64,000 nucleotides of DNA, taken from the NCBI RefSeq assembly GCF_023238445.1, contig NZ_CP096658.1, positions 1,736,001 through 1,800,000 of the forward strand. Direction: 5' to 3'. Positions 1 to 64,000 of this stretch are shown piece after piece. Source of the DNA: Halorussus gelatinilyticus. Lineage in GTDB: Archaea > Halobacteriota > Halobacteria > Halobacteriales > Haladaptataceae. The translations under genes and the position numbers were made by a program. Within the stretch, counting starts at the first letter, position 1; each line of letters starts with the position of its first letter. Below the pieces are notes generated by a model. It ran no database searches. It worked only from the letters and a program-made list of their open reading frames with translations, and had not been told where the DNA came from.

Positions 1-205
1 GCTCCAGCGTTTCGACGCCCGACTGCTGGCGGACCGTCTCGGCGAACGCGTCCAAGTTTCGCCCCCGTGCCCAGAAGAACGGGACCACCTCCTTGCGGGT
101 CGGCACGACTTTCTCCAACTCGACGCGCACGTCGGGATGGGCCGCGAGCGCGTCGCCCAGCGTGAACTCCTCGGCTGGCGTCGTGAACTCCGCGATGACA
201 CTCAT
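1..205 (-). CDS. Bacterio-opsin-activator-like HTH regulator, N-terminal part (gene continues beyond the left edge)
   Basis: The reading frame starts at an ATG on the minus strand and is still open at base 1, giving 68 residues that begin MSVIAEFTTPAEEFTLGDAL. This opening, and the later PTRKEVVPFFWARG, match the N-terminal ligand/sensor-like domain of the haloarchaeal bacterio-opsin-activator (Bat/HTH-10) family, whose C-terminal HTH_10 domain would lie outside the window. The family comprises DNA-binding regulators, often of metabolic or redox genes. The target cannot be inferred here. The family call rests on N-terminal similarity recalled from memory only. Confidence 0.75.
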   Translation of the reverse strand, partial: MSVIAEFTTPAEEFTLGDALAAHPDVRVELEKVVPTRKEVVPFFWARGRNLDAFAETVRQQSGVETLE

Positions 206-267
206 CGCTTCGTCAGACGACGCGCACGCCTAAAATAGAAGTGGCAACGTCTGTCACGAACTGGCGC

Positions 268-930
268 TCACCCGTCGCGTTCCCGGCGCTCGCCCACGAC
301 CGCACCGATTTCGGCGACGTACTCCTCGCGCGAGTAGCCGAGTCGGGGCAACCAGACGTTCTGGTACGAGGGATGCAGGAGGGGCAGGACGGTCGCGTCG
401 AACGCCTCGGACTCGACCGGTTCGAGGACCGAATCGAGGAATCCGCCCGGCAAATCGCCCAGTAGCGACAGCGTGGCGTGCCTGCCGGTCGTCGCCACCA
501 CCGCGGGCTCGACCTGCCGAATCTCGGTCCGGAGGTGGTCTCGACAGTTCGCGCGCTCGTCGGCGGTGGGTTCGCGGTTCGTCGGGATTTCGTCGCTCTC
601 GCCGTCGTCTCCGCCGTGGTCCTCGGCGGGAAAGCACTTCACCGCGTTCGTGAAATAGCAGTCCTCGCTCGCGAGTCCCGCGTCGGCGAACAGGTCCCGG
701 ACCGTTCGCCCCGAGTGCCGCGAGGTGTAGGCCATCCCGGTCCAGTTGCCGCCCCGCCACCGTTCGGCGTCGGGAGTTCCGGAGGCCGGCGCTTCTCCCA
801 CGACCAACACGTCGGCGTCGAGCGACCCGTTGCCCCACGCGATGGACTCGCGGGACTCGACCAGCGCGGGACACCGCGAGCAGTCGGGTTCGAGGACGTT
901 CCGCGAGTCGGGGTCCGGAAACTCGGCCAT
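268..930 (-). CDS. Uracil-DNA glycosylase, family 4/5-like iron-sulfur type
   Basis: The 220-residue protein has the pattern of iron-sulfur uracil-DNA glycosylases: Cys17 and Cys20 near the N terminus, two more cysteines in the middle (VKCFP and ERANCRDH), the active-site strand VLVVGEAP at about residues 41-48, and LLHPSY near residue 183. Such enzymes remove uracil, or deaminated bases, from DNA as the first step of base-excision repair. The segment after GEAP (ASGTPD) differs from the classic GEAPG of family 4, so the exact family and substrate range are uncertain. It is divergent from the GNAT gene that starts at 1008. Confidence 0.8.
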   Translation of the reverse strand: MAEFPDPDSRNVLEPDCSRCPALVESRESIAWGNGSLDADVLVVGEAPASGTPDAERWRGGNWTGMAYTSRHSGRTVRDLFADAGLASEDCYFTNAVKCFPAEDHGGDDGESDEIPTNREPTADERANCRDHLRTEIRQVEPAVVATTGRHATLSLLGDLPGGFLDSVLEPVESEAFDATVLPLLHPSYQNVWLPRLGYSREEYVAEIGAVVGERRERDG

Positions 931-1007
931 GCTCGTCGTTGGCGGCCGGCGCTACTCAACCTCACGCTCGCGGAAGCTATTTGTCGCCGGTCGCCCACCC
1001 CAAACGC

Positions 1008-1592
1008 ATGGACGCGAACGTTCGCCCGGCGACGACGAGCGACGTGGCCGACGTGCGGCGGGTCGCCCGCGAGTCGTGGCACGCGACGTACGACGACCTG
1101 CTCGGCCCCGAGGCGGTCGAATCGGTCGTGGACGACTGGTACGACCTCTACTCGCTGCGTCGGTCGGTCGAGCGCGGGGACGGCGCGTTTCTGGTCGCCG
1201 AGCGCGAGGAGGACGGAGGGACCGACGAAAGCGACGCGGGCGACGCGGCGACCGGCGAGGGCGACACGGGAACCGACGCTCGCGACCCCGAGATAGTCGG
1301 CTTCGGGCAGGGCGTCCTCGGCGGCGGAGACGCCGAGGACGGCGCGGCCCAACTCCCCAGACTCTACGTCCACCCCGACTGCTGGGGCGAGGGCGTCGGC
1401 ACCGCGCTCGCCGAGCGCATCGAGTCGTGGGCCGCCGAGCGGGGGGCCGAGCGCCTCCGTCTCGTCGTGCTGGCCGACAACGAGGTCGGAAACGCCTTCT
1501 ACGAGTCCCGAGGCTTCCGGACGGTCGGCTCGCGCGAGTCGGAGTTCGATGGCGAGACCGTCACCGACTACGTTCGCGAGAAAGAGCTGTAA
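1008..1592 (+). CDS. GNAT-family N-acetyltransferase
   Basis: A 194-residue protein. I start it at the ATG at 1008 because MDANVRPATTSDVADVRRVA is the usual beta1-alpha1 opening of GNAT enzymes; the open frame upstream lacks haloarchaeal character. An acidic, Gly/Asp-rich insert lies at about residues 70-90. The acetyl-CoA site is visible as LYVHPDCWGEGVGTAL, a variant of the Q/RxxGxG/A loop, followed by the typical NAFYESRGF. It transfers an acetyl group from acetyl-CoA to an unknown amine. Nothing in the neighbourhood identifies the acceptor. Confidence 0.82.
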   Translation: MDANVRPATTSDVADVRRVARESWHATYDDLLGPEAVESVVDDWYDLYSLRRSVERGDGAFLVAEREEDGGTDESDAGDAATGEGDTGTDARDPEIVGFGQGVLGGGDAEDGAAQLPRLYVHPDCWGEGVGTALAERIESWAAERGAERLRLVVLADNEVGNAFYESRGFRTVGSRESEFDGETVTDYVREKEL

Positions 1593-1629
1593 TCTTCTAC
1601 TGCGTCTCCCCGACCACCTCGGGGTCGCG

Positions 1630-2907
1630 CTACTCTTCGACGACTTCGAGACCGCGGTTGTTGACCGCGGCGGCGTCGAGACCGACCTCTTCGAGGAACT
1701 GCTTGTACTCGCGTTCGCAGGCCTCGGCGTCGGCCTGCTTGTCGCTGGCGCGGTCGCAGAGCGCCACGAGGTCCTCGGGCACGTCGTTGGTGTACACTAT
1801 CCAGTGGTTGATGAGGTCCGACAGGCGTCGGATGGGCGAGGTGAAGTGACCGTATATCTCGAAGTTGAGCGCGTGGTGGCCGCCGAACGGGTCGTTCATG
1901 TAGCGCGCTCGCGGCATGACCTTCATCACGGCCCACTGAATCTTGTCGAGTTGTCGGTCCGGAGCGTCTTCGAGCGTCGCGTTGACCGCCTGTCGGGGGT
2001 CGTCCCACTTCGACCCCGGAATCGAGACGCCGTCCAAGTCCTGAATCTCCTGTAGGGCTTCGCTCCACTCGTCGGGACTCGGTTGCGGGTGGACGCGATA
2101 CATCGCCTCGACGCCGCGGTTCCACATGAGTTCGTGGGTGACGGCCTTGTTCGCCTTCAGCATCGACTCCTCGATGATGGTGTGAGCGCGGTCCCGGCGG
2201 GGGTTGAGGACGAGGCTCCCCTCGTCCTTGCGCTGTTGGTGCATCTTGTCGGCCAACTCGAAGGCGAGTTTGTTCTCCTCGTGGAGGTCGGCGTCCTCGT
2301 CGTCGATGCGGCGCTCGGCCTGCGTGTAGGTCAGTCGCTCGTCGCTGTTGATGACCGACTTGTAAATCTCGATGTTCTCGTAGCCCAGATTCTCCTTGTC
2401 GAGGTGCATCTCGACGGTGTGGGCGAGTCGGTCCTCGTTGGGGACCAGCGAGCAGACCGTCTCCGCGAGGACCGGCGGGAGCATGTGCATCGTGTAGGCG
2501 GGCAGGTAGACCGTGTTCGCGCGCTCGACGGCCTCCTCCCACATGTTGGTGTCCGGGTTGACGTAGTGAGTCACGTCCGCGATGTGGACCCAGAGGACGT
2601 ACTCGTCGTCGCGCTCCTCGATGGAGAGGGCGTCGTCGAAGTCCTGGGCGTCCACCGGGTCGGTGGTCCACGTCGTCATGTCGCGGAGGTCCTCGCGCTC
2701 GCCGACCTCGTCCTGAATCTCCTGTTGAATGTCCTCGGTGCGCTTCTCGGCCTCGGTCAGTACCTCTTGGGGAAACTCGTCGCGAATCTCGAACTTCTCG
2801 AAGAGTTTCTCGCGCTTCTCCTCGAGCTTGTCGGCGAGTTCCGGCGAAATCTCGACCGGGCCTTGCCCCTCGGGAGTTCCGGCCTCGGCCTGCGTGTCAC
2901 TCGTCAT
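1630..2907 (-). CDS. RNB-domain exoribonuclease (RNase II/R-like)
   Basis: A 425-residue protein. The start at 2907 gives MTSDTQAEAG; the longer frame upstream adds an unlikely MMMGGRGRG leader. The N terminus (about residues 18-75) is a charged helical segment. It is followed by the RNB catalytic domain with its Mg-binding aspartates in DPVDAQDFDDALS (residues 83-95) and the late signature HFTSPIRRLSDL (354-365). RNB enzymes degrade RNA processively from the 3' end. Unlike bacterial RNase R, this protein shows no cold-shock or S1 domains, so it is the short haloarchaeal form. It ends in LEVVEE close to the convergent GNAT gene. Confidence 0.88.
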   Translation of the reverse strand: MTSDTQAEAGTPEGQGPVEISPELADKLEEKREKLFEKFEIRDEFPQEVLTEAEKRTEDIQQEIQDEVGEREDLRDMTTWTTDPVDAQDFDDALSIEERDDEYVLWVHIADVTHYVNPDTNMWEEAVERANTVYLPAYTMHMLPPVLAETVCSLVPNEDRLAHTVEMHLDKENLGYENIEIYKSVINSDERLTYTQAERRIDDEDADLHEENKLAFELADKMHQQRKDEGSLVLNPRRDRAHTIIEESMLKANKAVTHELMWNRGVEAMYRVHPQPSPDEWSEALQEIQDLDGVSIPGSKWDDPRQAVNATLEDAPDRQLDKIQWAVMKVMPRARYMNDPFGGHHALNFEIYGHFTSPIRRLSDLINHWIVYTNDVPEDLVALCDRASDKQADAEACEREYKQFLEEVGLDAAAVNNRGLEVVEE

Positions 2908-3119
2908 ACAGAGGGATAACGGAGTCGAGTAGTTAGGCGTATCGGAGCGGTGCGAGAACCCCCGTCCGCGGCCGCCCATCATCACCCCACCGCTCGCCGA
3001 CGCCTACACTGTTCACTAACCCCACCACCGCCCTAGACACCCCGGCGTGGCAATCGATGCAGCGTCGGCGCACCGTTCGTGCGGTGTCGCCGCCGTCGTG
3101 TGGCGTCGTTAGCCGTCGC

Positions 3120-3419
3120 CTACCGCTCGTGGTCGAGGGGTCCGTACCGCTCCTCGACGGCGTTCCAGTACGCCTCCAGAAACTCCAGTTCGGCCAGTCC
3201 CCCGGCGTCGATGTCTACCAGCAGGTCTTCGAGTTCGTCGCGCGGTTGGTGACAGAGGTCGGTGTGACAGCCTTTACAGAGGTACTCGAACTGTTTGCCC
3301 TTCCGGTCCCAGCGGTCGCCCTCCTTGTCGTACTCTCGGGCGTCCGAGCGACGAGTGGTCTCACCGCAGGCGATACAATCGACCGAGTCGTTTCCCCGGT
3401 TGCTCCGGGAACCCCACAT
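3120..3419 (-). CDS. Small haloarchaeal zinc-finger protein (DUF7562-like)
   Basis: A 99-residue protein read from the ATG that gives MWGSRSNRGND; four codons upstream (MDTG) are also open. It carries two CxxC pairs, CIACG at about residue 15 and CKGC at about residue 49, which together could bind one zinc ion, followed by CHQPRDELEDLLVDIDAGGL. I recognise the pattern as a conserved haloarchaeal family without known function. DNA or RNA binding is possible but unsupported. It stands alone between the RNB gene and the rhodanese gene. Confidence 0.7.
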   Translation of the reverse strand: MWGSRSNRGNDSVDCIACGETTRRSDAREYDKEGDRWDRKGKQFEYLCKGCHTDLCHQPRDELEDLLVDIDAGGLAELEFLEAYWNAVEERYGPLDHER

Positions 3420-3605
3420 ACCAGTATCCACGGGCCGGGCTTACTTGCGGTTTTTGGTCGTTTCCTGAGTAGATTCGACGGGAATGAACGCGAAATTAAC
3501 GACGGCTTACCCCGGCACTCTCGGGTCGAACGCGCCCGGAGCGCAGCCGGATTCCGACTCCGAGCATCGCGGGGCTTATCCACCCGGACCGCCAACGTGG
3601 GGTCG

Positions 3606-3995
3606 ATGGACGCCGAAATCGCTCCCGACGAGGTTCGGGAGCTCCTCGACGCCGACGACGAGGTCCGAATCCTGGACATCCGCTCGGAGGAAGAGTTCGA
3701 GCGCGGACACATCCCCGGCAGCGAGAACGTGCCGTTCCACGCGCTCGCCGACGAGATAGAGCGACTCGACGGCGCGCGGCGCGTCGTCACCGTCTGCCCG
3801 CACGGGAAAGCCAGCGTGCAGGCCGCGCGACTCGTCGCCTCCTACGAGGGTCTGCCCGACGACGCGCGCGTCGAGAGCATGGCCGGCGGTCTCTCGGAGT
3901 GGGACCACGAACTGGAGACCGCCGAGGGGTCGGCGGGCGACGCAGAAGCCGACGCGTCGGAGAACTCCGCCGACGGTCCGGACGCACCGTTCTGA
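3606..3995 (+). CDS. Rhodanese-domain sulfurtransferase
   Basis: A 129-residue single-domain rhodanese. The start at 3606 gives MDAEIAPDEVRELLDAD. The signature DIRSEEEFERGHIPGSENVP (residues 24-43) and the active-site loop CPHGKAS with Cys64 are both present, followed by the C-terminal GGLSEWDHEL. The cysteine accepts a sulfane sulfur to form a persulfide. The physiological sulfur donor and acceptor are unknown. The last 30 residues are an acidic, probably disordered tail. The gene converges on the DUF5810-like gene, with only 7 bases between the stops. Confidence 0.85.
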   Translation: MDAEIAPDEVRELLDADDEVRILDIRSEEEFERGHIPGSENVPFHALADEIERLDGARRVVTVCPHGKASVQAARLVASYEGLPDDARVESMAGGLSEWDHELETAEGSAGDAEADASENSADGPDAPF

Positions 3996-4002
3996 ACGTT
4001 CG

Positions 4003-4473
4003 CTACTCCTCGTCTGCTTCCTCGCCGTCGGTACGTCCGTCGGCACTCTCCTCCTCGTCGCTCTCGTCCAGCATCTCCTCGGTCATCTCTCTGGCCTCTT
4101 GGAGAATCGACTGGGCGTCACCGTCCAGCGACCCCGTACCTGCCGCGCCTGCGCCTGTGCCGCTGGCCATCGACCCGCGGCCCTGCGAGTTGGCGCGCTC
4201 CAGTTCGTCTTCGAAGAGTTCGCCGCCCTGCGGTTCGTCGCCAGCGTGGTCGTGCGTGGTGTCCTCGAAGACCTGCGGGAAGCCGACCTCCTTGGCGTAC
4301 TCCTCGACGCGCTCGGCGAGTTCGTCCTCGCCGTCGTCGCTCCACCCCGGCGCGTGGTCGTCCAGCCACTCCTCGTGGTCGTCGTCGCCGAGCATCGCCG
4401 TGAACGCGAGGTGGTTGGCGAGGTGTTCGGCGTCGGACTGAGGCGTCTCGCAGACCGGACAGGCGTATCCCAT
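4003..4473 (-). CDS. DUF5810-like haloarchaeal protein
   Basis: A 156-residue protein started at 4473, giving MGYACPVCETPQSDAEHLAN; the upstream in-frame MALFGAGDLPRN is an alternative. The N terminus holds a CPVC pair followed by HLANHL, a possible C2H2-like zinc site. The middle is acidic (DDHEEWLDDHAPGW). The C terminus is low-complexity and Glu/Asp-rich with a short helical stretch. The family is restricted to haloarchaea, has no assigned function, and commonly sits next to rimI, as here (69 bases downstream of it and probably co-transcribed). Confidence 0.72.
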   Translation of the reverse strand: MGYACPVCETPQSDAEHLANHLAFTAMLGDDDHEEWLDDHAPGWSDDGEDELAERVEEYAKEVGFPQVFEDTTHDHAGDEPQGGELFEDELERANSQGRGSMASGTGAGAAGTGSLDGDAQSILQEAREMTEEMLDESDEEESADGRTDGEEADEE

Positions 4474-4542
4474 GTTCCGGGGTAGGTCGCCCGCGCCGAA
4501 AAGCGCCACGCTCGATGCTCGGAGAGGTTCGACTCTGGACCC

Positions 4543-5055
4543 CTATTCGTCCAAGTCTACGACCAGAATCAGCGCGTCCTCGCCGTCGTCGTAGTACCGC
4601 GGGACGGTCCGGAGGTACTCGAAGCCGAACTCCCGGTACAGCCCCACCGCGCGGTCGTTGCTCGCGCGGACCTCCAACTTCACGCTCTGGGCACCGCGCG
4701 TGCCGAGGACCGTCAGCGCGCGTTCGAGCAGTCCCCCGCCGATGCCCTCGCCGCGGTACTCGGGGTGGACCGCGATGTCCTTGACGTGACCGAACGCCCG
4801 GCCGTGATTCGGCACGAGGTTGGCGACGACGTAGCCGACGACGCTCTCGTTTCCGTCGCCGTCGAGGTAGCCCGACGACTCCTCGCGCGCGACCGCGACC
4901 AGAAAGCCGGGGTCGCCCAGATACCGCTCGAACGCGGAGAAGGGCCACGGCTGGTCGAAGGAGGCCCGCTCGATGCGTAGCACGGCCAACAGGTCGGCCT
5001 GCACCGCCTGTCGAATCCGCACGTCGTCGCCGTCCTCCGCGGGAGTCGTTGTCAC
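4543..5055 (-). CDS. rimI: Protein N-alpha-acetyltransferase, RimI/Ard1 type
   Basis: A 170-residue GNAT protein. Motif A reads VKDIAVHPEYRGEGIGGGLL (about residues 92-111), with the RGEGIG pyrophosphate loop, followed by LEVRASNDRAVGLYREFGFE, the classic RimI/Ard1 signature in which ASN.AA/V.LY..GF contacts substrate. Archaeal homologues acetylate the N termini of many proteins, so a global protein-modification role is likelier than ribosomal S18-specific action. It heads a probable two-gene unit with the DUF5810-like gene. Confidence 0.87.
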   Translation of the reverse strand: MTTTPAEDGDDVRIRQAVQADLLAVLRIERASFDQPWPFSAFERYLGDPGFLVAVAREESSGYLDGDGNESVVGYVVANLVPNHGRAFGHVKDIAVHPEYRGEGIGGGLLERALTVLGTRGAQSVKLEVRASNDRAVGLYREFGFEYLRTVPRYYDDGEDALILVVDLDE

Positions 5056-5360
5056 TGCCCGCGGTTTCTCGCCCGACCCTTAAGAGTGTCATGCCCGATA
5101 CGCGCCCCGTAATTCTTTAGTAGTACTATTCATAAGAACGAAATGCACTCTCCGGCCGGAGGTGCAAGCTCCCGAAATCTCCCCCACCCACCCCCACCTT
5201 TTGCGTCGCGACAACTCCCGAGTCGCAACTTCTTCGACTCGAAGAGTGACTCTGTCGGGCGCAAAGAGTCGCACGTGGAAGCGACGAGCGACCGATTTCG
5301 TACGTTAAACAGCAGCAAAATATTTATGCAATATAATATTACTTACAACAGAGGTGAATT

Positions 5361-5528
5361 AATGCGTGTTTGGACTTTCGTTCGCATCCAATTGCGACCT
5401 CAGCTACTACTACGTCTGCCTCTCGTAGTAGTCCCCACCGACTCGTCATTTTCTCCGCCGGAAACGGTCGAATCCGCCGCTCGGCTAGCGTTTGCTCCGC
5501 CGTCGAGGCGTGCCGTCGAAGGACGATG
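5361..5528 (+). CDS. Possible small protein (55 residues) behind a strong ribosome-binding site
   Basis: An ATG at 5361 is preceded by AGAGGTGA with a spacing of about four bases, an unusually good Shine-Dalgarno for this largely leaderless genome. Further upstream there is an AT-rich stretch with a TATA-like AATATTTATG. The product would start MRVWTFVRIQLRPQLLLRLP and then becomes Ser/Arg-rich, unlike haloarchaeal proteins, so it may be only a short peptide or a degraded gene. I recognise no family. The translation signal is the main support. Confidence 0.25.
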
Positions 5529-5689
5529 ACGTGCGAACGGACCGCCCGTACTTTTAGTCGGAACCCTCTCGCCACGCTCGAGGGACCCGCGCTCCTGCGT
5601 AGTGCGCTGGCGTACCGACGGTGTAGTCGCTAGTTCGGCCGACGGCTCGGCCTGCGACGTCGCGGTGTCCCCGTCGCTGACGGGCGTGA

Positions 5690-5697
5690 GAAAAAAC
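5690..5697 (-). terminator. T-run terminator behind aconitase
   Basis: On the minus strand six consecutive T residues follow a GC-rich stretch about 20 bases after the aconitase stop codon. This is the usual form of haloarchaeal intrinsic terminators. Confidence 0.45.
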
Positions 5698-5716
5698 GGA
5701 AGGGATTGCGCGCTAC

Positions 5717-7693
5717 TTAGTCGTCTGCCGGAGCGGGCGAGTCGCCGCCGGACTCGGCCTGCTTCTTCGTGTGCGAGAGCTTGCCACCGTCGGCGAGAAT
5801 CTCGCGCTCGCGCTGAGAGGCGTCGAGGTGGGCCGTCGCTTCCCAGTTGTCGTTGACCCGAACCGTGAACTCTTCCTTACCGGAGCGGACCGCTTCAGCC
5901 ACGTCGTCCACGATTTCGATGTTGTCGCCCTGGTCGATCTTCTCGTAGGTCTCCTCGTCGATGGTCAGCGGGATGAGACCGAAGTTGAAGAGGTTCGCCT
6001 TGTGGATGCGGGCGAAGCTCTGGGCGAGGACGCCCTCGACACCGAGGTACATCGGACAGAGCGCCGCGTGTTCGCGCGAGCTACCCTGACCGTAGTTCTC
6101 GCCGGCCACGAGGAAGCCGCCGTCGGACTGCTTGGCGCGGTCGGCGAACTGGTCGTCCACGCGCGAGAGCGTGAACTCCGAGAGCTTCGGGATGTTCGAC
6201 CGGAACTTCAGGATGTCGCTGGTCGCCGGGATGATGTGGTCGGTCGTGATGTTGTCCTCCATCTTCAGGAGGTTCGGTCCCTGCAGGTCCGAGCCCATCT
6301 CGTCCTTCAGCGGCACGTCGCCGATGTTCGGCCCCTTGATGAGTTCGTCGTCGGGAGCCTCGTCGGGCGCGATGAGGTCGGTCTTGCTACCCGTGTACTG
6401 GTCGGGCATCTCGAAGCCGGGGTCCTCGAGGTCGCCGAGTTCGTCGGCGAGGTCGCGCGGGTCCACGATTTCGCCCTTGATGGCGGCCGCGGTGGCGACT
6501 TCGGGCGAGCAGAGGTAGACGTTGTCGTCCTCGATACCCGAGCGGCCCTCGAAGTTGCGGTTGAAGGTCCGGAGCGAGACGGAGTCGCTGGCCGGGACGT
6601 GGCCGATGCCGATACAGGCACCGCACGTCGCCTCGGAGAAGTTGACCCCTGCGGCCATCATCTCGGAGACCCAGCCCTCCTTCGCCAGCATCTCGGAGGC
6701 CTGCTTGGAACCGGGCGCGACGATCATCTCGGTCGTCTTGTTCGTCTCGCGACCCTCCAGCATCTTCGCGGCCGGGAGGATGTCCTCGTACGCGCCGTTG
6801 GTACAGGAGCCGATCATGACCTGATCGACTTCCGTACCCTCGACTTCGCGGACGGGCACGACGTTGTCGGGCATCGACGGCTTGGCGATGAGCGGTTCGA
6901 GGTCGCTCAGGTCGATGGTGATCTGGTCGGCGTAGTCGGCGTCCTCGTCGGGACCGATTTCGACGTGCTCGTCGCCGCGGCCGAGGCGTTCGAGGTAGTC
7001 TTTGGTGTTCTCGTCGGTCGGGAAGATCGAGGAGGTCGCGCCGAGTTCCGTCCCCATGTTGGTGATGGTCGTCCGCTCGGGGACCGAGAGGCTCTCGACG
7101 CCCGGACCGGTGTACTCGAAGATCTTGCCGACGCCGCCCTTCACGGAGAGGCGACGGAGCATCTCGAGGATGACGTCCTTCGCGGTGGCCCACTCGGGGA
7201 GTTCGCCTTCGAGTCGGACGTTGACGACTTCCGGCATCTCGATGTAGTACGCGCCGCCGCCCATGGCGACCGTCACGTCGAGACCGCCGGAACCGATGGC
7301 GAGTTCGCCCAGTCCGCCGGGGGTCGGCGTGTGGGAGTCCGAGCCGAGCATCGTCTTGCCGGGCGCGGCGAAGTTCTCCTTGTGGACGTTGTGACAGATG
7401 CCGTTACCGGGCCGCGAGAAGTGCGCACCGAAGGTGCCCGCCGCCGAACGCAGGAAGCGGTGGTCGTCGGTGTTCTTGAAGTCGAACTGGTAGGTCTGGT
7501 GGTCGCAGTACTGCGCCGCCAGTTCCGTCTGCACTTCGTCGAGTCCGAGCGCTTCGAACTGCAGCCAGACGAGCGTCCCTGTCGTGTCCTGTGTGAGGAC
7601 CTGATCGATCTCGATGCCGATCTCCTCGCCAGTTTCGAGGTCGCCCTCGACGAGGTGGTCCTCCAGAATTTTTTCAGTTAGCGTCTGTCCCAT
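5717..7693 (-). CDS. acnA: Aconitate hydratase
   Basis: A 658-residue aconitase interconverting citrate and isocitrate in the citric acid cycle. The start at 7693 (MGQTLTEKILEDHLVEGD) sits about 27 bases behind a TATA box. The three cluster-ligand cysteines are visible: Cys297 in GSCTNG, and Cys357 and Cys360 in CGACIG. SDSHTPTPGG (residues 118-127) and the swivel-domain GSSREHAALCP are also present. The length of about 660 is typical of the archaeal/mitochondrial-like type, shorter than bacterial AcnA of about 890. The acidic C-terminal tail (ESGGDSPAPADD) is a haloarchaeal feature. Nothing suggests damage. Confidence 0.95.
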   Translation of the reverse strand: MGQTLTEKILEDHLVEGDLETGEEIGIEIDQVLTQDTTGTLVWLQFEALGLDEVQTELAAQYCDHQTYQFDFKNTDDHRFLRSAAGTFGAHFSRPGNGICHNVHKENFAAPGKTMLGSDSHTPTPGGLGELAIGSGGLDVTVAMGGGAYYIEMPEVVNVRLEGELPEWATAKDVILEMLRRLSVKGGVGKIFEYTGPGVESLSVPERTTITNMGTELGATSSIFPTDENTKDYLERLGRGDEHVEIGPDEDADYADQITIDLSDLEPLIAKPSMPDNVVPVREVEGTEVDQVMIGSCTNGAYEDILPAAKMLEGRETNKTTEMIVAPGSKQASEMLAKEGWVSEMMAAGVNFSEATCGACIGIGHVPASDSVSLRTFNRNFEGRSGIEDDNVYLCSPEVATAAAIKGEIVDPRDLADELGDLEDPGFEMPDQYTGSKTDLIAPDEAPDDELIKGPNIGDVPLKDEMGSDLQGPNLLKMEDNITTDHIIPATSDILKFRSNIPKLSEFTLSRVDDQFADRAKQSDGGFLVAGENYGQGSSREHAALCPMYLGVEGVLAQSFARIHKANLFNFGLIPLTIDEETYEKIDQGDNIEIVDDVAEAVRSGKEEFTVRVNDNWEATAHLDASQREREILADGGKLSHTKKQAESGGDSPAPADD

Positions 7694-7719
7694 ATCGACC
7701 GAATATCGACCCTCCAAGC

Positions 7720-7727
7720 GTATAAAT
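7720..7727 (-). promoter_or_regulatory. TATA box of the aconitase gene
   Basis: Reading on the minus strand, GATTTATACG lies 27-34 bases before the aconitase ATG. No Shine-Dalgarno is seen between it and the ATG, which fits a leaderless transcript. Confidence 0.5.
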
Positions 7728-7831
7728 CCCGCGTGTTTCCGTTCTCTACGCCGGTTGTAAATCCCGACGCCGTGCGGCAATAATTGTACGAACCGAACCG
7801 CGGTCCCGCGCGCGAGGCGACTCCGCCAACG

Positions 7832-7839
7832 CTATAACG
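7832..7839 (+). promoter_or_regulatory. TATA box of the dUTPase/dCTP deaminase gene
   Basis: CTATAACG lies 22-29 bases before the ATG at 7861 with no ribosome-binding site between, consistent with leaderless transcription. Confidence 0.45.
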
Positions 7840-7860
7840 TTTCGGTGGAACCGGACCCAC

Positions 7861-8355
7861 ATGTTCGAGAGCGGTCCTTTCGTCGCCGAACACGTTTCCG
7901 ACACCGACGACGACCAGATTCAACCGAACGGCGTGGACCTCACGCTGGAAGCGGTCTACGAGCAACGCGAACCCGGACGCATCGGCCGCGAGGACAAGGA
8001 GATCGGCGAGCGCCGGGAACTCGAAACCGAGCAGGTCGCCGACGACGCCCCGGAAACCTACTACCTCACCGCCGGGGGCTACGTCGTCCAGTACGCCGAA
8101 ACCGTCCGGATTCCCGAGAACCACGTCGGCTACATCTACCCCCGGTCCTCTCTCCTCCGCAACTCCTGCATGCTGAACACCGCGGTCTGGGACGCCGGCT
8201 ACGAGGGGAAGGGCGAGGGACTGCTCGAAGTCCACCACGATATCGAAATCGAGACGGGCGCGCGCATCGCGCAACTCGTCCTCGCGGAGGCGGACCACGA
8301 CGGCACCTACGCCGGGTCGTATCAGGGCGAGAACGTCGCGCTGGACGAGTTCTGA
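7861..8355 (+). CDS. dUTPase/dCTP deaminase-family nucleotide hydrolase
   Basis: A 164-residue trimeric-fold enzyme of the dCTP deaminase/dUTPase superfamily. Conserved segments are QPNGVDLTLE (21-30), YIYPRSSLLRNS (91-102, the phosphate-binding PRSS) and WDAGYEGKGEGLL (110-122). It keeps dUTP out of DNA and supplies dUMP for thymidylate synthesis. Haloarchaeal members are usually annotated as dUTP diphosphatase; deamination of dCTP cannot be excluded from sequence. It is divergent from aconitase. Confidence 0.86.
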   Translation: MFESGPFVAEHVSDTDDDQIQPNGVDLTLEAVYEQREPGRIGREDKEIGERRELETEQVADDAPETYYLTAGGYVVQYAETVRIPENHVGYIYPRSSLLRNSCMLNTAVWDAGYEGKGEGLLEVHHDIEIETGARIAQLVLAEADHDGTYAGSYQGENVALDEF

Positions 8356-8457
8356 GCCAGGTTTTCGGGATCTCCTGTTAAACCTTTTGTTGGTTCCGTT
8401 TCGTTCAGAGGAACGGTGGTGATACTTTAACCTCTTTTCCGCGCTCTCTATGATTGC

Positions 8458-9903
8458 ATGCCGCGAGATAGAAAGTTCAAACGAAGAGCGTTCCTGAAGA
8501 CGACCGGCGTAACCGGTGTCGCGACGACCCTCCCGCTCTCGGGCACCGCGGCGGCGGACGACGATACCATCATCGACGACGGCTTCGACCTTACACTCGA
8601 CGTGCTTCGAGAGGCACTGGTGGTGTTCGACTCGCGCGACGACGTGGACCGTCTCGCCGACCTCGACCTCGTGAACGGCTACTACGAGTTCGACGTGCTC
8701 CCCATCGGCTACACCGAGCTCTACGCCGACCAGATTCGCGACATCGCGTCGTGGGACTCGGTGCGGTTCGTCCGCAAGAACGTCGAACTCGACTACTACA
8801 ACGACGACGGCCGCGAGGTCACGGGCGTCTCGAAGGTTCAGTCGGACTTCGGGTACGAGGGCGACGGCGTCCACACCGCGGTCATCGACTCGGGCGTCGA
8901 CGGCGACCACCCCGACCTGCAAGACCAACTCGTCAACAACTTCCAGTGGGTCGGCAACCCCCTCGGTAGTCCGACGCTGTGGGCGGACGCGGGCATCGCC
9001 GACACCGATGGCGGCGGCCACGGCACTCACTGTTCGGGCACCATCGCCGGCGACGGGTCGGCCAGCGACGGTCAGTTCCGCGGCATGGCTCCGAACGCGG
9101 ACCTCACGGTGTACGCCGGGGGCGCGGTGCTGGTCGTCCTCAAGACCGCCGCGGCCTACGACCACATCCTCAAGCGGGTCCGCGACGGTTCGACCGACGT
9201 CAAAATTGTTAGCAACTCCTACGGTTCCTCGAACGGGAGCGCGTTCAACCCCGACAACGCCCTCAACACCGCGACGTGGAAGGCGTATCAAGAGGGCCTG
9301 CTCTCGGTGTTCGCCGCAGGCAACTCCGGGCCGGGCACGAACACGCTGAACCAGTACGCCAAGGCACCGCAGGTCCTCGGCGTGGCCGCGACGAACGACC
9401 AGAAGGAGGTCACGAACTTCTCGTCGCGGGGTCGGAAGCAGGACAGCACCAACACGCCCGACAACTGGAACCGACAGACCGCGCTCGACAACCTCGCGTC
9501 CTACTACGAAACTGGGAGCGCGTCCGGTCCGCTGGGCGTCTACCGACCCGGTATCGGCGCGCCCGGCAACGCCATCGTCAGCACGATGTCGCCGGACGAC
9601 GCGCTCCAGTCCCAGAGTCCCGACGACGGGCGACTCTACTACGCCACCATCTCGGGGACTTCGATGGCGTGTCCGATGACCGCGGGCATCGCCACGCTGG
9701 TCGTGGACGCCTACCGCCAGAACAACTCGGGGGACATCGGCCCGCTGGAACTTCTCAACGCCATCAACGCCGAGTCCGACGAGGTGTACGACAGCTACAC
9801 GCCGTACAACGTCGGTTCCGGGTTCGTGGACGCCGACGCCGCCGTGACCCGCGTCGAGAACGGGAACCTCGCCTCGTTCGGCGACGTGACGCTGGTGAAC
9901 TGA
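8458..9903 (+). CDS. Secreted S8 (subtilisin/halolysin-type) serine protease
   Basis: A 481-residue protein with a Tat signal (KRRAFLKTTGVTGVATTLPL, residues 8-27) and an Ala-X-Ala-like cleavage region. An inhibitor-like propeptide of about 85 residues follows, then the S8 catalytic domain. The catalytic triad is visible: Asp144 in VIDSGVDGDHPDL, His188 in GGGHGTHCSGT, and Ser402 in SGTSMACPMTAG. The oxyanion Asn region is AAGNSGPG. There is no C-terminal extension of the kind seen in some halolysins. It should be exported folded and mature by autoprocessing. A T-run terminator follows at once. Confidence 0.93.
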   Translation: MPRDRKFKRRAFLKTTGVTGVATTLPLSGTAAADDDTIIDDGFDLTLDVLREALVVFDSRDDVDRLADLDLVNGYYEFDVLPIGYTELYADQIRDIASWDSVRFVRKNVELDYYNDDGREVTGVSKVQSDFGYEGDGVHTAVIDSGVDGDHPDLQDQLVNNFQWVGNPLGSPTLWADAGIADTDGGGHGTHCSGTIAGDGSASDGQFRGMAPNADLTVYAGGAVLVVLKTAAAYDHILKRVRDGSTDVKIVSNSYGSSNGSAFNPDNALNTATWKAYQEGLLSVFAAGNSGPGTNTLNQYAKAPQVLGVAATNDQKEVTNFSSRGRKQDSTNTPDNWNRQTALDNLASYYETGSASGPLGVYRPGIGAPGNAIVSTMSPDDALQSQSPDDGRLYYATISGTSMACPMTAGIATLVVDAYRQNNSGDIGPLELLNAINAESDEVYDSYTPYNVGSGFVDADAAVTRVENGNLASFGDVTLVN

Positions 9904-9910
9904 GGACCCG

Positions 9911-9926
9911 CTTGCGGCGCTTTTTT
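9911..9926 (+). terminator. Terminator behind the S8 protease gene
   Basis: A GC-rich stretch (TTGCGGCGC) followed by six T residues lies just after the protease stop codon. Confidence 0.5.
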
Positions 9927-9939
9927 CGAGAAAAAGTGA

Positions 9940-10728
9940 ACTGAGGCCGAGTCAGTAGTCGGCCAGGCGAACGTCGTCGAAACCGGCGAGGTCGCCCGAT
10001 TCGGCCCGTCGGACCGCCGGACGCCTCCGAAACCCCGCGGTCCGGAACTGGCGGTCGGCGTCGGGGCGCTGACCGCGGCCGCACTCCTCCCGCACCTCGC
10101 CGACGGACTCGCGCTGGCCGGCAACGCCGGACTCGCCTCGGCGTCGTCGGTCGTCGTTACTCCGACCGGAGTCCGGCGAAGCCTCCGGCAGCGGTTCGAC
10201 CGCGTCTGGCGGTTCGCCGCCCCGTTCCGGTACAGTCGGTGGGACGACTCCGACCCGCTGGACCGCGAGGGCCGCGCGGCGCTCTACGAGGCCATCGAGG
10301 AGTCGCCCGGCGCGTACCTCTCGGCGGTCTGCGAGTCGGCCGACGTGCCGGTCTCGACCGCTCGCCACCACCTCGACGTGCTCGAAGACGAGGGGTTGGT
10401 CACGGCCGTCAAAGTCCGGGGCAAGCGCCGGTTCTACCCCGGTCGCGCCGAGAACGCGGAACTGGTCGCGGCGCTGGGGGACGAGGGGACCGCGCCGGTC
10501 CTCCACGCACTCGCCCGCCTCGGGGACACCCACGGCGGTCTCCTCGCCGACGAACTCGACCGCGACCCCAGCACGGTCTCCCACCACCTCTCGCGCCTCG
10601 AAGACGCGGGGTTGATCGAACGAGAGCGAGAGGGCCGAGCGGTCGTGAATCGACTCACGGCCGAGGCGCGCGAGGTGCTCTGCGGGGGTGAGCGGCCGGA
10701 CACCGAGGCCTCGGCGGTCGCGGACTGA
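9940..10728 (+). CDS. Membrane-anchored double winged-helix transcription regulator; no normal start codon visible
   Basis: The frame is open from the stop at 9937 to 10728. From about 10045 it encodes a recognisable haloarchaeal regulator: a hydrophobic N-terminal segment (ELAVGVGALTAAALLPHLAD), a linker, one winged helix (VPVSTARHHLDVLEDEGLV) and a second (RDPSTVSHHLSRLEDAGLI). The architecture is a known haloarchaeal membrane-tethered HTH type. There is no ATG, GTG or TTG in frame upstream of the hydrophobic segment. The first is the GTG at 10345, which would begin inside the first winged helix. A CTG start (10048 or 10066), a frameshift near the 5' end, or a sequence error are the alternatives. 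The 9940 start is only the limit of the open frame. Confidence 0.6.
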   Translation, partial: TEAESVVGQANVVETGEVARFGPSDRRTPPKPRGPELAVGVGALTAAALLPHLADGLALAGNAGLASASSVVVTPTGVRRSLRQRFDRVWRFAAPFRYSRWDDSDPLDREGRAALYEAIEESPGAYLSAVCESADVPVSTARHHLDVLEDEGLVTAVKVRGKRRFYPGRAENAELVAALGDEGTAPVLHALARLGDTHGGLLADELDRDPSTVSHHLSRLEDAGLIEREREGRAVVNRLTAEAREVLCGGERPDTEASAVAD

Positions 10729-10789
10729 CCCTCGGACTCGGCCCGATAGCTGACGGCACGCTTATCAGTTCGAGTAACGAACAGGAGGC

Positions 10790-11041
10790 ATGGTCGAACT
10801 CGGACGCCTGCTGAGTCGGGAGAACTTGGACCGGATGGAGATACTCGGAGCGGTCTGCCTCTCGCTGCTCTTCGTCGCACCCGTCGTCTACTACGTCCTC
10901 AACTACGTCGCCAGTTACCTCCTCGGAGCGCTCGGAGTGGCGACCCCGACTCCGTTCTATCTCGCGGGGCTCATCTTGGTCGGGTCCGTCGTCGTCTCGA
11001 TATGGAGCGCGTTCGAAATCGTCGAACGCTACTACGCTTGA
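10790..11041 (+). CDS. Small two-helix membrane protein, function unknown
   Basis: An 83-residue protein starting MVELGRLLSRENLDRMEILG. It has two hydrophobic helices, about residues 20-46 (VCLSLLFVAPVVYYVLNYVASYLLG) and 55-75 (FYLAGLILVGSVVVSIWSAF), and a short acidic cytoplasmic N terminus. No motif identifies a function. A TATA-like element and the ATG follow the regulator gene by about 60 bases, so it probably has its own promoter. Confidence 0.6.
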   Translation: MVELGRLLSRENLDRMEILGAVCLSLLFVAPVVYYVLNYVASYLLGALGVATPTPFYLAGLILVGSVVVSIWSAFEIVERYYA

Positions 11042-11080
11042 GAGTCCGTCGATACTTCCACCAGCAGTCTCACGACCGGA

Positions 11081-12247
11081 CTACAGGTCGAACATCTCGG
11101 CGGCCTGCTCCATGTCCTTGTCGCCCCGGCCCGAGAGGTTCACCAAAATCACGCCGTCCTCGTCCATGTCCGCGGCGAGTTCCTCGGCGAGCGCGATTGC
11201 GTGACTGGATTCGAGCGCAGGGATGATGCCCTCCAGCTCCGAGAGTTTCCGGAACGCGTCGAGCGCGTCGTCGTCGTGGACCGCCCGGTAGTCACACCGG
11301 CCGACCGCCTCGAACATGGCGTGTTCGGGACCGACCGCAGGGTAGTCCAGCCCCGCCGACACCGAGTGGACGTCGGTATCCTCGTCCAACGTCCGGGTCT
11401 TCATGCCGTGCATCACGCCCTCCTCGCCCTCCGCGAGCGGGGCGGCGTGTTGTCCAGACCCTTCGCCCTCACCGCCGCCTTCGGCACCGTAGAAGTCCAC
11501 GTCGTCGTCGCGGAACGCGTGGAACAGTCCGATGGCGTTCGACCCGCCGCCGACGCAGGCGACGGCGGCGTCGGGCAGCCGCCCGGCTTTCTCCCGTATC
11601 TGCTCGCGGGCCTCGCGGCCGATGACCGACTGGAACTCCCGGACCATCCGCGGGAAGGGGTCGGGACCGACCGCCGAGCCGACGAGGTAGTGGGTGTCCT
11701 CCATGTTCTGCGCGAAGTCTTCGAGCGCCACGTCCACCGCGTCGGCGAGTCCGGCCCCGCCCTGCGTGACCTCGGTGACCTCCGCACCCATCAGGCGCAT
11801 CCGGAAGACGTTCATCTTCTGCCTGTTGGCGTCCTTCTCGCCCATGTAAATCTCGGTGTCGATGCCCAACAGCGCCCCGACCATCGCGGTGGCGACGCCG
11901 TGCTGGCCCGCACCGGTCTCCGCGATGAGCCGGCTCTTGCCGGCTTCCTCGGCGAGGATGGCCTGTCCGAGGCAGTTGTTTATCTTGTGCGCGCCGCCGT
12001 GGAGCAGGTCCTCGCGCTTCAGATATATCTGCGCGCCGAACTCCTCGGAGAGGCGCTCGGCGTGGAAGACCGGCGTCGGTCGCCCCGCGAAGTCTTCGAG
12101 GTAGCCCCGGAAGCGCCCGCGGAAGCGGTCGGTGTCGTGAATCTCGTCGAACGCCGCGGCGAGTCGGTCGAGTGGCTCTTCCATCGGCTCCGGGACGTGT
12201 CGGCCGCCGAAGCCCTCGAAGTCGCCTGACGCGGAATCGTCTGCCAT
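11081..12247 (-). CDS. trpB: Tryptophan synthase beta chain
   Basis: A 388-residue PLP enzyme that joins indole and serine into tryptophan. The PLP-binding lysine is Lys88 in GAHKINN. The phosphate-binding GGGSNAIG and the SGRGDKD loop near the C terminus are intact. The chosen ATG at 12247 (MADDSASGDFEGFGG) is the family start; the open frame runs far upstream without coding character. No trpA or trpC lies beside it, so it may be the TrpB2-like or a detached trpB. With the AGQHGVATA motif it looks like ordinary TrpB1. Confidence 0.92.
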   Translation of the reverse strand: MADDSASGDFEGFGGRHVPEPMEEPLDRLAAAFDEIHDTDRFRGRFRGYLEDFAGRPTPVFHAERLSEEFGAQIYLKREDLLHGGAHKINNCLGQAILAEEAGKSRLIAETGAGQHGVATAMVGALLGIDTEIYMGEKDANRQKMNVFRMRLMGAEVTEVTQGGAGLADAVDVALEDFAQNMEDTHYLVGSAVGPDPFPRMVREFQSVIGREAREQIREKAGRLPDAAVACVGGGSNAIGLFHAFRDDDVDFYGAEGGGEGEGSGQHAAPLAEGEEGVMHGMKTRTLDEDTDVHSVSAGLDYPAVGPEHAMFEAVGRCDYRAVHDDDALDAFRKLSELEGIIPALESSHAIALAEELAADMDEDGVILVNLSGRGDKDMEQAAEMFDL

Positions 12248-12475
12248 GTCGTACGATTGTGAACTTCTCGCACATAAATGTACGACTCCGCGTATCAGCC
12301 GACGGAACTGTCGGAAACGAGCGCTGTCGCGGTCGTTGGTTCTCGCCCGACGCTCCGGGGAGTCCCGCCAGCAAAACGCTCTAACTCTCGAAGGGAACTC
12401 TTCACCCACTGTAGACGCTCCGCCGTATCGGTAGCGGTGGCCACCGAGCCTTTCCGCGCGAGTCCCGAACAGACG

Positions 12476-12778
12476 ATGATGACAGACCCTCACCGCGAAC
12501 TGGGCGTCGAGTTCGGCGACCTCGCCGCGCTCCTCGACGACCACGAGTATCCCGCGACGATGCAGGAACTGACCGACGCCTACGGCGACTACGAAGTTAC
12601 GTACCCCGACGGCACCGAACGCCTCGCCACGTTGCTCGCACCGTACGACGACACTTACCAGTCGGCCACCGAGGTCCGACAGGCCGTCCTGAATGGGGTC
12701 GGGCAGGGCGCGGTCGGCCGGAAGGCCTACACCGACCGCGGCGGGTTCGCTTCGACGCGGAACGACGTGTCGTTTTGA
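12476..12778 (+). CDS. DUF5789-like small haloarchaeal protein
   Basis: A 100-residue acidic protein. Two adjacent ATG codons (12476 and 12479) are equally possible. The body reads LAALLDDHEYPATMQELTDAYG, followed by SATEVRQAVLNGVGQGAVGRKAYTDRGG, which I recognise as a common haloarchaeal family (DUF5789; DUF2795-related fold) without known function. It starts about 230 bases from trpB in divergent orientation. Confidence 0.72.
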   Translation: MMTDPHRELGVEFGDLAALLDDHEYPATMQELTDAYGDYEVTYPDGTERLATLLAPYDDTYQSATEVRQAVLNGVGQGAVGRKAYTDRGGFASTRNDVSF

Positions 12779-12779
12779 G

Positions 12780-13270
12780 CGACGCGCGAACTCGGCGTCG
12801 ATGGAAAATCGACTAAACGGTTTTCCCGTACGAAGCGAACTACTGCCGACGCCAATCGAACCGCACAACGCCGCAACTCCACTGAGGCCGCACCGCACTG
12901 CGACTGCCCCGTGCCGCGACCGTCCCGGACCGCGACTGCCCACACTGCGACGGCCCTGCACGACACCGCCACCGCGCGCCGAGCAGTTCGATTCACCTGC
13001 GGTCGTGAGCGGAACCGACCGTCCGAGAAACGCCGCAGAACAGACGAAATCGACTGTCTCTCGGCCGCCAACTCGCGGTAATCGCGGCTTACTTGCACGT
13101 AAGCGTCACCTGAACTCCGCGGTCGCTCGTTCCCATCTGCCGAACGTTCGTGAACGAACCTGAACGGACGACTACATTATCTCGGCGCATCGGCATTGTT
13201 TTCGTAGACGACTCACTGCTGGCGGGCGGTCGCGACCGCCCGCCGGGGAGACGGGAGAGACACGCTCAGG
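12780..13270 (+). other. 490-bp non-coding region before otsA
   Basis: No protein family is recognisable on either strand. The region holds a degenerate short-period tandem repeat (12901-12961) and, at 13037-13050, one reverse-oriented copy of the 14-base motif that is repeated in the candidate replication origin near 38 kb. Confidence 0.6.
12901..12961 (+). repeat. Degenerate 15-16-bp minisatellite (CGACNG-type units)
   Basis: Four consecutive units start with CGACTG, CGACCG, CGACTG and CGACGG, each about 15-16 bases long. The same series of unit openings occurs at 57948-58015, and both arrays follow a CTACTGCCGACGCC sequence, so they look like two members of one dispersed repeat. Confidence 0.5.
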
Positions 13271-14815
13271 ATGAACACGAACACGACAGGGGCGACGGCC
13301 GAATCGGCCGCCGAGACCGTCGCGCAACTCTGCGACGACCGCGAACTCGTCGTGGTATCGAACCGCGAACCGTACAGCCACGCCCGCGAGGACGGCGAGG
13401 TCTCTGTGGACCGACCGGCGGGCGGACTCACCGCCGCGCTCGACCCAGTGATGCAGACCGCCGAGGGGACCTGGGTCGCGTGGGGCGACGGCGACGCCGA
13501 CCGCGAGGTCGTCGGTCCGGACGACGCCGTGGCGGTCCCGCCCGAGGACCCCGCCTACGACCTCCGACGCGTCTGGTTGACCGACGAGCAGGTCGAGGGC
13601 TACTACCGGGGGTACAGCAATCAGGTCCTCTGGCCGCTGTGTCACCTCGACACGGCCAAACTGACTCCGCGCGAGGACTTCTGGTCCGCGTACCGCGAGA
13701 CCAACGCCGACTTCGCCGACGCGATTCTGGACTCGACCGCCGACGCGGACCGCGACCCCGTGGTCTGGTTTCAGGACTACCACCTCGCGCTCGCTCCCCG
13801 GCGGGTCCGCGAGGCGCGTTCCGACGCGTTCCTCGCGCACTTCTGGCACATCCCGTGGCCCTCGTGGGACGTGTTCCGGGCCTGTCCCCAGTACGAGCAT
13901 CTGCTCGACGGCCTGCTCGCGAACGACCTCGTGGGCTTTCACACCGACGCGTACTGCCGGAACTTCCTCGACTGCGTGGACGCCGCGACCGACGCCCGCG
14001 TGGACCGCTCCAGTCGGAGCGTCTCCTACCGCGGCCGGCGCACCTTCGTCCGGGCGCTCCCGCTGGGTATCGACGCGGGCCGACAGGCCGCTCTCGCGGA
14101 GAGCGACGCCGCCACCGAGTGGTGGGCCCAGTTCCGCGAGACCCACGGCATCGACGCGAGCGAGACCGTCGCGGTCGGCGTCGAGCGCCTCGACTACACC
14201 AAGGGCATCGAACCGCGACTCCGCGCGCTCGAACGCTTCTGGGCCGAGAACCCCGAGTGGTGCGGGAACTTCACGTACGTCCAGAAGGGCACCGAGAGCA
14301 GGTCGGGCATCCCGGCCTACGACGCGCTGCAGGACCGCGTGGCCGCCGAAGTCGAGCGCATCAACGACCGGTTCGGCACCGACGACTGGACGCCCGTCGT
14401 CTACACGACCGACCACCTGCCCGAGGAGGGCATCGCGGCGCTCTACCGGGAGGCCGACCTCGGTCTCGTGACCCCGGTCCGCGACGGGATGAACCTCGTC
14501 GCCAAGGAGTTCGTCGCGGCCCAGACCCGCGACCCCGGCGTCCTCGTGCTGAGCGAACTCGCGGGCGCGACCGGCCAGTTGGGCGACGAGGCCGTCGTGG
14601 TCCACCCCCACGACGCCGCCGGGTTCGCCGACCGAATCGGCGACGCACTCTCGCTATCGCGCGCCGAAAGCCGCAGGCGCGCCGCCGACCTCCAGCGCGA
14701 GGTCCACGCCGAAGACGTGTACGACTGGTTGGAATCGACCTTCGAGACCGCGGCCGCCATCGAGCGCGGCCGTCGCTCGGTCCGGACGGCCGGGCCGCGA
14801 GCGACCGACGACTGA
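13271..14815 (+). CDS. otsA: Alpha,alpha-trehalose-phosphate synthase (UDP-forming type)
   Basis: A 514-residue GT20 glycosyltransferase. Seen are VVVSNREPYSH near the N terminus, GGLTAALDPVM, the acceptor-site block WFQDYHLALAPR, FWHIPWPSWDVF, the conserved RLDYTKGI and the nucleotide-sugar block PVRDGMNLVAKEFVAAQ. It makes trehalose-6-phosphate from a nucleoside diphosphate-glucose and glucose-6-phosphate. It is followed 54 bases later by otsB, so the pair supplies trehalose, a compatible solute in haloarchaea. The ATG at 13271 has no competing start nearby. Confidence 0.93.
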   Translation: MNTNTTGATAESAAETVAQLCDDRELVVVSNREPYSHAREDGEVSVDRPAGGLTAALDPVMQTAEGTWVAWGDGDADREVVGPDDAVAVPPEDPAYDLRRVWLTDEQVEGYYRGYSNQVLWPLCHLDTAKLTPREDFWSAYRETNADFADAILDSTADADRDPVVWFQDYHLALAPRRVREARSDAFLAHFWHIPWPSWDVFRACPQYEHLLDGLLANDLVGFHTDAYCRNFLDCVDAATDARVDRSSRSVSYRGRRTFVRALPLGIDAGRQAALAESDAATEWWAQFRETHGIDASETVAVGVERLDYTKGIEPRLRALERFWAENPEWCGNFTYVQKGTESRSGIPAYDALQDRVAAEVERINDRFGTDDWTPVVYTTDHLPEEGIAALYREADLGLVTPVRDGMNLVAKEFVAAQTRDPGVLVLSELAGATGQLGDEAVVVHPHDAAGFADRIGDALSLSRAESRRRAADLQREVHAEDVYDWLESTFETAAAIERGRRSVRTAGPRATDD

Positions 14816-14869
14816 CCGGACGCAGTTCCGCACCGACCGCGACGCCACTTCGACCGACATCACTCTCTC

Positions 14870-15784
14870 ATGTCGAACGCCACAGACTCCGACGACGGAA
14901 CCGACGAACCGGACGCCGAAACCGCGCCCGAGGCCGCGCCGGACGCCGACCACGAGATTCCGGTCCCGCTCCGCGACAACCTCCACGCCATCGTGGAGGA
15001 ACTCGTGAATCACGAGGGCCTGCTGGTCGCGCTCGACTTCGACGGCACGCTCGCGACCATCGAGCGCCGCCCCGACGAGGCCGCGATTCCCGACCGAACC
15101 CGCGAGGCGGTCGCGGCGCTGGCCGACCACCCGAACGTCGCAGTCGCGGTCGTCAGCGGCCGGGAACTCGCCGACGTGCGCGAGCGGGTCGGTCTGCCCG
15201 ACGTCTCCTACGCCGGGAACCACGGTCTCGAAATTCAGGCCGACGAGTACGAGGTCCACCCGACCGCCCGCGACGCCGAGGAGGACATCGCGCGCCTCTG
15301 TGACCTTCTCCGCGACGAACTCGCCGACGTGGACGGCGTCATCGTGGAGAACAAGGGCGTGACCGCGACGGTCCACCACCGACTCGTGGACGACGAGTCG
15401 GTCCCCGTGGTCGAGAACGCCGTCGAGGCGCTGGTCGCCACCCGCGACGACGTGCGCCTGACCACCGGCAAGGACGTGCTGGAACTCCGCCCCGCGGTCG
15501 AGTGGGACAAGGGCGAGGCCGTCAGGGAACTCTACGACGAACTCGTCCCCGACGGCGAGCGCTGGCTCCCGGTCTACGTCGGCGACGACACCACCGACGA
15601 GGCCGCGTTCAGTCTGCTGGGCGAGCCCGGTCTGGGCGTCAAGGTCGGCGACGACCCCGGCACGGAGGCCCCGTATCGCGTGGCCGACCCCGAGTCGGTC
15701 CGGGCCGTCCTGACGTGGCTGAGCGACTACGGCGTCGGGTTCCTCGACGCCGACCGCCGGAACGTGCCGGTCGGCACCGCGTGA
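14870..15784 (+). CDS. otsB: Trehalose-6-phosphate phosphatase
   Basis: A 304-residue HAD-superfamily phosphatase. The nucleophile motif is ALDFDGTLATIE (about residues 57-68), motif II is VVSGRELADV, and motifs III/IV are the WDKGEAVREL lysine and VGDDTTDEAAF. An acidic disordered leader of about 35 residues precedes the domain. It removes the phosphate from the OtsA product. Co-transcription with otsA is likely from the short spacing and same strand. Confidence 0.92.
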   Translation: MSNATDSDDGTDEPDAETAPEAAPDADHEIPVPLRDNLHAIVEELVNHEGLLVALDFDGTLATIERRPDEAAIPDRTREAVAALADHPNVAVAVVSGRELADVRERVGLPDVSYAGNHGLEIQADEYEVHPTARDAEEDIARLCDLLRDELADVDGVIVENKGVTATVHHRLVDDESVPVVENAVEALVATRDDVRLTTGKDVLELRPAVEWDKGEAVRELYDELVPDGERWLPVYVGDDTTDEAAFSLLGEPGLGVKVGDDPGTEAPYRVADPESVRAVLTWLSDYGVGFLDADRRNVPVGTA

Positions 15785-15920
15785 GACGCCGCCGCGTCGC
15801 GTCCCGAACCCTCTCGCCGCCGCGCCGTCTCCGTAATGCGCCGTTGAACCTCCGGGTCGGCGTGCGAACGGTGTGAACGGTCGCGCCCGTTTATTCGCCG
15901 AATCGGTCAACTCCCACGAC

Positions 15921-16715
15921 ATGGCAACCGACGACGCCGACGACGAGCACCGCGAGGACCGCGGCGGACCGGACGAGAAGCGCGCGGGGGACGAGAATCG
16001 CGCGGGACCGGAGGACCGGCCGGGCGCGCCCGACCCCACCGACGCCGGGGCGTCGTCCGCGGACGACCGTACCTACGCCAACGCGGGCCGGGAACCGACC
16101 ACCCAGACCCGCGAGGGCACGCGGAACGCCGACGCCGGTCAGCCAGCGCCCCGGCGACACGGGCCGGACGAGCGCGGGACGCCCCAGAACCGGCGGTACG
16201 GCTCGCGACCGCCGAGCGGTCGCACGCCACCGCGAGGTGCCGACTCCGCCTCGGGCCGCTCCCGAAACGAATCCCCGGAAGCGTCCGGGCGCACTCCGCC
16301 CGAAGAGGGTCGGGGTCCGGCCGAGGCGGGGCGGCCGCAAGCCGACCCGCCCGACGAGCGCGCGCCGACCGAAGGTACACCGCCCGGAGAAGCGCCACCG
16401 GGAGAAGCGCCGCCGAAGCGAACCCAACCGCTTCGAGAGCCGTCCGAACCGCACGCCGAGACCGGCGAGCGAGTCGAATCCGGCGGCCGCACCGAGGAGA
16501 ACGCGAGGAGCAAGCGCGGCGACGACGCCGACGACGGCGAGGTCCCCAAGTACGGCGGCCTCTGGGACCCGAGTTGGGGAACCGGACGGAGCGAGGTCGA
16601 GTCCGACCGCGACCGGACCCGCCGCCGCGAGTACGAACGGCAATTCGACCGCCAGCGCGACCGTCAGCGAGATTTCCAGCGTGACAAGAGCGGTGGGAAA
16701 TACCGCCGCCGATAA
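15921..16715 (+). CDS. Disordered, charged low-complexity protein of unknown function
   Basis: A 264-residue protein started at the ATG giving MATDDADDEHREDRGG. Nearly the whole sequence is Arg/Glu/Asp/Pro/Gly-rich and predicted disordered by eye, including tandem PPGEAPPGEAPP. The C-terminal third changes to KYGGLWDPSWGTGRSEVE and then a strongly basic RQRDRQRDFQRD tail ending KSGGKYRRR. The Trp-containing WDPSWG block is the only candidate functional motif. A near copy of the last ten residues is encoded just downstream in another frame. No function can be proposed. Confidence 0.6.
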   Translation: MATDDADDEHREDRGGPDEKRAGDENRAGPEDRPGAPDPTDAGASSADDRTYANAGREPTTQTREGTRNADAGQPAPRRHGPDERGTPQNRRYGSRPPSGRTPPRGADSASGRSRNESPEASGRTPPEEGRGPAEAGRPQADPPDERAPTEGTPPGEAPPGEAPPKRTQPLREPSEPHAETGERVESGGRTEENARSKRGDDADDGEVPKYGGLWDPSWGTGRSEVESDRDRTRRREYERQFDRQRDRQRDFQRDKSGGKYRRR

Positions 16716-16770
16716 GAGGCGGGGAAACCACCGCGGACAGAAGAGCGGCGGGAGATACCGGCGAAAATAG
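16686..16770 (+). repeat. Duplicated KSGG(K/R)YRR coding motif, second copy out of frame
   Basis: The end of the preceding gene encodes KSGGKYRRR and a stop. Fifty-five bases later AAGAGCGGCGGGAGATACCG encodes KSGGRYRRK and a stop, in the +1 frame. Because the offset is not a multiple of three, the second copy can only be reached after a frameshift. Confidence 0.55.
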
Positions 16771-16795
16771 CGAATAGAACTGCGAGAACCGGAGT

Positions 16796-18760
16796 TCAGT
16801 CGTCCGCGTCGGTCTCGACGCTGGCGGTCCGCTTGGCCGCGCGCTCGATGAACTCTTCGGGTAGTTCGTCTATCTCGCCGGCCTGCACGCCCCAGAGGTG
16901 GGCGTAGAGTCCGTCCTCGTCCAGCAGTTCGTCGTGGCTTCCGCGCTCGACTATCGCACCGTCTTCGAGGACGACGATTTTGTCGGCGTCCTTGATGGTC
17001 GAGAGCCGGTGGGCGATGGCGAACGTGGTCCGGTCCTCGGTGAGTTCGTCCAGACTCCGCTGGATGAGCATCTCGGTCTCGGTGTCCACGTCGCTGGTCG
17101 CCTCGTCCAGCACGAGGATTTCGGGGTCTTTCAGCACCGCGCGGGCGATGGAGATGCGCTGGCGCTGGCCGCCCGAGAGTTTCACGCCGCGCTCGCCGAC
17201 CTCGGTGTCGTAGCCCTCCGGCAGGTTCTGAATGAACTCGTGGGCCTCCGCGGCCTTCGCGGCCTCCACGATGTCGTCGTCGTCCACGTCGAAGGTGCCG
17301 TAGGCGATGTTCTCCTTGACCGTGCCGTAGAACATGAACGTGTCCTGGCTGACGTAGCCGATGGCCTGCCGGAGACTCGGCAGGCTCACGTCGCGGAGGT
17401 CGGTGCCGTCGATGCGGATGGCGCCCTCGTCCACGTCGTACATCCGGAGCAGGAGCTTCAGGACCGTGGACTTGCCCGCGCCGGTGGGACCGACGAGTGC
17501 GAGGGTGTCGCCGCCGCCCACGTCGAAGGAGATGTCGTTCACGATGGTCTCCTCCTCGTCGTAGCCGAAGGTCACGTCCTCGTAGACGACTTCGCCGTCC
17601 TCGACGACGAGGTCGTCGGCGTCGGGTTCCTCCCGGATGCGACTCGGTTCGTCCATCAGTCCGAAGATTCGGGAACTCGACGCGTACGCGCGTTGGTACA
17701 TATTAATGATGGAGCCGAACTGCGCCATCGGCCAGATGAACCGCTGGGTGAACAGGATGAACGTGACGAACTCGCCGGGTCGGAGGGTTCCGGTGAAGAA
17801 CCACGGCCCCTCGCCGTTGAACACCCAGAGACCGCCGACGACGAAAGTGAGCGCGAATCCGAGTCCGGAGAGAATCTGGAGCGAGGGGAAGAACTTGATT
17901 CGGGTGACGATAGCGCCCCAGTTCGAGTCGAAGTACTCGTTGGACACGTCCTCGACTCGGTCGGACTCGTAGCTCTCAGTGTTGCTCGTCTTGATGACCT
18001 GAATCCCGCCGAGGTTGTTCTCCAGTCGGGAGTTGACGTTGCCGACCGCCGTCCGAACGTCGGCGTACTTCGGCTGAATGATCTGGATGAACTTGTAGGT
18101 GAAGATGGCGATGAGCGGCACCGGCACCATCGCCACGAGTGCCAACTGCCAGTTGATGGCGAAGAGGAAGGCCGCGATGGCCAGAACCATCACGCCCAGT
18201 CGGAACGCCGAGTTCATCCCGTCGTTGAGGAACCGCTCGAGTCGGTTCACGTCGTTCGACAGGATGGACATCATCTCGCCGGTCTGCTTGTCGGCGAAGA
18301 AGTCCATGTTCAGCCGCTGCATCTTGTCGTACGTGTCGGTCCGGATGTTGTGCTGGATGTTCTGGGCGAAGGAGTTCCAGCCCCAGTTTCGCGCCCAGTG
18401 GAACGCCGCGCCGACGCCGAACGCGGCCGCGACGACGCCGACCGAGAACCAGAACTGGCCGGTCCGTCCTGCCGGTGTGATGGCTGCGACCAATCCGCTC
18501 GATACGAACGGGAGTTGGCCCGCCAGCGCATCCGCGTACGGTATCTGGTTCGACTGCTGGCCGATTAGGGAGTCGATGGCGACACCGAGGATGACCGGCG
18601 GCAGGAGGTTCAACACCCGCGCGAAGACGCTCGCCACGACGCCCGTGACGAACGCGAACGTGTTCTCGGACCCGTATTCGAGGAACAGCCGTTTCATCGG
18701 GTTCTCGGCCTGCTCCCGTTGTTCCTCGAACGGGTCGTCTTCCTCGTCAGTGAGACTCAT
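16796..18760 (-). CDS. ABC-type exporter, fused permease and ATPase
   Basis: A 654-residue half-transporter of the MsbA/multidrug-exporter type. The start at 18760 (MSLTDEEDDPFEEQ) gives an acidic cytoplasmic leader. Six membrane helices span about residues 35-330. The nucleotide-binding domain has Walker A GPTGAGKS, the signature LSGGQRQR, Walker B ILVLDEATSDVD and the H-loop AHRLSTI. It would work as a homodimer pumping a lipid, peptide or drug outward. The substrate cannot be named. The gene stands alone. Confidence 0.9.
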   Translation of the reverse strand: MSLTDEEDDPFEEQREQAENPMKRLFLEYGSENTFAFVTGVVASVFARVLNLLPPVILGVAIDSLIGQQSNQIPYADALAGQLPFVSSGLVAAITPAGRTGQFWFSVGVVAAAFGVGAAFHWARNWGWNSFAQNIQHNIRTDTYDKMQRLNMDFFADKQTGEMMSILSNDVNRLERFLNDGMNSAFRLGVMVLAIAAFLFAINWQLALVAMVPVPLIAIFTYKFIQIIQPKYADVRTAVGNVNSRLENNLGGIQVIKTSNTESYESDRVEDVSNEYFDSNWGAIVTRIKFFPSLQILSGLGFALTFVVGGLWVFNGEGPWFFTGTLRPGEFVTFILFTQRFIWPMAQFGSIINMYQRAYASSSRIFGLMDEPSRIREEPDADDLVVEDGEVVYEDVTFGYDEEETIVNDISFDVGGGDTLALVGPTGAGKSTVLKLLLRMYDVDEGAIRIDGTDLRDVSLPSLRQAIGYVSQDTFMFYGTVKENIAYGTFDVDDDDIVEAAKAAEAHEFIQNLPEGYDTEVGERGVKLSGGQRQRISIARAVLKDPEILVLDEATSDVDTETEMLIQRSLDELTEDRTTFAIAHRLSTIKDADKIVVLEDGAIVERGSHDELLDEDGLYAHLWGVQAGEIDELPEEFIERAAKRTASVETDADD

Positions 18761-18917
18761 TATCATCCAGAAATGGTTCGGCTCTTGAAAAGGTTTCCTT
18801 CGAATCGAAACATCGGCGTCGGGCGGGGAACTCGCTCATCGGACTTCGAAGTGAAGCAGAGCGTGAACTTATGAATAGCGATAGTGTGTGAACTGTTGGC
18901 GAAAACGGTCGGTCGCG

Positions 18918-19187
18918 CTACAGCGACTGCGACTCGACCTCGGGGTCCACGTCGGCCTCGGCCAAGTCCTGCCGGATGCGTTCGCGCAGGGGGTCCGGCA
19001 CCGTGTCGCGGCCGACCGGGACAGCGGTCTCGCCGTCGCCTTTCACCTTCCAGTAGAGGACGCACTCGCTCGGCGCGTAGAACTCGATGCTGTAGTAGTC
19101 GTTCCCGCCCTGATAGTGGACTCGCGCCGCGAACCCCTCGGCCTGCCAACCGTTCTGCTCGGCGAGTGCCTCGACTCGTTCGTCCAT
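18918..19187 (-). CDS. Conserved haloarchaeal protein (DUF7538-like)
   Basis: An 89-residue protein starting MDERVEALAEQNGWQAEGFA. The middle is rich in aromatic residues (VHYQGGNDYYSIEFYAPSEC), and VLYWKVKGDGETAVPVGRDT is highly conserved among haloarchaea as I recall it. There is no membrane segment and no catalytic motif. The function is unknown. It lies alone between the exporter and tRNA-Val. Confidence 0.7.
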   Translation of the reverse strand: MDERVEALAEQNGWQAEGFAARVHYQGGNDYYSIEFYAPSECVLYWKVKGDGETAVPVGRDTVPDPLRERIRQDLAEADVDPEVESQSL

Positions 19188-19278
19188 ACCGGGGCGTAGT
19201 CGGGCGGCGTGGTAGTGGTTACGGAACTCGGGCGAGAAGGTAACAGTTATTTCCGGCGAGCGATTTGTGACCGGTAGC

Positions 19279-19352
19279 GGGTCTGTGGTCTAGTTGGTCA
19301 TGACGCGGCCTTTACAAGGCTGAGGTCGGCGGTTCGAACCCGCCCGGACCCA
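19279..19352 (+). tRNA. tRNA-Val, anticodon UAC
   Basis: The 74-base cloverleaf has acceptor strand GGGTCTG pairing with CGGACCC (one G-T pair) plus discriminator A. The D-arm contains TAGTTGGTCA. The anticodon loop TTTACAA is closed by a five-pair stem, giving anticodon TAC. The T-loop is GGTTCGAACC. CCA is not encoded, as is usual in haloarchaea. Confidence 0.95.
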
Positions 19353-19687
19353 CTCTCAGTTCTCGCGGCGCGACACGACGAGCGAAGCGAGGAGTCTGCG
19401 CCGCGTGTCTGCTGTTCGGCAGGGTGGGTCGAACCCTGCAAGACGCACGCCCGCGCAACGACGTGAGCAGGAACGTCTTGCTCCGGTTCGAACCCGCCCG
19501 GACTCACTTCGACGTATCGCGGAACGTTCTCGATTCGTCCAGTCTCGCCGAGCAGTCTCTCGACGACTGAACCCGTACGGTCTTCCCGACTCGCTCCCTC
19601 TCGTGACTGCGAGACCGTCGAATCGCTCTCTCGGGACGAAAAGTCACAAAGGATTTATCGTCCGTATTCGAACGGCACTCGTCTCAG
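19353..19687 (+). other. tRNA-Val trailer with tRNA-like fragments
   Basis: This 335-base gap contains no gene. It has an inverted repeat (GACACG near 19372 and CGTGTC near 19406), a TCGAACCCTGCAAG segment near 19427 that also occurs behind tRNA-Phe, and a second copy of the tRNA-Val 3' end at about 19484-19507. Confidence 0.6.
19484..19507 (+). repeat. Duplicated 3' end of tRNA-Val (possible attachment-site remnant)
   Basis: CGGTTCGAACCCGCCCGGAC is identical to the T-arm and 3' acceptor strand of the tRNA-Val gene 150 bases upstream, and is followed by TCACT versus CCACT. Such 3'-end copies are what integrases of tRNA-targeting elements leave behind. No integrase gene is seen nearby. Confidence 0.55.
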
Positions 19688-20413
19688 ATGGTCTCCCGCA
19701 CGCGCCGCCACCTCCTCCACGTAGCGACAGCAGTTGCTGGTGGACTGGCCGGATGTAGCCAGTTCACCGGGAGCGAAGCCTCCTCGACGCGCTCGATTTC
19801 GAGCGAGGGGTCGGCCGTTCCCGAGTCCGACGCCCTGACCGATCCACCGATGGTCCGCCGACGGGCCGCCGAGCCGCCGATTCGCCTCGGAGACCCCGAC
19901 CGCGAGACCACCGAGTCACCGCGACGGGAGGCGTTTTCCTCGCTCGACGAGTACGAGGTCATCGACGCACGGTCTACCGCCGACCGACTCGGGGTCGCCG
20001 ACGGTATCGACGGCGACGCGGTTTCCTCGTTCGTCGACGCGACGAACTTCGACAGCGAGACGCTCTACTTGGAGACGAGACCGGTCGAAGAGTGCTTCCG
20101 ACTGCGCCTCTGCTGGATATCGTGGCAGTCAGGCAAAATCGAGACCGACTACGTGCGGCCGCTTCGCCCCTACGACGAGCGGTGTAGCGCCGACGAAACG
20201 GTCTTCGAATCGCGGCTGATTCGTCTCCCCGTCGCCCTCGACGCGGATTCGGTCAACTCCTACGGGTCGAGCATCAGCGGGAGCAGTCACTGCCGCGGCG
20301 GCGGTGCCGTCCGTGCCGAGATGGCTGGCGGAAGCGACGACGAAACGACGACAGCCGATACGACGATAGTAGACACGACGACAGCCGGACCGACCGAGGA
20401 GAGCGACCGATGA
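19688..20413 (+). CDS. Tat-exported lipoprotein, function unknown
   Basis: A 241-residue protein with a twin-Arg lipoprotein signal (TRRHLLHVATAVAGGLAGCS, lipobox Cys at about 23), so it is expected to be lipid-anchored on the outside of the membrane. A Ser/Glu-rich linker follows. The central part (YEVIDARSTADRLGV ... LYLETRPVEECFRLRLCWISWQSG) has a folded look with three further cysteines and another near the C terminus. The end is a Thr/Asp-rich tail. Its stop overlaps the next start (ATGA), so the two lipoproteins are probably translated together. Confidence 0.7.
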   Translation: MVSRTRRHLLHVATAVAGGLAGCSQFTGSEASSTRSISSEGSAVPESDALTDPPMVRRRAAEPPIRLGDPDRETTESPRREAFSSLDEYEVIDARSTADRLGVADGIDGDAVSSFVDATNFDSETLYLETRPVEECFRLRLCWISWQSGKIETDYVRPLRPYDERCSADETVFESRLIRLPVALDADSVNSYGSSISGSSHCRGGGAVRAEMAGGSDDETTTADTTIVDTTTAGPTEESDR

Positions 20414-21699
20414 GGGGAGACGCCACCGGAACGCGGCGGGGCTTTCTGGCGGCCGCCGGTGTGGCGCTGTTCGCGGGCTGTAGCGAGTTCGGCCCGCTCG
20501 GCGACGATTCCAGCGATTCCGTCCTCAGCCATGAGTTGCCCGACGTCACCGACGACGGCGAATCCGAACCGGTCGTCGCCGAAGCGATTCCCGTCACTAT
20601 CGAGCGGTCGAAACTGGACGAAGCGACGCGGCGCGTGACGGCGCTACTGGAGACGCTCCCGATGCCGTTCGGTCCCGAAAGCGTCCCGAACGGCCACATC
20701 AGACGCCGACTGCTGGACGCCGCCAGCGACGCGACGGCACGCGTCGAGGACGCCCGAACGGCCCAGACGCGGTTTTCGGCGCTTCGGTCGCTCCGCGAGG
20801 CGCGCACCAGCGCCCGGTACGCATCGGCCGGGTGGGGATTCGTCGAGCGCGACCTGACGCAGGGCGACTTGGCGGCCGAGCATCGGCGAGCACTCGACGA
20901 GGCCCGCGAGCTTCGAGCGAACCACGAGTATCTCGGGGCGGACCCGGTCCGCGCGGCGCTCGTCCACGCGCACGTCGAGCGCAACCTCGACCGGGTTCTC
21001 GACGCTCGCACGCCGTCCGGCCGCGTCGAGGACGGCTCCCTGCTGGCGGTCGCCGAGTGGGGTGAACACGCCGAGCAGGCGACCGCGTTCGTCGCCGACA
21101 GCCGGTATCTGTACGGTCAGTTCACGGCCTCGCTTCCGTCCGACGCCGGGACCGTCGAGGAGCGACTCGCGACCGCGGCCGAACGTCTCGCGCGCGACCT
21201 CCGGAGCCGTCGAAAGGACCTCCCCCCAGAACCGACCGAGAACGACCGCGACATCGCGTGGTGGCTCCGGTATCGACTCCGCGACGCCGCGGCGTCGAGT
21301 GCAGACCCGGTCGCCGACGCGACCGGTCCCGCCGGTGCGGTGTTGGCCGCGACTCGAGGACTCACCGATTTCCTCGCGTACGACCGCGTTCGCGACCGAA
21401 CCGAGGGCGGCGAGCGGTTCGGGGTTCGGAGCGCGGCGGAGGTTCGGACGGTGCGCTCGCAGGCCGTCGAAGCGATTCGGACGGCGCTCGAAGGGAGTCC
21501 GCGACCGGAACTCGTCCGCCCGGTCCTCGCAGATGCGGCGAGTCGAGTCGCCTTCGCCGACGAAGCACTCGCTCGGTATCGGGGCGAGGTACGACTCGCG
21601 CGACTCGACGACCCGCTACGTCGATACTACGCCGCGACCGCCCGCGCTCGGAGTGCGCCGTCGGCGTGTCGGCGCGTCCTCGACGCGCTCGAAATTTGA
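20410..21699 (+). CDS. Tat-exported lipoprotein, mostly helical, function unknown
   Basis: A 429-residue protein with the signal TRRGFLAAAGVALFAGCSEF (lipobox Cys about residue 24). Beyond a short acidic linker it consists of Ala/Arg/Leu-rich helices over its whole length, without obvious repeats or catalytic motifs. Its start overlaps the stop of the upstream lipoprotein by four bases, so the pair forms one operon and perhaps a surface complex. It converges on the PolB2 gene with 11 bases between the stops. Confidence 0.68.
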   Translation: MRGDATGTRRGFLAAAGVALFAGCSEFGPLGDDSSDSVLSHELPDVTDDGESEPVVAEAIPVTIERSKLDEATRRVTALLETLPMPFGPESVPNGHIRRRLLDAASDATARVEDARTAQTRFSALRSLREARTSARYASAGWGFVERDLTQGDLAAEHRRALDEARELRANHEYLGADPVRAALVHAHVERNLDRVLDARTPSGRVEDGSLLAVAEWGEHAEQATAFVADSRYLYGQFTASLPSDAGTVEERLATAAERLARDLRSRRKDLPPEPTENDRDIAWWLRYRLRDAAASSADPVADATGPAGAVLAATRGLTDFLAYDRVRDRTEGGERFGVRSAAEVRTVRSQAVEAIRTALEGSPRPELVRPVLADAASRVAFADEALARYRGEVRLARLDDPLRRYYAATARARSAPSACRRVLDALEI

Positions 21700-21710
21700 A
21701 GACTGCGAAC

Positions 21711-23810
21711 CTAATACCGATTCAGATTCGCGTCCTCCCTCTCCGCCAGATACCCGCGAATCTCGCGCTCGCGCCATCCGAGCGGCGACAGAACGCTCTC
21801 GGCCGCGCAAATCACCTGCTCGGCGTAGTACTCCGCGTCGTACCCCTCGGCCTCACCGACGAGCGCCACTCGGCCCCGAGAGGATTTCGCGTCGTCCGCG
21901 ACGACGTACTCGACCGACTGCCCCGGCCGCACGTCGCGGCCCTCGTCGGCGGCCGATTTCAGCGCCGCGACCGTCCGCGTCGAGTGTCGGTACTCCTCGA
22001 CGTGCTTCGAGACCCGAGACGTGACCGCCAAGTCCTTCGGGTCCACGTCACCGTCTCGAAGCCGACGAACCGCCGCTCCTACACGGTCACAGACCGTCTC
22101 GGGCGACCGATGCTCGTCGTAGACCGCTATCAGCTCCCGCTGGACCTCGGCGACGAACGGCGACGTACTCCGCTGGCGACACTCGATACCCCGGAACTTG
22201 AACTCGTCTTCGTCCGCCACCGACCCGAAGTACTTCGTCAGTGCCCCGGCCTCGCTATCGCGTAACGGCACGAACGCCACCCAGTCGTACTCGGCTTCGT
22301 ACTCTAGCCGAATTCCTGCCTCGGCGGTAATCTCCTCGGCGAGCGCGTCCAGCGACTTCTGCTCGACGCCCTCCCGAGGAGTAACCCAGATGCTGTCCAC
22401 GATGCCGTGGACGACCCGCCACTCGCCGTCCTCAAGCCGCTCTTTGGTGTCGAGCAGAATTTCGCGGGCGAACGCGTTTATCGTCTCGTGGCACTCGATA
22501 CGCCCGAACTTCGCGTTCGAGAAGCCTTGATAGCCGAAGCACGAGACGAGAATCCACTTGATAGCGTCCGACCGACCTTCGAGTTCGGCAAGTCGCTCCT
22601 CGTCGTCGGTCTCTCGAATCTCGGCCTTGATGTCGTCGCGAGCATTGATGAGTGGCTGTAGTACGTCCGGCAGGTACCCGCGCTTGTCGCAGATGCAGTA
22701 CCCAAGCCCCGGTACGTCCTCGCGTTCGCTGTGACAGTTACACCGAACCTTCTCGGGCGAGACGTTGTACTCGCAGATGATGTTCGGGTAGAGCGACGAG
22801 AAGTCGAGTTCGTGAACGTCGTCGTGAACGTCCACGTTGGGGGAGAACGTGAACCCGCCGCGGTCGGCGTCGTTCAACTGCCGCATCGTCTTGAACTGCT
22901 CGGGCCGCCACGCCTGCCACGGGACCAGTACGTCGCGAGATAGCGCCTCGCGTATCTGAATCGCCGTCAGGACATTCCCGATGGACGCCCACGAGAGTTC
23001 CTGCAACGGCTTTCCAGAGCGTCGCACGAGGTCGATACAGCCCGCGATATTCGTCTCGTCGTAGAAGAACGTGTTCGACCTGTCGATTACCACTCGTCCG
23101 GGCACGTTGTACCGGGCGGGCGAATGTCCGACCCGTCCGTAGCTGGTGTAGGTCGATTCCCGAGCGAGTTGCTGGAAGCCCGGTCGCCGTCCGAGTTGCA
23201 GGTCGTAGCGGAGTCGGTCGGCCAGTGAGTGCAACTCTGCGAGAAGTTTCGCCGAGTCTACGACCAACACGTCCGGGTCCTCGCGGGCGACGATCTCCTC
23301 GACGCGCGGCAACGCACGGTCGGGCGACCGACCTACCCGTTCGCCGCCGACCGACAACGCGGGCACCTCCTCGTCTTCGAATTCGTGCGCTCGCCCTTCG
23401 ATAGCGAGCGTCGAGACCCTCCGCTCGGGCGCTGGCGAACGACCTGTTTCGAGGCAGTAGCGGAATTCTCGCGAGAAATCGACGTTGAAACAGCGGTACT
23501 CGCCGGGGTCGCCCCGCTCGTGAAGCCAGCGGGCGAGTCGTGAGACCTCTTCGACTGTCGTCACATCGACGCGAACCATTGCTTCGGCGTCGTGGCGGAA
23601 GCCCGGCCGCCACTCCTCGACGCTCGTCCGGGCGACCGTGAGGAACTGGTCGAGCGTCGCCTGCGCGTCCGCGAGCGACTGCTCGTCGCCCTCGCCGCGG
23701 CCGACGTAGAACGTCGGCGTGTAATCCTGCACGCGCTCGCTCGTCGCGCCCTCCTCGGTCAGCGTCCACTCGACCACTTCGCCGTCGAAGAAGTCGATTT
23801 TGTAGGCCAT
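21711..23810 (-). CDS. polB2: Family B DNA polymerase, PolB2 type, with altered motif C
   Basis: A 699-residue polymerase. Motif A is LDFSSLYPNI (Asp336), and motif B lies in KWILVSCFGYQGF (418-430). Motif C is GIVDSIW (469-475), keeping only one Asp (472) where replicative enzymes have YGDTDS. The exonuclease region is degenerate: the first exo motif is replaced by STLAIEG. Four cysteines (357, 359, 372, 374) between motifs A and B could bind a metal. These traits match archaeal PolB2, long considered inactive but shown in Sulfolobales to support damage-induced mutagenic synthesis. It ends a three-gene operon with a RecA-fold protein and a small helical protein. Confidence 0.85.
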   Translation of the reverse strand: MAYKIDFFDGEVVEWTLTEEGATSERVQDYTPTFYVGRGEGDEQSLADAQATLDQFLTVARTSVEEWRPGFRHDAEAMVRVDVTTVEEVSRLARWLHERGDPGEYRCFNVDFSREFRYCLETGRSPAPERRVSTLAIEGRAHEFEDEEVPALSVGGERVGRSPDRALPRVEEIVAREDPDVLVVDSAKLLAELHSLADRLRYDLQLGRRPGFQQLARESTYTSYGRVGHSPARYNVPGRVVIDRSNTFFYDETNIAGCIDLVRRSGKPLQELSWASIGNVLTAIQIREALSRDVLVPWQAWRPEQFKTMRQLNDADRGGFTFSPNVDVHDDVHELDFSSLYPNIICEYNVSPEKVRCNCHSEREDVPGLGYCICDKRGYLPDVLQPLINARDDIKAEIRETDDEERLAELEGRSDAIKWILVSCFGYQGFSNAKFGRIECHETINAFAREILLDTKERLEDGEWRVVHGIVDSIWVTPREGVEQKSLDALAEEITAEAGIRLEYEAEYDWVAFVPLRDSEAGALTKYFGSVADEDEFKFRGIECRQRSTSPFVAEVQRELIAVYDEHRSPETVCDRVGAAVRRLRDGDVDPKDLAVTSRVSKHVEEYRHSTRTVAALKSAADEGRDVRPGQSVEYVVADDAKSSRGRVALVGEAEGYDAEYYAEQVICAAESVLSPLGWREREIRGYLAEREDANLNRY

Positions 23811-23814
23811 CTGT

Positions 23815-24099
23815 CTACGACGCCGCGTCGTCTGCCTCGGTCGCCTCGGAGCGTCCGCCCTCGAGTTCTGCTTCGAGGTCCTCGATACGCTTCTCCTGGG
23901 CGAGGAGCATCGAGAAGAGGACGACGACCATCGGGTTCTGGTGGTTCAAGTAGCCGCCCGCGTCGGCGTGCTGGCGGGCGTCCTCCCAGAGGCGGTCGAA
24001 GCGGTCTTGGTCCGGACGGCGGAGTGCCCGGCGGTAGTCCTGCCAGTCGTCTTCGAGCGACGTGAGTAGGTCGCGGAACGTCGGGTTAGTACGCCCCAT
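23815..24099 (-). CDS. Small helical protein of the PolB2 operon
   Basis: A 94-residue protein started at 24099 (MGRTNPTFRDLLTSLEDDWQ). It has two helical parts: a charged N-terminal half with DRFDRLWEDARQHADAGGYL, and a C-terminal coiled-coil-like MLLAQEKRIEDLEAELEGG. It overlaps the end of the RecA-fold gene by 14 bases and stops four bases before polB2, so translational coupling across all three is likely. I recognise no characterised family. The position suggests an adaptor between the other two products. Confidence 0.75.
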   Translation of the reverse strand: MGRTNPTFRDLLTSLEDDWQDYRRALRRPDQDRFDRLWEDARQHADAGGYLNHQNPMVVVLFSMLLAQEKRIEDLEAELEGGRSEATEADDAAS

Positions 24100-24778
24100 G
24101 CGCCACCTCCGGCGTCGTGGTCGTCTCGGCCGCCGACACGCGTGCTTCGAGGACACACCGCCAGAACGAAAGCGTCGTCTGGACCGTGCCGTCCTCCATC
24201 GGGTAGACCAGCGTCTCGAACTCGTCGCCGACGAACCGCGGTCCGAATTTCGTCTGCTCGCAGCGAATCGTCTCGGTGGCGGCCGCGGCGAGCGGGTCTG
24301 AGAACGAATCCTGCTTCGAACGCGTGACGAGAACCGGCACGTCGTACTCGTCGGCGACGCTCGCGACGGTCGCCAGCGCCCGGAGGAATAGCTCGTCGCC
24401 CTCGTCAGCATAGGTCTCGGTGTCGCGGTAGAAGTGGTCGAACGCCGGGCAGACGACGAGTGACGTGTCCTCGTCTACTTGCTCCGGAAGCCTGCGAACG
24501 AGACTGTAGTGCTGGTAGGCGGTGAACCCGCGGGCGACCCGAATCCGGTCGAGCGTCCGCCCGCTCGGTGCGAGTGAGGCCAGCGACTGCGAGACCGCGT
24601 GACCCGCCGCGTCTACCCACACCGCGTTTCCATCGTTCATCAGGAGGTGGTCGAGGACGAGCGAGTGGAGCGGCCCAGTCGCTCGCTCGTCGCCGTCCAC
24701 GTCGAGGAGACGGACGCCCGTCTCTAACTCGGGTAGCTCCGGATCTGCTCTCCCACCGTTTTGACCTCTCGGGTGCAT
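24086..24778 (-). CDS. RecA-superfamily protein of the PolB2 operon, lacking a P-loop
   Basis: A 230-residue protein starting MHPRGQNGGRADPELPEL. The pattern (strand SLVLDHLLM, later TSLVVCPAFDHFYRD, then VPVLVTRSKQD, and an FGPRFVG segment) resembles the RadA/RadC-like paralogues of archaea. The usual Walker A GxxxxGKT is absent; the corresponding loop reads GDERATGPLHS. It may bind DNA or RadA filaments without hydrolysing ATP, as ImuA/SulA-like proteins do in bacterial mutasomes. It is the first gene of the operon, behind a TATA box and a tandem operator. Confidence 0.7.
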   Translation of the reverse strand: MHPRGQNGGRADPELPELETGVRLLDVDGDERATGPLHSLVLDHLLMNDGNAVWVDAAGHAVSQSLASLAPSGRTLDRIRVARGFTAYQHYSLVRRLPEQVDEDTSLVVCPAFDHFYRDTETYADEGDELFLRALATVASVADEYDVPVLVTRSKQDSFSDPLAAAATETIRCEQTKFGPRFVGDEFETLVYPMEDGTVQTTLSFWRCVLEARVSAAETTTTPEVAHGAY

Positions 24779-24802
24779 AGATATGTCTACAGGCGGTATC
24801 CC

Positions 24803-24808
24803 GTTAAG
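24803..24808 (-). promoter_or_regulatory. TATA-like element of the PolB2 operon
   Basis: On the minus strand CTTAAC lies 25-30 bases before the first ATG at 24778. No Shine-Dalgarno precedes the ATG, suggesting a leaderless mRNA. Confidence 0.4.
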
Positions 24809-24821
24809 CGTCGGCGCGCGG

Positions 24822-24841
24822 CTTCCAGAAGTTCCGAGAAC
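24822..24841 (-). promoter_or_regulatory. Tandem 10-bp operator, proximal site of the PolB2 operon
   Basis: On the plus strand the site reads CTTCCAGAAG followed directly by TTCCGAGAAC. The first unit has the palindromic core TTC-CA-GAA; the second is a looser match. It ends 13 bases upstream of the TATA-like element. A matching tandem site stands 11 bases from the TATA element of the Orc-like gene at 29 kb. Confidence 0.55.
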
Positions 24842-24895
24842 GGCGGTCTCCTTGGGAGGAGGCCCACACAGGCTGATAGCTCTAGTGAACGGAGG

Positions 24896-24915
24896 TTTCC
24901 AGAAGTTACCAGAAA
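24896..24915 (-). promoter_or_regulatory. Tandem 10-bp operator, distal site of the PolB2 operon
   Basis: TTTCCAGAAG is followed directly by TTACCAGAAA, flanked by an outer GTTTC/GAAAC inverted repeat. It lies 55 bases upstream of the proximal site. Confidence 0.5.
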
Positions 24916-25043
24916 CGAAAACGGATTCTGACTATCCAGCCACTGCCAGTGGCTGGAGAACACGCTTCGTTATCGAATCTTTCCGCCGAAACTTGACCGT
25001 AGTATTGCTAAATACGTGGTGCGAATTCATCGTGTCGATAGGG

Positions 25044-25275
25044 GGCACTGTCTAGATAAGGGAAACCGATAGACGGTGGGATGATGAATCAGTCGCAGCG
25101 CCCGTGAAATCGGTGTCTAATTGATGATACGATGCACCGCTAAGCCATGAGCAACGTGAATTCGGCGATCTCACCAAACACCTCACGTGAGATTCAGAAA
25201 GCTGCTCCATTCAGCCATGGTCGGAGAAGCGCTGTACCACCCGCCTACTCCAGAATCGCTTAACTAGACAGTGCC
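25044..25275 (+). mobile_element. 232-bp MITE, copy 1 (IS6-like ends)
   Basis: The element begins GGCACTGTCTAGATAAG and ends CTTAACTAGACAGTGCC, a 17-base terminal inverted repeat with one mismatch. It is flanked by a perfect 8-bp direct repeat CGATAGGG (25036-25043 and 25276-25283). It has no coding capacity. Read in reverse it matches the copy at 44763-44994 with one difference that I can find. The ends and the 8-bp duplication fit haloarchaeal IS6-family elements, which would supply the transposase in trans. Confidence 0.88.
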
Positions 25276-25422
25276 CGATAGGGGATAGTGACGGTTTGTA
25301 GTAGCAATCCACCGCGTTGTTGACCACTTTTCTCCAGCGACTACCACTCCAATTAGCAGGTTCACCAACTCAGCTGAACAACTGGTCGAAAAACATACCT
25401 GTTCAGTCGTGTTACTGGAGGT

Positions 25423-26502
25423 GTGCCAGACTGGACTCGGAGAGAACTACTCAAGGGAGTACCAGCCAGTATTAGTGTCCTCTCCGGATGCAGTCAATTT
25501 CCTGCTTCGTGGAGAGATGCAACGCCAGATTATACGTGGCAACAAAACGGCGAAGACCAAACCGTAGAGCTACTGGTGACTCAGAGCACGGTCTACACCA
25601 TCTGCTACCGATGTGAGTTCGGAACTCGTGCGCTCAATCGCCAGACCGGAGAACAGGAATGGACGTTCTCGGCCCCACGCGAATTGTTTACCGGCACGGC
25701 GACAGAACAAGTCGTCTACGTCGCTGGCAAAGATGGAGTCTTCGCACTCGATGCCGACACCGGGGAGCAATACTGGCACTATCCGACAGAAGAAACGGTC
25801 CGGACGCCGCCAGCAGTTGGGACTGAGTCAGTATACATCCGAAGCTACGACAGCACGTTGCACGCGGTTGATACTGCAACAGGCACCCGACGCTGGCAGA
25901 CAGCGCTCTCTGTCACGGGTGGAACCGCTCCGATGGCAATCGAGGATGGATTGGTCTACGTCGGGAGCGTTGGTAACGTCGTTTATGCGTTCGACAGCGA
26001 AACTGGACGCAAGCAATGGACGTTTACTGTCCAAGAGGATATCAGGCTCTCATCAACTCTTGCGAGTGAGACTCTGTACGTAGCCAGCGAGAACATTTAT
26101 GCACTTAATCCAAAGACTGGGACAGCTCGGTGGGAGTATACACCGAAAAGCGAACTTGGTTCGTTACTGTTGGTAGCGGAGAATCGAGTTTACGTTGGTG
26201 GACGGAATATCGTGGCCCTCGATGCATCGAGTGGAGAAAACCAATGGGGATTTCGTCTCCCAACTGAAGAAGGACTTCTTGGATTTTTAGGACTGGTTGA
26301 GAAGACGCTCTACGGATGGAATAGCCGGTATCTGTTTGCGTTCGATGTTGACCGTGCTGAGCTTCAGTGGCGAACAGAGGATATTGCAGAGTACAATTTC
26401 AAGCTTGTCACGATGTATGACGAGACGTTCTACTTCGTGACCCACGGTGAAGACATCTATGCCCTTCCGCTTCGCGAAGCAGAACGAGTATGGGGGAAAT
26501 GA
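25423..26502 (+). CDS. Tat lipoprotein with PQQ-type beta-propeller repeats
   Basis: A 359-residue protein with a GTG start and the signal TRRELLKGVPASISVLSGCS. The rest is a beta-propeller of the BamB/PQQ-repeat kind. Repeats of about 40 residues each contain a strand such as VVYVAGKDGVFALDADTGEQ or VYVGSVGNVVYAFDSETGRK followed by W. At least seven W-ending blades can be counted (EWTF, YWHY, RWQT, QWTF, RWEY, QWGF, QWRT). It is a surface scaffold or sensor of unknown partner. Its codons are clearly richer in A/T than those of neighbours, suggesting recent acquisition together with the adjacent MITE. Confidence 0.82.
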   Translation: MPDWTRRELLKGVPASISVLSGCSQFPASWRDATPDYTWQQNGEDQTVELLVTQSTVYTICYRCEFGTRALNRQTGEQEWTFSAPRELFTGTATEQVVYVAGKDGVFALDADTGEQYWHYPTEETVRTPPAVGTESVYIRSYDSTLHAVDTATGTRRWQTALSVTGGTAPMAIEDGLVYVGSVGNVVYAFDSETGRKQWTFTVQEDIRLSSTLASETLYVASENIYALNPKTGTARWEYTPKSELGSLLLVAENRVYVGGRNIVALDASSGENQWGFRLPTEEGLLGFLGLVEKTLYGWNSRYLFAFDVDRAELQWRTEDIAEYNFKLVTMYDETFYFVTHGEDIYALPLREAERVWGK

Positions 26503-26603
26503 ACGAAACGGAACGCCGAGCGGTGTAGCGCTTAATTCACGCTCTGTATCTTGCGACAGTTGAACCGACAATACTGGACAAGACGCCGTGCTACGAATTA
26601 CGG

Positions 26604-27296
26604 CTAACTCCCGAACTCGTCAAACCCAACCTGCTCGCCGATGTCGATCTCCTCGATGACCTCGGCCGAGTCGTTTGCGGGATTGTTCACCTTTTTCGAG
26701 ACGGGGTATGCCCGGAGTTCGTCAGGCCGGTACGGGTCAAGGACGGCCTGTAACTCTTCTTCGTCGTCGGCCGAGAGCCACGTCTGCTCGTCGCTCGCTT
26801 CGAGCATCACCGGCATCCGGTCGTGAATCGGTTCGACTACCTCGTTCGCGTCGGTCGTGATGATAGTCACGGTCTCCCGCGTCGTGTCTGCCGAGTCGCC
26901 CCACGTCTCCCAGAGTCCAGCGAACGCGAACGGCCGGTCGTCAGTCTGTGTAATCCGGTAGGGTCGTTTCGACCCGCGCTGGCCCTTCCACTCGTAGAAG
27001 CCGTCGGCGAGGACGAGACACCGCCGCTTGGCGAAGGCGTCGCGGAACATCGGCTTCTCCGCGACCGTCTCGGCACGAGCGTTGATGGGCGTCGGCGCGT
27101 CGTCCGGATCGTCCACTCACGCCGGAAGCAAGCCCCACTCGAACTGGGCGATTTCGTCCGCGTGGTCGTTCGTAATCGTTGCGAGGTCGTCGCCCGGCGC
27201 GATGTTGTACCGCGGCGTGATGGGTTCGATCGCCTCGGCGTCGAATTGCTCTTCGAGGACCGACTGAGGGACGAACAGCGAGGTTCGGCCACACAT
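26604..27296 (-). pseudogene. SRAP/HMCES-like (YedK) DNA-protein crosslink gene, interrupted by TGA at codon 60
   Basis: Reading from the ATG at 27296 the protein opens MCGRTSLFVPQSVLEEQF with the catalytic Cys2, continues through RYNIAPGDD, and reaches WGLLPA followed by TGA (27117-27119). The same frame then resumes VDDPDDAPTPINARAET with all later family features: NARAE, GFYEWK and the His in EPIHDRMPVML. The expected residue at the stop is Trp, so a single TGG-to-TGA change explains it. SRAP proteins covalently shield abasic sites in single-stranded DNA. Restart at the GTG after the stop would lose Cys2. Sequence error is possible. Confidence 0.85.
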
Positions 27297-27410
27297 GTCT
27301 CGTTAGTCGCGCTCCGAAGTATTAGGTACTCGCTCGTGTCTGCGGATAGAACGAGAAGCGTCCCGAGAATAGCGCAAAACACATCCTATATACATAAATA
27401 AACTTACTTG

Positions 27411-27887
27411 TTAGTCGAATCGGCCAGAGTTGTCCGTCGAACTAACTTGATAAGAAAAGTCACCGGACGCATATTCAACTCCCCCTAAGACACTATCGTA
27501 CTCCCTCTCAGGTGGTGACGGGTTGAATGGAATCCGCCCACCAGTCTCGGGTACCGCGCCGTCAAGTGTGAACTCGACCAAGTAGTAGACCGATTCGGTG
27601 AAGATATTCTTGAACGTCTGCGTTTCACCGGGGGTGACCGACGAGGTAGCTGTCAACGTGCGTTGCTGAGGTGGCACGGATACGTCGCCAGCAACCTCGT
27701 ACTCTTCTGCTGTCACAGACTTCGACCCGACATCTACAACAGAAATACCGATTACGTGAGGGAGGTTATCTTGATTCACGAATTGGAGACTCCCGGCCGG
27801 AATATCGTCGCTGAGGAACTCAGAACACCCAGCAAGACCTGTGATACTGAGCGCACCGAATGACGATAAAAACATACGGCGGTTCAT
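27411..27887 (-). CDS. Small Tat lipoprotein, function unknown
   Basis: A 158-residue protein started at 27887, giving MNRRMFLSSFGALSITGLAG with the lipobox ending in Cys. The longer frame upstream is Arg/Ser-rich and non-coding. The mature part looks like one small beta-rich domain (GSLQFVNQDNLPHVIGISVV ... YYLVEFTLDGAVPETGG), resembling secreted haloarchaeal Ig-like proteins. Base composition is lower in GC than the surrounding core genes. It lies directly downstream of the broken Orc-like gene on the same strand. Confidence 0.7.
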   Translation of the reverse strand: MNRRMFLSSFGALSITGLAGCSEFLSDDIPAGSLQFVNQDNLPHVIGISVVDVGSKSVTAEEYEVAGDVSVPPQQRTLTATSSVTPGETQTFKNIFTESVYYLVEFTLDGAVPETGGRIPFNPSPPEREYDSVLGGVEYASGDFSYQVSSTDNSGRFD

Positions 27888-27972
27888 ATACAAGGGTTGT
27901 AGAAATATGTTATGTGTTTTTTGTGTTCCTCGGGCTGGAGAGTGACTGACCTGATTCCATCCGTAGATTTGC

Positions 27973-28997
27973 TCACTCGATAGTGTCGAACGTCTCCGAG
28001 ACTGACCGATACGTCCGGTCGCGACTCGTTCCCTCCGCCTCGATGATGTCGTACTGGTCCATCTTCGAGAGGTAGTTTCGGACCGTCCGGTCGGTCTTTG
28101 GGTCGTCCATGCGCTCGCGGTACTCCTCGTACAGCGCGCTCGGCGAAATCGCGTCACGTTCCTCGATAATCTCGTAGAGGGTCTTCTGGTGGGGCGTCAG
28201 CGTCTCCACGTCTTTCTCGTGGCGCTCGGCGCGGGCTTCCGGAATCGAGGCGTCCAGAATCTCGTCGGTAATCGCCGACTCGTACTCTTGATGCGCCTGT
28301 CGCGCAGCCGTCCGCAGGATACTCAGTGCGACGCGAGCGTCGCCTGCGGCGGCGTCGGCGATGGTCGCCAACTGGCCGCGCTCGATAGCGCCCTCTTCGA
28401 GACCCCACTTCACGCGAGCGTCCATGATGGACACCAGTTCCTCGGAGTCGTAGCGGTCGAATCGAACGCGCTCGCACCCGGTGAGCCGACTGGTCAGACG
28501 CTCGTCGGCGTTGGCGAACAGTTCCCGCTCGGGTTGGCGATGAGCAGCATCGAGAACTGCGGGAGTTCGTGAAGCGTGTAGAGCAGGCGTTTGTCTTCGA
28601 GTTGGTCGGCTTCGTCGAGGATGACGACGCACGGTGGGCCATCGTACGTTCGCAACCGCTCGAAGAGTTCGTCGCGCGGCGTCGATTGGCGGTGGATGTC
28701 CACCGTCTTGCCGAGACCTTCCAGAATCCGGTAGAGCGTCCGAAACTCGGAGAAGTTCTGCCAGCAGTTGACGTACTGGTACTCCACGTCGAGGATTTCT
28801 TGGCGCAACTGTTCGGCGGTGTACTTGGCGAGACAGGTCTTGCCGACGCCCGAGGGACCGAGGAGAAGCGTGGTGTCGGCGGGGTTGCCGTCGGTCAGCG
28901 GTGCGAGGATTTCGGTGAGATGGGTGACTTCGGCGTCGCGGTGTTCGACTTCTCGGGGGACGAAGCCAGTCCGGAGGACCCGAGCGTCGGTTATCAT
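27973..28997 (-). pseudogene. Orc1/Cdc6-like AAA+ gene with a one-base frameshift
   Basis: From the ATG at 28997 ([20 protein letters not shown]) the frame encodes Walker A GPSGVGKT and Walker B VVILDEAD and reaches LLIAN. At 28531-28532 one base is missing: the next family segment, [16 protein letters not shown], continues in another frame with the AAA+ lid and a C-terminal winged helix (LYEEYRERMDDPKTDRTVRN) to the stop at 27973. Restored length is about 345 residues, typical of accessory haloarchaeal Orc proteins. The clean single-base loss may be real decay or a read error. It has no origin-like repeat array beside it, only a tandem operator in its promoter. Confidence 0.85.
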
Positions 28998-29022
28998 TGC
29001 TTCGGGTATCAAGTTCTCGGGA

Positions 29023-29028
29023 CTTAAG
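29023..29028 (-). promoter_or_regulatory. TATA-like element of the Orc-like gene
   Basis: On the minus strand CTTAAG is 26-31 bases before the ATG at 28997, the same relative place as in the PolB2 operon promoter. Confidence 0.4.
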
Positions 29029-29039
29029 CAAGCGGGTCG

Positions 29040-29059
29040 TTTCCGGAAGTTTCCAGAAG
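29040..29059 (-). promoter_or_regulatory. Tandem 10-bp operator of the Orc-like gene
   Basis: TTTCCGGAAG is followed directly by TTTCCAGAAG. Each unit has a TTCCRGAA palindromic core, and the two are exactly one helical turn apart. It ends 11 bases upstream of the TATA-like element. The same arrangement precedes the PolB2 operon. Confidence 0.6.
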
Positions 29060-29124
29060 TCCATCGGGGGTCGAGACGAATCCCGTCTCGAATCCTCGAG
29101 TCGGTCGGAGCGGACGCCCGGCCG

Positions 29125-29418
29125 CTACCGAACTCCGCACGTTACGGACCCCGCAGAGGGAGAACGGGGCCCGACGACGAGGGCTTCTGCGGACTCCGCC
29201 TCGTCGTTACCCGGGGTCTCCTCGCTCCCGGCCTCGGGTGTTTCGTCGCGGTCGGTCTCGGCGACCTCGGGTTCGTCCTCTGCGAACGCTTCTTGGTCGG
29301 GGTCGCTCTCGTCGGAGAACTCCGCGTCGTCCTGCTCGCGGTCAGTCCGTTCAATGCCGTCGGCCGATTCTTCGGCAGAAGTGGTATCGTCGGGCCTGCG
29401 TTTGAGAAGGGTCGCCAC
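29125..29418 (-). CDS. Possible small acidic protein
   Basis: A 97-residue frame beginning [20 protein letters not shown]. It is almost entirely Glu/Asp/Ser/Thr-rich, the composition expected of a disordered haloarchaeal protein, which is the only support for coding. No motif, membrane segment or ribosome-binding site is visible. It could be a remnant left next to the rearranged glutamine-synthetase-like gene. Confidence 0.3.
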
Positions 29419-29468
29419 GCGATTAGGGCGTGGGACCTCTCCGGCCCGCTAGTCGGCGCCTTCCCTTC

Positions 29469-30365
29469 TCAGTACACGGTCCGGAGGCGGTCGCGCTCCC
29501 ACGAGACCGCGCTGTCGGTGAACGCCTCCCAGTGGCTTCGCTTGACTTCGAGGTACGTCTCGAAGAGGTCGGTGCCCAACGCCGCCCGCAGGACCGAATC
29601 GGCTTCGAGCGCGTCGAGCGCCTGCCCCAGCGTCCGGGGGAGTCGCTCGATACCTCGGTCGGCGCGCTCGCCCGCCGGGAGGTTGCCGGGGTCGGCCGAG
29701 ACCGGTTCCGGGGGTTCGAGGTCGCGCTCGATGCCGTCCTTTCCGGCGGCGAGCAGGCCCAGCAGCGCCAGATAAGGGTTCGCGGTGTTGTCGGCCGCGC
29801 GGAACTCCAGTCGGGTGGACGCACCGCCGTCGCCGGGTTCCGGGGCGGGAATCCGGACCAGTGCCTCGCGGTTCCCCCGGCCCCAGCAGACGAACGCGGC
29901 GGCCCCGATTTGGGGCCGCAGTCGCGCGTAGGAGTTGACCGTCGGGGCCGCCAGCGCGACGAGCGCGGGCGCGTGGTCGAGGACGCCCGCGACGAACCGG
30001 CGGGCCGTGTCGCTCAGACCGTCGCAGTCCGGGTCGTGGAAGGCGTTCTCGTTCGGTCTCCTGCCCGCGATAGCGGTGTCCCACAGCGAGAGGTGGACGT
30101 GGCAACCGTTGGTCGAGTGGTCGAAGGGCTTGGGCAGGAACGTCGCGCGGTAGCCGCGGTCGCGCGCGACGCTCTCGACCGTCTCGCGCAGGAGGACGTG
30201 GTGGTCGGCCGCCCGGACGCCGGGTTCGTGGTCGGTGACGATTTCGTGCTTGCCCGCCGCGTACTCGGGGTAGTACTTCTCGACGGCGACGTCTTGGGCC
30301 TTCAGCGCGTCCACCGCGGCGAGGACGGTCTCCAGTCGCTCGGGCGGGTCGGCCGGGAGTTCCAC
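29469..30365 (-). pseudogene. Glutamine-synthetase-like enzyme, C-terminal two thirds only
   Basis: About 298 codons encode a GlnA-family catalytic domain: [32 protein letters not shown] (ATP/metal site), [20 protein letters not shown] and the arginine segment [15 protein letters not shown]. The missing N-terminal part would hold the beta-grasp domain. At about 30360 the homology stops abruptly and the opposite strand becomes an IucA/IucC gene. The frame upstream is only a shadow of that gene. The family also contains gamma-glutamyl-amine ligases, so glutamine synthesis itself is not implied. No start codon or promoter remains at the homologous boundary. Confidence 0.82.
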
Positions 30366-31064
30366 CCGACGACGTCGGTCCGGACGCTGTACGCGCCCGA
30401 TTCGCCGTTCATGGTCAAGGGGTCGCTCAACGTCGCCATCACCAACTCCGAGCGCGCGAACAAGCGGCCGGAACTCGACCGCGGCGTCGCCGTCGCGGAA
30501 CTGCTCGATACGGAACTCGGCGACGACCTCCGCGAGCGATTCCCCGACTTCGACGTGGTGCGGGGCCCCGCCTCGCTTACGCTGGACGTAGGCGAGGGGG
30601 CCGACGGCGAGTCCGAATCCGGCTTCGAGGTCGTCCTGCGCGAGAACGTCTTCCGGGGCGCGAACGCCGAGAACGCGGGACCGGTGGTCGCGCTCTGTCA
30701 GGACCGAATCGAGGGCGACGGCTCCCGGCTCGGCACCGTCGTCCGGACGCTCGCCGAGCGCGAGGGGCGCTCGACCGAAGCGGTCAGCCGCGACTGGTTC
30801 CGCCGGTACCTCGAAATCTCGCTTCGGCCGATTCTGTGGCTCTACATCGAACGCGGGCTGGGCGTCGAGGCCCACCAGCAGAACAGCGTCCTCGCGCTGG
30901 AGGAGGGCTACCCCGACCGGTTCTACTACCGGGACAATCAGGGCTACTACTTCCCCGAATCGAAGTACGACGAGCTAGACGACCTCCTGCCCGGCGTCGG
31001 CGAGCGCGCGCCGTGGGAGTTCGGCCCCCGAAGAAACAAAAACCTTCGGAAAAGGTGCCTATAG
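30357..31064 (+). pseudogene. IucA/IucC siderophore synthetase, internal fragment
   Basis: The frame shows the conserved core of NIS siderophore synthetases: [20 protein letters not shown], then [34 protein letters not shown] and [20 protein letters not shown]. Homology starts suddenly at 30357, roughly mid-protein, and ends near 31020, where FGPRR passes into unrelated NKNLRKRCL. N terminus, C terminus and promoter are therefore missing. These enzymes condense citrate or dicarboxylates with amines or hydroxylamines to make hydroxamate siderophores. The fragment lies just before siderophore uptake genes, so it is probably a leftover of a biosynthesis cluster. Confidence 0.85.
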
Positions 31065-31143
31065 ATTGCTCTGCTCATCAGGGACCCAGCCGGTCGTTTC
31101 GACTAACTCATCAGTACTGTTTGACAAGAATGGAGCGACGAGG

Positions 31144-31159
31144 TTTTGGCCGACCTAAA
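31144..31159 (+). promoter_or_regulatory. Distal iron-box-like operator, first binding-protein gene
   Basis: TTTTGGCCGACCTAAA has DtxR/IdeR-like half sites (palindromic TTxGG...CCTAAA) and lies just upstream of the TATA element TTAATCAC (about 31169). The same arrangement is repeated before the second binding-protein gene. Confidence 0.5.
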
Positions 31160-31176
31160 CCGAGGCGGTTAATCAC

Positions 31177-31193
31177 TTTTAGGCTGGCCTAAA
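31177..31193 (+). promoter_or_regulatory. Proximal iron-box-like operator, first binding-protein gene
   Basis: TTTTAGGCTGGCCTAAA is a near-perfect palindrome of the TTAGG-CCTAA type recognised by DtxR-family iron repressors. It covers the expected transcription start, between TATA and the ATG at 31198, where bound repressor would block initiation. Confidence 0.6.
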
Positions 31194-31197
31194 CCAT

Positions 31198-32370
31198 ATG
31201 TTCGACGACTCCAGTAACGACGCGACGCGGCGACGATTCCTGAAAGGCGGCACCGCGGTCGGTGCGACCGTGTTGGCGGGGTGTACCGGCGGTGGGTCCG
31301 GGAACGCCACCACGACCGGGGAGACGACGACCGAGACCACGGAAGAGACAACCGATGAGACGACGACGCAGAACTCCTCGTACTCGGTGTCCATCGACCC
31401 GGTCGGGAAAGTCACGTTCGACGCGGTTCCGCAGGCGTGGGTCGCGGAGAACCCGAGTTGGGCCGACATGGGCGTCGCGCTCGGGATGGAACCGCCGCTG
31501 GCGGTCGTCCTCACCAGCGAGTACCGGACCCACCACTACGACGACGTTCCGGGCCTGTCGGTCGATACCGACGAGATGACCTCGCTCTGGCAGGACGGCA
31601 TCTCGAAGGAACTGTTCTACAGGCTCGGGGCCGACGTTCACTTCATCGACCCCAACTACATGACGAACCTCATCCCGAACTGGAAGCAGACGGACGTGGA
31701 CGAGATCGTCTCGAACGTCGGCCCGTTCTGTGGCAACACCAGTTTCTCGACGTACCCGTGGCACTCCGACTACCCCTACTACGACCTCTACGAGGCCTTC
31801 GAGAAGGTCGCGCAGGTGTTCCAGCGCACCGACCGATACGAGGCGTTCTCCTCGCTCCACGACGAGGTCATCGGGACGATTACCGACCGACTGCCCGACG
31901 AGCGCCCGGCCGTCGCGCTCCTCTCGCCGGCCTCGACCGAACCGGAGAAGTTCTATCCGTACCGACTCGGCGACCGGACGGCGTACAAGCACTGGAACGA
32001 CCTCGGCGTCGAGGACGCGCTCGCGGGGTCGGACATCTCGACGTTCACGTCCGACCGCGGGACCATCGACTACGAACCGCTGCTCGAAATCGACCCCGAG
32101 GTCCTGCTGTTCTACACCGACCAGCACCGGACGCCCGAGGCGTTCCGCTCGACGTACCTCGACTTCCTGCGGAACCACGACACCGCGAGTACGCTGACCG
32201 CGGTCCGGAACGGGGACGTCTACTCTGCGGGGAGCATGTATCAAGGGCCGATCATGAACCTCTCGAAGACCGAGCGCGCGGCCAAACAGCTGTTCCCCGA
32301 CGAGTTCGACTGCGACGAGAAACTCTACGACCGCCAGCGCATCGCCGACATCCGGAGCGGAGGAGCCTAA
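31198..32370 (+). CDS. Siderophore/iron ABC transporter binding lipoprotein, first paralogue
   Basis: A 390-residue protein with a Tat lipoprotein signal (TRRRFLKGGTAVGATVLAGC) and a Thr/Glu linker, followed by a FepB/TroA-type binding domain (SYSVSIDPVGKVTFDAVPQA ... MYQGPIMNLSKTERAAKQLF). It captures ferric siderophore outside the cell for the FecCD-type permease encoded downstream. The paralogue at 33471 shares segment order, many motifs and the same promoter design. Expression should rise on iron starvation given the overlapping operators. Confidence 0.87.
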   Translation: MFDDSSNDATRRRFLKGGTAVGATVLAGCTGGGSGNATTTGETTTETTEETTDETTTQNSSYSVSIDPVGKVTFDAVPQAWVAENPSWADMGVALGMEPPLAVVLTSEYRTHHYDDVPGLSVDTDEMTSLWQDGISKELFYRLGADVHFIDPNYMTNLIPNWKQTDVDEIVSNVGPFCGNTSFSTYPWHSDYPYYDLYEAFEKVAQVFQRTDRYEAFSSLHDEVIGTITDRLPDERPAVALLSPASTEPEKFYPYRLGDRTAYKHWNDLGVEDALAGSDISTFTSDRGTIDYEPLLEIDPEVLLFYTDQHRTPEAFRSTYLDFLRNHDTASTLTAVRNGDVYSAGSMYQGPIMNLSKTERAAKQLFPDEFDCDEKLYDRQRIADIRSGGA

Positions 32371-32373
32371 GCG

Positions 32374-33338
32374 ATGGAGTACACGACGCTCGGCGACACC
32401 GGACTGTCGGTCAGCCGCATCTGTCTGGGCTGTCTCGGGTTCGGCGACGGCAAGGAGTGGATGCTCGACGCCGACGAGAGCCGCGAGATAATCGACCGGG
32501 CCATCGACCTCGGTATCAACTTCTTCGACACCGCGAACGTCTACTCCGACGGCGGGAGCGAGGCGATTCTGGGCGACGCCCTCGCCGAGTACGACCGCGA
32601 CCGGTTCGTCGTCGGGACGAAGGTGTTCGGCGAGATGGACGAGTCGAACCCGAACGCACGCGGTCTCTCGCGCAAGGCCGTCGAGCAGGAACTGGCGAAC
32701 AGCCTCGACCGGCTCGGGATGGACGCCATCGACCTCTACCAGATTCACCGCTGGGACGACGAGACGCCCATCGAGGAGACGCTCCGGACGCTCGACGACG
32801 CGGTGCGCCGGGGCGACGTTCGGTACGTCGGCGCGAGTACGACGCTGGCGTACCAACTCGCGGAGGCCCGGCTCCTGAGCGAAACGCGGGGTCTCCAGCC
32901 GTTCGTCTCGATGCAGAACCACTACAACCTCCTCTACCGCGAGGAGGAGCGCGAGATGCTCCCTTACTGCCGGGAGAACGGCGTCGGAGTCCTGCCGTGG
33001 AGTCCGCTGGCGAAGGGGTACCTCGCTCGCCCCCACGCCGAACTGGACGCCACCGCCCGCGGCCGGACCAACGACTACACCGACCTCTACCCGTACCTCG
33101 ACGGGAACGGCCGCGAGATAAACGAGCGCGTCGAGGAACTCGCGGCCGAGAAGGGCGTGACGATGGCCCAGATAGCGCTCGCGTGGGTTCTCAGCAAGGC
33201 GTGGTGGACGCGCCGGTCCTCGGGACGACGAGCATCGACCACCTCGAACAGGCCGTCGAAGCGCTCGAAATCGACCTCTCTTCGTCCGACGTGGAGTACC
33301 TCGAAGAACCGTACGAACCGGTCAGACACACGCTGTGA
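32374..33338 (+). pseudogene. Aldo/keto reductase with a one-base frameshift near its end
   Basis: From the ATG at 32374 the protein reads MEYTTLGDTGLSVSRICLGC, with the AKR catalytic Asp and Tyr in NFFDTANVYSDG, then YQIHRWDD and VGASTTLAYQL. At 33196-33197, after WVLS, one base is missing. The rest of the domain, GVVDAPVLGTTSIDHLEQAV ending EPVRHTL at 33338, continues in another frame. Unrepaired translation would run on as a basic tail to 33465. Full length would be about 321 residues. It begins four bases after the first binding-protein gene, so it was part of the same operon. Substrate unknown. Confidence 0.82.
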
Positions 33339-33416
33339 GGCTCGGGTAGCTCTCGCGTGGGCGACGCGCCTTCCGTGGATTTATACGTCTCGCCGGGAAA
33401 GTGGCGAACGGTTCGA

Positions 33417-33432
33417 TTTTGGCAGGCCTAAA
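33417..33432 (+). promoter_or_regulatory. Distal iron-box-like operator, second binding-protein gene
   Basis: TTTTGGCAGGCCTAAA corresponds in sequence and position to the distal site at 31144. Confidence 0.5.
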
Positions 33433-33449
33433 CCGAAGCGATTAACTAT

Positions 33450-33466
33450 TTTTAGGTCGGCCTAAA
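33450..33466 (+). promoter_or_regulatory. Proximal iron-box-like operator, second binding-protein gene
   Basis: TTTTAGGTCGGCCTAAA is palindromic around its centre, matches the proximal site at 31177, and lies between the TATA element ATTAACTA (33441) and the ATG at 33471. Confidence 0.6.
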
Positions 33467-33470
33467 GCAC

Positions 33471-34586
33471 ATGAGCGAGAAATTCGGCGACGAGAAGACG
33501 CGCCGACGATTCCTCAAGGGCGGTGCCGTGGTCGGAGCGACTGCGCTGGCGGGGTGTACGGGCGGCGGTGGGAGTCAGGAGACGACGACGCAGGGCTCGT
33601 CGTACTCGGTGTCCATCGAACCGGTCGGGAAGGTCACGTTCGAGAGCGTCCCGAAGACGTGGATCGCCAACAACGGCAGTTGGGCCGACATGGGTATCGC
33701 GCTCGGTCTCGACGCACCGAAGGGCGTCTGGCTCCCGAGTCGCTACCACACGCACTACTACGACGAGATTCCCGGCGTGAGCGTGGACGGCAGTTCCATC
33801 CAGAAGCTCTGGGGCGACGGCGGCGTCGGCAAAGAGCAGTTCTACGCGCTCAACGCCGACGTCCACGTCGCGGACCCGAACTTCCTGCTGAACCGCGGGA
33901 AGTGGGACCAGTCGGACATCGACGAGATAAGCACGCAGGTCGGCCCCTTCTTCGGCAACAGCATCTTCTCGCGGAGCTACCCGTGGCACAACTACCGCTA
34001 CTACACCCTCTACGAGGCCTTCGGGAAGCTCTCGAAAGTGTTCCAGCGCGAGGCCCGCTTCGAGGCGTTCTCGACGCTCCACGACGAGTTCCAGTCGAAG
34101 CTCTCGTCGGTCGTCCCGTCGAAGGGCGAGCGACCCTCGGCCGCCGTCGTCTGGGGGAGCGGCGACAACCCCGAGAAGTTCTACCCCTACGTCATCGACG
34201 AGGGAACGAGCTTCAAGCATCTGCGAGACCTGAAGGTCGAGGACGCGCTCGCCAACACCGACGTGAAGAACTTCCACGAGAGTCGCGGCGCTATCGACTT
34301 CGAGACCCTGCTGAAGGTAGACCCCCAGACGCTGCTGATTCGCGGACAGGAGGGCAAGACCCGCAAGCAGTTCCGGAACACGGTCGTCAAGTTCATGGAA
34401 AACCACAGCGTGGCCAGCGAACTCACCGCGGTCAAGAACGGCGACGTGTACCGCGCCGGCCCCCTCTATCAGGGTCCCATCACGAACCTCGTCGTCACCG
34501 ACCGCCTCGGGCGGACGCTCTACGGCGGCGACGAGCGACTGTTCGACCCGCAACGCGTCGCCGACATCGTGAACGGTGACTTCTGA
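33471..34586 (+). CDS. Siderophore/iron ABC transporter binding lipoprotein, second paralogue
   Basis: A 371-residue protein with the signal TRRRFLKGGAVVGATALAGC, then SSYSVSIEPVGKVTFESVPK and a binding domain that parallels the first paralogue step by step (NGSWADMGIALGL, FSRSYPWHNYRYYTLYEAFG, LYQGPITNLVVTDRLGR). The linker after the lipobox is shorter. It starts the gene run that continues with the flavoprotein, permease and ATPase at spacings of a few bases, so it is probably the binding protein of the intact transporter. Confidence 0.87.
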   Translation: MSEKFGDEKTRRRFLKGGAVVGATALAGCTGGGGSQETTTQGSSYSVSIEPVGKVTFESVPKTWIANNGSWADMGIALGLDAPKGVWLPSRYHTHYYDEIPGVSVDGSSIQKLWGDGGVGKEQFYALNADVHVADPNFLLNRGKWDQSDIDEISTQVGPFFGNSIFSRSYPWHNYRYYTLYEAFGKLSKVFQREARFEAFSTLHDEFQSKLSSVVPSKGERPSAAVVWGSGDNPEKFYPYVIDEGTSFKHLRDLKVEDALANTDVKNFHESRGAIDFETLLKVDPQTLLIRGQEGKTRKQFRNTVVKFMENHSVASELTAVKNGDVYRAGPLYQGPITNLVVTDRLGRTLYGGDERLFDPQRVADIVNGDF

Positions 34587-34588
34587 CG

Positions 34589-35611
34589 ATGTCGGACCGC
34601 GGGACAGACGACCGGGACGGGCCGGGTGAGGGCCGACCCGGTGAGAGCGACGCCCCGGCCGACGAGAGCGACGACCGGGCCGGCGCGACGGGCGACCCCG
34701 ACCGCTACGACGTGGCCGTCGTCGGGGGCGGGCCGGCCGGCTGTTCGGCGGCCGTGTTCGCCGCGCGGTACGGACTGGACGCCGTGCTGTTCGACCGCGG
34801 CCGGTCCTCGATTCGACAGTGCGCCTACCTGGAGAACTACCTCGGATTCCCCGCCGGCGTCGGCATCGAGACGTTCTACGAACTGATGCACGACCACGTC
34901 ACGACCGCGGGATGCGAACTGGTCGCCGACCTCGTGGCGTCGGTGACCCGCGAGGGAGACGGCGAGCGGTTCGTCGTGGAGACCGAGGGCGACCGTCGCG
35001 TCTCGGCGACCCGCGTCGTCGCGGCCACGCGCTACGACGGCGACTACCTCCGCGCGCTCGGCGACGGGACGCTGCTCGAGTCCGCCGCAGTGGAGGGCGA
35101 CGACGCCGAGGAGAGCGACGACGAAGCGCGCGAGCGTCTCGACCGCTCCGCCATCGATTCCGACGGGACGACGCCGATAGACGGTCTCTACGTCGCGTCG
35201 CCCTCCGACGAGGCGGACCGACAGGCCGTCGTCGCCGCGGGTCGCGGCGCGCGCGTCGGTCTCGCGGTCGTCCGCGACGCGCGGCGCGCGGCGGGCTACC
35301 CCGAGCCGGTCGCCGACCACTACGACTGGGTGCGCCGGGAGGCGGCCCGCGACGACGAGTGGGCCGACCGTAACCGGTGGCGCGAGTACTACGACGGCCG
35401 CCGCCCCGAGGACGCCGACGTGGACGACGCCCGGTGGGAGACGCTCCGTGAACGCGACATCGACCGGCGGTTCGGGACGTACCTCTCGGACGACGAGATA
35501 GCGGCGCGGACCGAGCGCGGCCAGCGTCGCCTGCTCGACCACATCGACGACGAACTCGTCGTCGAGCGCGCACGCGAAATCGAGTCCGACCCGGTGGAGG
35601 CGAGTCGATAA
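34589..35611 (+). CDS. FAD-dependent oxidoreductase in the siderophore operon
   Basis: A 340-residue protein. After a 40-residue acidic leader comes the FAD-binding Rossmann motif DVAVVGGGPAGCSAAVFAA and the segment CAYLENYLGFPAGVGIETFY, which resembles thioredoxin reductases. The redox CxxC of thioredoxin reductase is absent. A C-terminal domain of about 110 residues (REAARDDEWADRNRWREYYD ...) is Arg/Asp-rich and unfamiliar. It starts three bases after the binding-protein stop and ends three bases before the permease, so intracellular reduction or release of ferric siderophore is a reasonable guess. Confidence 0.75.
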   Translation: MSDRGTDDRDGPGEGRPGESDAPADESDDRAGATGDPDRYDVAVVGGGPAGCSAAVFAARYGLDAVLFDRGRSSIRQCAYLENYLGFPAGVGIETFYELMHDHVTTAGCELVADLVASVTREGDGERFVVETEGDRRVSATRVVAATRYDGDYLRALGDGTLLESAAVEGDDAEESDDEARERLDRSAIDSDGTTPIDGLYVASPSDEADRQAVVAAGRGARVGLAVVRDARRAAGYPEPVADHYDWVRREAARDDEWADRNRWREYYDGRRPEDADVDDARWETLRERDIDRRFGTYLSDDEIAARTERGQRRLLDHIDDELVVERAREIESDPVEASR

Positions 35612-35613
35612 CG

Positions 35614-36732
35614 ATGGCGAGCCAGAACGCCAACGAGTCGTCCACGGGGTCACGACGCGACGAAAAAGTGGCCGACTGGATGGACTCCTCGCTCGTCGTC
35701 CTGTGTGTCGCGAGCGTCGCCGTCACCGTCCTCGGCGGACTCGCCCAAGTGAGATTCGGCACGTACCCGATGAGTCTCGCCGAGGCGTGGCGGGCCGTCT
35801 TCAACCCCGAGGTCGTCCTGAACCCGGACGCGTGGAGGGCCTTCCTGCTCGGCGCCGAGGTGCCGGAGATGAACAGGCGGAGCCTCATCGTCTGGAACAT
35901 CCGGATGCCGCGGGTGTTCGTCGCCATCGCGGCGGGCATGTGTCTCGCGGTGTCGGGCGCCATCTTTCAGGCGGTGACGCGAAACGAACTCGCCAGCCCG
36001 TTCGTCCTCGGCGTGAGTTCGGGGGCCGGGTTCACCGTCCTGCTGACGCTGGTCGTGTTCAGCAGCCTCACGCCGTTCCTCCCGCTACTGGCGGCGCTCG
36101 GCGGGACGTTCGCCTTCCTGTTAGTGTACTTCATCGCGTGGAAGGACGGGACGAGCCCGGTCCGGCTCGTCCTCGCGGGCGTCATCGTCAACATGGTGTT
36201 CAGCTCGCTCCAGCGCGCGCTGTTCTTCTTCGCCGACGACTTGGGCACCGTCCAGTCGGCGATGGCGTGGATTACCGGCTCGCTGACGGGCGTCGGCTGG
36301 GAGCAGTTCCGCATCGCGGCCCTCCCGACGCTCCTCGTCGTCGCCTTCGCGCTGGCCGGGGCGCGACAGCTGAACCTCCTGTTGCTGGGCGAGCAGACGG
36401 CGAGCGCGCTCGGGATGCGCGTCGAGCGCGTCCGGTTCCTCCTGTCGGGAGTCGCCATCTTGGCGGCCAGCGCGGCCATCTCCGTCGCGGGAATCATCGG
36501 CTTCTTCGGGCTCGTCGTCCCCCACATCGTCCGTCTCACCGTCGGGAGCGACTATCGTCGGTTGCTCGTCGGCTGCGTGTTCGTCGGCCCGGCGTTGATG
36601 GTCGTCGCGGACGTCGGTGCTCGACTGGCGCTGAGTCCCGTCCAGATACCCGTCGGCGTCGTCACCGGCGTCATCGGCGGTCCGTACTTCCTCTACCTGA
36701 TGCGCAAGCAAGACCAGATGGGTGAGATATGA
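35614..36732 (+). CDS. FecCD/BtuC-type iron ABC transporter permease
   Basis: A 372-residue membrane protein of the FecCD family. About nine to ten hydrophobic helices begin near residue 28 (SSLVVLCVASVAVTVLGGLA). The family signatures RMPRVFVAIAAGMCLAVSGA and GIIGFFGLVVPHIVRL, the cytoplasmic loop that contacts the ATPase, are present. It forms a homodimeric channel for ferric siderophore. Its stop overlaps the ATPase start by four bases. Confidence 0.92.
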   Translation: MASQNANESSTGSRRDEKVADWMDSSLVVLCVASVAVTVLGGLAQVRFGTYPMSLAEAWRAVFNPEVVLNPDAWRAFLLGAEVPEMNRRSLIVWNIRMPRVFVAIAAGMCLAVSGAIFQAVTRNELASPFVLGVSSGAGFTVLLTLVVFSSLTPFLPLLAALGGTFAFLLVYFIAWKDGTSPVRLVLAGVIVNMVFSSLQRALFFFADDLGTVQSAMAWITGSLTGVGWEQFRIAALPTLLVVAFALAGARQLNLLLLGEQTASALGMRVERVRFLLSGVAILAASAAISVAGIIGFFGLVVPHIVRLTVGSDYRRLLVGCVFVGPALMVVADVGARLALSPVQIPVGVVTGVIGGPYFLYLMRKQDQMGEI

Positions 36733-37574
36733 TGAGCGGAGAACAGATACGCGAAGACCCCCCGACGACCGACCGAGCGAGTGCGAGCGAACTCGTCGGC
36801 GAGGAGTTAGCTATCGGCTACCCGACCACCGAGGAACCGGTCGTGGAGTGTCAGAACGTGGTCGTCCCGGCCGGAGAGGTGACGGCGCTCGTCGGCCCGA
36901 ACGGGAGCGGCAAGAGCACGCTCCTGAAGTCGATGGCCGACCAGCTCGACCCCGAGCGGGGCCGGGTTCTGCTCGACGGCGAGCAGGTTCAGTCGTTCGA
37001 TACGAAGGAACTCGCCACGCGGTTGGGCCTGCTCTCTCAGGAGAACGAGTCGCCGGGGTCGATTACGGTCGAGGACCTGGTGTATCACGGCCGGTACCCT
37101 CACCGCGGGTTCTTCGACTCGGTCAGCGACGAGGACCGCGCCGCGGTCGAGCGAGCCATCGAGTTGGCGGGCGTGGACCACCTCCGCGACGCCGAGGTCG
37201 GCAACCTCAGCGGCGGCCAGAAGCAACTCGCGTGGATAGCGATGGTCCTCGCGCAGGACACCGACGTCCTGTTGCTGGACGAACCGACGACCTACCTCGA
37301 CCTGCACCACCAACTCCGCGTCATGGAGGTCGTCCAGACGCTCAACCGCGAGGAGAACGTCACCGTCGGCGTCGTCCTGCACGACATCGGGCAGGCCGCG
37401 CGCTTCGCGGACAACCTCATCGCCATGAAGGACGGCGAGCCGTACGACTGGGGTCCGCCGAAGGACGTCGTGACCGAGGAGTTGCTGGCCGACGTGTTCC
37501 ACGTGGACGCGGACGTAGACAGCGAGAGCGACACCGGCCCGCACATCGCGCCCCACCGCGCGCTCGACGAGTGA
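36729..37574 (+). CDS. FecE/FhuC-type ABC transporter ATP-binding protein
   Basis: A 281-residue ATPase with Walker A GPNGSGKS, signature LSGGQKQ, Walker B VLLLDEPTTYLD and the H-loop region VVLHDIGQAA. A short acidic leader and a tail rich in Asp/Glu are haloarchaeal additions. It powers the FecCD permease and closes the siderophore-uptake operon. The ATG at 36729 overlaps the permease stop. Confidence 0.92.
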   Translation: MMSGEQIREDPPTTDRASASELVGEELAIGYPTTEEPVVECQNVVVPAGEVTALVGPNGSGKSTLLKSMADQLDPERGRVLLDGEQVQSFDTKELATRLGLLSQENESPGSITVEDLVYHGRYPHRGFFDSVSDEDRAAVERAIELAGVDHLRDAEVGNLSGGQKQLAWIAMVLAQDTDVLLLDEPTTYLDLHHQLRVMEVVQTLNREENVTVGVVLHDIGQAARFADNLIAMKDGEPYDWGPPKDVVTEELLADVFHVDADVDSESDTGPHIAPHRALDE

Positions 37575-37696
37575 GGGCCGTCGGCGAGGGGCCCTCGCCG
37601 TCGCTGGGGTGCCGCGGCCTAGCGCAATCGTCGGACTCGCTGTCACGCTCCGAGTGCGAGACGGTCGCGGAGAGTCGAACTGTCGTGTGAGAGGGC

Positions 37697-38188
37697 GTTT
37701 CGTCTGTTCTGCGTGTGGGAGGGAGTTCCGATTCGTCGGGGCCCACCGAGAGAGTGGGTTTCGTCCGCTCTCACCCGTCTCGCTGGTTCGCTTCCGGTCC
37801 GGAGAGAGGACGTTTCGTCTGTTCTTGGTAGCAGTTGGCGTGGTCGTGACGGGGAGAGAACTCGAACGTCGTTCCCGCGCCCGAGTAAGGGAGAGAAAGA
37901 GAGAGAAAGAGAGAGAGGGGGTTTCGTCTGTTCTTGGAGGGCGGGCCGGTCGCTCCGGTCGGACTGACGGACGGTGAGGAGATTTCGTCTGTTTTATTGC
38001 GAGGCCACCGAATGCTGGACTGTCGATGCCACTCGACGGCGTGTCGGTGACGGCGACCCGTCGATGCGATACGACGCCGACAGTTCGTCGGTGTGATGCG
38101 GCGAGGTCCACCCGGAGTGCGCCGGGGTCCGCCCGAAACGCAACGACGCCCCATCGGAACACACGGAGAGTACGTTTCGTCTGTTCTC
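37697..38188 (+). repeat. Six direct repeats of GTTTCGTCTGTTCT (ORB-like)
   Basis: Exact copies lie at 37697-37710, 37812-37825, 37921-37934 and 38175-38188. ATTTCGTCTGTTTT is at 37982-37995, and the weaker GTTTCGTCCGCTCT at 37758-37771. All are on the plus strand, pointing to the orc1 gene. Start-to-start distances are 61, 54, 109, 61 and 193 bases. Confidence 0.75.
37886..37920 (+). repeat. Purine-only GA tract inside the origin region
   Basis: Thirty-five consecutive purines, mainly GAGA and AAGAGAG, run up to the third exact ORB-like copy. Such tracts can form unusual helices or act as spacer near initiator sites. Confidence 0.5.
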
Positions 38189-38363
38189 GCGTTGAGATGT
38201 GGGGCGCTCGGTTCCGGAACGGCGATTCGAGGAGTAGTTTTAAGCCTTCGCATAGCGGAAAACCACATCTGACGGCTCTAACACCCATTATCAGACAAAC
38301 TTCTCACGAAATCTACTCCCTCTCGCCAACTTAAAGAAATCAAAACATACGAAACTCGAGAAC

Positions 38364-38386
38364 AACGGTTTTATATACTATCCGTT
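38364..38386 (+). promoter_or_regulatory. orc1 promoter inside an inverted repeat
   Basis: TTTATATACT (TATA box, about 28-36 bases before the ATG at 38406) is enclosed by AACGG on the left and CCGTT on the right. The arrangement suggests a factor, perhaps Orc1 itself, binding over the TATA box. Confidence 0.5.
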
Positions 38387-38405
38387 AGATCTCCGACCGA
38401 GAACA

Positions 38406-39605
38406 ATGGGCGGGCTGTTCAGCGACGTGACGGACACCATCTTCCTCGACAAGGAAGTCCTCGAAGAGGAGTACCAACCGGACGAGATACTCGAACGCGA
38501 AGAGGAGGTCGAGGAGTACAAGTCCGCGTTCAAAGACGTCCTCTTCGGTCGCAATCCCTCGAACGTGATGCTCTACGGGAAGGCGGGCGTAGGGAAGACC
38601 GCAGTCACGCGCTACGTTCTGGACGAGTTGCAGACCGAGACCGACCAGCGCGAGGCGGCCGACGACCTCTACGTCCACCGGCACAACTGCAACGGCGACA
38701 CGATGTTCAGCGCCGTCCGGACCCTCGTGAACGGACTGCTCCCCAAGGGGAGCGCGTCGTTCCCGAAAAAGGGTCTCTCGACGGCCGACGCGCTCGAAGA
38801 GTTCTACAGCCAACTCGACCGCCTCGGGGGGACACACCTCGTGGTCCTCGACGAAATCGACCACCTCCAAGACGCGAACGAACTGCTGTACGAACTCCCC
38901 CGCGCTCGCGCGAACGACCACATCGAAGCGGCGCGTATCGGCGTCATCGGCATCAGCAACAACTACACCTTCCGCCAGCGCCTCTCGGCGAAAGTACAGG
39001 ACGCGCTCAAGGAGGAGGAAATCTCGTTCTCGACCTACGACGCCAACGAGTTGCGCGCTATCCTCCACGACCGGGCCGAGAAGGCGCTCTCGGACGACAG
39101 TTACTCGAACAGCGCCATCGCCAAGGCCGCCGCGGTCGCGGGCCGCGACACCGGGAGCGCCCGACAGGCCATCGACCTCCTCCGGAAGGGCGCGGAGATC
39201 GCCGAGGGCAACGACGAACCGATGGTCGAGGACGACCACATCGGTCTCGCCCGCGAAGCCGTCAAGCGCGGTCGCTTACAGGACAAGATCGAAGACCAGT
39301 CGCTGCACGCCCGCCTCGTCCTCGAAGCGGTCGCGCAACTCGACCACGTCGGCGAGACGCCCGCCCGCTCGAAGGAGATAATGCAGATGTACCGGCGCGT
39401 CGCCGCCAAGCGTGCCGAGGAACCGCTGACGACGCTCAAGAGCATCCAGAACCACCTCAGCGACCTCTACATGCTCGGCTTCCTCCTCCGGCGCGAGGAG
39501 AACGAGGGCCGGAAAGGCGGGTCGTACCACGAGTACGACCTCGACATGGACCCCGACGTGGTGTTCGAGGTCTGCGACGAACTGGACGAAGAAGACGCGG
39601 TGTAG
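38406..39605 (+). CDS. orc1: Orc1/Cdc6 replication initiator
   Basis: A 399-residue AAA+ protein with Walker A GKAGVGKT (58-65), Walker B LVVLDEID (145-152), sensor-1 ISNNYTFRQRLSAKVQDAL and a C-terminal winged helix (ARSKEIMQMYRRVAAKRAEE ... GSYHEYDLDMD). It binds origin repeats and helps load MCM. The gene is intact and follows the candidate origin directly, in contrast to the frameshifted Orc-like gene at 28 kb. Haloarchaea have several orc genes, each usually paired with its own origin. Confidence 0.92.
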   Translation: MGGLFSDVTDTIFLDKEVLEEEYQPDEILEREEEVEEYKSAFKDVLFGRNPSNVMLYGKAGVGKTAVTRYVLDELQTETDQREAADDLYVHRHNCNGDTMFSAVRTLVNGLLPKGSASFPKKGLSTADALEEFYSQLDRLGGTHLVVLDEIDHLQDANELLYELPRARANDHIEAARIGVIGISNNYTFRQRLSAKVQDALKEEEISFSTYDANELRAILHDRAEKALSDDSYSNSAIAKAAAVAGRDTGSARQAIDLLRKGAEIAEGNDEPMVEDDHIGLAREAVKRGRLQDKIEDQSLHARLVLEAVAQLDHVGETPARSKEIMQMYRRVAAKRAEEPLTTLKSIQNHLSDLYMLGFLLRREENEGRKGGSYHEYDLDMDPDVVFEVCDELDEEDAV

Positions 39606-39758
39606 CGACTCCGCTCTTGTGAGGTCGAACGAGCGCTTGGAGAGTCGAGCGCGCGGACAGCGGGACCACACTGGGAGGGCCGAGGGGGTCAGCAGGTCGG
39701 ACAGGGGACCACGCTCGAAGGGCCGAAGACTGTCAACGCGTCCCTGCGAACTCCGTCA

Positions 39759-40580
39759 TTAGTCGATGTCGGCACGGACGAACGACAGGTAGCCGAGCGC
39801 GGGCGGGACGACCATCCACGTGAGCAGTACGCCGACCACGGTGGCACTGGCGACCGACCCGCTCGTCTCGAACGCGCCGCCGGGGAGGAGTCGGAGCGAC
39901 CGGAAGTACGCCTCGGTGGGACTCAGCGTGGTGAAGACTCGCCAGAGTCCGCCGGAGAGCTGAACGCCTAGCAGGAGATTCGCCGCCCCGGAGATAATCT
40001 GCGGGACGGTGACGGGCGAGAGACGCGACCACAGGAGCGTGAACACGAAGTACATCGCGACCGTGTTCGTCATCGCTCGCCCTCGGCTGTCGCTCGCGGC
40101 GGAGACGGCCACGCCGACGCCCACGTACGACCCCGCGAACAGGAGCGTCAGCCCACCGAACGTGGCGACCGCGTCGAGTCGCGGCCGGTCGAACAACTGC
40201 ATCGACGCGACCCCGGCGACGAGGAAGGCGAGACCGACCGCCACCGCGACGAGACCGAACCGGGAGACGTACTTGCCGAGCAGCACTTCGCCGCGTTCGA
40301 GCGGGTAGCCCAGCAGGAACCTGATCGTCCCGGAGTCGCGCTCGCCCGCGACGGCGAGGTAACTCGCGAGCAACGACACCAGCGGCACGAGCAGGAACCC
40401 GATGAACACCGTCAGTTGAATCGCCGTGTAGACCGTCTGGCCCTCGGTGAGCGCGACGCCGACGAAGATGACGCCGACGAAGAGGACGTACAGGCCGAGG
40501 ACTGCCCGCATCAGTCGGCCGCGTCGAACGTCCAACAGGTCCTGTCGGACGACGCTGACCACCGAGCCGAAGTCGGTCAC
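39759..40580 (-). CDS. ABC-2-type transporter permease
   Basis: A 273-residue membrane protein with a GTG start that overlaps the ATPase stop by four bases. It has six hydrophobic helices, including AVLGLYVLFVGVIFVGVALT and TIRFLLGYPLERGEVLLGKY, a typical cytoplasmic-loop sequence of NosY/ABC-2 permeases. It forms an exporter with the ATPase encoded just upstream. Substrate unknown. The gene is oriented toward orc1 and converges on it. Confidence 0.85.
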   Translation of the reverse strand: MTDFGSVVSVVRQDLLDVRRGRLMRAVLGLYVLFVGVIFVGVALTEGQTVYTAIQLTVFIGFLLVPLVSLLASYLAVAGERDSGTIRFLLGYPLERGEVLLGKYVSRFGLVAVAVGLAFLVAGVASMQLFDRPRLDAVATFGGLTLLFAGSYVGVGVAVSAASDSRGRAMTNTVAMYFVFTLLWSRLSPVTVPQIISGAANLLLGVQLSGGLWRVFTTLSPTEAYFRSLRLLPGGAFETSGSVASATVVGVLLTWMVVPPALGYLSFVRADID

Positions 40581-41536
40581 GCCGACACCTCCGGGTCGTC
40601 GGCTCGCGTCGTCGCAGTCGTCTCGCCGGCGTCTGCACCGCCCGTGAGCGCCGTGAACGTGTCTTCGAGGCTCCCCTCCTCGACCTCGAAGTCGGCGACG
40701 CCGACGGTTCGTTCGAGTGCCGCGACCGCCCGCCCCTTCGCACGAGGCGTCCGGCAGGAGAGGGTCACGCGGTCCCCCTCGACCGCCACGTCCGAGACGC
40801 CGTCGAGGTCCGCCAGCGCCTCCGGTCGAACCGGCGGGTCGGCGACGGTCGCCCGGACGACGGTGTCGTCGGTCCACCGCTCTCTGAGCGCGTCGATGTC
40901 GTCCACCGCCGCCATCTCTCCCGCCCGCATCACCCCTACGCGGTCGCTGACCGCCTCGACCTCCGGGAGGATGTGCGACGAGAAGAAGACGGTCGTCCCG
41001 TCGGCCGCCTCTTCGAGGACGACGTCCCGAATCTCCTGCATCCCGTTGGGGTCGAGACCGGACTGGGGTTCGTCGAGGACGAGCAGGTCCGGGTCGCCCG
41101 CGAGGGCGGTCGCCAGCGCCATGCGTTGGGCCATCCCGGTCGAGTAGCCGCCCGCGCGGCGGTCCCACGCGTCCGGGTCGAGACCGACCCGAGCGAGGAG
41201 TCGTTCGGGGTCGTCGTCGGCGTCCTTGATGCGAATCGCGGACGCGACGTGTTCTCGCCCGGTCAGTCGGTCGTAGACGCCGACGTTCTCGGGAAGGACG
41301 CCGGTCCGTGCGCGAAGGGCACGCGATTCCGTCTCCACGTCGTGACCGAGGATACTGGCGCTCCCCGAGGTGGGAGACATGTAGCCGAGCAGGACGTTGA
41401 TGGTGGTCGATTTCCCCGCCCCGTTCGGACCGAGGAAGCCGAAGACTTCGCCCTCTTCGACCGCGAACGACACCCCGTCCACGGCGGTCACGTCGCCGAA
41501 GCGTTTCGTCAGATTTCTCGTTTCCAGTACCGACAT
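40577..41536 (-). CDS. ABC-2-type transporter ATP-binding protein
   Basis: A 319-residue ATPase. The start at 41536 gives MSVLETRNLTKRFGDVTAVD; the upstream frame is not coding. Walker A GPNGAGKST, signature YSTGMAQR, a CcmA/NatA-like variant of LSGGQ, and Walker B LLVLDEPQSGLD are present. The C-terminal 90 residues (VVRATVADPPVRPEALADLD ...) form the extra domain common in drug or copper exporter ATPases. It is the first gene of a two-gene operon. Confidence 0.88.
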   Translation of the reverse strand: MSVLETRNLTKRFGDVTAVDGVSFAVEEGEVFGFLGPNGAGKSTTINVLLGYMSPTSGSASILGHDVETESRALRARTGVLPENVGVYDRLTGREHVASAIRIKDADDDPERLLARVGLDPDAWDRRAGGYSTGMAQRMALATALAGDPDLLVLDEPQSGLDPNGMQEIRDVVLEEAADGTTVFFSSHILPEVEAVSDRVGVMRAGEMAAVDDIDALRERWTDDTVVRATVADPPVRPEALADLDGVSDVAVEGDRVTLSCRTPRAKGRAVAALERTVGVADFEVEEGSLEDTFTALTGGADAGETTATTRADDPEVSA

Positions 41537-41763
41537 GCGAGTTCCGCTTTCCGAGTGACCACGATAAAGGGGGAACACCGTTTTCGACCCTGTATCAGCA
41601 GTAGCGCCCGATACACCCGTGATTTTGGCAGTCTGGCGCTTCTGGCGACCGGGGTCGGTCTCCGGCCGAGACGACCCGTAGCGGCCGGGTATTCGCGTAC
41701 AACGATATTCCGAGACCCTCGTTATCGGTGGATATAACAACCTAACGAGATGATATCGGGACA

Positions 41764-42441
41764 ATGAGCCGGAAATCGGCGTCGCTCCTCACCAAGACGC
41801 AGCGGCGACGCCTCGGGAACGACTTCGAGGACCTGAGCGAGAGCAAGAAACGGCGGGACCAGCAGCGCATCCGCGACCGACTGCGGGCCGGCACGTTCGA
41901 CTTTCGACTCCTCGCAGACCTTCCGGACCGACAGCTCGAACTGGCGTTCGACGACGCGTCGGACGAGGAGCTTCGGGCGGCCCTTTCCGACGCCTATCTC
42001 ACCATCGAGCGTGTCCGCGAGCTTCGAGCGTACGACCGCGACGAACTGATAGCGACCGCTCGCAGTCGCCGCGACGAGTACGCGGCGGACGGCGACGACT
42101 TGCGTTCCCTCGACGAACTCGAACTCCGGACCGAGACCGAAGTGCGAGACGCCGCCGAGACCGAGACCGAACAGCGCCTGACCGAGAGCCGTTGGACGAA
42201 GTACGCGAACGCCGTCATGGCTCTCGGCGCCGTGGGATTCGCGTTCAGCGCCGTGCTGTGGTCTCTCGACCAACTGTTCGGGACGAGCCTCTGGGCGGGA
42301 AACAACGCTCTCGTCGCGGCCGTCTTCGTTCTCGTCTTCTTGGGGCTGTCCGGGTGGACGCTCATCATGGGCGCGAACGTCCTGAAACACGACGTCAGCC
42401 CTTACGTCAGACGGCTGTTGGACGATAAACTGCTCTCGTAG
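41764..42441 (+). CDS. Haloarchaeal membrane protein with a helical cytoplasmic domain
   Basis: A 225-residue protein. Its N-terminal 140 residues are charged and helical (SLLTKTQRRRLGNDFEDLSE, then KKRRDQQRIRDRLRAGTFDF), a module I recognise at the N terminus of many haloarchaeal membrane proteins of unknown role. Two hydrophobic helices follow (YANAVMALGAVGFAFSAVLW and ALVAAVFVLVFLGLSGWTLI). The topology is probably N-in with a short cytoplasmic tail. It is divergent from the ABC-2 operon. Confidence 0.7.
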   Translation: MSRKSASLLTKTQRRRLGNDFEDLSESKKRRDQQRIRDRLRAGTFDFRLLADLPDRQLELAFDDASDEELRAALSDAYLTIERVRELRAYDRDELIATARSRRDEYAADGDDLRSLDELELRTETEVRDAAETETEQRLTESRWTKYANAVMALGAVGFAFSAVLWSLDQLFGTSLWAGNNALVAAVFVLVFLGLSGWTLIMGANVLKHDVSPYVRRLLDDKLLS

Positions 42442-42466
42442 CCGACCGCCAACTCTCGCCAGCGGG

Positions 42467-43531
42467 CTACAGCCAGCCTAATTCTGCGTTTCGCGCCTCA
42501 AGATACTCGTCGCCCAAGCCAGCACCGTCCGGCACCGACACCGCCTCTCCCTGCCGTTCCACGACGGTCTCCCGGAGGAACGGATGGCCGGGGTCGAACG
42601 ACGGACTGACCCGGACCCGGCGCTCGGAATCAAGCGTGAACAGGTCGGCGTCGAAGGCGCGGTGGTGGAGCGGATTCAGGACGAGCGCGTTCCGGGGGTC
42701 CTCCGCCGACTCGGGGGCCTCGCTCCGGGGCAGGACGTGCGCGAGGTCCAACAGCGACGCCTCGTCGATACCCGTCACGACGCACCGATTCCCGTAGCGG
42801 TCCAACACCTCGCTCCGGAACCGGGCGCTGACGGCGACCTCCTCGCGCTCGTAGCGCCGATACGTTCCGTCTCGTTGGCTCGCCCCGTCCGCGTCGCTCA
42901 CCACTTCGCCGGTCGGCCACTGCTTCACGTCGCCCGTCCGGACCCACTCGCGCCAGACCTCGGGCGCTCGCTCGTCGCTGTTCGACCGCACGCGGTCGTG
43001 GAGCCACGTCGGCGCGACCGTGTCGGCGTTCAGGACCGTGAAGTGAAAGCGGTAGTTCGGAATCCGGTTCCCCTCGCCGTCCGTGTACTGTTTCACCTCG
43101 AAGTAGTCCGGGACGCAGAGACCGCAGAACTCCACGACGCCTGGACGGGGCTTTCGGAACACCAGCACGGGCGGGACTTCCTCGCGGTTCCCCTTCGCGG
43201 CGGCGTCGAACGCGCGCTTGACTTTCCGGTTCTGCGGCGACTCGTCGTAGGGATTCCCGCGCTTGGCGTCGCCCCAGTAGTCGATGCGACCGAGCGACGT
43301 GGCCAGCAGGTCCCGCCACGGGTCGGCGTGCTGGGACACGCCGTCGTCGTTCGAGACGACGACGAGCGCCGCCGGTTGGTCGGTCACGTCGGAACTCAGG
43401 TCTCGAATCCCGCCCGTGTTCTTGATGCCGGCGTCGAGCGACCCGCGAATCGGGCGCAGGAACTCGTCGTCGGGGACGTTCGGGCTTCCCTTGTCCCGGT
43501 ACTCCTCGCCGATGCGGAACACGTCGTTCAT
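42467..43531 (-). CDS. HNH endonuclease with a large N-terminal recognition domain
   Basis: A 354-residue protein. The C terminus is an HNH nuclease: FRSEVLDRYGNRCVVTGIDE, the catalytic LAHVLPRSEAPESAEDPRNA, then LNPLHHRAFDADLF (about residues 240-310). The first 220 residues (DPWRDLLATSLGRIDYWGDA, then FEVKQYTDGEGNRIPNYRFH and VRSNSDERAPEVWREWVRTG) form a separate globular domain. It resembles domains preceding HNH in modification-dependent restriction enzymes of the ScoMcrA kind. No methyltransferase is beside it, so a type IV-like role is possible. The call of a nuclease is firm; the restriction role is inference. Confidence 0.78.
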   Translation of the reverse strand: MNDVFRIGEEYRDKGSPNVPDDEFLRPIRGSLDAGIKNTGGIRDLSSDVTDQPAALVVVSNDDGVSQHADPWRDLLATSLGRIDYWGDAKRGNPYDESPQNRKVKRAFDAAAKGNREEVPPVLVFRKPRPGVVEFCGLCVPDYFEVKQYTDGEGNRIPNYRFHFTVLNADTVAPTWLHDRVRSNSDERAPEVWREWVRTGDVKQWPTGEVVSDADGASQRDGTYRRYEREEVAVSARFRSEVLDRYGNRCVVTGIDEASLLDLAHVLPRSEAPESAEDPRNALVLNPLHHRAFDADLFTLDSERRVRVSPSFDPGHPFLRETVVERQGEAVSVPDGAGLGDEYLEARNAELGWL

Positions 43532-43732
43532 GTCTCCGACGAGAAATTCGAACCGTATAGCTTCCTCGAGTCGGCCGCGCCTGCGAAGAGTGGCGACGAC
43601 TCCGACGGACTGCGTCTCGCGCTATCGCCGAATCGTCCGCGAGCCATCAAACCTATATCACCCTACCCGTAAGCCCACGCCGATGTACTGGCACGCCAGC
43701 CTTCGGGTGGGTCCCCGCGACGAGGTGGACCG

Positions 43733-44299
43733 GTGAGTCGGCGCGCGCTGGTCGCAGTGGTCGCGCTGGTCGGCGTCCTCGGTGCCGGGGTCCTGTTCGC
43801 CGGCGGGACCGACCTCGGCGGCGAGTCCGGCATCGGCGCGGGCGACGCGACGGCGACCGAAACCGCGACGACAGCGCGGTCAGCGACCGGCACGACGGCA
43901 CCTGCGGCCGACGACGCGGGCGAATCGGGCGGTGGGAACGACGCGACAGCGACGACGAGCATGACGAGTTCCGAGTACGCCTTCACTATCGAGAACATCG
44001 AGAAGTGTGGAAGCACCTGCCGGGACGTGACGGCACGACTGACCAACTCCGGCGGCGAGACGCGCGAGAACGTCCGCGTCACGACCGCGATGCTCGCCGA
44101 CGGCGAAGTGCTGTGGTCGGGCAACGAGTCGGTCGGCACGCTCACCCCCGGCGAGTCGCACGTCTCCACCGAACGCGTGGACGTGGGATTCGCCGGCGGG
44201 ATGCAGATCAGCGCCAACGACGGCTACGTGACCATCGTCACCGTGGTCCGCTCCGAGAGCGGCAAGACGCGCTTCGCCGAGCGACGGAAGGTCGCTTAG
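43733..44299 (+). CDS. Secreted or membrane-anchored haloarchaeal protein
   Basis: A 188-residue protein with a GTG start. Residues 4-25 (RALVAVVALVGVLGAGVLFA) form a signal peptide or anchor. An Ala/Thr/Asp-rich linker of about 55 residues is probably glycosylated. The rest is a beta-sandwich-like domain (YAFTIENIEKCGSTCRDVTA with two cysteines, then LTNSGGETRENVRVTTAMLA), similar to CARDB-like domains. Its stop overlaps that of the convergent zinc-ribbon gene. No function known. Confidence 0.68.
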   Translation: MSRRALVAVVALVGVLGAGVLFAGGTDLGGESGIGAGDATATETATTARSATGTTAPAADDAGESGGGNDATATTSMTSSEYAFTIENIEKCGSTCRDVTARLTNSGGETRENVRVTTAMLADGEVLWSGNESVGTLTPGESHVSTERVDVGFAGGMQISANDGYVTIVTVVRSESGKTRFAERRKVA

Positions 44300-44403
44300 C
44301 GCTCTTCCAGTTCCGACCCGCAGTCGGGACACTCCTCGTCGGCGATAGTCACCTGCGCGTCGCACTCGGGGCAGAAGTCGAGGTAGCAGGCTGGGTCTCC
44401 CAT
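44296..44403 (-). CDS. Tiny zinc-ribbon protein (35 residues)
   Basis: Started at 44403, giving MGDPACYLDFCPECDAQVTI and ending DEECPDCGSELEER. Two CxxC pairs (CPEC, CPDC) make a complete rubredoxin-like zinc ribbon, so the gene is real despite its size. Longer frames upstream have a Lys/Arg-rich, non-haloarchaeal look. Many such micro-zinc proteins exist in haloarchaea, with roles in stress, transport and biofilm reported for some. The partner here is unknown. Confidence 0.7.
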   Translation of the reverse strand: MGDPACYLDFCPECDAQVTIADEECPDCGSELEER

Positions 44404-44501
44404 CGTCTGTTCCCTTCGATAGTGAGGAACAAAGGGTTTGTCCCGCTCCCGTCGTGGTGTTTCGAAACGCTTTTCCTTTTCATGCACCTCGTACCGAATG
44501 C

Positions 44502-44575
44502 GCCGCCTTAGCTCAGACTGGGAGAGCACTCGACTGAAGATCGAGCTGTCCCCGGTTCAAATCCGGGAGGCGGCA
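44502..44575 (+). tRNA. tRNA-Phe, anticodon GAA
   Basis: A 74-base cloverleaf: acceptor GCCGCCT with AGGCGGC plus discriminator A, D-arm TAGCTCAGACTGGGAGAGCA, anticodon loop CTGAAGA on a five-pair stem (CTCGA/TCGAG), and T-loop GGTTCAAATCC. CCA is not encoded. Confidence 0.95.
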
Positions 44576-45404
44576 TTTTCCTGCGAACGAAGTCAGTAGT
44601 GAAAATTCTCACGACCGGTTCGAACCCTGCAAGTTTACAGAGAGACGAAGAGGAGGAACACGAGAATCGATAGGAGAAGCCAGGTCCTACGGCTCAACGC
44701 TATCTCATATCGTTCCGATAGGTGCTTTCTGGTTTGTGCGAAGAAGAATAGACCGATACTAAGGCACTGTCTAGTTAAGCGATTCTGGAGTAGGCGGGTG
44801 GTACAGCGCTTCTCCGACCATGGCTGAATGGAGCAGCTTTCTGAATCTCACGTGAGGTGTTTGGTGAGATCGCCGAATTCACGTTGCTCATGGCTTAGCG
44901 GTGCATCGTATCATCAATTAGACACCGATTTCACGGGCGCTGCGACTGATTCATCATCCCACCGTCTATCGATTTCCCTTATCTAGACAGTGCCGATACT
45001 AACGAATAGTCCGGAAGAGAATGTAAAATCGATAAGCCCTGATCCTATTATCGGGATGTTAAACGAAATAAGTGATAGCTCCATCACCATCGCCTTTCTA
45101 CTACTACTTTGTCTCTCCTCTTTCGCGAGAACGAAGGTATCTGAAGCATGAGTAGTAATTTTCGTCCGAAATCCTCACTTCTCCCAAATACTCGTCACGA
45201 TTTTCGTTAGCTCTTATAACCCGGCGTCCTCAATGCCCATTAGTCGATTTGAGACCCGAACTCTGATGACAAATAATTTTCTAGGCCGAAATCAGCATAG
45301 AGGTTCTTCAGTCTCGACCCGTGCGCAGACGGCGCGACGGCCAGTCGATGAAAAACATCAACCGACAAGTCGCGTCGCTCGGGGCTTTCTGAGCGGATTC
45401 GTCG
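44576..45404 (+). other. 830-bp AT-rich non-coding scar behind tRNA-Phe
   Basis: Apart from the MITE (44763-44994) no gene is seen. Just behind the tRNA lies GGTTCGAACCCTGCAAG (about 44617-44633), matching the fragment behind tRNA-Val. The rest is much lower in GC than the chromosome, with only short meaningless frames, as expected of a decayed insertion next to a tRNA gene. Confidence 0.6.
44763..44994 (+). mobile_element. 232-bp MITE, copy 2 (inverted relative to copy 1)
   Basis: Begins GGCACTGTCTAGTTAAG and ends CTTATCTAGACAGTGCC. Flanked by a perfect 8-bp direct repeat GATACTAA (44755-44762 and 44995-45002). Sequence equals the reverse complement of the copy at 25044 except one base that I find (an A here near 44972 where copy 1 implies G). 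The fresh target duplication and identity point to recent movement. Confidence 0.88.
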
Positions 45405-45722
45405 TTACTGGGCCGGTTCGAGGCAGGCCTCGTGGACGGTCTCGTTGTTCTCGTTCGGCGTCCGCCGCTGCCCCGGTTGGATGGGTTCGCCACAGACCGC
45501 ACAGCGAAGCGTCGCGTCCTCCTCGGTCCCGGCGAACGTCTCCGTCAACTCGCCGGACCCCGCGGTGGCGTCGTATCCGAGCGCGAGCGCGCCGACACCG
45601 GCGAGCGTTCCGCTCAACCGCTTTCCTTTCCGAAGCGAACTAATCGCGACGACGGTCAGTGCGAGTGCGAGTACCGCGCGGCCGAGTCGGCTACGGTCGC
45701 CGACGTTCCTGGGTAACTCCAT
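45405..45722 (-). CDS. Membrane protein with C-terminal zinc-ribbon
   Basis: A 105-residue protein. Two hydrophobic stretches (LGRAVLALALTVVAISSLRK and SGTLAGVGALALGYDATAG) resemble the DUF2892/YgaP-like membrane module. The C-terminal 40 residues carry CAVCGEPIQPGQRR and an ETVHEACLE, together a CxxC...HxxxC zinc site. The combination is found in haloarchaea, but I know no function. It is oriented in series with the RDD gene upstream. Confidence 0.68.
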   Translation of the reverse strand: MELPRNVGDRSRLGRAVLALALTVVAISSLRKGKRLSGTLAGVGALALGYDATAGSGELTETFAGTEEDATLRCAVCGEPIQPGQRRTPNENNETVHEACLEPAQ

Positions 45723-45788
45723 ACGGGGACATGGGGCTCTGCGCCCTTGTAGTTCATCGCCGACGCTGGCCTCGGTTCGGGTTCGGGG

Positions 45789-46238
45789 CTACGTGTGGAC
45801 GACGACCGTGTCGCCGGCGAGGTCCCCGAGGCGCTGGTTGTCGTCGCTCGTGACCGAGGTGACGATGCCGACGAGGTAGAAGACGGGGAGCCCGTCCACG
45901 ATTCGGAGGAGATTTCGGACGACGGCCGCGCCCCACGTAATCTCGGACCCGTCCGACTTGACGACCACGATGTCGCGGTAGTGCTTCCCGACGGTCTGCC
46001 CGTAGTACCCCTCGAAGGCGGTCTGGTACGCGAGGAGTCCGAGCGGTGTGCCGAACTGGAGCGCGACGAGCGTTCCGCCCAGCGCACCGAGCGACCCGCC
46101 GACGAACGCGACCCCGGCGACGAAGCCGAGAACGCCGACGCCGATACTCACGAGGAGTCCGTCGATGAGGAGCGCCTCGAACCGACGGTCGAGGACGCCG
46201 GCGTACTTGTCCATGTCCGGTGAGGGATATTGTTCCAT
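45789..46238 (-). CDS. RDD-family membrane protein
   Basis: A 149-residue protein. The RDD signature is present as VLDRRFEALLIDGLLVSIGV, with three hydrophobic helices and the conserved YYGQTVGKHYRDIVVV loop and LGDLAGDTVVV end. RDD proteins are small integral membrane proteins; some act as Na+/H+ antiporters in halophiles, but most are uncharacterised. Confidence 0.85.
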   Translation of the reverse strand: MEQYPSPDMDKYAGVLDRRFEALLIDGLLVSIGVGVLGFVAGVAFVGGSLGALGGTLVALQFGTPLGLLAYQTAFEGYYGQTVGKHYRDIVVVKSDGSEITWGAAVVRNLLRIVDGLPVFYLVGIVTSVTSDDNQRLGDLAGDTVVVHT

Positions 46239-46436
46239 GGTACGCCGAAGTGGCGAACTATCCCACTAATAACTTATTCTATAATCTGATAATTCGACGG
46301 CGATAGCCAGCGGACGGTGCAGACCGGGGTCCGTGGCCGGCCGCTTCGAGTCGATGATAGCGTCTATCACGGGTCGGAGGCACACGGCTCTGTACCGAGC
46401 GAAGGTTTATACTTCGGATTTCGCTAGGCCAACGTG

Positions 46437-47162
46437 ATGGAGTCCCCGTTCGACGTGTTACTCGTCGATGAAGACGCCGACGACGAGGAGGTAGAGCAGG
46501 CGTACAGGCGGCGGGTGAAAGAAGCCCATCCGGACCAAGGCGGGTCGGTCGAGGAGTTTCAGGCGGTCCGGCGGGCCTACGAGCGGATTCAGGCGGGCTA
46601 CGAGGCAAACGGGAGCGCGGCCGGGACGAAGGAGACCGCCGCCGAGGAAAACGGGAACGCGGCCGGAGCGGACGTCGAGACGACCGATTTCGCAGGGGAA
46701 GACGAACGGAGCAGTCCGGAGCCCGACCCCCGACGCGCCTACTCGGAGGTCGAGTATCTCAACTACGACGTGCTGAGCGACTTCGGGTGGCGACCCGAGG
46801 ACGACGATCTCTTCGGGAAGGCGGCCGCGGCGGACTTGGACGAGGAGGACTACGGCGCGTTCGAGGTCCACCCCGGCGAGTCGCTGCTGGAGGCCGCCGA
46901 GGACCGCGGGTTCGCGTGGCCGTTCGCCTGCCGCGGCGGAGCCTGCGCGAACTGTGCGATCCTGTTGCTCGACGGCGAGTTGTCGATGCCGGCCAGCCAC
47001 GTACTCCCCGAGGAGTTGATGGAGCGGGGCTTTCGGCTCTCGTGCAACGGGATGCCCATCACGGACGAGTTGAAGGTCGTCTACAACGTCAAGCACATGC
47101 CGGAACTCGACGACCTGCTGTTGCCGCCCCAACCGTTCGAGAACGCGTATCCCGACCGGTGA
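46437..47162 (+). CDS. fer: J-domain-fused 2Fe-2S ferredoxin
   Basis: A 241-residue protein. Residues 1-55 are a J domain with the HPD motif in EAHPDQGGSVEEF. An acidic linker of about 65 residues follows, then a plant-type ferredoxin of haloarchaeal kind with the cluster motif CRGGACANC and the fourth Cys in RLSCNG. A GTG one codon upstream is an alternative start. The ferredoxin carries electrons for 2-oxoacid oxidoreductases. The J domain could recruit DnaK for cluster loading or folding. A TATA box (TTTATAC near 46405) precedes it. Confidence 0.88.
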   Translation: MESPFDVLLVDEDADDEEVEQAYRRRVKEAHPDQGGSVEEFQAVRRAYERIQAGYEANGSAAGTKETAAEENGNAAGADVETTDFAGEDERSSPEPDPRRAYSEVEYLNYDVLSDFGWRPEDDDLFGKAAAADLDEEDYGAFEVHPGESLLEAAEDRGFAWPFACRGGACANCAILLLDGELSMPASHVLPEELMERGFRLSCNGMPITDELKVVYNVKHMPELDDLLLPPQPFENAYPDR

Positions 47163-47231
47163 GGGCTTCGCCGAGAAGCGGTAGCCCGGCGTGCCGAACC
47201 ATTAACTACCGCCTCTGAGAAGCCCTCGCGT

Positions 47232-47900
47232 ATGAGAGCAGGCGTACTCGGCATCGTCCGGGACGACTTCGAGGTCGTAGACTCGTTTTCCGAGACTGTC
47301 GAGCGCGACGACAGGGAGTTAGAGCGCGTCCTCGACGTGCGCCGGGTGTTCTCGCTCCCCGGCGGGGACGTCGCGTTCGAGGGCCGCGCCGCCGTCGAGC
47401 GCGTCGTGAACCGGACGACGACCGAACTCGACTACGGCGAGGTCCGGGTCGAGGAGACGCCCCGGACCGAGACGCGCGTGACAGAGGTGGTCGGCGTGCC
47501 CGGCGAGTTCGTCGTCGCCGGGAGCGGCCGGGGAACCTTCGCGTTCGACCTCGTGAGTCGGGACACCGGCGCGGACATCGACCGCGCCGCCCTCGACTTG
47601 AGCGCGCTCCTCGAGGCCCAGCGCGACGCCGAACCGTGGAAAGCGGGCTTCCGCGAGCTGGACGGCGCGTGCGAGAACGGCGTCCTCCACGGGAGCGACT
47701 TGCTGAGCGACGAGCGACTCGCTGACCTGCTGGACGGTGCCGCGTTCAATCAGTTGGGTCTCGACTGCACGTACGACGACCGGTCGCTCAAGATGACCGC
47801 TGCCGAGAGCGGCTACGTCGAGGTGTACCGACCGTCGGACTTCGAGACGGCGGAGTTCCTCCAGTACCTCCGCGATGCGGTGGTGCCGCACGCCGAGTGA
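47232..47900 (+). CDS. Uncharacterised haloarchaeal protein downstream of the ferredoxin
   Basis: A 222-residue soluble acidic protein beginning MRAGVLGIVRDDFEVVDSFS. No membrane segment or catalytic motif is seen. Alternating strands in RVEETPRTETRVTEVVGVPG and a C-terminal GLDCTYDDRSLKMTAAESGY suggest a compact alpha/beta fold. I recall similar proteins throughout haloarchaea without function. It lies 70 bases after the ferredoxin gene on the same strand and has a close TATA-less gap, so co-transcription is plausible. Confidence 0.65.
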   Translation: MRAGVLGIVRDDFEVVDSFSETVERDDRELERVLDVRRVFSLPGGDVAFEGRAAVERVVNRTTTELDYGEVRVEETPRTETRVTEVVGVPGEFVVAGSGRGTFAFDLVSRDTGADIDRAALDLSALLEAQRDAEPWKAGFRELDGACENGVLHGSDLLSDERLADLLDGAAFNQLGLDCTYDDRSLKMTAAESGYVEVYRPSDFETAEFLQYLRDAVVPHAE

Positions 47901-48026
47901 GTCACCGTCGCGCGAGCCGACGACCGGCGGCCGAGGGCGGGCGCGTCCGTCGAATCCGACCCTCGTCGTCGTGCGATAACCTCTCACGGAAGCCTTATCA
48001 GTCGCACGGCTCTCTCTACAGTTGCA

Positions 48027-48221
48027 ATGGCGAAAGGTACGGTTGACTTCTTCAACGACACGGGCGGTTACGGCTTTATCGAGACTGAGGACGAGGACGA
48101 GGACGTTTTCTTCCACATGGAAGACGTTGGCGGCCCGGACCTCGAAGAGGGACAGGAAATAGAGTTCGACATCGAGCAGGCAGACAAGGGTCCGCGCGCG
48201 ACCAACGTCCAGCGACTGTAA
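48027..48221 (+). CDS. cspA: Cold-shock-domain protein
   Basis: A 64-residue single cold-shock domain. RNP-1-like GGYGFIET (12-19) and RNP-2-like DVFFHMEDV (26-34) are intact. It binds single-stranded RNA or DNA and melts secondary structure. An acidic insert (EDEDED) marks the haloarchaeal form. A T-rich stretch (TTCATTTTTCG) about 30 bases after the stop is a likely terminator. Confidence 0.93.
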   Translation: MAKGTVDFFNDTGGYGFIETEDEDEDVFFHMEDVGGPDLEEGQEIEFDIEQADKGPRATNVQRL

Positions 48222-48349
48222 TTCGGTCGGACTTTCAGATACAATTACTTCATTTTTCGAGCGTCGAGCGACCGTTAGCGGTGGCCGTGTAAGGAAATCG
48301 AGCGACCGTTAGCAGTTGCAGTGCAGAAGAGTCGGGGGACCCGACGGCG

Positions 48350-49198
48350 TTACTCGCCGAGGCGCGCCATCTCGTCGTCGGAGAGTTCGACCGCGGAGGC
48401 CGCGACGTTCTGTTCGAGGTGGTCCACGCTGGAGGTGCCCGGAATCGGAATCGTGACCGGCGAGTGCTGGAGGAGCCACGCCAGCGCGACCTGTCGGGGC
48501 GTCGCGTCGTGGTCGTCGGCCACCTCCTTCAGCACGGACTCCTTGTCGCCGAGGTCGCCGCCACCGATGGGGAAGTACGAGATGAAGCCGATGCCGGCGT
48601 CCTCGCAGGCCTCCAGCACGTCTTCGTGGTCGCGGTTGCCGACGTTGTACTCGTTCTGGACCGTCGCCACCTCGACCATGTCGCGGGCCTCGTCCAACTG
48701 CTCGACCGAGACGTTGCTCAGGCCCACGTGGTCCACCAGCCCGTCGTCTTTCAACTCGGCGAAGGTGTTCACCGCGTCCTCGAACGAGCAGTCCACGTCG
48801 GGGGTGTGCAACTGGTAGAGGTCGATGCTCTCGACGCCGAGCCTGTCGAGGCTACAGAGGACCTGATTCCGGAAGTAGTCGGGGCCGCCGTGGGGAATCC
48901 AGTCGCCAGAGCGATTGCGCAGGAGTCCGGCCTTGGTCCCGACGACCGCCTCGTCGGGGTCGATGGCCTCCCGGACGATGCGCTCGCTGACCCCCGGCCC
49001 GTAGGAGTCGGCGGTGTCCACGAAATCGACGTTCATCTCGACCGCGCGCCGAACCACGTCGCGGGCCTCGTCTTCGTCGTCCGGGCGACCGATGATGTCC
49101 TCGCCCGTCAGCCGCATCGCGCCGTACGCGAGGCGATGGACCGTCAACTCGCCGCCGATGTCGAACGTGTCGCTCTGGTTCTCACTGACTTCGACCAT
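48350..49198 (-). CDS. Aldo/keto reductase
   Basis: A 282-residue TIM-barrel oxidoreductase started at 49198. Catalytic Asp and Tyr lie in VDFVDTADSYGPG, Lys in VVGTKAGLL and His in YQLHTPDVD. The NADPH-binding end is IPIPGTSSVDHLEQNV. It reduces aldehydes or ketones of unknown identity. Unlike the aldo/keto reductase at 32.4 kb it is complete. The two genes are only distantly similar. Confidence 0.9.
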   Translation of the reverse strand: MVEVSENQSDTFDIGGELTVHRLAYGAMRLTGEDIIGRPDDEDEARDVVRRAVEMNVDFVDTADSYGPGVSERIVREAIDPDEAVVGTKAGLLRNRSGDWIPHGGPDYFRNQVLCSLDRLGVESIDLYQLHTPDVDCSFEDAVNTFAELKDDGLVDHVGLSNVSVEQLDEARDMVEVATVQNEYNVGNRDHEDVLEACEDAGIGFISYFPIGGGDLGDKESVLKEVADDHDATPRQVALAWLLQHSPVTIPIPGTSSVDHLEQNVAASAVELSDDEMARLGE

Positions 49199-49306
49199 AT
49201 CTAATCCCTTTCGCCGACCGTCAATAGTGGTTCCGGCGGGTCGGCTACGACACCCGAATCGCATCGAGCCAGATACTTTTGAGGGTCGCCGTCGAAGAGA
49301 GGCTAC

Positions 49307-50164
49307 ATGTCCGACGCGCGCGTCGCCACGGAGCCACCGACCACGTTCGGCTACTCGCGGTCGGCGGTCGCGGCCGACCTCGCGGCCATCGCGGTGGTCG
49401 CGCTCGTCCTCGTCGGCGTCGAGGTCCTGCTCCCCGCGGCGGTCCACGCGCGACTCGCGTTCGACCACGCCGCGCTCGAACCCGCCACGCTGCTCACGGC
49501 GGCGTACGTTCACGCCGACTTCGGCCATCTGCTGAGCAACCTCGGTGGCTACGTCTCGCTGGCGCTCGTGACCTACCTCGTCTGTCTGCACGCCGACCGA
49601 CGGTCGTGGTTCCGCCGGACGCTTCCCGTCTTTCTGCTGGTCCTCCCCGTCGCGGTCAACCTCACGAGCTACGTCATCCTCGAAACGCGGTTCCCCGGCG
49701 CGTCGCCCGTCTCGCGGGGGTTCTCGGGCGTCGTCGCGGGCTTCGGCGGGTTCCTGCTGGCCGCGGTGAGCGTCCACCTTCGGCGGACCTACTCGCGCGA
49801 GACGGTCTTCTTCGTCGGCCAGTTCGCGGTCCTGCTCCTGCTCGGGGAACTGCTCTGGATTTACGCCGCGCGCGTGACTCTCCTCGAAGGCGCGTTAGTC
49901 GGAACCGGACTCGCTCTGGCCGTCTCGGGCATCGTCTCGCGGACGCGCGGGCGGACCTACGGCGACGACCACTACCAGCAGGTCGGCTTCGACCTGCTCT
50001 ACGTCGGGTTGGTGTTGGCGCTGTTGGTCTGGCTGGTCTACGGTCTCTTCCCGGCCGACCCGACCGCGGACGGCACCTTCACGAACGTCTTCGCGCACGG
50101 CGCGGGATTCGTGGAGGGCGGCCTGCTCGCGGCGCTGACGCTGGTTTTGGTCCGGCCTCGGTGA
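49307..50164 (+). CDS. Rhomboid-family intramembrane serine protease
   Basis: A 285-residue protein with about seven hydrophobic helices. Rhomboid features are HADFGHLLSN in the second transmembrane region, the active-site GFSG (SRGFSGVVAGFGGFL), and the catalytic His in NVFAHGAGFVEGGL. A large loop (RTRGRTYGDDHYQQVGF) separates helices five and six. It cleaves membrane proteins within or next to the bilayer. The substrate is unknown. Confidence 0.87.
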   Translation: MSDARVATEPPTTFGYSRSAVAADLAAIAVVALVLVGVEVLLPAAVHARLAFDHAALEPATLLTAAYVHADFGHLLSNLGGYVSLALVTYLVCLHADRRSWFRRTLPVFLLVLPVAVNLTSYVILETRFPGASPVSRGFSGVVAGFGGFLLAAVSVHLRRTYSRETVFFVGQFAVLLLLGELLWIYAARVTLLEGALVGTGLALAVSGIVSRTRGRTYGDDHYQQVGFDLLYVGLVLALLVWLVYGLFPADPTADGTFTNVFAHGAGFVEGGLLAALTLVLVRPR

Positions 50165-50244
50165 CCCACTTGCATCGCGGCTCCCGGATTCCGTCCCGTA
50201 GTGAGCAACAGATTTGAATACGCGCGCCGCCTATCCGAGACACG

Positions 50245-50835
50245 ATGATGGCGACTACCCACGCTCTGTTCGGGATGGCGCTCGGCGCGCTCTCGCTGGT
50301 CGTCGCGCCCGAGTACGCCACCGCGGCTATCGCGGCGGGCGGCGTCGGGGGACTGTTCCCCGACCTCGACCTCGCGGGCGACCACCGGAAGGTCCTCCAC
50401 TTCCCGGTGTACTACGCTCTCGCGGCGGTTCCGGCGCTCGCGCTCGCCGCGCTCGCGCCCTCCGTCGCCACGGTTGCCGTGGCGGTCTTCCTCGCGTCCG
50501 CGGCGCTCCACGCCGCCAGCGACGCGCTCGGCGGCGGTCTCGAACTCCGGCCGTGGGAGGCGACCTCCCAATCAGCCGTCTACGACCACTACCGCGGCCG
50601 GTGGATCCGTCCCCGTCGCTGGATTCGCTACGACGGCGCGCCCGAGGACCTGCTCGCGGCGGCCGTCTTCGCCGTTCCCGGCGTCCTCTACCCCGACCGA
50701 TTGCAGGCGGTCGTCCTCGCGTTGTTGGCGGTCTCGACCGGTTACGCCCTCGTCAGGAAGCCCCTCGTAGACTTCGGCGAGAGCGTCGTAGACCGACTTC
50801 CGGCCGGACTCGCCGCGCGTCTGCTGGACGACTGA
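50245..50835 (+). CDS. YdjM/DUF457-type membrane-bound metal-dependent hydrolase-like protein
   Basis: A 196-residue protein opening MMATTHALFGMALGALSLVV, with the metal-site hints THALFG and GGLFPDLDLAGDHRK typical of the family, and four to five hydrophobic helices. A second His-rich segment reads AALHAASDALGGG. Family members are predicted hydrolases of unknown substrate; activity is not proven. Confidence 0.8.
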   Translation: MMATTHALFGMALGALSLVVAPEYATAAIAAGGVGGLFPDLDLAGDHRKVLHFPVYYALAAVPALALAALAPSVATVAVAVFLASAALHAASDALGGGLELRPWEATSQSAVYDHYRGRWIRPRRWIRYDGAPEDLLAAAVFAVPGVLYPDRLQAVVLALLAVSTGYALVRKPLVDFGESVVDRLPAGLAARLLDD

Positions 50836-50985
50836 CCCGGCCGAAACCGTTCGTTCGCGGTTCGCCGCTGGGCGACGTTCCCGTGGCCGGGTTCGGCCAC
50901 GAGAAGGCTTCGCACGGCGCGTAACCGCACTACTGCGCATCGAAGGGTTTATCCGCCGCGTGACCCTCAGACTCCAGTAATAACT

Positions 50986-51516
50986 ATGTCGGACAAACCC
51001 GCCTCGATGTACCGGGAGATCAGCAAGCCGCCGTACACCCGACGCGAGTACATCACCGGCATCCCCGGTTCCAAGATTGCACAGCACCAGATGGGCGACC
51101 TCGAAACGGACCAGGACGACTACCCCGTCCAGATTAGCCTCATCACCGAAGAGGAGTGTCAGCTCCGCCACGGCGCGCTCGAAGCCTCGCGCCTGTCGGC
51201 CAACCGCCACCTCATCAAGGAACTCGGCGAGGGCAACTACAAGATGATGCTCCGCAAGTTCCCCCACCACGTCATCCGGGAGAACAAGCAGGCGACCGGC
51301 GCGGGTGCGGACCGCGTCTCCGACGGGATGCGACAGGCGTTCGGTAAGGTCGTCGGGACCGCCGCCCGCATCCAGCGCAACGACCGCATCTTCACCGCGT
51401 GGTGTACTCCCGAGCAGGCGCCCGTCGTGAAGGACGCGCTCCGCCGCGCGTACAACAAAATCTCGCCGCCGTGCCGCATCAAGGTCGAGAAGGGCGAGAA
51501 ACTGCTGGTCGCGTAA
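50986..51516 (+). CDS. rpl10e: Large-subunit ribosomal protein L10e (uL16)
   Basis: A 176-residue ribosomal protein starting [27 protein letters not shown], the long basic [20 protein letters not shown], and the C-terminal [11 protein letters not shown] are characteristic of archaeal L10e (the L16 counterpart), which sits near the peptidyl-transferase centre. It stands alone with its own TATA (GGTTTATC near 50947), as is common for this gene in haloarchaea. Confidence 0.95.
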
Positions 51517-51632
51517 CTCGGCGGACACCCTTTTCGCGTCTTCGTCACTATCCCCGACAGTCGCTCCGCCAGCGATTACGCCGTCTCCCCGTCCACCGAA
51601 AGTAACTTATCGATTTGCGAGAGGAAGGGCGT

Positions 51633-51971
51633 ATGGAACTGCGCGAGGTCGCCATCTTCACCGACGACGTGCTGACGACGACGAAGTTCTACGAGCGCGT
51701 CGTCGGCGAACCGGAGGTCGCCGAGGAGTCGATGGCGCTCTTCGACGTCGAGGGCGTCGAAGTCCTCGTCCACGAGACCTACGACCCCGTGCCGGGCGAC
51801 CTCCCGTGCGAGGACCACTACACGTTCGCCGTCGCGGACGTAGACGAGGCGTTCGCCCGCCTCTCGGAGACGAACCTCTCGGTCCACCGCGAACCGGCCG
51901 ACTACGACTGGGGCCGGTCGGCGTATCTGCGCCACCCCGACGGGCGCATCGTGGAGATTACCTCGGCGTAG
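51633..51971 (+). CDS. VOC-fold (glyoxalase-like) protein
   Basis: A 112-residue protein started at the ATG at 51633 (MELREVAIFTDDVLTTTKFY). The beta-alpha-beta-beta-beta pattern of the vicinal-oxygen-chelate fold is seen, ending GRSAYLRHPDGRIVEITSA, where Glu of the last strand is a usual metal ligand. The specific reaction is unknown. A T-run (CTTTTTAG) follows near 51992. Confidence 0.82.
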   Translation: MELREVAIFTDDVLTTTKFYERVVGEPEVAEESMALFDVEGVEVLVHETYDPVPGDLPCEDHYTFAVADVDEAFARLSETNLSVHREPADYDWGRSAYLRHPDGRIVEITSA

Positions 51972-52024
51972 CCCGTCCGACCGAAACTGCACCTTTTTAG
52001 CACGCTCGCTCCCTCTGAGCGCAC

Positions 52025-52900
52025 ATGCTGGACCTCGCGGTCGCCTACCGAGAGGAGACGTTCGAGCGCATGCGCGACCCCCTCGCCGAGCGGGGCGTCG
52101 CCGTCCACCACGTGCCCTCTGACAGTCGAGCCATCCACCTGTCGGACCCGCCGTGGGGACCCGACGAGTTCGACGCCGGGTTCGTCTACCCCTCGCGGGC
52201 GATGGAGGGCGGGGTCGTGGACGCACTACTGGACGTGCCGTGGGTCAACGACCGCGAGGCGGTCCTCACCTCGCGGAACAAGGCCGGAGTCGTCGCCCGA
52301 CTGGAGCGCGCCGGCGTGCCGGTACCCGAGAGCGTCCTCGTCTCGAACCCCGCCGACGAGACCGACCTGCTTTCGGCCTTCGAGCGGTTCGACCCGCCGG
52401 TCGTGGTCAAACCCAACTCCACGACGCGGGGCGTCGGCGTGGCGAAGGTCGGCGACGCCGACTCGTATCTCGGCGTGACCGACTACCTCGACCTCGTTCA
52501 CGACTACCGCGCGACCGGCGACAAGTCGTTCCTCGTCCAAGCGTACCTGCCCGACGCGACGGACTACCGAGCGATGGTCGTCGACGGCGAGTGCGTCGGC
52601 GGCGTCGAGCGCCGGGTTCCGGACGACGCCGACAGCGACCGCTGGAAGCACAACGTCCACCGCGGCGCGGTCGCGACCGGCGTGGACCTCCCCGCGAACC
52701 TCAGGGACCTCGCCGAGCGGACGGCCGACGCGCTCGGCATCGACTACCTCGGCGTGGACCTGCTCGTGACCGACGACCGCGCGGTGGTCAACGAGACCAA
52801 CGCCCGGCCGACCATCGACGCGGAAACGAAGTACGACGACGGATTCTACGACCGCCTCGCCGACCTGATTCGGCGGACGGCGGCCGACGACCGAGATTGA
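52025..52900 (+). CDS. RimK-like ATP-grasp ligase
   Basis: A 291-residue ATP-grasp protein. Key parts are the small-domain VNDREAVLTSRNKAGVVARL, the lysine strand VVVKPNSTTRGVGVAKV, FLVQAYLPDATDYRAMVVDG and the metal-binding NETNARPTIDAETKY near the C terminus. Relatives add glutamate or amino groups to cofactors (MptN/CofF), to LysW, or to ribosomal protein S6. Without neighbours of such pathways the substrate is open. Confidence 0.85.
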   Translation: MLDLAVAYREETFERMRDPLAERGVAVHHVPSDSRAIHLSDPPWGPDEFDAGFVYPSRAMEGGVVDALLDVPWVNDREAVLTSRNKAGVVARLERAGVPVPESVLVSNPADETDLLSAFERFDPPVVVKPNSTTRGVGVAKVGDADSYLGVTDYLDLVHDYRATGDKSFLVQAYLPDATDYRAMVVDGECVGGVERRVPDDADSDRWKHNVHRGAVATGVDLPANLRDLAERTADALGIDYLGVDLLVTDDRAVVNETNARPTIDAETKYDDGFYDRLADLIRRTAADDRD

Positions 52901-53019
52901 TTTATCGTCACCTTCCGCTCCGGATAGTTCTAAAACGAGCAGGACAGACCTGTAGTGTCCAACACCCCGCCGAGATTCTACGTCTCGGGCCTCTCGACTT
53001 CCAAACCGACACCTTTCAG

Positions 53020-53358
53020 CTACTCCTCGAAGTCGAAGTACAAGTCGTAGTGGTCCGCACAGCCCGGATTGAACGCCGCGCCGCAGTCCGGACACCGATG
53101 CTCGCCGTCCACGAACTCGCGGGGCGTCAGTTCCGCACCGCAGACGCCGCACAGCACCGCCGACGCGTCGCTTTCCGCGGACAGGCGCTCGGTTTCGTGG
53201 TCCGTCACTGCGTCGTGACACCGGAAACAGGGGAAGTAGGCCTCACAGCAGGCGAACCGCAGGGCCACCACGTCCCGGTCCGTGTCGTAGTGGGCGCACC
53301 GCGTCTCGGGACCGACATCGACGCCGCGGACCGGCTGTTCGTGGATTTCTCGCTTCAT
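53020..53358 (-). CDS. CHY-type zinc-finger protein
   Basis: A 112-residue protein with a dense Cys/His pattern: CAHYDT, FACCEAYFPCFRCHDAVTDH, VLCGVCGAEL, RCPDCGAAF and NPGCADHY. This is the CHY zinc finger as found free-standing in bacteria and archaea (and fused to RING in eukaryotes), binding several zinc ions. Role unknown. It lies 18 bases behind the aminopeptidase gene on the same strand, so probably in its transcript. Confidence 0.87.
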   Translation of the reverse strand: MKREIHEQPVRGVDVGPETRCAHYDTDRDVVALRFACCEAYFPCFRCHDAVTDHETERLSAESDASAVLCGVCGAELTPREFVDGEHRCPDCGAAFNPGCADHYDLYFDFEE

Positions 53359-53376
53359 CGGTTCTGAACTCGCGGC

Positions 53377-54321
53377 TCAGGGCTGTGGCAGACCGATTTC
53401 CTCGCCGTCCGCGTACACCGTCGGTTCGCGGAGGATGCCGTCGAAGTGTATGGGCGCTTCCGTGTCGCCGCCGATGCCCGCGTCGTCCCCGATGGCGATG
53501 TGGACGGTGCCGCCCGCCTTCTCGTCCAGCAGGACGGAGCCGACCAGTTCCGTCACCGCGACGTTGGTCCCGATGCCCAACTCCGCGAGGTTGTACGCCG
53601 CGTCGCCGACCTCCTCGGCGGCCTCCTCGACGCTCCGGCGAATCTCGTCGTCGGAGATGCGCGTGACCTGCCCGTCCTCCACGTCGAATTCGAGGGTCTG
53701 GTCGTCGTCGAGCAGACCGTGGGGCATCATCGTCCCGTCCACGACGTAGGTGCCGTTCGCGTCCTCGGGGCTGACGAACACCTCGCCAGCGGGGAGGTTC
53801 GAGAACTCGCCCGCGTCGTGGACGATGCCGGTGTCGTCGTGCCACTCGCGGTCGCCCGGTTCGAAGGTGATATCGGTGCCCTGCGGCGAGGTGACGCGAA
53901 TCTCGTCGGCGTCCTCGACCTGTTCGAGGACGTCCTCGCAGTGCTGGGCGATGGTCTCGTAGTCGGCCTGCAGTCCCGTCGTGAAGACCTCCTCGGTGAT
54001 GCCGGGCAGGGTCGCGCCCCGTGCGCCCGCCTCGTTGGCGTCGCCGCGAGCGCGGGTGTGGCTCAGGCTCTTGGTCGTCGGCGCGAGGAACACGTCGCTT
54101 CCGGCCATCGCGGCCGAGACGGGTTCAGGCGGCTCCGCGCCGTGGCTGGCCCCCGGCGGGAACCGGACGATAGTGGCGTCGTTCGTAACCTCGCTGGCCA
54201 CGTCGTAGAGCGCCTCGCCGATGGGTTCGCGCTTGTCGTCGGTGACGATGCAGCAGGACTCGGTCGATTCGAGAGCGAGACACTGCGTGATGGCGGTCTC
54301 GGCCGCGTCTCGGAGGCTCAT
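53377..54321 (-). CDS. M29-like aminopeptidase (leucyl aminopeptidase/AmpT family)
   Basis: A 314-residue protein. The family shows an acidic fold with metal ligands in NLPAGEVFVSPED (Glu), TRISDDEIRR, a conserved NLAELGIGTN and a late TVHIAIGDDAGIGGDTEAPI containing the metal-site His. These are features of thermophilic-aminopeptidase (M29) relatives that occur widely in haloarchaea. Cleavage specificity cannot be assigned; some relatives are amide hydrolases of other compounds. Confidence 0.78.
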   Translation of the reverse strand: MSLRDAAETAITQCLALESTESCCIVTDDKREPIGEALYDVASEVTNDATIVRFPPGASHGAEPPEPVSAAMAGSDVFLAPTTKSLSHTRARGDANEAGARGATLPGITEEVFTTGLQADYETIAQHCEDVLEQVEDADEIRVTSPQGTDITFEPGDREWHDDTGIVHDAGEFSNLPAGEVFVSPEDANGTYVVDGTMMPHGLLDDDQTLEFDVEDGQVTRISDDEIRRSVEEAAEEVGDAAYNLAELGIGTNVAVTELVGSVLLDEKAGGTVHIAIGDDAGIGGDTEAPIHFDGILREPTVYADGEEIGLPQP

Positions 54322-54357
54322 GGTCGGCAGATAGGGCGGGTGGTGATGTTAGGTCTT

Positions 54358-54433
54358 GTCTTCGGGAGCGAAGCGACCGAAGGCTCGGAAGAGGTGGTTT
54401 GTCTTCCGGTGTCTTCGGGAGCGAAGCGACCGA
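54358..54433 (+). repeat. Pair of 23-bp direct repeats
   Basis: GTCTTCGGGAGCGAAGCGAC plus CGA occurs at 54358-54380 and again at 54411-54433, between the aminopeptidase start and the end of the broken permease gene. No coding function. It may be the trace of a small duplication. Confidence 0.6.
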
Positions 54434-54473
54434 GAAGGCTCGCCGGAACTCGTCTCGGACGGTCGAACGCGAC

Positions 54474-55304
54474 TCACCCGCCGGACGCGCCCGTCTCGTC
54501 CTCGCCGGCGTCCGTCGCCTCGAACGGTTTCAACTGCTCGACCTCGGTGAAGGCGTACTGGCCGACGAGCAACGTACTCGTCATGCTCGTCAGTCCGCCC
54601 GCCGCGAACAGCATCGCCATTATCACGAACTGGTACTCTGCGGCGTAGATGGGGTTCGCGCCCGCGAGAATCATACCGGACATCATCCCCGGGATGTAGA
54701 CGAGTCCGAGGCTCTTGAGCGAGTCCACCATGGGAATGAGCGAGGCTCGGACGCTCGTCGTCGCGTAGTGGGAGACGACCTTCCCCGGTGGGACGCCGAG
54801 CGAGAGGACCGCCTCGATTTCCTCGCGGTTCGACTAGATTTCGCCTTTGAACCGGTCGAGAGCCAGCGAGTTGGTCTTCATCGCGTTGGCGATTATCATC
54901 CCGCCGACCGGGATGAGGTTCCGTACCGTCGCCTCTATCGCGCCCGCGGCGAGCATCGTCGTGATGACGACGCCCGCGCCGAAGAGGATACTGACGAGGG
55001 AGACTCGGAACACTCCCGGCACGCCCTCACCGCGGTCCTTCGATATCCGCGCCGCTATCGCTATCATGGCGAGGACGACGCCGCCGCTCCAGACGAACGG
55101 CACGGTGAACAGGACGCCGATGAACGCGCCCATCGCGACGACCTGCACGAACCCCCTGACGAACGCCCGGCCGAGTTCGGATTCGAGGTCGAGATTCCGG
55201 AGGTACGAGATGCCGAGTACGAGCGCGGCCAGCGCGGACGCGACCCCGACCTGCGCGAGTCCCCGCAGGACGACCGGGTCCCGAAGTTGTTCGAGGAGGC
55301 TCAC
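54474..55304 (-). pseudogene. FetB-type (UPF0014) ABC permease, interrupted by TAG
   Basis: The frame from 55304 (MSLLEQLRDPVVLRGLAQVG) codes for the first 156 residues of a FetB/YbbM permease, through MIIANAMKTNSLALDRFKGE I, then meets TAG at 54834-54836. The same frame continues SNREEIEAVLSLGVPPGKVV, MVDSLKSLGLVYIPGMMSGM and QYAFTEVEQLKPFEA to 54474, the rest of the family. One substitution in a Glu, Gln or Lys codon explains the stop. The E. coli relative exports iron with FetA. The last two or three helices would be lost. The ATPase gene upstream overlaps it by four bases and is intact. Confidence 0.85.
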
Positions 55305-55972
55305 GCGACGACCTCCCGGACCGGACCCTCCGCGGTCACGCGCCCGTCCTCGAAGACGGCGACCCGGTCGGCGAGGCGCCTCGCCTGCTCGCGGTCGTGG
55401 GTCACCAGCACGTACGTCAACCCGAACTCGTCCCGGAGGTCGGCGAGCAACTCCTCGACTCGCGTCTCGGAGGCCGCGTCCAGACTCGACGTCGGTTCGT
55501 CGAGCAACAGCACCTCCGGCCGATTCAGGACGCTTCTGGCGATGGCGACCCGCTGTGCTTCGCCGCCGGAGAGTTCGTCCACCTTCCGCGGTCCGTACTC
55601 CGAGAGGTCTACCCGGTCGAGGAGGCTCTCGACCCGTCCGTCGTCTACGGACTCCCCCCGCAATTGGGGACCGACGGTGACGGTCTCGCGGACGGTGCCG
55701 CTACGGAGCGCGGGACGTTGGGGGACGTAGCCGACGCGGTGGCGGAGTTCTTGGGGCGGAACGTCCCGATAATCCGTCCCGTCGAGGTAGACCGTGCCTG
55801 CGGTCGGTTCGTCCAGTCGGTTGAGCAGACGGAGGAACGACGACTTCCCGGCCCCCGAGGGTCCGAGCACTCCGAGGACGTCGCCCTCGTCTACCGACAG
55901 CGAGACCGAATCGACGATTCGGTCACCGCAGACCTCGCGCGTAAGGCGCTCGGTTTCGATTACAGCGGTCAT
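55301..55972 (-). CDS. FetA-type ABC transporter ATP-binding protein
   Basis: A 223-residue ATPase: Walker A GPSGAGKSS, Q-loop GYVPQRPAL, signature LSGGEAQR, Walker B VLLLDEPTSSLD and H-loop VTHDREQARR. The neighbouring permease is of the FetB type, so this is the FetA counterpart, thought to lower cytoplasmic iron or metal stress. With the permease carrying a stop codon, the transporter may be non-functional. Confidence 0.85.
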   Translation of the reverse strand: MTAVIETERLTREVCGDRIVDSVSLSVDEGDVLGVLGPSGAGKSSFLRLLNRLDEPTAGTVYLDGTDYRDVPPQELRHRVGYVPQRPALRSGTVRETVTVGPQLRGESVDDGRVESLLDRVDLSEYGPRKVDELSGGEAQRVAIARSVLNRPEVLLLDEPTSSLDAASETRVEELLADLRDEFGLTYVLVTHDREQARRLADRVAVFEDGRVTAEGPVREVVA

Positions 55973-56118
55973 GGATGTAGATTGTCACCGAGACTGTTTG
56001 TATTCTCGTCCCTCTGATAGCGGGGCGTCCCGATGTCAGAGGATTACTCGGAACGAAGTTAATTTCTCCGGAGGTGGCTCGAAACCATTATGCGCGTCGG
56101 CGTCGGAAACCCACGTAC

Positions 56119-57132
56119 ATGCTACGGGTCGGAGTCAACGGATACGGGACCATCGGCAAGCGAGTCGCGGACGCGGTCCGCGCGCAACCGGACATGGAAG
56201 TCGTCGGCGTCGCCAAGACGCGCCCCAACTTCGAGGCCGAGCAGGCCGTCGAGAAGGGCTTTCCCCTCTACGCCGCCATCGAGGACCGCGTCGAGCAGTT
56301 CGACGAGGCCGACATCGAACTCGCCGGGATGGTCGAGGAACTGGTCGCCCAGTCCGACGTGGTGGTGGACGCCTGTCCCTCCGGTATCGGCGAGCAGAAC
56401 AGCGAACTGTACGCCGAGTACGACACGCCCGCGCTGTATCAGGGCGGCGAGTCCGCGGACTTCGTGGACACCAGTTTCAACGCCCGGTCGAACTTCTCGG
56501 ACGCCAACGGTGCCGACCACGTTCGCGTCGTGTCGTGCAATACGACCGGTCTCTCGCGGCTTGTCGCGCCGCTCCGCGAGGAGTACGGTATCGAGAAGGT
56601 CCGCACCACGCTGGTCCGGCGCGGCGGCGACCCCGCCCAGACGGGCCGCGGTCCCATCAACGACATCACGCCGAACCCGGTCACGCTCCCTTCCCACCAC
56701 GGGCCGGACGTCAACACCATCTTCCCGGACCTCGACATCGACACCCTCGGGCTGAAGGTGCCCGCGACGCTGATGCACATGCACAGCGTCAACGTCACGC
56801 TCGAATCGGAACCCGACGCCGACGTGGTTCGCGACCTGCTCGAAGGCGAGTCGCGTCTGTTCGTCATCCCGGAACACTTCGACATCGACGGCGCGGGCAA
56901 ACTCAAAGAGTACGCACAGGACGTTGGTCGCCCGCGCGGGGACATCTGGGAGAACTGCATCTGGGGCGAGTCGGTGACGATGGAGGGCGACGACCTCTAT
57001 CTCTTCCAGGCCATCCACCAGGAGAGCGACGTGGTGCCCGAGAACGTGGACGCCATCCGCGCGGTCACGAACTCGGCCGACGCCGACGAGAGCGTCCGCA
57101 AGACCAACGAAGCGCTCGGCATGGGAATCTGA
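56119..57132 (+). CDS. gap: Type II glyceraldehyde-3-phosphate dehydrogenase
   Basis: A 337-residue archaeal GAPDH. The start at 56119 gives [20 protein letters not shown] with the dinucleotide motif. The catalytic Cys lies in [12 protein letters not shown]. The long helix block with [20 protein letters not shown] and the end [20 protein letters not shown] are family-typical. Type II enzymes in haloarchaea serve mainly gluconeogenesis. It is complete and alone. Confidence 0.93.
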
Positions 57133-57356
57133 GAAGCGCCGCGGCTCGGCGACGAGTCATCTAAAAACGGAGAGGTGTAGTTAACGGGGACGATACGACG
57201 GACGAATCGCGTTACTGCGTGATGGGCATCGTGGGGGCCTCCGCCCGACGTTTCGGTCGTCAAACATATATATTTTCTCCACGCTCCGGCCGGCGAAAGC
57301 CAGCGAGGACTCCCGAGTGCCAAAGGCTTTTGCTTGCATGCGTCCTATCCGGGAAC

Positions 57357-57761
57357 ATGCGAAGAGACGACCGCGACGACCCCTTCGACGACCTTTTCCG
57401 CGAGATAGAGCGCATGATGAACGAGATGATGGGCGAGGACTTCGACATGCACGTCGAGCGCGGCGGCAACGCCGGCGGCCAGACCGGCTTCGGCACCGAG
57501 ACCCACGTGGACGTTCACGAGACCGACGAGCGCGTGCGCGTCATCGCCGACCTGCCGGGCGTCGAGAAGGAGGACATCGACCTGAAGTGCGACGGCGAGG
57601 TTCTGACCATCAGCGCCGGGAGCGACCACCGCGAGTACGACGAACGGATCCGCCTGCCTGCACAGGTAGACGAACACTCCGCGACGGCGACCTACAACAA
57701 CGGCGTCCTCGAAGTCCAACTCGACAAGGCCGAGGACTCGGCGGACATCGACGTGCAGTAG
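57357..57761 (+). CDS. hsp20: Hsp20/alpha-crystallin-type small heat-shock protein
   Basis: A 134-residue protein started at 57357 (MRRDDRDDPFDDLFREIERM). An N-terminal Met-rich helix precedes the alpha-crystallin domain: VRVIADLPGVEKEDIDLKCD, LTISAG and YNNGVLEVQLDKAE. The C-terminal I-x-I motif is weak (DIDVQ). It forms oligomers that hold unfolding proteins. The acidic surface is haloarchaeal. Confidence 0.88.
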   Translation: MRRDDRDDPFDDLFREIERMMNEMMGEDFDMHVERGGNAGGQTGFGTETHVDVHETDERVRVIADLPGVEKEDIDLKCDGEVLTISAGSDHREYDERIRLPAQVDEHSATATYNNGVLEVQLDKAEDSADIDVQ

Positions 57762-58334
57762 CGGGGCTCGTAGCCGAACCGGTCTCGAATCTGCGCTCGC
57801 GGACTCTCTCTTCCGTCTGTTTCTTCTCGGTCTTCCCGTCTCGAACGACCGTTCTCTCTCGGGGGTCGTCTCGACGGTCGTCGTCGCTCGACGGGACAGT
57901 AGTCGAGTCGAAGTTAGCTACTGCCGACGCCGAGGAGGACCGCCCGCCACGGCGACTGCACTGCCACGGCGACTGTACTGCTACAGCGACCGCACTACCA
58001 TGGCGACGGCACCACGACCGCGAGAACCTCACGCCTCCCCAACCGATTCGCTCACGTCCTCACTGCGCTCGGTCGTTCGCTCATCCCTCGCGCGATGGGC
58101 GCGTCGCGTGGCGACGCACCGTCGGACAGACCGCGTCCGACGAGCCATGCGCTCGCATCCGCTCGCGCAGACGCCCGCACGCGCCGGGGTGGAAGTGTCG
58201 ATTCCGCGATTCGGCCGGCGGGTGTCGGTTTCGCGCTCGGAGCGGTGCGTCTCGGTCTCGCGCTCGTCAACGCCGACCACGCCGCCGGGAAACTCCACGC
58301 GCTTTTACGGGCGGACGACGTAGCCGATAGTAGT
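57762..58334 (+). other. 570-bp non-coding region with a minisatellite
   Basis: No supported gene. Frames of up to 300 codons cross it but are Arg/Ser/Ala-rich and change character exactly at the ATG of the next gene. It contains the CTACTGCCGACGCC block (57919-57932) and the 17-bp tandem repeat (57948-58015). The remainder is GC-rich filler. Confidence 0.6.
57948..58015 (+). repeat. 17-bp tandem repeat, four units
   Basis: Units CACGGCGACTGCACTGC, CACGGCGACTGTACTGC, TACAGCGACCGCACTAC and CATGGCGACGGCACCAC follow without gaps. The first two differ at one position; the later ones are more diverged. They share the CGACTG/CGACCG/CGACGG series with the array at 12901. Confidence 0.75.
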
Positions 58335-58988
58335 ATGAGCGAAACTGCGGAGCGCGTCGCGGTGACGTGTCCCTCCTGTTCGCCCGACGTGGAGACGGTC
58401 CACGAGGTGCTGAAACGGGGGAGCGGCCAGGCCACCGTGCGCTGTACGGAGTGCAGTCACGTCCACAAGACGACGAGAGAGGACGACGAGGAGGTCGAAC
58501 GCGACGTGGTGGTCTCCCAAGACGGCGAGTCGTTCACGGCCACCGTGGACGCCCCGCCCGAGGACACCGTCGCGGTCGGCGAGGAGTTCGTCCTCGAAAC
58601 GCCCGAGGCCATCATGGTCGTGCGCATCACCGACCTCCAGTTGGGCGACGAGGTGCGCCGCGACGAGGCGACGGTCGAGGAGGTCGAGACGTTCTGGACC
58701 CGCGCCGTGGACAACGTCCGGGTCAACGTCACCATCAATCCGAACGACGGGCGACGCGACGAGTCTCGGAGCCTGAAAATCGACGTGCCGGGCGACCACG
58801 AGTTCACGGTCGGCGACGTCGAGGAGTTCGGCGACGAGGAGTTCGAGGTCAAGTCCATCGCGGTCCGGGACGACGCCTCGGGCTACGACTTCAACCCGCT
58901 CGGCGAGGCGGGGGATAGCGCGGTGGCGAAAGACGTCAAGCGGGTCTACGGCGACGACCAGACCTCGTCGGCGTGGTCGGCGTGGTGA
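58335..58988 (+). CDS. HVO_0476-type zinc-finger protein
   Basis: A 217-residue protein started at the ATG giving MSETAERVAVTCPSCSPDVE. Two CxxC pairs (CPSC at 12-15, CTEC near 37) make an N-terminal zinc ribbon. An OB/SH3-like beta region follows (DTVAVGEEFVLETPEAIMVV), with ITDLQLGDEVRRDEATVEEV and FWTRAVDNVRVNVTINPNDG. I recognise it as the haloarchaeal HVO_0476 family, usually beside pcm genes, as here. Function unknown. Confidence 0.82.
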   Translation: MSETAERVAVTCPSCSPDVETVHEVLKRGSGQATVRCTECSHVHKTTREDDEEVERDVVVSQDGESFTATVDAPPEDTVAVGEEFVLETPEAIMVVRITDLQLGDEVRRDEATVEEVETFWTRAVDNVRVNVTINPNDGRRDESRSLKIDVPGDHEFTVGDVEEFGDEEFEVKSIAVRDDASGYDFNPLGEAGDSAVAKDVKRVYGDDQTSSAWSAW

Positions 58989-59018
58989 CGCTCGGAGCCA
59001 ACGACACCGACTGAACTC

Positions 59019-59729
59019 ATGTTCGGGGGAAACGACGACACGGGGGACGATTCCGGAACCCGCGACGCCGACGGCTACGAACGGGCCCGCGAGGAGATGG
59101 TCGAGCGACTCGCCGCGCGCGAGGCGCTTTCCGACGACACGCTCGACGCGATGGCCGCGGTCCCGCGCCACGAGTTCGTACCGCCCGCGCGCCGGGACCG
59201 CGCCTACGAGGACCGACCGCTCCCCATCGGGAGCGACCAGACCATCAGCGCGCCCCACATGGTCGCGGCGATGGTGGACCTGCTGGACCCGTCGCCCGGC
59301 GAGTCGGTCCTCGAAATCGGCACCGGCTGCGGCTACCACGCCGCGGTCACGGCCGAACTCGTCGGGCCGGAGAACGTCTACAGCGTCGAGTACCACGCGT
59401 CGCTGGCCGACGAGACCGAAGACCGACTCGCCAGACTCGGCTACGGCGGGATTTCGGTCCGGATCGGCGACGGCCACGAGGGGTGGCCCGCCCACGCGCC
59501 ATACGACGCGGCGTACCTGACCTGCGCCGCGGCCGAGTTCCCGACCGCAGTGGTCGAGCAGGTCCGGCCCGAGGGACGGCTTCTCGGTCCGCTGGAATCC
59601 GCGGGCGGCCGGACGGCCCGCGGTCGTGCGGGCGGCCAGCACCTCGTCTTCGCGCGCCGACGCGCCGACGGCGGTCTCGACCGCGAGACCCACGGCCGGG
59701 TGCGGTTCGTGCCGATGCAGGACAACTAA
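59019..59729 (+). CDS. pcm: Protein-L-isoaspartate O-methyltransferase, first copy
   Basis: A 236-residue SAM-dependent methyltransferase. Seen are MAAVPRHEFVPPARRDRAYE, the family's DRPLPIGSDQTISAPHMVAA substrate block and SAM motif I VLEIGTGCGYHAAV. The canonical IGxxQTIS is kept, so this copy is the likely true repair enzyme for isoaspartyl damage in proteins. It has an acidic 25-residue leader and follows the zinc-finger gene by 30 bases. Confidence 0.92.
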   Translation: MFGGNDDTGDDSGTRDADGYERAREEMVERLAAREALSDDTLDAMAAVPRHEFVPPARRDRAYEDRPLPIGSDQTISAPHMVAAMVDLLDPSPGESVLEIGTGCGYHAAVTAELVGPENVYSVEYHASLADETEDRLARLGYGGISVRIGDGHEGWPAHAPYDAAYLTCAAAEFPTAVVEQVRPEGRLLGPLESAGGRTARGRAGGQHLVFARRRADGGLDRETHGRVRFVPMQDN

Positions 59730-59754
59730 GCCGACGCCCGCCACAGCCTTCTGT

Positions 59755-60702
59755 ATGGACTACCGCGAAGCCTTGCTTCTCTGGGCCGCCCGCGAGACGG
59801 GAATCCTCGAAGCGGTCGCGACCAGTTGCGAGACGCCCGCCGAGGTCGCGGCCGAGACCGGCGTCACCGAGCGCGCCGCCCGCATCGTCGTCGAAGCGAT
59901 GGCCGAGTTGGGGTATCTGGAGGCCGTCGGCGACGCGTCCGGCGACCGAACCGAACTCCGGTACGAAATCACGAACCGCGCGCTCGGCTTCGTCGCCAAG
60001 GCCGACGTGCGCTCCATCGGGTCGGTCCCGCACGCGCTCGACTGCGTGGACCGCTGGATTCGGCTCCCCGAGACGATGGCGTGCGGCGAGCCACCGGCCC
60101 CGGAGACGGCCTCCGAGGACTGGACCGAGAACTTCGTCGGCGCGATGGCGAGCGTGGACGACGCCGCGGTCCGGGCGAGCGTCACCGCCGCGGTCCACCG
60201 CAATCCGAACGCAGAGCGCGTGCTGGACGCCGGCGGCGGGCCTGGCGTCTTCGCCAAGGAGTTCGTCCGTCGGGGCTTCGACGTGACGCTGGTGGACCGA
60301 CCCGAGGTCGTGGACATCGACCGGCGGTTCCTCGAACACGAACCGATCGAGTTGGTCGCGGGCGATATCACCGAGAAGTTGCCCGCGGACGACTTCGACC
60401 TCGTGTTCTGCTCGCGGGTCGCCCACGGGCTGAGTCCCGACGAGAACCGGCGGTTTCTGGCCGAGGCCTTCGACGCGCTCGCCCCCGGCGGCGCGGTCGT
60501 CCTGACCGACCGAGTTCGGGGCCGGGCCGAGGACGCCGCGCTGTTCGGCGCGCACATGCTCGCCCAGACCGAGGCGGGCGACACCTACACCGAAGACCAG
60601 TTCACTTCGTGGCTCCGCGAGGCCGGATTCGAGGACGTGGAGGTCCGGGACGTGCCGGGGTTCGACCGACAGGTCATCGCCGGACGGCGGCCGGGCGATT
60701 GA
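59755..60702 (+). CDS. SAM-dependent methyltransferase with N-terminal winged helix
   Basis: A 315-residue protein started at 59755 (MDYREALLLWAARETGILEA). The first 90 residues resemble the dimerisation winged helix of O-methyltransferases (ETPAEVAAETGVTERAARIV). The catalytic domain has VLDAGGGPGVFAKEF, then VTLVDRPEVVDID and FDLVFCSRVAHGLSP. It methylates an unknown small molecule or protein. It lies between two pcm genes with short gaps, so all three may be co-expressed. Confidence 0.82.
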   Translation: MDYREALLLWAARETGILEAVATSCETPAEVAAETGVTERAARIVVEAMAELGYLEAVGDASGDRTELRYEITNRALGFVAKADVRSIGSVPHALDCVDRWIRLPETMACGEPPAPETASEDWTENFVGAMASVDDAAVRASVTAAVHRNPNAERVLDAGGGPGVFAKEFVRRGFDVTLVDRPEVVDIDRRFLEHEPIELVAGDITEKLPADDFDLVFCSRVAHGLSPDENRRFLAEAFDALAPGGAVVLTDRVRGRAEDAALFGAHMLAQTEAGDTYTEDQFTSWLREAGFEDVEVRDVPGFDRQVIAGRRPGD

Positions 60703-60727
60703 AGTTCTTTCGCCACCGAGAGAGCGT

Positions 60728-61492
60728 ATGGAACTCGCGGTGCTGCGCGACGACATGGTCGATAGCCTCGAACACGACTCGAAGGGAGTCGTCTCCAGCG
60801 ACCGCCTCAGCGCCGCCATGCGCGCAGTCCCGCGCCACGAGTTCGTCGAGGACGACCGACTGGCCTACGCCGACCGGTCGTTCGAGCATCGGGGGACTCG
60901 CGTCCTCGCACCGAGTACCGCCGCCCGCCTGTTGGAAGCGCTCGACGCCGAGGACGGCGATTCGGTCCTCGTCGTCGGCGCGGGCGTGGGCTACACCGCC
61001 GCGGTCCTCGCGGAGGTCGTCGGCGAGCGAAACGTCCACGCGGTGGACATCACCCGCGACGTGGTGTGGGACGCTCGGAGCAATCTCGCGTCGGCGGGCT
61101 ACGAGGGCGTCTTCGTTGATTACCAGGACGGTGCCGACGGCCTGCCGGAGTACGCGCCATTCGACCGCATCCTCGTGGAGGCGGCCGCGGCCGAACCGCC
61201 GCGCCCGCTGGTCGAACAACTCGCGCCGGAGGGCCGACTCGTCCTCCCGGTGGGAATCGGCCGGCAGTCGCTGACAGTCGTCCGCGGGGAGAACCCCGAA
61301 GACCCCGAGACCCAACCGCTCGGGACCGTCGCGTTTCAGCCGTTGCTCGTGGAGGGCGAGCAGGCCGGCTCCATCGAGCGCAACCGGACCGTCCGCGAGG
61401 ACCGCGAGCGCGCCGAGCGGTTGCGCGAGCGCCGGACCGGGTGGGAACAGGACTGGATAGACTGGGACGGCGACGGCAGTCGCCCGGAGTGA
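60728..61492 (+). CDS. pcm: Protein-L-isoaspartate O-methyltransferase-like, second copy
   Basis: A 254-residue Pcm homologue. It has MRAVPRHEFVEDDRLAYADR and SAM motif I VLVVGAGVGYTAAV, but the substrate block is changed: instead of GxxQTIS it reads EHRGTRVLAPSTAARLLEAL. The C terminus carries an extra basic helix (REDRERAERLRERRTGWEQD). This is the second Pcm type common in haloarchaea; it may have a different substrate. Confidence 0.85.
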   Translation: MELAVLRDDMVDSLEHDSKGVVSSDRLSAAMRAVPRHEFVEDDRLAYADRSFEHRGTRVLAPSTAARLLEALDAEDGDSVLVVGAGVGYTAAVLAEVVGERNVHAVDITRDVVWDARSNLASAGYEGVFVDYQDGADGLPEYAPFDRILVEAAAAEPPRPLVEQLAPEGRLVLPVGIGRQSLTVVRGENPEDPETQPLGTVAFQPLLVEGEQAGSIERNRTVREDRERAERLRERRTGWEQDWIDWDGDGSRPE

Positions 61493-61581
61493 GAGCGACG
61501 GGGAATTCTCGGCCGCGGTGAGCGACGGGGAAACTCGCCCGGGGTGAGCCTTTTTTGCCGGTGCGTGACGATTGGTGCCGC

Positions 61582-61830
61582 ATGCCGTCTGACGGCCGTG
61601 CGTCGCAACTGGACGCCGACCCGTCCGACAAAGGAGCGACCGCCGACTCGTCGGCCCGCGACGCGAGTCGCCGGGGGAGCTACGCGCTCGCGGGACTGCT
61701 CGTGGCTGTCTTCCTCTTGGGTCTCCTGCGACTGGTCTCGCCGACCGCCGCGGCGCTCGCGGTCGGGTCGCTGTTGGCGCTGTTCGGGGTGGCGGTCGGT
61801 CTCCTCGCGGTCCGCGAGAAGGTCCGGTAG
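61582..61830 (+). CDS. Small two-helix membrane protein
   Basis: An 82-residue protein started at 61582 (MPSDGRASQLDADPSDKGAT). An acidic leader of about 35 residues is followed by YALAGLLVAVFLLGLLRLVS and ALAVGSLLALFGVAVGLLAV, two hydrophobic helices. No function known. Its stop meets the convergent gene end directly. Confidence 0.6.
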   Translation: MPSDGRASQLDADPSDKGATADSSARDASRRGSYALAGLLVAVFLLGLLRLVSPTAAALAVGSLLALFGVAVGLLAVREKVR

Positions 61831-62328
61831 TCACTCCCCGGCCAGCACGAGTATCGCCGCGTTCTCGCGCTCGTCGGCGTAGTCGCTCCCGGCCGGCGGT
61901 TTGATTCGCACGTCGAGCGTGCCCTCCCGCTGGTTCGGCGCGAGGGTGGGGTCCACCGAGAGGGTCGCGTTGCCGTTCTCGTCGGTGGTCGCCGTCTTCA
62001 CGCCGTCGAGCGACGCCGTGCCGCCCGACACGACCACCGTCGCGTCGCTGACCGGGTTCCCCTCGGGGTCCACGACCGTCACGGTGACCTTCTGCTCGCC
62101 GGGGCCGATTACGTCCGGCGCAGGTGCGGCGTCGAGTTCGGTGACGGTCAGGCCGCCGAGGCCCGAGAGCATGTTCATCATCACGCCGAGGCTGGCGACG
62201 CCGACCACCAAGGCGATGACGAGGCGGATGGGCAGGCCCTCGATGGCGCGCTCGTCGTCCGAGAACCGGTCGAAGCAGTCGGGGCTGGCGTCCGCGACGG
62301 AGCCGTAGTAGCCGAGTAGCGCTGGCAT
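61831..62328 (-). CDS. Pilin-like membrane protein with Ig-like domain
   Basis: A 165-residue protein. Residues 20-60 (FSDDERAIEGLPIRLVIALV, then VGVASLGVMMNMLSGLG) look like the charged-then-hydrophobic start of archaeal pilin/flagellin-like class III signals. The rest is an Ig-like or carboxypeptidase-regulatory domain (VTVTVVDPEGNPVSDATVVV, then LDGVKTATTDENGNATLSVD), suggesting surface adhesion. It is divergent from the HerA-like ATPase gene at 89 bases, which may link them functionally. Confidence 0.7.
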   Translation of the reverse strand: MPALLGYYGSVADASPDCFDRFSDDERAIEGLPIRLVIALVVGVASLGVMMNMLSGLGGLTVTELDAAPAPDVIGPGEQKVTVTVVDPEGNPVSDATVVVSGGTASLDGVKTATTDENGNATLSVDPTLAPNQREGTLDVRIKPPAGSDYADERENAAILVLAGE

Positions 62329-62416
62329 GGGCCGGGTTCGTCCCGCTCTCGGACTTAAACTCTCGGGTGAGTCGGGAGCCGAACGTTCAAGTGCGAGAGC
62401 GCGACGAACCGACCCC

Positions 62417-63487
62417 GTGACCCACGTCCTCGGCCGCCGCGACTCCGGTGGAACCGCCGAAAGCGCCGCCGACCAAGACCCCGAGACGCCGGTCTCCGGC
62501 CGGCTCGGAGCCTACCGCGCCCGCGACGGCAGTCACGGTGCGGCGGTCCACGTAGACCTCGACGGCCCGCACGCCGGACTCGTCGTCGGCAAGCGCGGCT
62601 ACGGCAAGTCCTACACGCTCGGCGTCCTCGCCGAAGAACTCGCCCGCGCGCCGGGGGTCGCCCCGGTGGTCGCGGACCCGATGGGAATCTTCGGGTCGCT
62701 CGCCGGTCTCGGAGCGGACGTCGTCGCTGACCCGCGCGTCTCCGCCGACGCGCTCGCGCCGCGAGCGTGGTGCGACCTGCTCGGTCTCGACGCGGCGTCC
62801 GCGGCGGGCGCGCTGGTCTGGCAGGCCGCCGGGGCGCGCTCGTCGCTCGCCGGGATGCGCGCGTTCGTCGCCGACGCCGACACGAAGGCCGACCGCGCGA
62901 CGCGCCGGGCGGCCGACAACCACCTCGCGCTCGCCGAATCGTGGGGCGTCTTCGCGCCCGAGGGACCGACCGCGAGCGACCTGCTGAACCCGCCGGAGGG
63001 AACCGTGCTGGACCTCTCGGGACTCGACGGCGCGCCCGCGAACGCGGTTCTGCGTGCGGTCGCGGGCGGTCTCTACGACCACTGCGTCGGCGCGCGCCCG
63101 GCGCGCCTGCCGTGGTTGCTGGTAGACGAGGCTCACGCCTTCTTCGACGGCATCGCGGCCCCCGCGCTCCGGACCGTCCTGACGAGGGGCCGCCAGCCCG
63201 GTCTGAGTTTCGTGGGCGCGACCCAGCGCCCGAGCGCGCTCCCGGCGGTCGCGGTCTCGCAGGCCGACCTCCTGCTGGCCCACCGGCTCACCTCGCGGGC
63301 CGACCTCGACGCGCTGGCCGCGGCCCGCCCGAGTTACCTCGGGTCGTTCGAGGAGCGCCTGCCCGACGCCCCCGGCGAGGTCCTGCTCGTGGACGACGCG
63401 ACCGAGAGCGTCCACGCCGTTCGCGTCCGCGAGCGCGAGACACCCCACGAGGGCGGGAGTCCGAGCGCGACCCGGCGGATGGAGTGA
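62417..63487 (+). CDS. HerA/DUF87-like ATPase
   Basis: A 356-residue protein with a GTG start (62417). Walker A is LVVGKRGYGKSYT; Walker B is WLLVDEAHAFFD. FVGATQRPSALPAVAVSQAD is the sensor region typical of HerA/FtsK-type translocases (TQRP). The N-terminal HAS-barrel of classical HerA is missing, and no nurA lies nearby, so a role in DNA end resection is not assumed. Similar haloarchaeal proteins may act in conjugation or pilus processes. Confidence 0.82.
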   Translation: MTHVLGRRDSGGTAESAADQDPETPVSGRLGAYRARDGSHGAAVHVDLDGPHAGLVVGKRGYGKSYTLGVLAEELARAPGVAPVVADPMGIFGSLAGLGADVVADPRVSADALAPRAWCDLLGLDAASAAGALVWQAAGARSSLAGMRAFVADADTKADRATRRAADNHLALAESWGVFAPEGPTASDLLNPPEGTVLDLSGLDGAPANAVLRAVAGGLYDHCVGARPARLPWLLVDEAHAFFDGIAAPALRTVLTRGRQPGLSFVGATQRPSALPAVAVSQADLLLAHRLTSRADLDALAAARPSYLGSFEERLPDAPGEVLLVDDATESVHAVRVRERETPHEGGSPSATRRME

Positions 63488-63598
63488 CCCGCCGGAGGGA
63501 ACGACCTCACGGGGGGAACGACTCGCCGGGAGAGCGACCCGCCAGCGCGCTCCGAAAACGGTATCCCGGTCGACGCGCTCGCCTCGGACGAACGTCGA

Positions 63599-64000
63599 AT
63601 GTCGGCAACCGAGGCCCGCTCACTCGAACGACTGAAACCCCTCCTGCTGGTCGCGGTCGGCGGGTTCGCGGGCGCAATCGCCCGCCACGCGGTCGCCGTC
63701 GCGCTCCCCGGCGGCTTCCCGTGGGGAACCCTCGCGGTGAACGTGCTGGGGAGCTTCGCGCTCGGCGTCCTCCTCTTCGAGGCGACGGTGACGGGGCGTC
63801 TCGGCCCGGAGACGCGCCTCGTCCTCGGCACGGGCTTCCTCTCGTCGTTCACGACCTACAGCACCTTCGCGCTCCAGACCGCGGCGCTGTCGCCGCGCTG
63901 GGCGGTCGCCAACGTCGCCGCGAACTACGCACTGGGCTTCCTCGCGGTGGTCGCCGGTCGGATTGCGGTCCGGTCGCTCGCCGCCCCGGAGGTAGCAGGA
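63599..64000 (+). CDS. crcB: CrcB-type fluoride channel (runs beyond the right edge)
   Basis: From the ATG at 63599, 134 codons are visible without a stop. GGFAGAIARHAVAVA, FPWGTLAVNVLGSFALGVLL and GTGFLSSFTTYSTFALQTAA are the CrcB/Fluc signatures for a four-helix membrane protein that expels fluoride as an antiparallel dimer. Haloarchaea usually carry two adjacent crcB genes, so a second may follow outside the window. I see no fluoride riboswitch fold in the 110 bases upstream. Confidence 0.88.
   Translation, partial: MSATEARSLERLKPLLLVAVGGFAGAIARHAVAVALPGGFPWGTLAVNVLGSFALGVLLFEATVTGRLGPETRLVLGTGFLSSFTTYSTFALQTAALSPRWAVANVAANYALGFLAVVAGRIAVRSLAAPEVAG

Follow-up and report, generated by a model that had tools for sequence, protein, structure and literature searches.

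The DNA analyzed here is a 64,000-nucleotide stretch of the Halorussus gelatinilyticus genome, which we refer to as the window. It carries a PolB2 operon (21711-24778, minus strand) that raises two questions: what kind of system its three genes form, and what controls their expression. Based on the open reading frames of the window, the order of transcription is iRadA (24778-24086, 230 aa), PPB2 (24099-23815, 94 aa), and PolB2 (23810-21711, 699 aa). The first two genes overlap by 14 bases and the last two are separated by a 4-base gap, all on one strand, in agreement with an initial annotation that had described overlapping or four-base junctions and a 94-residue small protein in the middle of the operon. 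We consider it very likely that the products of these genes make up a haloarchaeal PolB2 mutasome, and we propose that the operon is controlled via a tandem GGAA promoter site, probably by an Orc1/Cdc6 paralogue.

The gene arrangement is not a chance one, since an iRadA match was found in at least 179 of the 292 genomes of the class and both PPB2 and PolB2 were present in the stretches fetched around 64 of 71 iRadA loci. The 71-locus set consisted of the window and 70 loci picked by hand from the iRadA matches listed (about one to two per genus); a further locus set, the best 80 matches, overlapped with it. No Rfam match was found within positions 20000-31000, and a search for defence families yielded none except a homing-endonuclease model matching PolB2, which we read as a polymerase-host artefact. 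The SRAP gene neighbouring the operon was broken by a stop in the window.

The product of the first gene, iRadA (24086..24778, minus strand), corresponds to the RadA/Rad51 ATPase core. It matched the NCBIfam RadB model (E 7.6e-6), and a profile of 14 iRadA sequences matched P. furiosus RadA (E 4.6e-13), with the alignment starting only at profile position 43. Folding without an alignment gave a poor model (pLDDT 44), and a structure predicted from a 33-sequence alignment (pLDDT 81, pTM 0.77) was used instead; it matched Dmc1, Rad51, and RadA structures with Z values of 17.6 to 19.0 (50 entries among the matches listed). No P-loop was seen by eye in the 14 aligned sequences. Thus, the RecA fold that had been described was confirmed by profile and model and the lack of a P-loop by inspection, and iRadA of the window has a hallmark of the PolB2 mutasome, a RadA homologue minus the N-terminal helical domain and the ATPase residues. 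About half of the matches listed aligned only over query residues ~100 to 224, which suggested a second, unrelated iRadA-like family. The open frames containing these partial alignments were about 315 aa long, and the second family was dropped because all ten frames that were read encoded a complete iRadA carrying an insertion, with PPB2 as the next gene.

PPB2 (arCOG07300 type; 23815..24099, minus strand) starts with MGRTNPTFR; the name and the motif are from PMC11791011, which describes the protein as helical. It had no Pfam match at all. Gly2 and Arg3 were found in all 68 sequences compared, Thr4 in 65, and Arg9 in 67, and the window protein carries the corresponding mutasome hallmark, an N-terminal MGRT with Arg3 and Arg9.

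PolB2 (21711..23810, minus strand) is a family B DNA polymerase. It scored 1050.9 bits against NCBIfam NF004418 (cut-off 692), a model that by our own reading equals the PolB2 group, and Pfam DNA_pol_B covered residues 286 to 672. Two losses attributed to this protein in the initial annotation, a motif C with a single Asp left and a missing exonuclease motif, were borne out, and both are hallmarks of the PolB2 mutasome. Motif C reads H-G-I-V-D-S (Ile470-Val-Asp472), and its first Asp was absent and its second present in 60/60 relatives. In Pfam, no exonuclease domain was found at E ≤ 1, and the PDB sequence matches started at residue 230 or later. Another mutasome hallmark, the D(K/R) motif, is present as Asp243-Arg244 (Asp in 58, Arg in 39, and Glu in 14 of the 60 relatives). 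The four extra cysteines that had also been claimed did not hold as a set: Cys357 (58/60), Cys359 (58/60), and Cys374 (60/60) were conserved, and Cys372 was found in only 5/60. Judged by conservation, His360 (47/60) is a better candidate than Cys372 for the fourth position. A stand-alone exonuclease gene was also present in some operons; its product matched none of the PDB sequences at E ≤ 0.1.

With the first motif C Asp and the exonuclease domain lost, PolB2 could be incapable of catalysis, and plasmids could be carrying the operon along as the decayed relic of an inactive polymerase. The Haloferax review describes H. volcanii PolB2 as predicted-inactive (PMC7776575), and in the window neither the adjoining orc gene nor the SRAP gene is intact. 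However, the motif A Asp (Asp336), the motif B residues, and Asp472 were kept in 60/60 relatives, and activity is known for the PolB2 of Sulfolobus, which has the same loss (PMC8764526). The three intact ORFs are also maintained in tight order across genera, and we regard a relic as highly improbable.

In the ImuA-ImuB-DnaE2 cassettes of bacteria, a single operon encodes a RecA-fold protein, the Y-family-like partner ImuB, and the C-family polymerase DnaE2. The operon in the window follows the same logic in combining a polymerase with a RecA-like protein and a small partner, but its polymerase is of the unrelated family B and its small protein, which lacks any Pfam match, is an unrelated adaptor. 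Membership in this cassette type is effectively excluded by the family assignment.

The mutasome interpretation is already known. Timinskas et al. 2025 (PMC11791011) proposed that the operon of archaea and bacteria encodes a PolB2 mutasome and modelled the complex, with the N-terminal arm of the small protein inserted between PolB2 and iRadA. PMC11791011 likens this mutasome to E. coli Pol V (UmuC, UmuD'2, RecA) rather than to ImuA-ImuB-DnaE2; by that account the architecture and logic are the same, and Pol V differs in having a Y-family polymerase, an active RecA, and another small subunit. The operon in the window shares with the PolB2 mutasome of PMC11791011 the gene content, the order iRadA-PPB2-PolB2, the MGRT arm and Arg9 of PPB2, an iRadA that lacks both the N-terminal domain and the ATPase residues, a PolB2 without the first motif C Asp and with the D(K/R) motif, and orc1/cdc6 and SRAP neighbours. 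Nothing essential differs. By eye, no canonical PCNA-binding motif was seen at the C-termini of the window proteins, with no QxxLxxFF-like string in the C-terminal residues of iRadA or PolB2, and the clamp-binding motif is a trait of some members only. Membership in the PolB2 mutasome operon type is well supported by the sequence comparisons, and the operon is a well-formed haloarchaeal example added to the published system. The mutasome reading first given for this locus stands by homology and by the hallmarks tested; it is not new, and its four-cysteine point does not hold.

In the proposed mechanism, a proofreading-deficient PolB2 would extend primers past lesions as part of a translesion DNA polymerase assembly. 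The ATP-independent RadA-like protein, iRadA, would hold PolB2, and PPB2 would place its MGRT arm between PolB2 and iRadA, near the DNA. We infer formation of a heteropentameric complex, damage induction, and mismatch extension from the published models and from work on Sulfolobus, in which damage induction and mutagenesis have been reported for PolB2 (PMC11791011, citing others; PMC8764526). In the literature on haloarchaea that was consulted, no report of damage-inducible expression or of a mutagenesis role of the PolB2 mutasome was found. According to the Haloferax review, H. volcanii PolB2 lies near a radA-like gene and is deletable (PMC7776575), so the mutasome idea is testable in a tractable archaeon.

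As for the control of the operon, a proximal tandem GGAA site (24823..24840, minus strand) has its core, CGGAACTTCTGGAA, starting at -58 relative to the start codon of iRadA. A TATA-like sequence, CGCTTAAC (24803..24810, minus strand), is located between this site and the iRadA start and is a putative core promoter element. A distal tandem GGAA site lies further upstream of iRadA (24897..24914, minus strand), and several relatives have a counterpart at -134 to -136. A fourth element, the orc tandem GGAA site TTCTGGAAACTTCCGGAA (29041..29058, minus strand), is positioned 58 bases before the start of orc; this site was the sole exact match to TTCYGGAANNTTCYGGAA in the window's genome. The two best tandem GGAA matches in that 3.67-Mb genome were the orc and iRadA promoters. 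The strict tandem site was found in 27/71 iRadA promoters (and was absent from the other 44) and in 21/32 orc promoters; the shuffled controls had means of 0.19 and 0.06, respectively, with a maximum of 2 in 200 shuffles. The site was positioned at -58 to -64 in 25 of the 27 iRadA promoters and in 20 of the 21 orc promoters. Plasmid-type iRadA genes with long N-termini often have a mis-set start codon, by which sites can only be lost. In another set, made up of named genomes and sharing some members with the first, the tandem site was found in 19/66 iRadA and 12/23 orc promoters. The upstream stretches of four of these 66 iRadA rows (L232, L234, L264, and L269) were wrong because the start of the row lies beyond the contig edge; none was counted as positive.

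The linked orc1/cdc6 paralogue (27973..28996, minus strand), assigned to the PolB2-linked clade, is broken as sequenced in the window by a frameshift located between 28533 and 28581. Among the matches listed, 31 of 65 Orc rows had orc no more than 6 kb from iRadA; in 30 of these 31 it lay upstream and shared the strand. In 18 of the 65 rows the genome's listed iRadA was elsewhere; these 65 rows were the lower-identity part of the matches listed, and the iRadA rows were copied by hand from the iRadA matches listed. In a tree of 94 Orc rows, the PolB2-linked rows were on one side of a branch, with a 54-row clade (100/99). The own-genome Orcs that were placed fell outside the PolB2-linked clade, which indicates that the paralogue is distinct from the genome's other Orcs. 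The tree sampled only PolB2 loci and the window's genome, with the broken orc of the window left out.

In haloarchaea, origins are frequently found next to orc genes, of which 102 of 154 have G-string ORBs (PMC3528665), and the GGAA sites could be replication-origin boxes of an orc-linked origin rather than operators. We consider this unlikely: the sites stand at a constant spacing, about 58 bases, from the start codons of two different genes, they occur singly or in two copies, no inverted pair or G-string was seen by eye in the upstream sequences inspected, and 10 of 40 iRadA loci without a linked orc also have the site. A tangible, if lesser, possibility is that another haloarchaeal regulator binds the sites and that the linkage to orc reflects shared membership in a damage-response island. 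Sites are abundant where orc is distant, and in other genomes this type of site also lies before a PadR-like, a transposase-like, and an integrase gene; the regulon could therefore be broader, or another factor could be involved. On the other hand, the strict (Class A) site was found at 27/63 loci in genomes with the PolB2-linked Orc family and at 0/8 sampled loci in genomes without it, and it was commonest in orc promoters. The Fisher tests of orc linkage, which ignore shared ancestry, gave p values of 0.014, 0.021, and 0.021.

Returning to the sites as operators of the linked Orc paralogue, expression of the operon would be controlled from the tandem GGAA site that directly precedes the core promoter, and the Orc1/Cdc6 paralogue, often encoded next door, would be the protein most likely to bind it. 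The same site in orc's own promoter would allow autoregulation. Our proposal is an Orc regulator specific to this locus, a putative parallel to the Orc1-2 of crenarchaea, which acts through the DDRE motif (ANTTTC), its own promoter included (PMC9738581). The Sulfolobus PolB2/Dpo2 operon, which Orc1-2 regulates through this motif, has the same PolB2, iRadA, and PPB2 genes, and in both systems the gene of an Orc1/Cdc6 paralogue is itself preceded by a promoter element; the putative haloarchaeal element differs in being a tandem GGAA at about -58. A more far-reaching idea, to which we give somewhat less than an even chance, is a dedicated damage switch of the PolB2 mutasome, in which an Orc1/Cdc6 paralogue that has ceased to serve an origin would bind the -58 GGAA operators of its own gene and of the operon and be inherited with the operon, and some modules would add a stand-alone PolB-like exonuclease able to edit in trans for a PolB2 that lacks such a domain. 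Should the linked paralogue indeed use the GGAA site as its operator, the damage switch of haloarchaea would be Orc-based, as it is in Sulfolobus, and this site offers a short, mutable target for the idea. The shared promoter site and the candidate Cys3-His site in PolB2 are additions to the published system, given that the words "halo," "promoter," "cysteine," and "zinc" are absent from the main text of PMC11791011.

Other promoter patterns were less specific. A Class B hexamer repeat, ACTTTCACTTTCACC, which resembles the Sulfolobus ANTTTC box, was found before 7/71 iRadA genes and was rejected as mutasome specific because it occurred in 67/194 genomes, also before unrelated genes; the reversed string was no control for it, being a nearly identical repeat. 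By our own reading of the translations, the genes preceded by ACTTTCACTTTCACC included threonine-dehydratase-like and topoisomerase-VI-like ones. The one-spacer pattern TTCYGGAANTTCYGGAA was found in 12/194 genomes before orc and iRadA, yet also before other genes. For CGGAANNNNCGGAAACGAC, 45 sites were found in 38/292 genomes and 0 in the reversed control, but about half of the sites inspected looked like coincidences within coding sequence. The window's genome also has a second orc-like gene of the PolB2-linked family (at 2948878), which is a partial frame with a GGAA-like string nearby that is not at a promoter.

On the minus strand, the genes for the 230-aa RadA-like protein iRadA (24778-24086), the 94-aa small protein PPB2 (24099-23815), and the 699-aa family-B DNA polymerase PolB2 (23810-21711) formed an operon. 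The iRadA and PPB2 genes overlapped by 14 bases, an overlap length shared by 28 of 64 printed loci; GGAGGT stood shortly upstream of the PPB2 start codon, and 4 bases separated PPB2 from PolB2. The initial annotation had proposed a three-gene mutasome. In kind, this idea was correct, and it had already been published: the available part of PMC11791011 describes exactly the iRadA-PPB2-PolB2 operon in both archaea and bacteria, gives PPB2 its name, and presents a modeled complex of PolB2, iRadA, and a PPB2 trimer, and the available part of PMC8764526 describes Sulfolobus PolB2 as an active extender polymerase without exonuclease. For haloarchaeal functional data, our literature search yielded only a Haloferax review (PMC7776575, in part), in which PolB2 is predicted to be inactive, is deletable, and has a radA-like gene as a neighbor. 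Within the class, 179 of 292 genomes had a match to iRadA. PolB2 matches occurred in 160 of 72,556 plasmid records (89 covering at least 80% of the query), including the Halobacterium plasmid pNRC200, which carries an IS200/IS605 transposase ahead of PolB2.

PMC11791011, in the part available, also reports that orc1/cdc6 and SRAP genes are enriched near the operon. We compared 71 loci, namely the window and 70 hand-picked iRadA loci (about one or two per genus). An Orc1/Cdc6 paralogue was located upstream of the operon on the same strand at many loci (31 of 71 by our linkage rule). Among 65 listed Orc rows, 31 were within 6 kb of iRadA (30 of them upstream on the same strand), 18 were in genomes with a listed iRadA elsewhere, and 16 were in genomes for which no iRadA was listed. 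We built a tree of 94 Orc proteins, which covered PolB2 loci and the window's own genome only and in which a protein was labeled as linked according to its identity to one member. The PolB2-linked Orcs formed one group in it (support 98/51 as an exact set; 100/99 when four more Orcs from PolB2 loci were included), and the other Orcs included from the window's genome fell outside this group. The window itself carried the orc1/cdc6 paralogue at 27973-28996 (minus strand), which, as sequenced, was broken by a change of frame between 28533 and 28581. Between orc and the operon was an SRAP-type gene (26604-27296, minus strand; MCGRT start, by eye) with an in-frame TGA at 27117-27119. SRAP matches were found at 8 of 80 PolB2 loci in a named set, that is, best-match loci from named genomes, partly overlapping the 71 loci. 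The frame change and the TGA could be either real or sequencing errors; if real, the operon would rely on another regulator or be constitutive. A further, more distant Orc1/Cdc6 gene (38448-39371, plus strand) was 28% identical to the linked Orc.

Upstream of both iRadA and orc we found a tandem site, [CT]GGAA-N4/5-[CT]GGAA, often followed downstream by ACGAC and then a TATA-like CTTAT or TTTAT. At a distance of up to 150 bases from the start, the site was present in 27 of 71 iRadA and 21 of 32 orc promoters, compared to means of 0.19 and 0.06, respectively, and never more than 2, in 200 dinucleotide shuffles. It began at -58 to -64 in 25 of the 27 iRadA promoters and 20 of the 21 orc promoters. 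The overlapping named set contained it in 19 of 66 iRadA and 12 of 23 orc promoters. In the window's own genome, TTCYGGAANNTTCYGGAA occurred at 8 places with up to two mismatches: the sole exact match was the orc promoter (29041), the sole place with one mismatch was upstream of iRadA (24897), and the iRadA proximal site (24823) was one of six with two. With kinship ignored, the tandem site was associated with orc linkage in the 71 loci (17/31 linked versus 10/40 others, p 0.014) and the named set (11/23 versus 8/43, p 0.021), and with genomes that encode the Orc family (27/63 versus 0/8 where absent, p 0.021).

The site might serve as a replication origin element, and haloarchaeal orc genes often adjoin origins (PMC3528665, in part), but the constant spacing between it and two start codons favors a promoter element over an origin. 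In the proposed mechanism, the GGAA repeats directly upstream of the core promoter would be bound by the Orc paralogue, or by a factor inherited alongside it, which would act on its own gene as well as on the mutasome operon; error-prone bypass would thereby become conditional. A parallel is Sulfolobus Orc1-2, which, according to the available part of PMC9738581, binds an ANTTTC motif in its own promoter. In other haloarchaea, the tandem site also preceded integrase, transposase-like, and PadR-like genes (L320, L133, L135, L323, and L315; the integrase reading at L133 and L135 was made by eye). In one genome, G156 (L314-L317), CGGAANNNNCGGAAACGAC occurred six times without mismatch, upstream of two iRadA genes and the orc gene and at three other places, possibly a small regulon. 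A different repeat, ACTTTCACTTTCACC, was upstream of unrelated genes in 67 of 194 haloarchaeal genomes (L146-L175) and is perhaps a general promoter element.

Single-sequence searches with the window's iRadA gave weak Rad51/RadB matches (Pfam E 0.0032, below the cut-off; NCBIfam RadB E 7.6e-6), and a profile of 14 haloarchaeal relatives found Pyrococcus RadA at E 4.6e-13. A structure model built from 33 sequences (pLDDT 81, pTM 0.77) superposed on Dmc1, Rad51, and RadA with Z 17.6-19.0 over 169-184 residues. The N-terminal domain was absent, no P-loop was visible in the 14-sequence alignment, and conserved blocks such as ARxFTxxQH aligned with RadA at its ARAF region in the printed alignment.

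In 68 PPB2 sequences, Gly2 and Arg3 were invariant, and Thr4 (65/68) and Arg9 (67/68) were nearly so; these residues correspond to the MGRT arm and two arginines that PMC11791011, in the part available, sets between PolB2, iRadA, and DNA. Of the two motif C Asp residues, all 60 haloarchaeal PolB2 sequences kept the second and lacked the first; the motif A Asp and the core of motif B were also invariant, and the D(K/R) motif retained its Asp243 in 58. Shortly past motif A, residues 357-374 (22689-22742, minus strand) formed a C-x-C-H ... C cluster. The four extra cysteines noted initially held up in part: Cys357 (58/60), Cys359 (58/60), and Cys374 (60/60) were conserved, but Cys372 was found in only 5 of 60. 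Judging from the alignment, a Cys3-His metal site that includes His360 (47/60) is possible and a better guess than four cysteines.

A gene for a 214-228-aa exonuclease-like protein was inside the operon in 8 of 71 loci (L065:3373-4032; similar in L061, L063, L068, L101, L103, L129, and L130); the window's operon was without it. In seven loci it was between PPB2 and PolB2, or right after PPB2 where PolB2 fell past the end of the fetched stretch; at L103 it was between iRadA and PPB2. Among the 80 loci of the named set, 11 had it between PPB2 and PolB2, and 5 further matches were elsewhere. The protein matched Pfam RNase_H_2 (E 1.4e-5) and, weakly, DNA_pol_B_exo1 (E 0.015), and its FDIET, YNGxxWxxGFD, and HNxAD blocks look like intact exonuclease motifs. 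This stand-alone protein may edit in trans for a PolB2 without its own exonuclease.

Follow-up and report, generated by a model that had tools for sequence, protein, structure and literature searches.

A tandem GGAA site shared by the PolB2 operon and arORC2 promoters of Halorussus gelatinilyticus: operators of a predicted self-regulated unit

Why should an Orc/Cdc6 gene lie beside the operon of the DNA polymerase PolB2 in haloarchaea? In Sulfolobus, the PolB2 (dpo2) operon is known to be regulated. Haloarchaea possess many Orc/Cdc6 genes, most of which are not tied to origins and whose function is described as unknown (PMC7776575). The linkage of polB2 and orc was flagged as being of unknown function by Berquist et al. 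(2007, PMC1906834), and a neighbourhood comprising arORC2, PolB2, an inactive RadA and arCOG07300 was subsequently published, as linkage only (Makarova et al. 2014, PMC4104785). We addressed the question in a 64,000-nucleotide stretch of the H. gelatinilyticus genome (hereafter the window), for which a preliminary description had proposed joint control of both transcription units, by the Orc-like protein or by a shared regulator, through a common operator.

The neighbourhood and its two promoters

All features described here lie on the minus strand. The first gene of the PolB2 operon (24086..24778) encodes a RadA/RadB-like protein of the RecA superfamily, assigned from its orthologues and a weak match to NCBIfam TIGR02237. 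It is followed by a gene for a small 94-residue protein (23815..24099) and by that of the PolB2 family DNA polymerase itself (21711..23810; NF004418, 1053 bits over residues 1 to 699; Pfam DNA_pol_B). The small protein has orthologues and, judged by position and size, appears to be the arCOG07300-like component of the published operon (PMC4104785). The Orc-like gene (27973..28997) is a member of the polB2-linked Orc/Cdc6 family arORC2; in this assembly it is frameshifted near 28494-28554, giving two overlapping reading frames that both match TIGR02928 and are 96% and 88% identical to an intact orthologue. The conserved neighbourhood is thus present, with the arORC2, RadA-like, arCOG07300-like and PolB2 genes together on the same strand. 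Between arORC2 and the PolB2 operon lies a SRAP (SOS response-associated peptidase) gene (26604..27297; Pfam SRAP, 2e-56), likewise frameshifted in this assembly, at about 27117.

Alignment by phmmer matched residues 7 to 329 of the intact orthologue P0001, the arORC2 of Halorussus L073, to A. pernix ORC1 (2v1u) across its AAA+ and winged-helix domains. Among solved structures, which did not include Sulfolobus Orc1-2, this protein was the best match both of P0001 and of another Orc protein of the same genome (L125). The Walker A motif is intact in 67 of 67 arORC2 proteins.

The three tandem sites previously claimed are real. The promoter-proximal operator of the PolB2 operon (24822..24841) reads GTTCTCGGAACTTCTGGAAG in operon orientation, with its first half-site at -61 from the ATG; the distal operator (24896..24915; TTCTGGTAACTTCTGGAA) lies 75 bp further upstream; and the arORC2 gene is preceded by TTCTGGAAACTTCCGGAAACGACCC (29040..29059), again with the first half-site at -61. 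The description of each site as two 10-bp units is accurate for the distal PolB2 and arORC2 sites, where the period is 10, but not for the proximal PolB2 site, where the period is 9 bp (TCTCGGAAcTTCTGGAA), as is the norm in related genomes. TATA-like elements were read from the sequence as CTTAAC for the PolB2 operon (24803..24808; aligned as CTTAW in orthologues) and CTTAAG for arORC2 (29023..29028), some 25 bases upstream of the start codons at 24778 and 28997, respectively. The operators are separated from them by 13 and 11 bases, in agreement with the 11-13-base gap originally given.

Specificity and conservation of the tandem site

Within the window, TTCCRGAANTTNCCNGAA with up to three mismatches was matched seven times against 1.4 expected, a count reached by none of 100 shuffles. 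The lone 10-bp unit was not significantly enriched there (7 versus 5.1 expected); only the tandem was. Genome-wide counts were obtained by pattern searches. The 18-bp tandem motif (at most one mismatch) occurred at only the same three sites in the whole 3.67-Mb genome, and a reversed-pattern control gave no match even with two mismatches allowed, so that the motif is not present at background frequency. No extension to radA or SRAP genes, as earlier suggested, was observed: each of the three sites serves either polB2 or orc. SRAP could be ruled out as a third target in the window, since its upstream sequence contains no operator of the GGAA type.

The pattern extended to related genomes. An unbiased scan for WTCGGAANNWTCGGAAAC across 145 genomes returned 19 matches and a control none; ten of the 19 were arORC2 promoters and two were PolB2-operon promoters. 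Those exact matches within the genus that were placed on genes all fell at promoters of arORC2 or of RadA-like operons, including operons without polB2. GGAA was found at -66 to -40 in 89 of 97 distinct arORC2 promoters, against a background of 9%, and was invariant in both halves of the 48 strict period-9 orc promoters; the distance from tandem to TATA was 12-15 bp in 48 of 50 strict arORC2 promoters. Linked PolB2 operons have the same box upstream, at about -61, and the proximal operator holds its position in eight further PolB2 operons. The distal site was located at -136/-137 in all nine loci inspected. The spacing of the two sites is rigid (75-76 bp in the genus) despite a diverged spacer, which averages 32% identity among genus loci. 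The proposed conservation upstream of polB2-operon and orc orthologues at fixed spacing, with genome-wide matches concentrated there, was therefore borne out.

Additionally, the half-site variant in a genome's arORC2 promoter agreed with that in its PolB2 promoter (p<0.0002 over 19 pairs; p=0.0006 over 12 lineages), although some co-inheritance is to be expected because the promoters are physically linked. For example, both L097 promoters contain TTCTGGCA and both L155 promoters AAACGGAA. In the plasmid clade of arORC2 the box is mostly a single TTCCGGAAAC and not a strict tandem. A member of this clade, VNG_RS10865 on pNRC200 of the experimentally tractable Halobacterium NRC-1, carries the box in its promoter and probably corresponds to orc9. 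At the hairpin locus, Rfam and tRNA searches yielded nothing of substance.

Predicted regulation and rival explanations

At the level of sequence, then, the operator is shared, fixed in position, conserved and specific, and the idea of control of both units through it, by either the Orc-like protein or a shared regulator, survived the tests of frequency, conservation and spacing. We propose, with a probability of roughly three in four, that the sites serve as the operators of a dedicated, self-regulating unit in which arORC2 would serve as a non-initiator transcription regulator of its own gene and of the PolB2 operon. It is quite likely that arORC2 itself is the binder; its predicted target is a pair of TWYYGGAA half-sites in tandem, spaced by roughly one turn of the helix and situated immediately upstream of BRE/TATA, both at its own promoter and at that of the RadA-like/small protein/PolB2 operon. 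Activation of both promoters is the probable outcome, in the genus by way of the PolB2 operon's two sites, 75-76 bp from each other, and DNA damage is the favoured, if slightly less secure, candidate for the trigger. A shared tandem site would explain the frequent co-occurrence of arORC2 and the PolB2 operon.

We also considered whether recognition might follow a one-residue code in the winged-helix domain. Residue 327 of the wing was D or N exclusively with C-type operators, in 37 of 43 cases compared with 0 of 31 for the T-type. These strong raw counts were clumped phylogenetically, with three to four changes on the tree, too few for tree-aware tests, and a prediction written before new genes were fetched was right in only nine of 14 cases, four of the five failures belonging to one clade. 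The code was rejected.

The operator might instead be bound by some other regulator common to both units, either an HTH factor that is not linked or a further Orc paralogue, with arORC2 just one of its targets. At least seven other Orc/Cdc6 proteins are encoded in the genome, no arORC2 lies within 20 kb of a few PolB2 operons that bear the operator, and the operator also precedes unrelated genes in four genomes. Yet an arORC2-type protein is encoded in every genome with such extra targets, solitary arORC2 genes far from polB2 keep the operator (G090, G144, G126, G130 and G111), and operator variants track the arORC2 protein clade and not the host family. We consider a different regulator improbable.

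That the sites are origin recognition boxes (ORBs) of an arORC2-dependent replication origin, and not transcriptional operators, is far less credible. Haloarchaeal orc genes often adjoin origins, and the operator has in common with ORBs a CGGAAAC core beside an orc gene, as in the published ORB-like TAACAGCGGAAACAGTGGGG (PMC3528665). However, haloarchaeal ORBs contain a G-string and form inverted repeats, whereas the sites here are direct tandems at a fixed distance from TATA, in promoter position, and also precede the PolB2 operon, which is not an orc gene; a G/C run of five was present in only four of 97 arORC2 promoters (75 bp shown). The origin reading was rejected on the absent G-string and the geometry. 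Chance, or a core-promoter similarity without any dedicated regulator, would accord with single 10-bp units being no rarer than expected in the window, but is scarcely conceivable given the absence of the tandem elsewhere in the genome, the 19 matches to none across 145 genomes, the invariance of GGAA in both halves and the lack of the tandem in ACTTTC-type PolB2 promoters.

Operator classes and comparison with known systems

ACTTTC, the known UV-B/DDRE-type box, is often found instead at PolB2 operons that lack a linked arORC2; in haloarchaea this box takes the form TTTCACTTTCA (Boubriak et al. 2008, PMC2556686). ACTTTC was found in all ten haloarchaeal PolB2 operons of the TTTCACTTTCA class and in 11 of 13 methanogen-side relatives, and in none of 43 GGAA-type (A/P-class) PolB2 promoters. 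Linkage to arORC2 followed operator class (33 linked and eight unlinked for the GGAA type, none and ten for the TTTCACTTTCA type; Fisher p=3e-6). When operator switch and linkage were compared on the PolB2 tree there were five switches, and the independent pairs, too few for significance, all lay in the expected direction. Like the GGAA tandem, the UV-B box lies upstream of TATA at damage-related genes, and it does so at ten other haloarchaeal PolB2 loci; it differs in its unrelated sequence and in being absent from the PolB2 promoter of the window (best match 7 of 11), while occurring at four places elsewhere in the same genome.

The earlier suggestion of a haloarchaeal counterpart to the Sulfolobus ANTTTC element needs refining. 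The GGAA operator looks like a replacement and less like a direct equivalent, since ACTTTC occurs at other haloarchaeal and methanogen PolB2 operons. We would give even odds to a history in which PolB2 operons were ancestrally under the ACTTTC damage element (as in Crenarchaeota, methanogens and the Orc-unlinked haloarchaeal copies), and in which a portable pair took its place in haloarchaea, either repeatedly or through transfer. This pair would consist of an Orc/Cdc6 paralogue that had become a transcription factor, together with its own tandem GGAA operator; it would be spreading on megaplasmids and by now be driving a handful of other genes as well. Control of the PolB2 operon by arORC2, if true, would constitute a swap of regulators, ACTTTC against GGAA, at a single operon, and would carry the idea of Orc as a regulator beyond Sulfolobus into Euryarchaeota, where the DNA code differs.

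In the literature searched, no damage transcriptomes of arORC2 or PolB2 genes were found, and the claim that the shared operator had not been described held. Dpo2 is induced by damage (PMC7390963). As a precedent, Sulfolobus Orc1-2 binds its own promoter and requires wing arginines R381 and R383 (PMC9738581), and its ANTTTC element is located upstream of BRE (PMC5817253). Similarly, arORC2 belongs to the Orc/Cdc6 proteins and combines AAA+ with winged-helix domains, a likeness at family level, and its element lies in the gene's own promoter just upstream of BRE/TATA. In contrast, that element consists of tandem GGAA half-sites and not ANTTTC, and its targets seem to number only a few genes where Orc1-2 has hundreds. 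With the published arORC2-PolB2 neighbourhood, the window has both genes and linkage in common; to these we add the shared operator and, as a testable answer to why polB2 and orc are linked, the reading of an Orc paralogue as predicted transcription regulator of a damage-polymerase operon.

Genes and operator sites of the locus

The PolB2-family polymerase gene (NF004418) occupies positions 21711-23810 of the window. Two genes lie upstream of it, one for a protein of 94 aa and one of RadA/RadB-like type; the three together correspond to the operon of Makarova et al. 2014 (PMC4104785). The Orc/Cdc6-like gene (27973-28997) is split by a frameshift at 28494-28554, and the SRAP gene between it and the PolB2 operon by another at about 27117; these may be sequencing or assembly indels, or real decay. 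The Orc/Cdc6-like gene belongs to the polB2-linked Orc family, named arORC2 in Makarova et al. (PMC4104785). Orc5-clade linkage was reported in Halobacterium and Haloarcula, with function described as unknown, by Berquist et al. 2007 (PMC1906834), and the two presumably denote exactly the same set.

The preliminary description placed tandem operators before the PolB2 operon (24822-24841, proximal; 24896-24915, distal) and before the arORC2 gene (29040-29059). All three were located at these positions. The 10-bp register proposed for them holds at the distal PolB2 site and the arORC2 site; the promoter-proximal PolB2 site fits a 9-bp register best, and 9 bp is also the usual operator period among relatives. 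A search of the own genome (one contig of 3.67 Mb) for the 18-bp pattern TTCCRGAANTTNCCRGAA, allowing up to one mismatch, found these three sites and no others; the reversed-pattern control gave zero matches. Within open-licence papers, no earlier description of the shared operator was found.

Distribution of the operator among relatives

A protein search covered a sample of 145 genomes from the order and recovered PolB2 in 93. In the genus, as in many lineages outside it, the promoter of the RadA-like gene carries two GGAA half-sites approximately 12 bp upstream of a TATA-like CTTAW element. The two-site layout of the window recurs in seven relatives within the genus and in an operon from a different family (L102), with the proximal site at -61, the distal at -136/-137 and a spacer of 57-59 bp. 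Mean ungapped identity within this spacer is 32% over eight genus loci; the rigid spacing of so diverged a spacer argues that both sites matter.

Proteins of the arORC2 type were found in 109/145 genomes (E<=1e-45, a threshold that also lets in some Orc paralogues of greater distance). For genes with 46% identity or more, 97 distinct promoters were collected; GGAA was present at -66 to -40 in 89 (versus 9% of random stretches) and a strict tandem in 50 (versus 0.6% of random 95-bp stretches), the half-site weights having been set after inspection of the sequences and applied equally to the background. In 48 of these 50, 12-15 bp separate the tandem from the TATA-like element. A large plasmid-borne arORC2 clade mostly has one single TTCCGGAAAC box, its NRC-1 member having TTTCCGGAAACGACCC.

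Scanning the 145 genomes with WTCGGAANNWTCGGAAAC, with genes not chosen beforehand, returned 19 matches and none for the reversed control: 10 arORC2 promoters, 2 PolB2-operon promoters, 2 before a 182-aa protein, 3 before a conserved hairpin, 1 within a coding frame and 1 unclear. Exact matches to TTCYGGAANTTCYGGAA in the genus, where placed on genes, all fell at promoters of arORC2 or of RadA-like operons, three of which lack polB2. Loci L222 (G016:C3), L223 (G021:C9) and L225 (G026:C1) are operons with the 94-aa protein and the RadA-like position and no adjoining polB2, with operator and arORC2 gene kept.

At L189 (genome G077) and L190 (G063), a GGAA tandem precedes the conserved ~182-aa protein (MTDDDPPEPDEVLASATERLEN...), a further candidate target without a Pfam match. 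At L191, L182 and L183 (G118, G077 and G041), what comes after the tandem is a conserved sequence with strong folding, ACCGACGGACAGC...GGCGCG...GAGTCCG, and then a recombinase-like ORF. Rfam and tRNA searches with the folding sequence gave no match; it is possibly a regulated RNA or a mobile-element leader.

arORC2 as the candidate regulator

Half-sites vary by lineage (TTCYGGAA, TATCGGAA, TTTCGGAA and others). The arORC2 and PolB2 promoters of one genome are more alike than shuffled pairings (p<0.0002, 19 pairs; p=0.0006 on 12 lineage representatives). Two idiosyncratic cases are especially informative: TTCTGGCA, shared by both promoters of locus L097, and AAACGGAA, likewise shared at L155. 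Two different promoters do not become alike through physical linkage alone.

The arORC2 family is Orc-like across its AAA+ and winged-helix domains, with Walker A intact in 67/67 proteins. A D or N stands between two arginines of the wing only where the half-sites are C-type (37/43 versus 0/31), an association involving few changes on the tree, and a prediction fixed beforehand was correct for 9/14 new genes. On this evidence, we put the probability that arORC2 itself binds the operator at about 0.75. Activation with autoregulation is favoured, since the operator lies upstream of BRE/TATA and Orc-family regulation has a precedent in Sulfolobus (PMC9738581); DNA damage would be the trigger.

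Relation to the UV-B box and the Sulfolobus element

Ten haloarchaeal PolB2 operons possess, in place of the GGAA operator, the UV-B box that Boubriak et al. described in 2008 (PMC2556686), TTTCACTTTCA, matching it at 10 or 11 of its 11 positions. None of the ten has a linked arORC2; among GGAA-type operons, 33 have one and 8 do not (Fisher p=3e-6). ACTTTC occurs in 10/10 of this class versus 0/43 of the two GGAA classes, A and P, which were delimited, cut-offs included, after inspection. Operator classes switch five times on the PolB2 tree, and its phylogenetically independent pairs all run in the expected direction, being too few for a test. The own genome retains TTTCACTTTCA at four places. 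One of them (L131, G000:C1:1447507) precedes by 58 bp the start codon of a gene whose product, by eye, looks like replication protein A.

On the methanogen side, no convincing linked arORC2 was seen at PolB2 operons. ACTTTC was present in 11/13 PolB2 promoter regions there versus 6% at random, for example upstream of the RadA-like genes of L341, L342, L347, L348, L352, L336, L340 and L345, often as (C)ACTTTCAC then CCCGC; in 3/11 it falls just 3' of the assumed start codon, making the start call or its role uncertain. The methanogen-side box resembles both the haloarchaeal UV-B box and the ANTTTC element of Sulfolobus, with which ACTTTC is consistent (PMC5817253). This pattern suggests that ACTTTC may be the older PolB2 element and GGAA its replacement.
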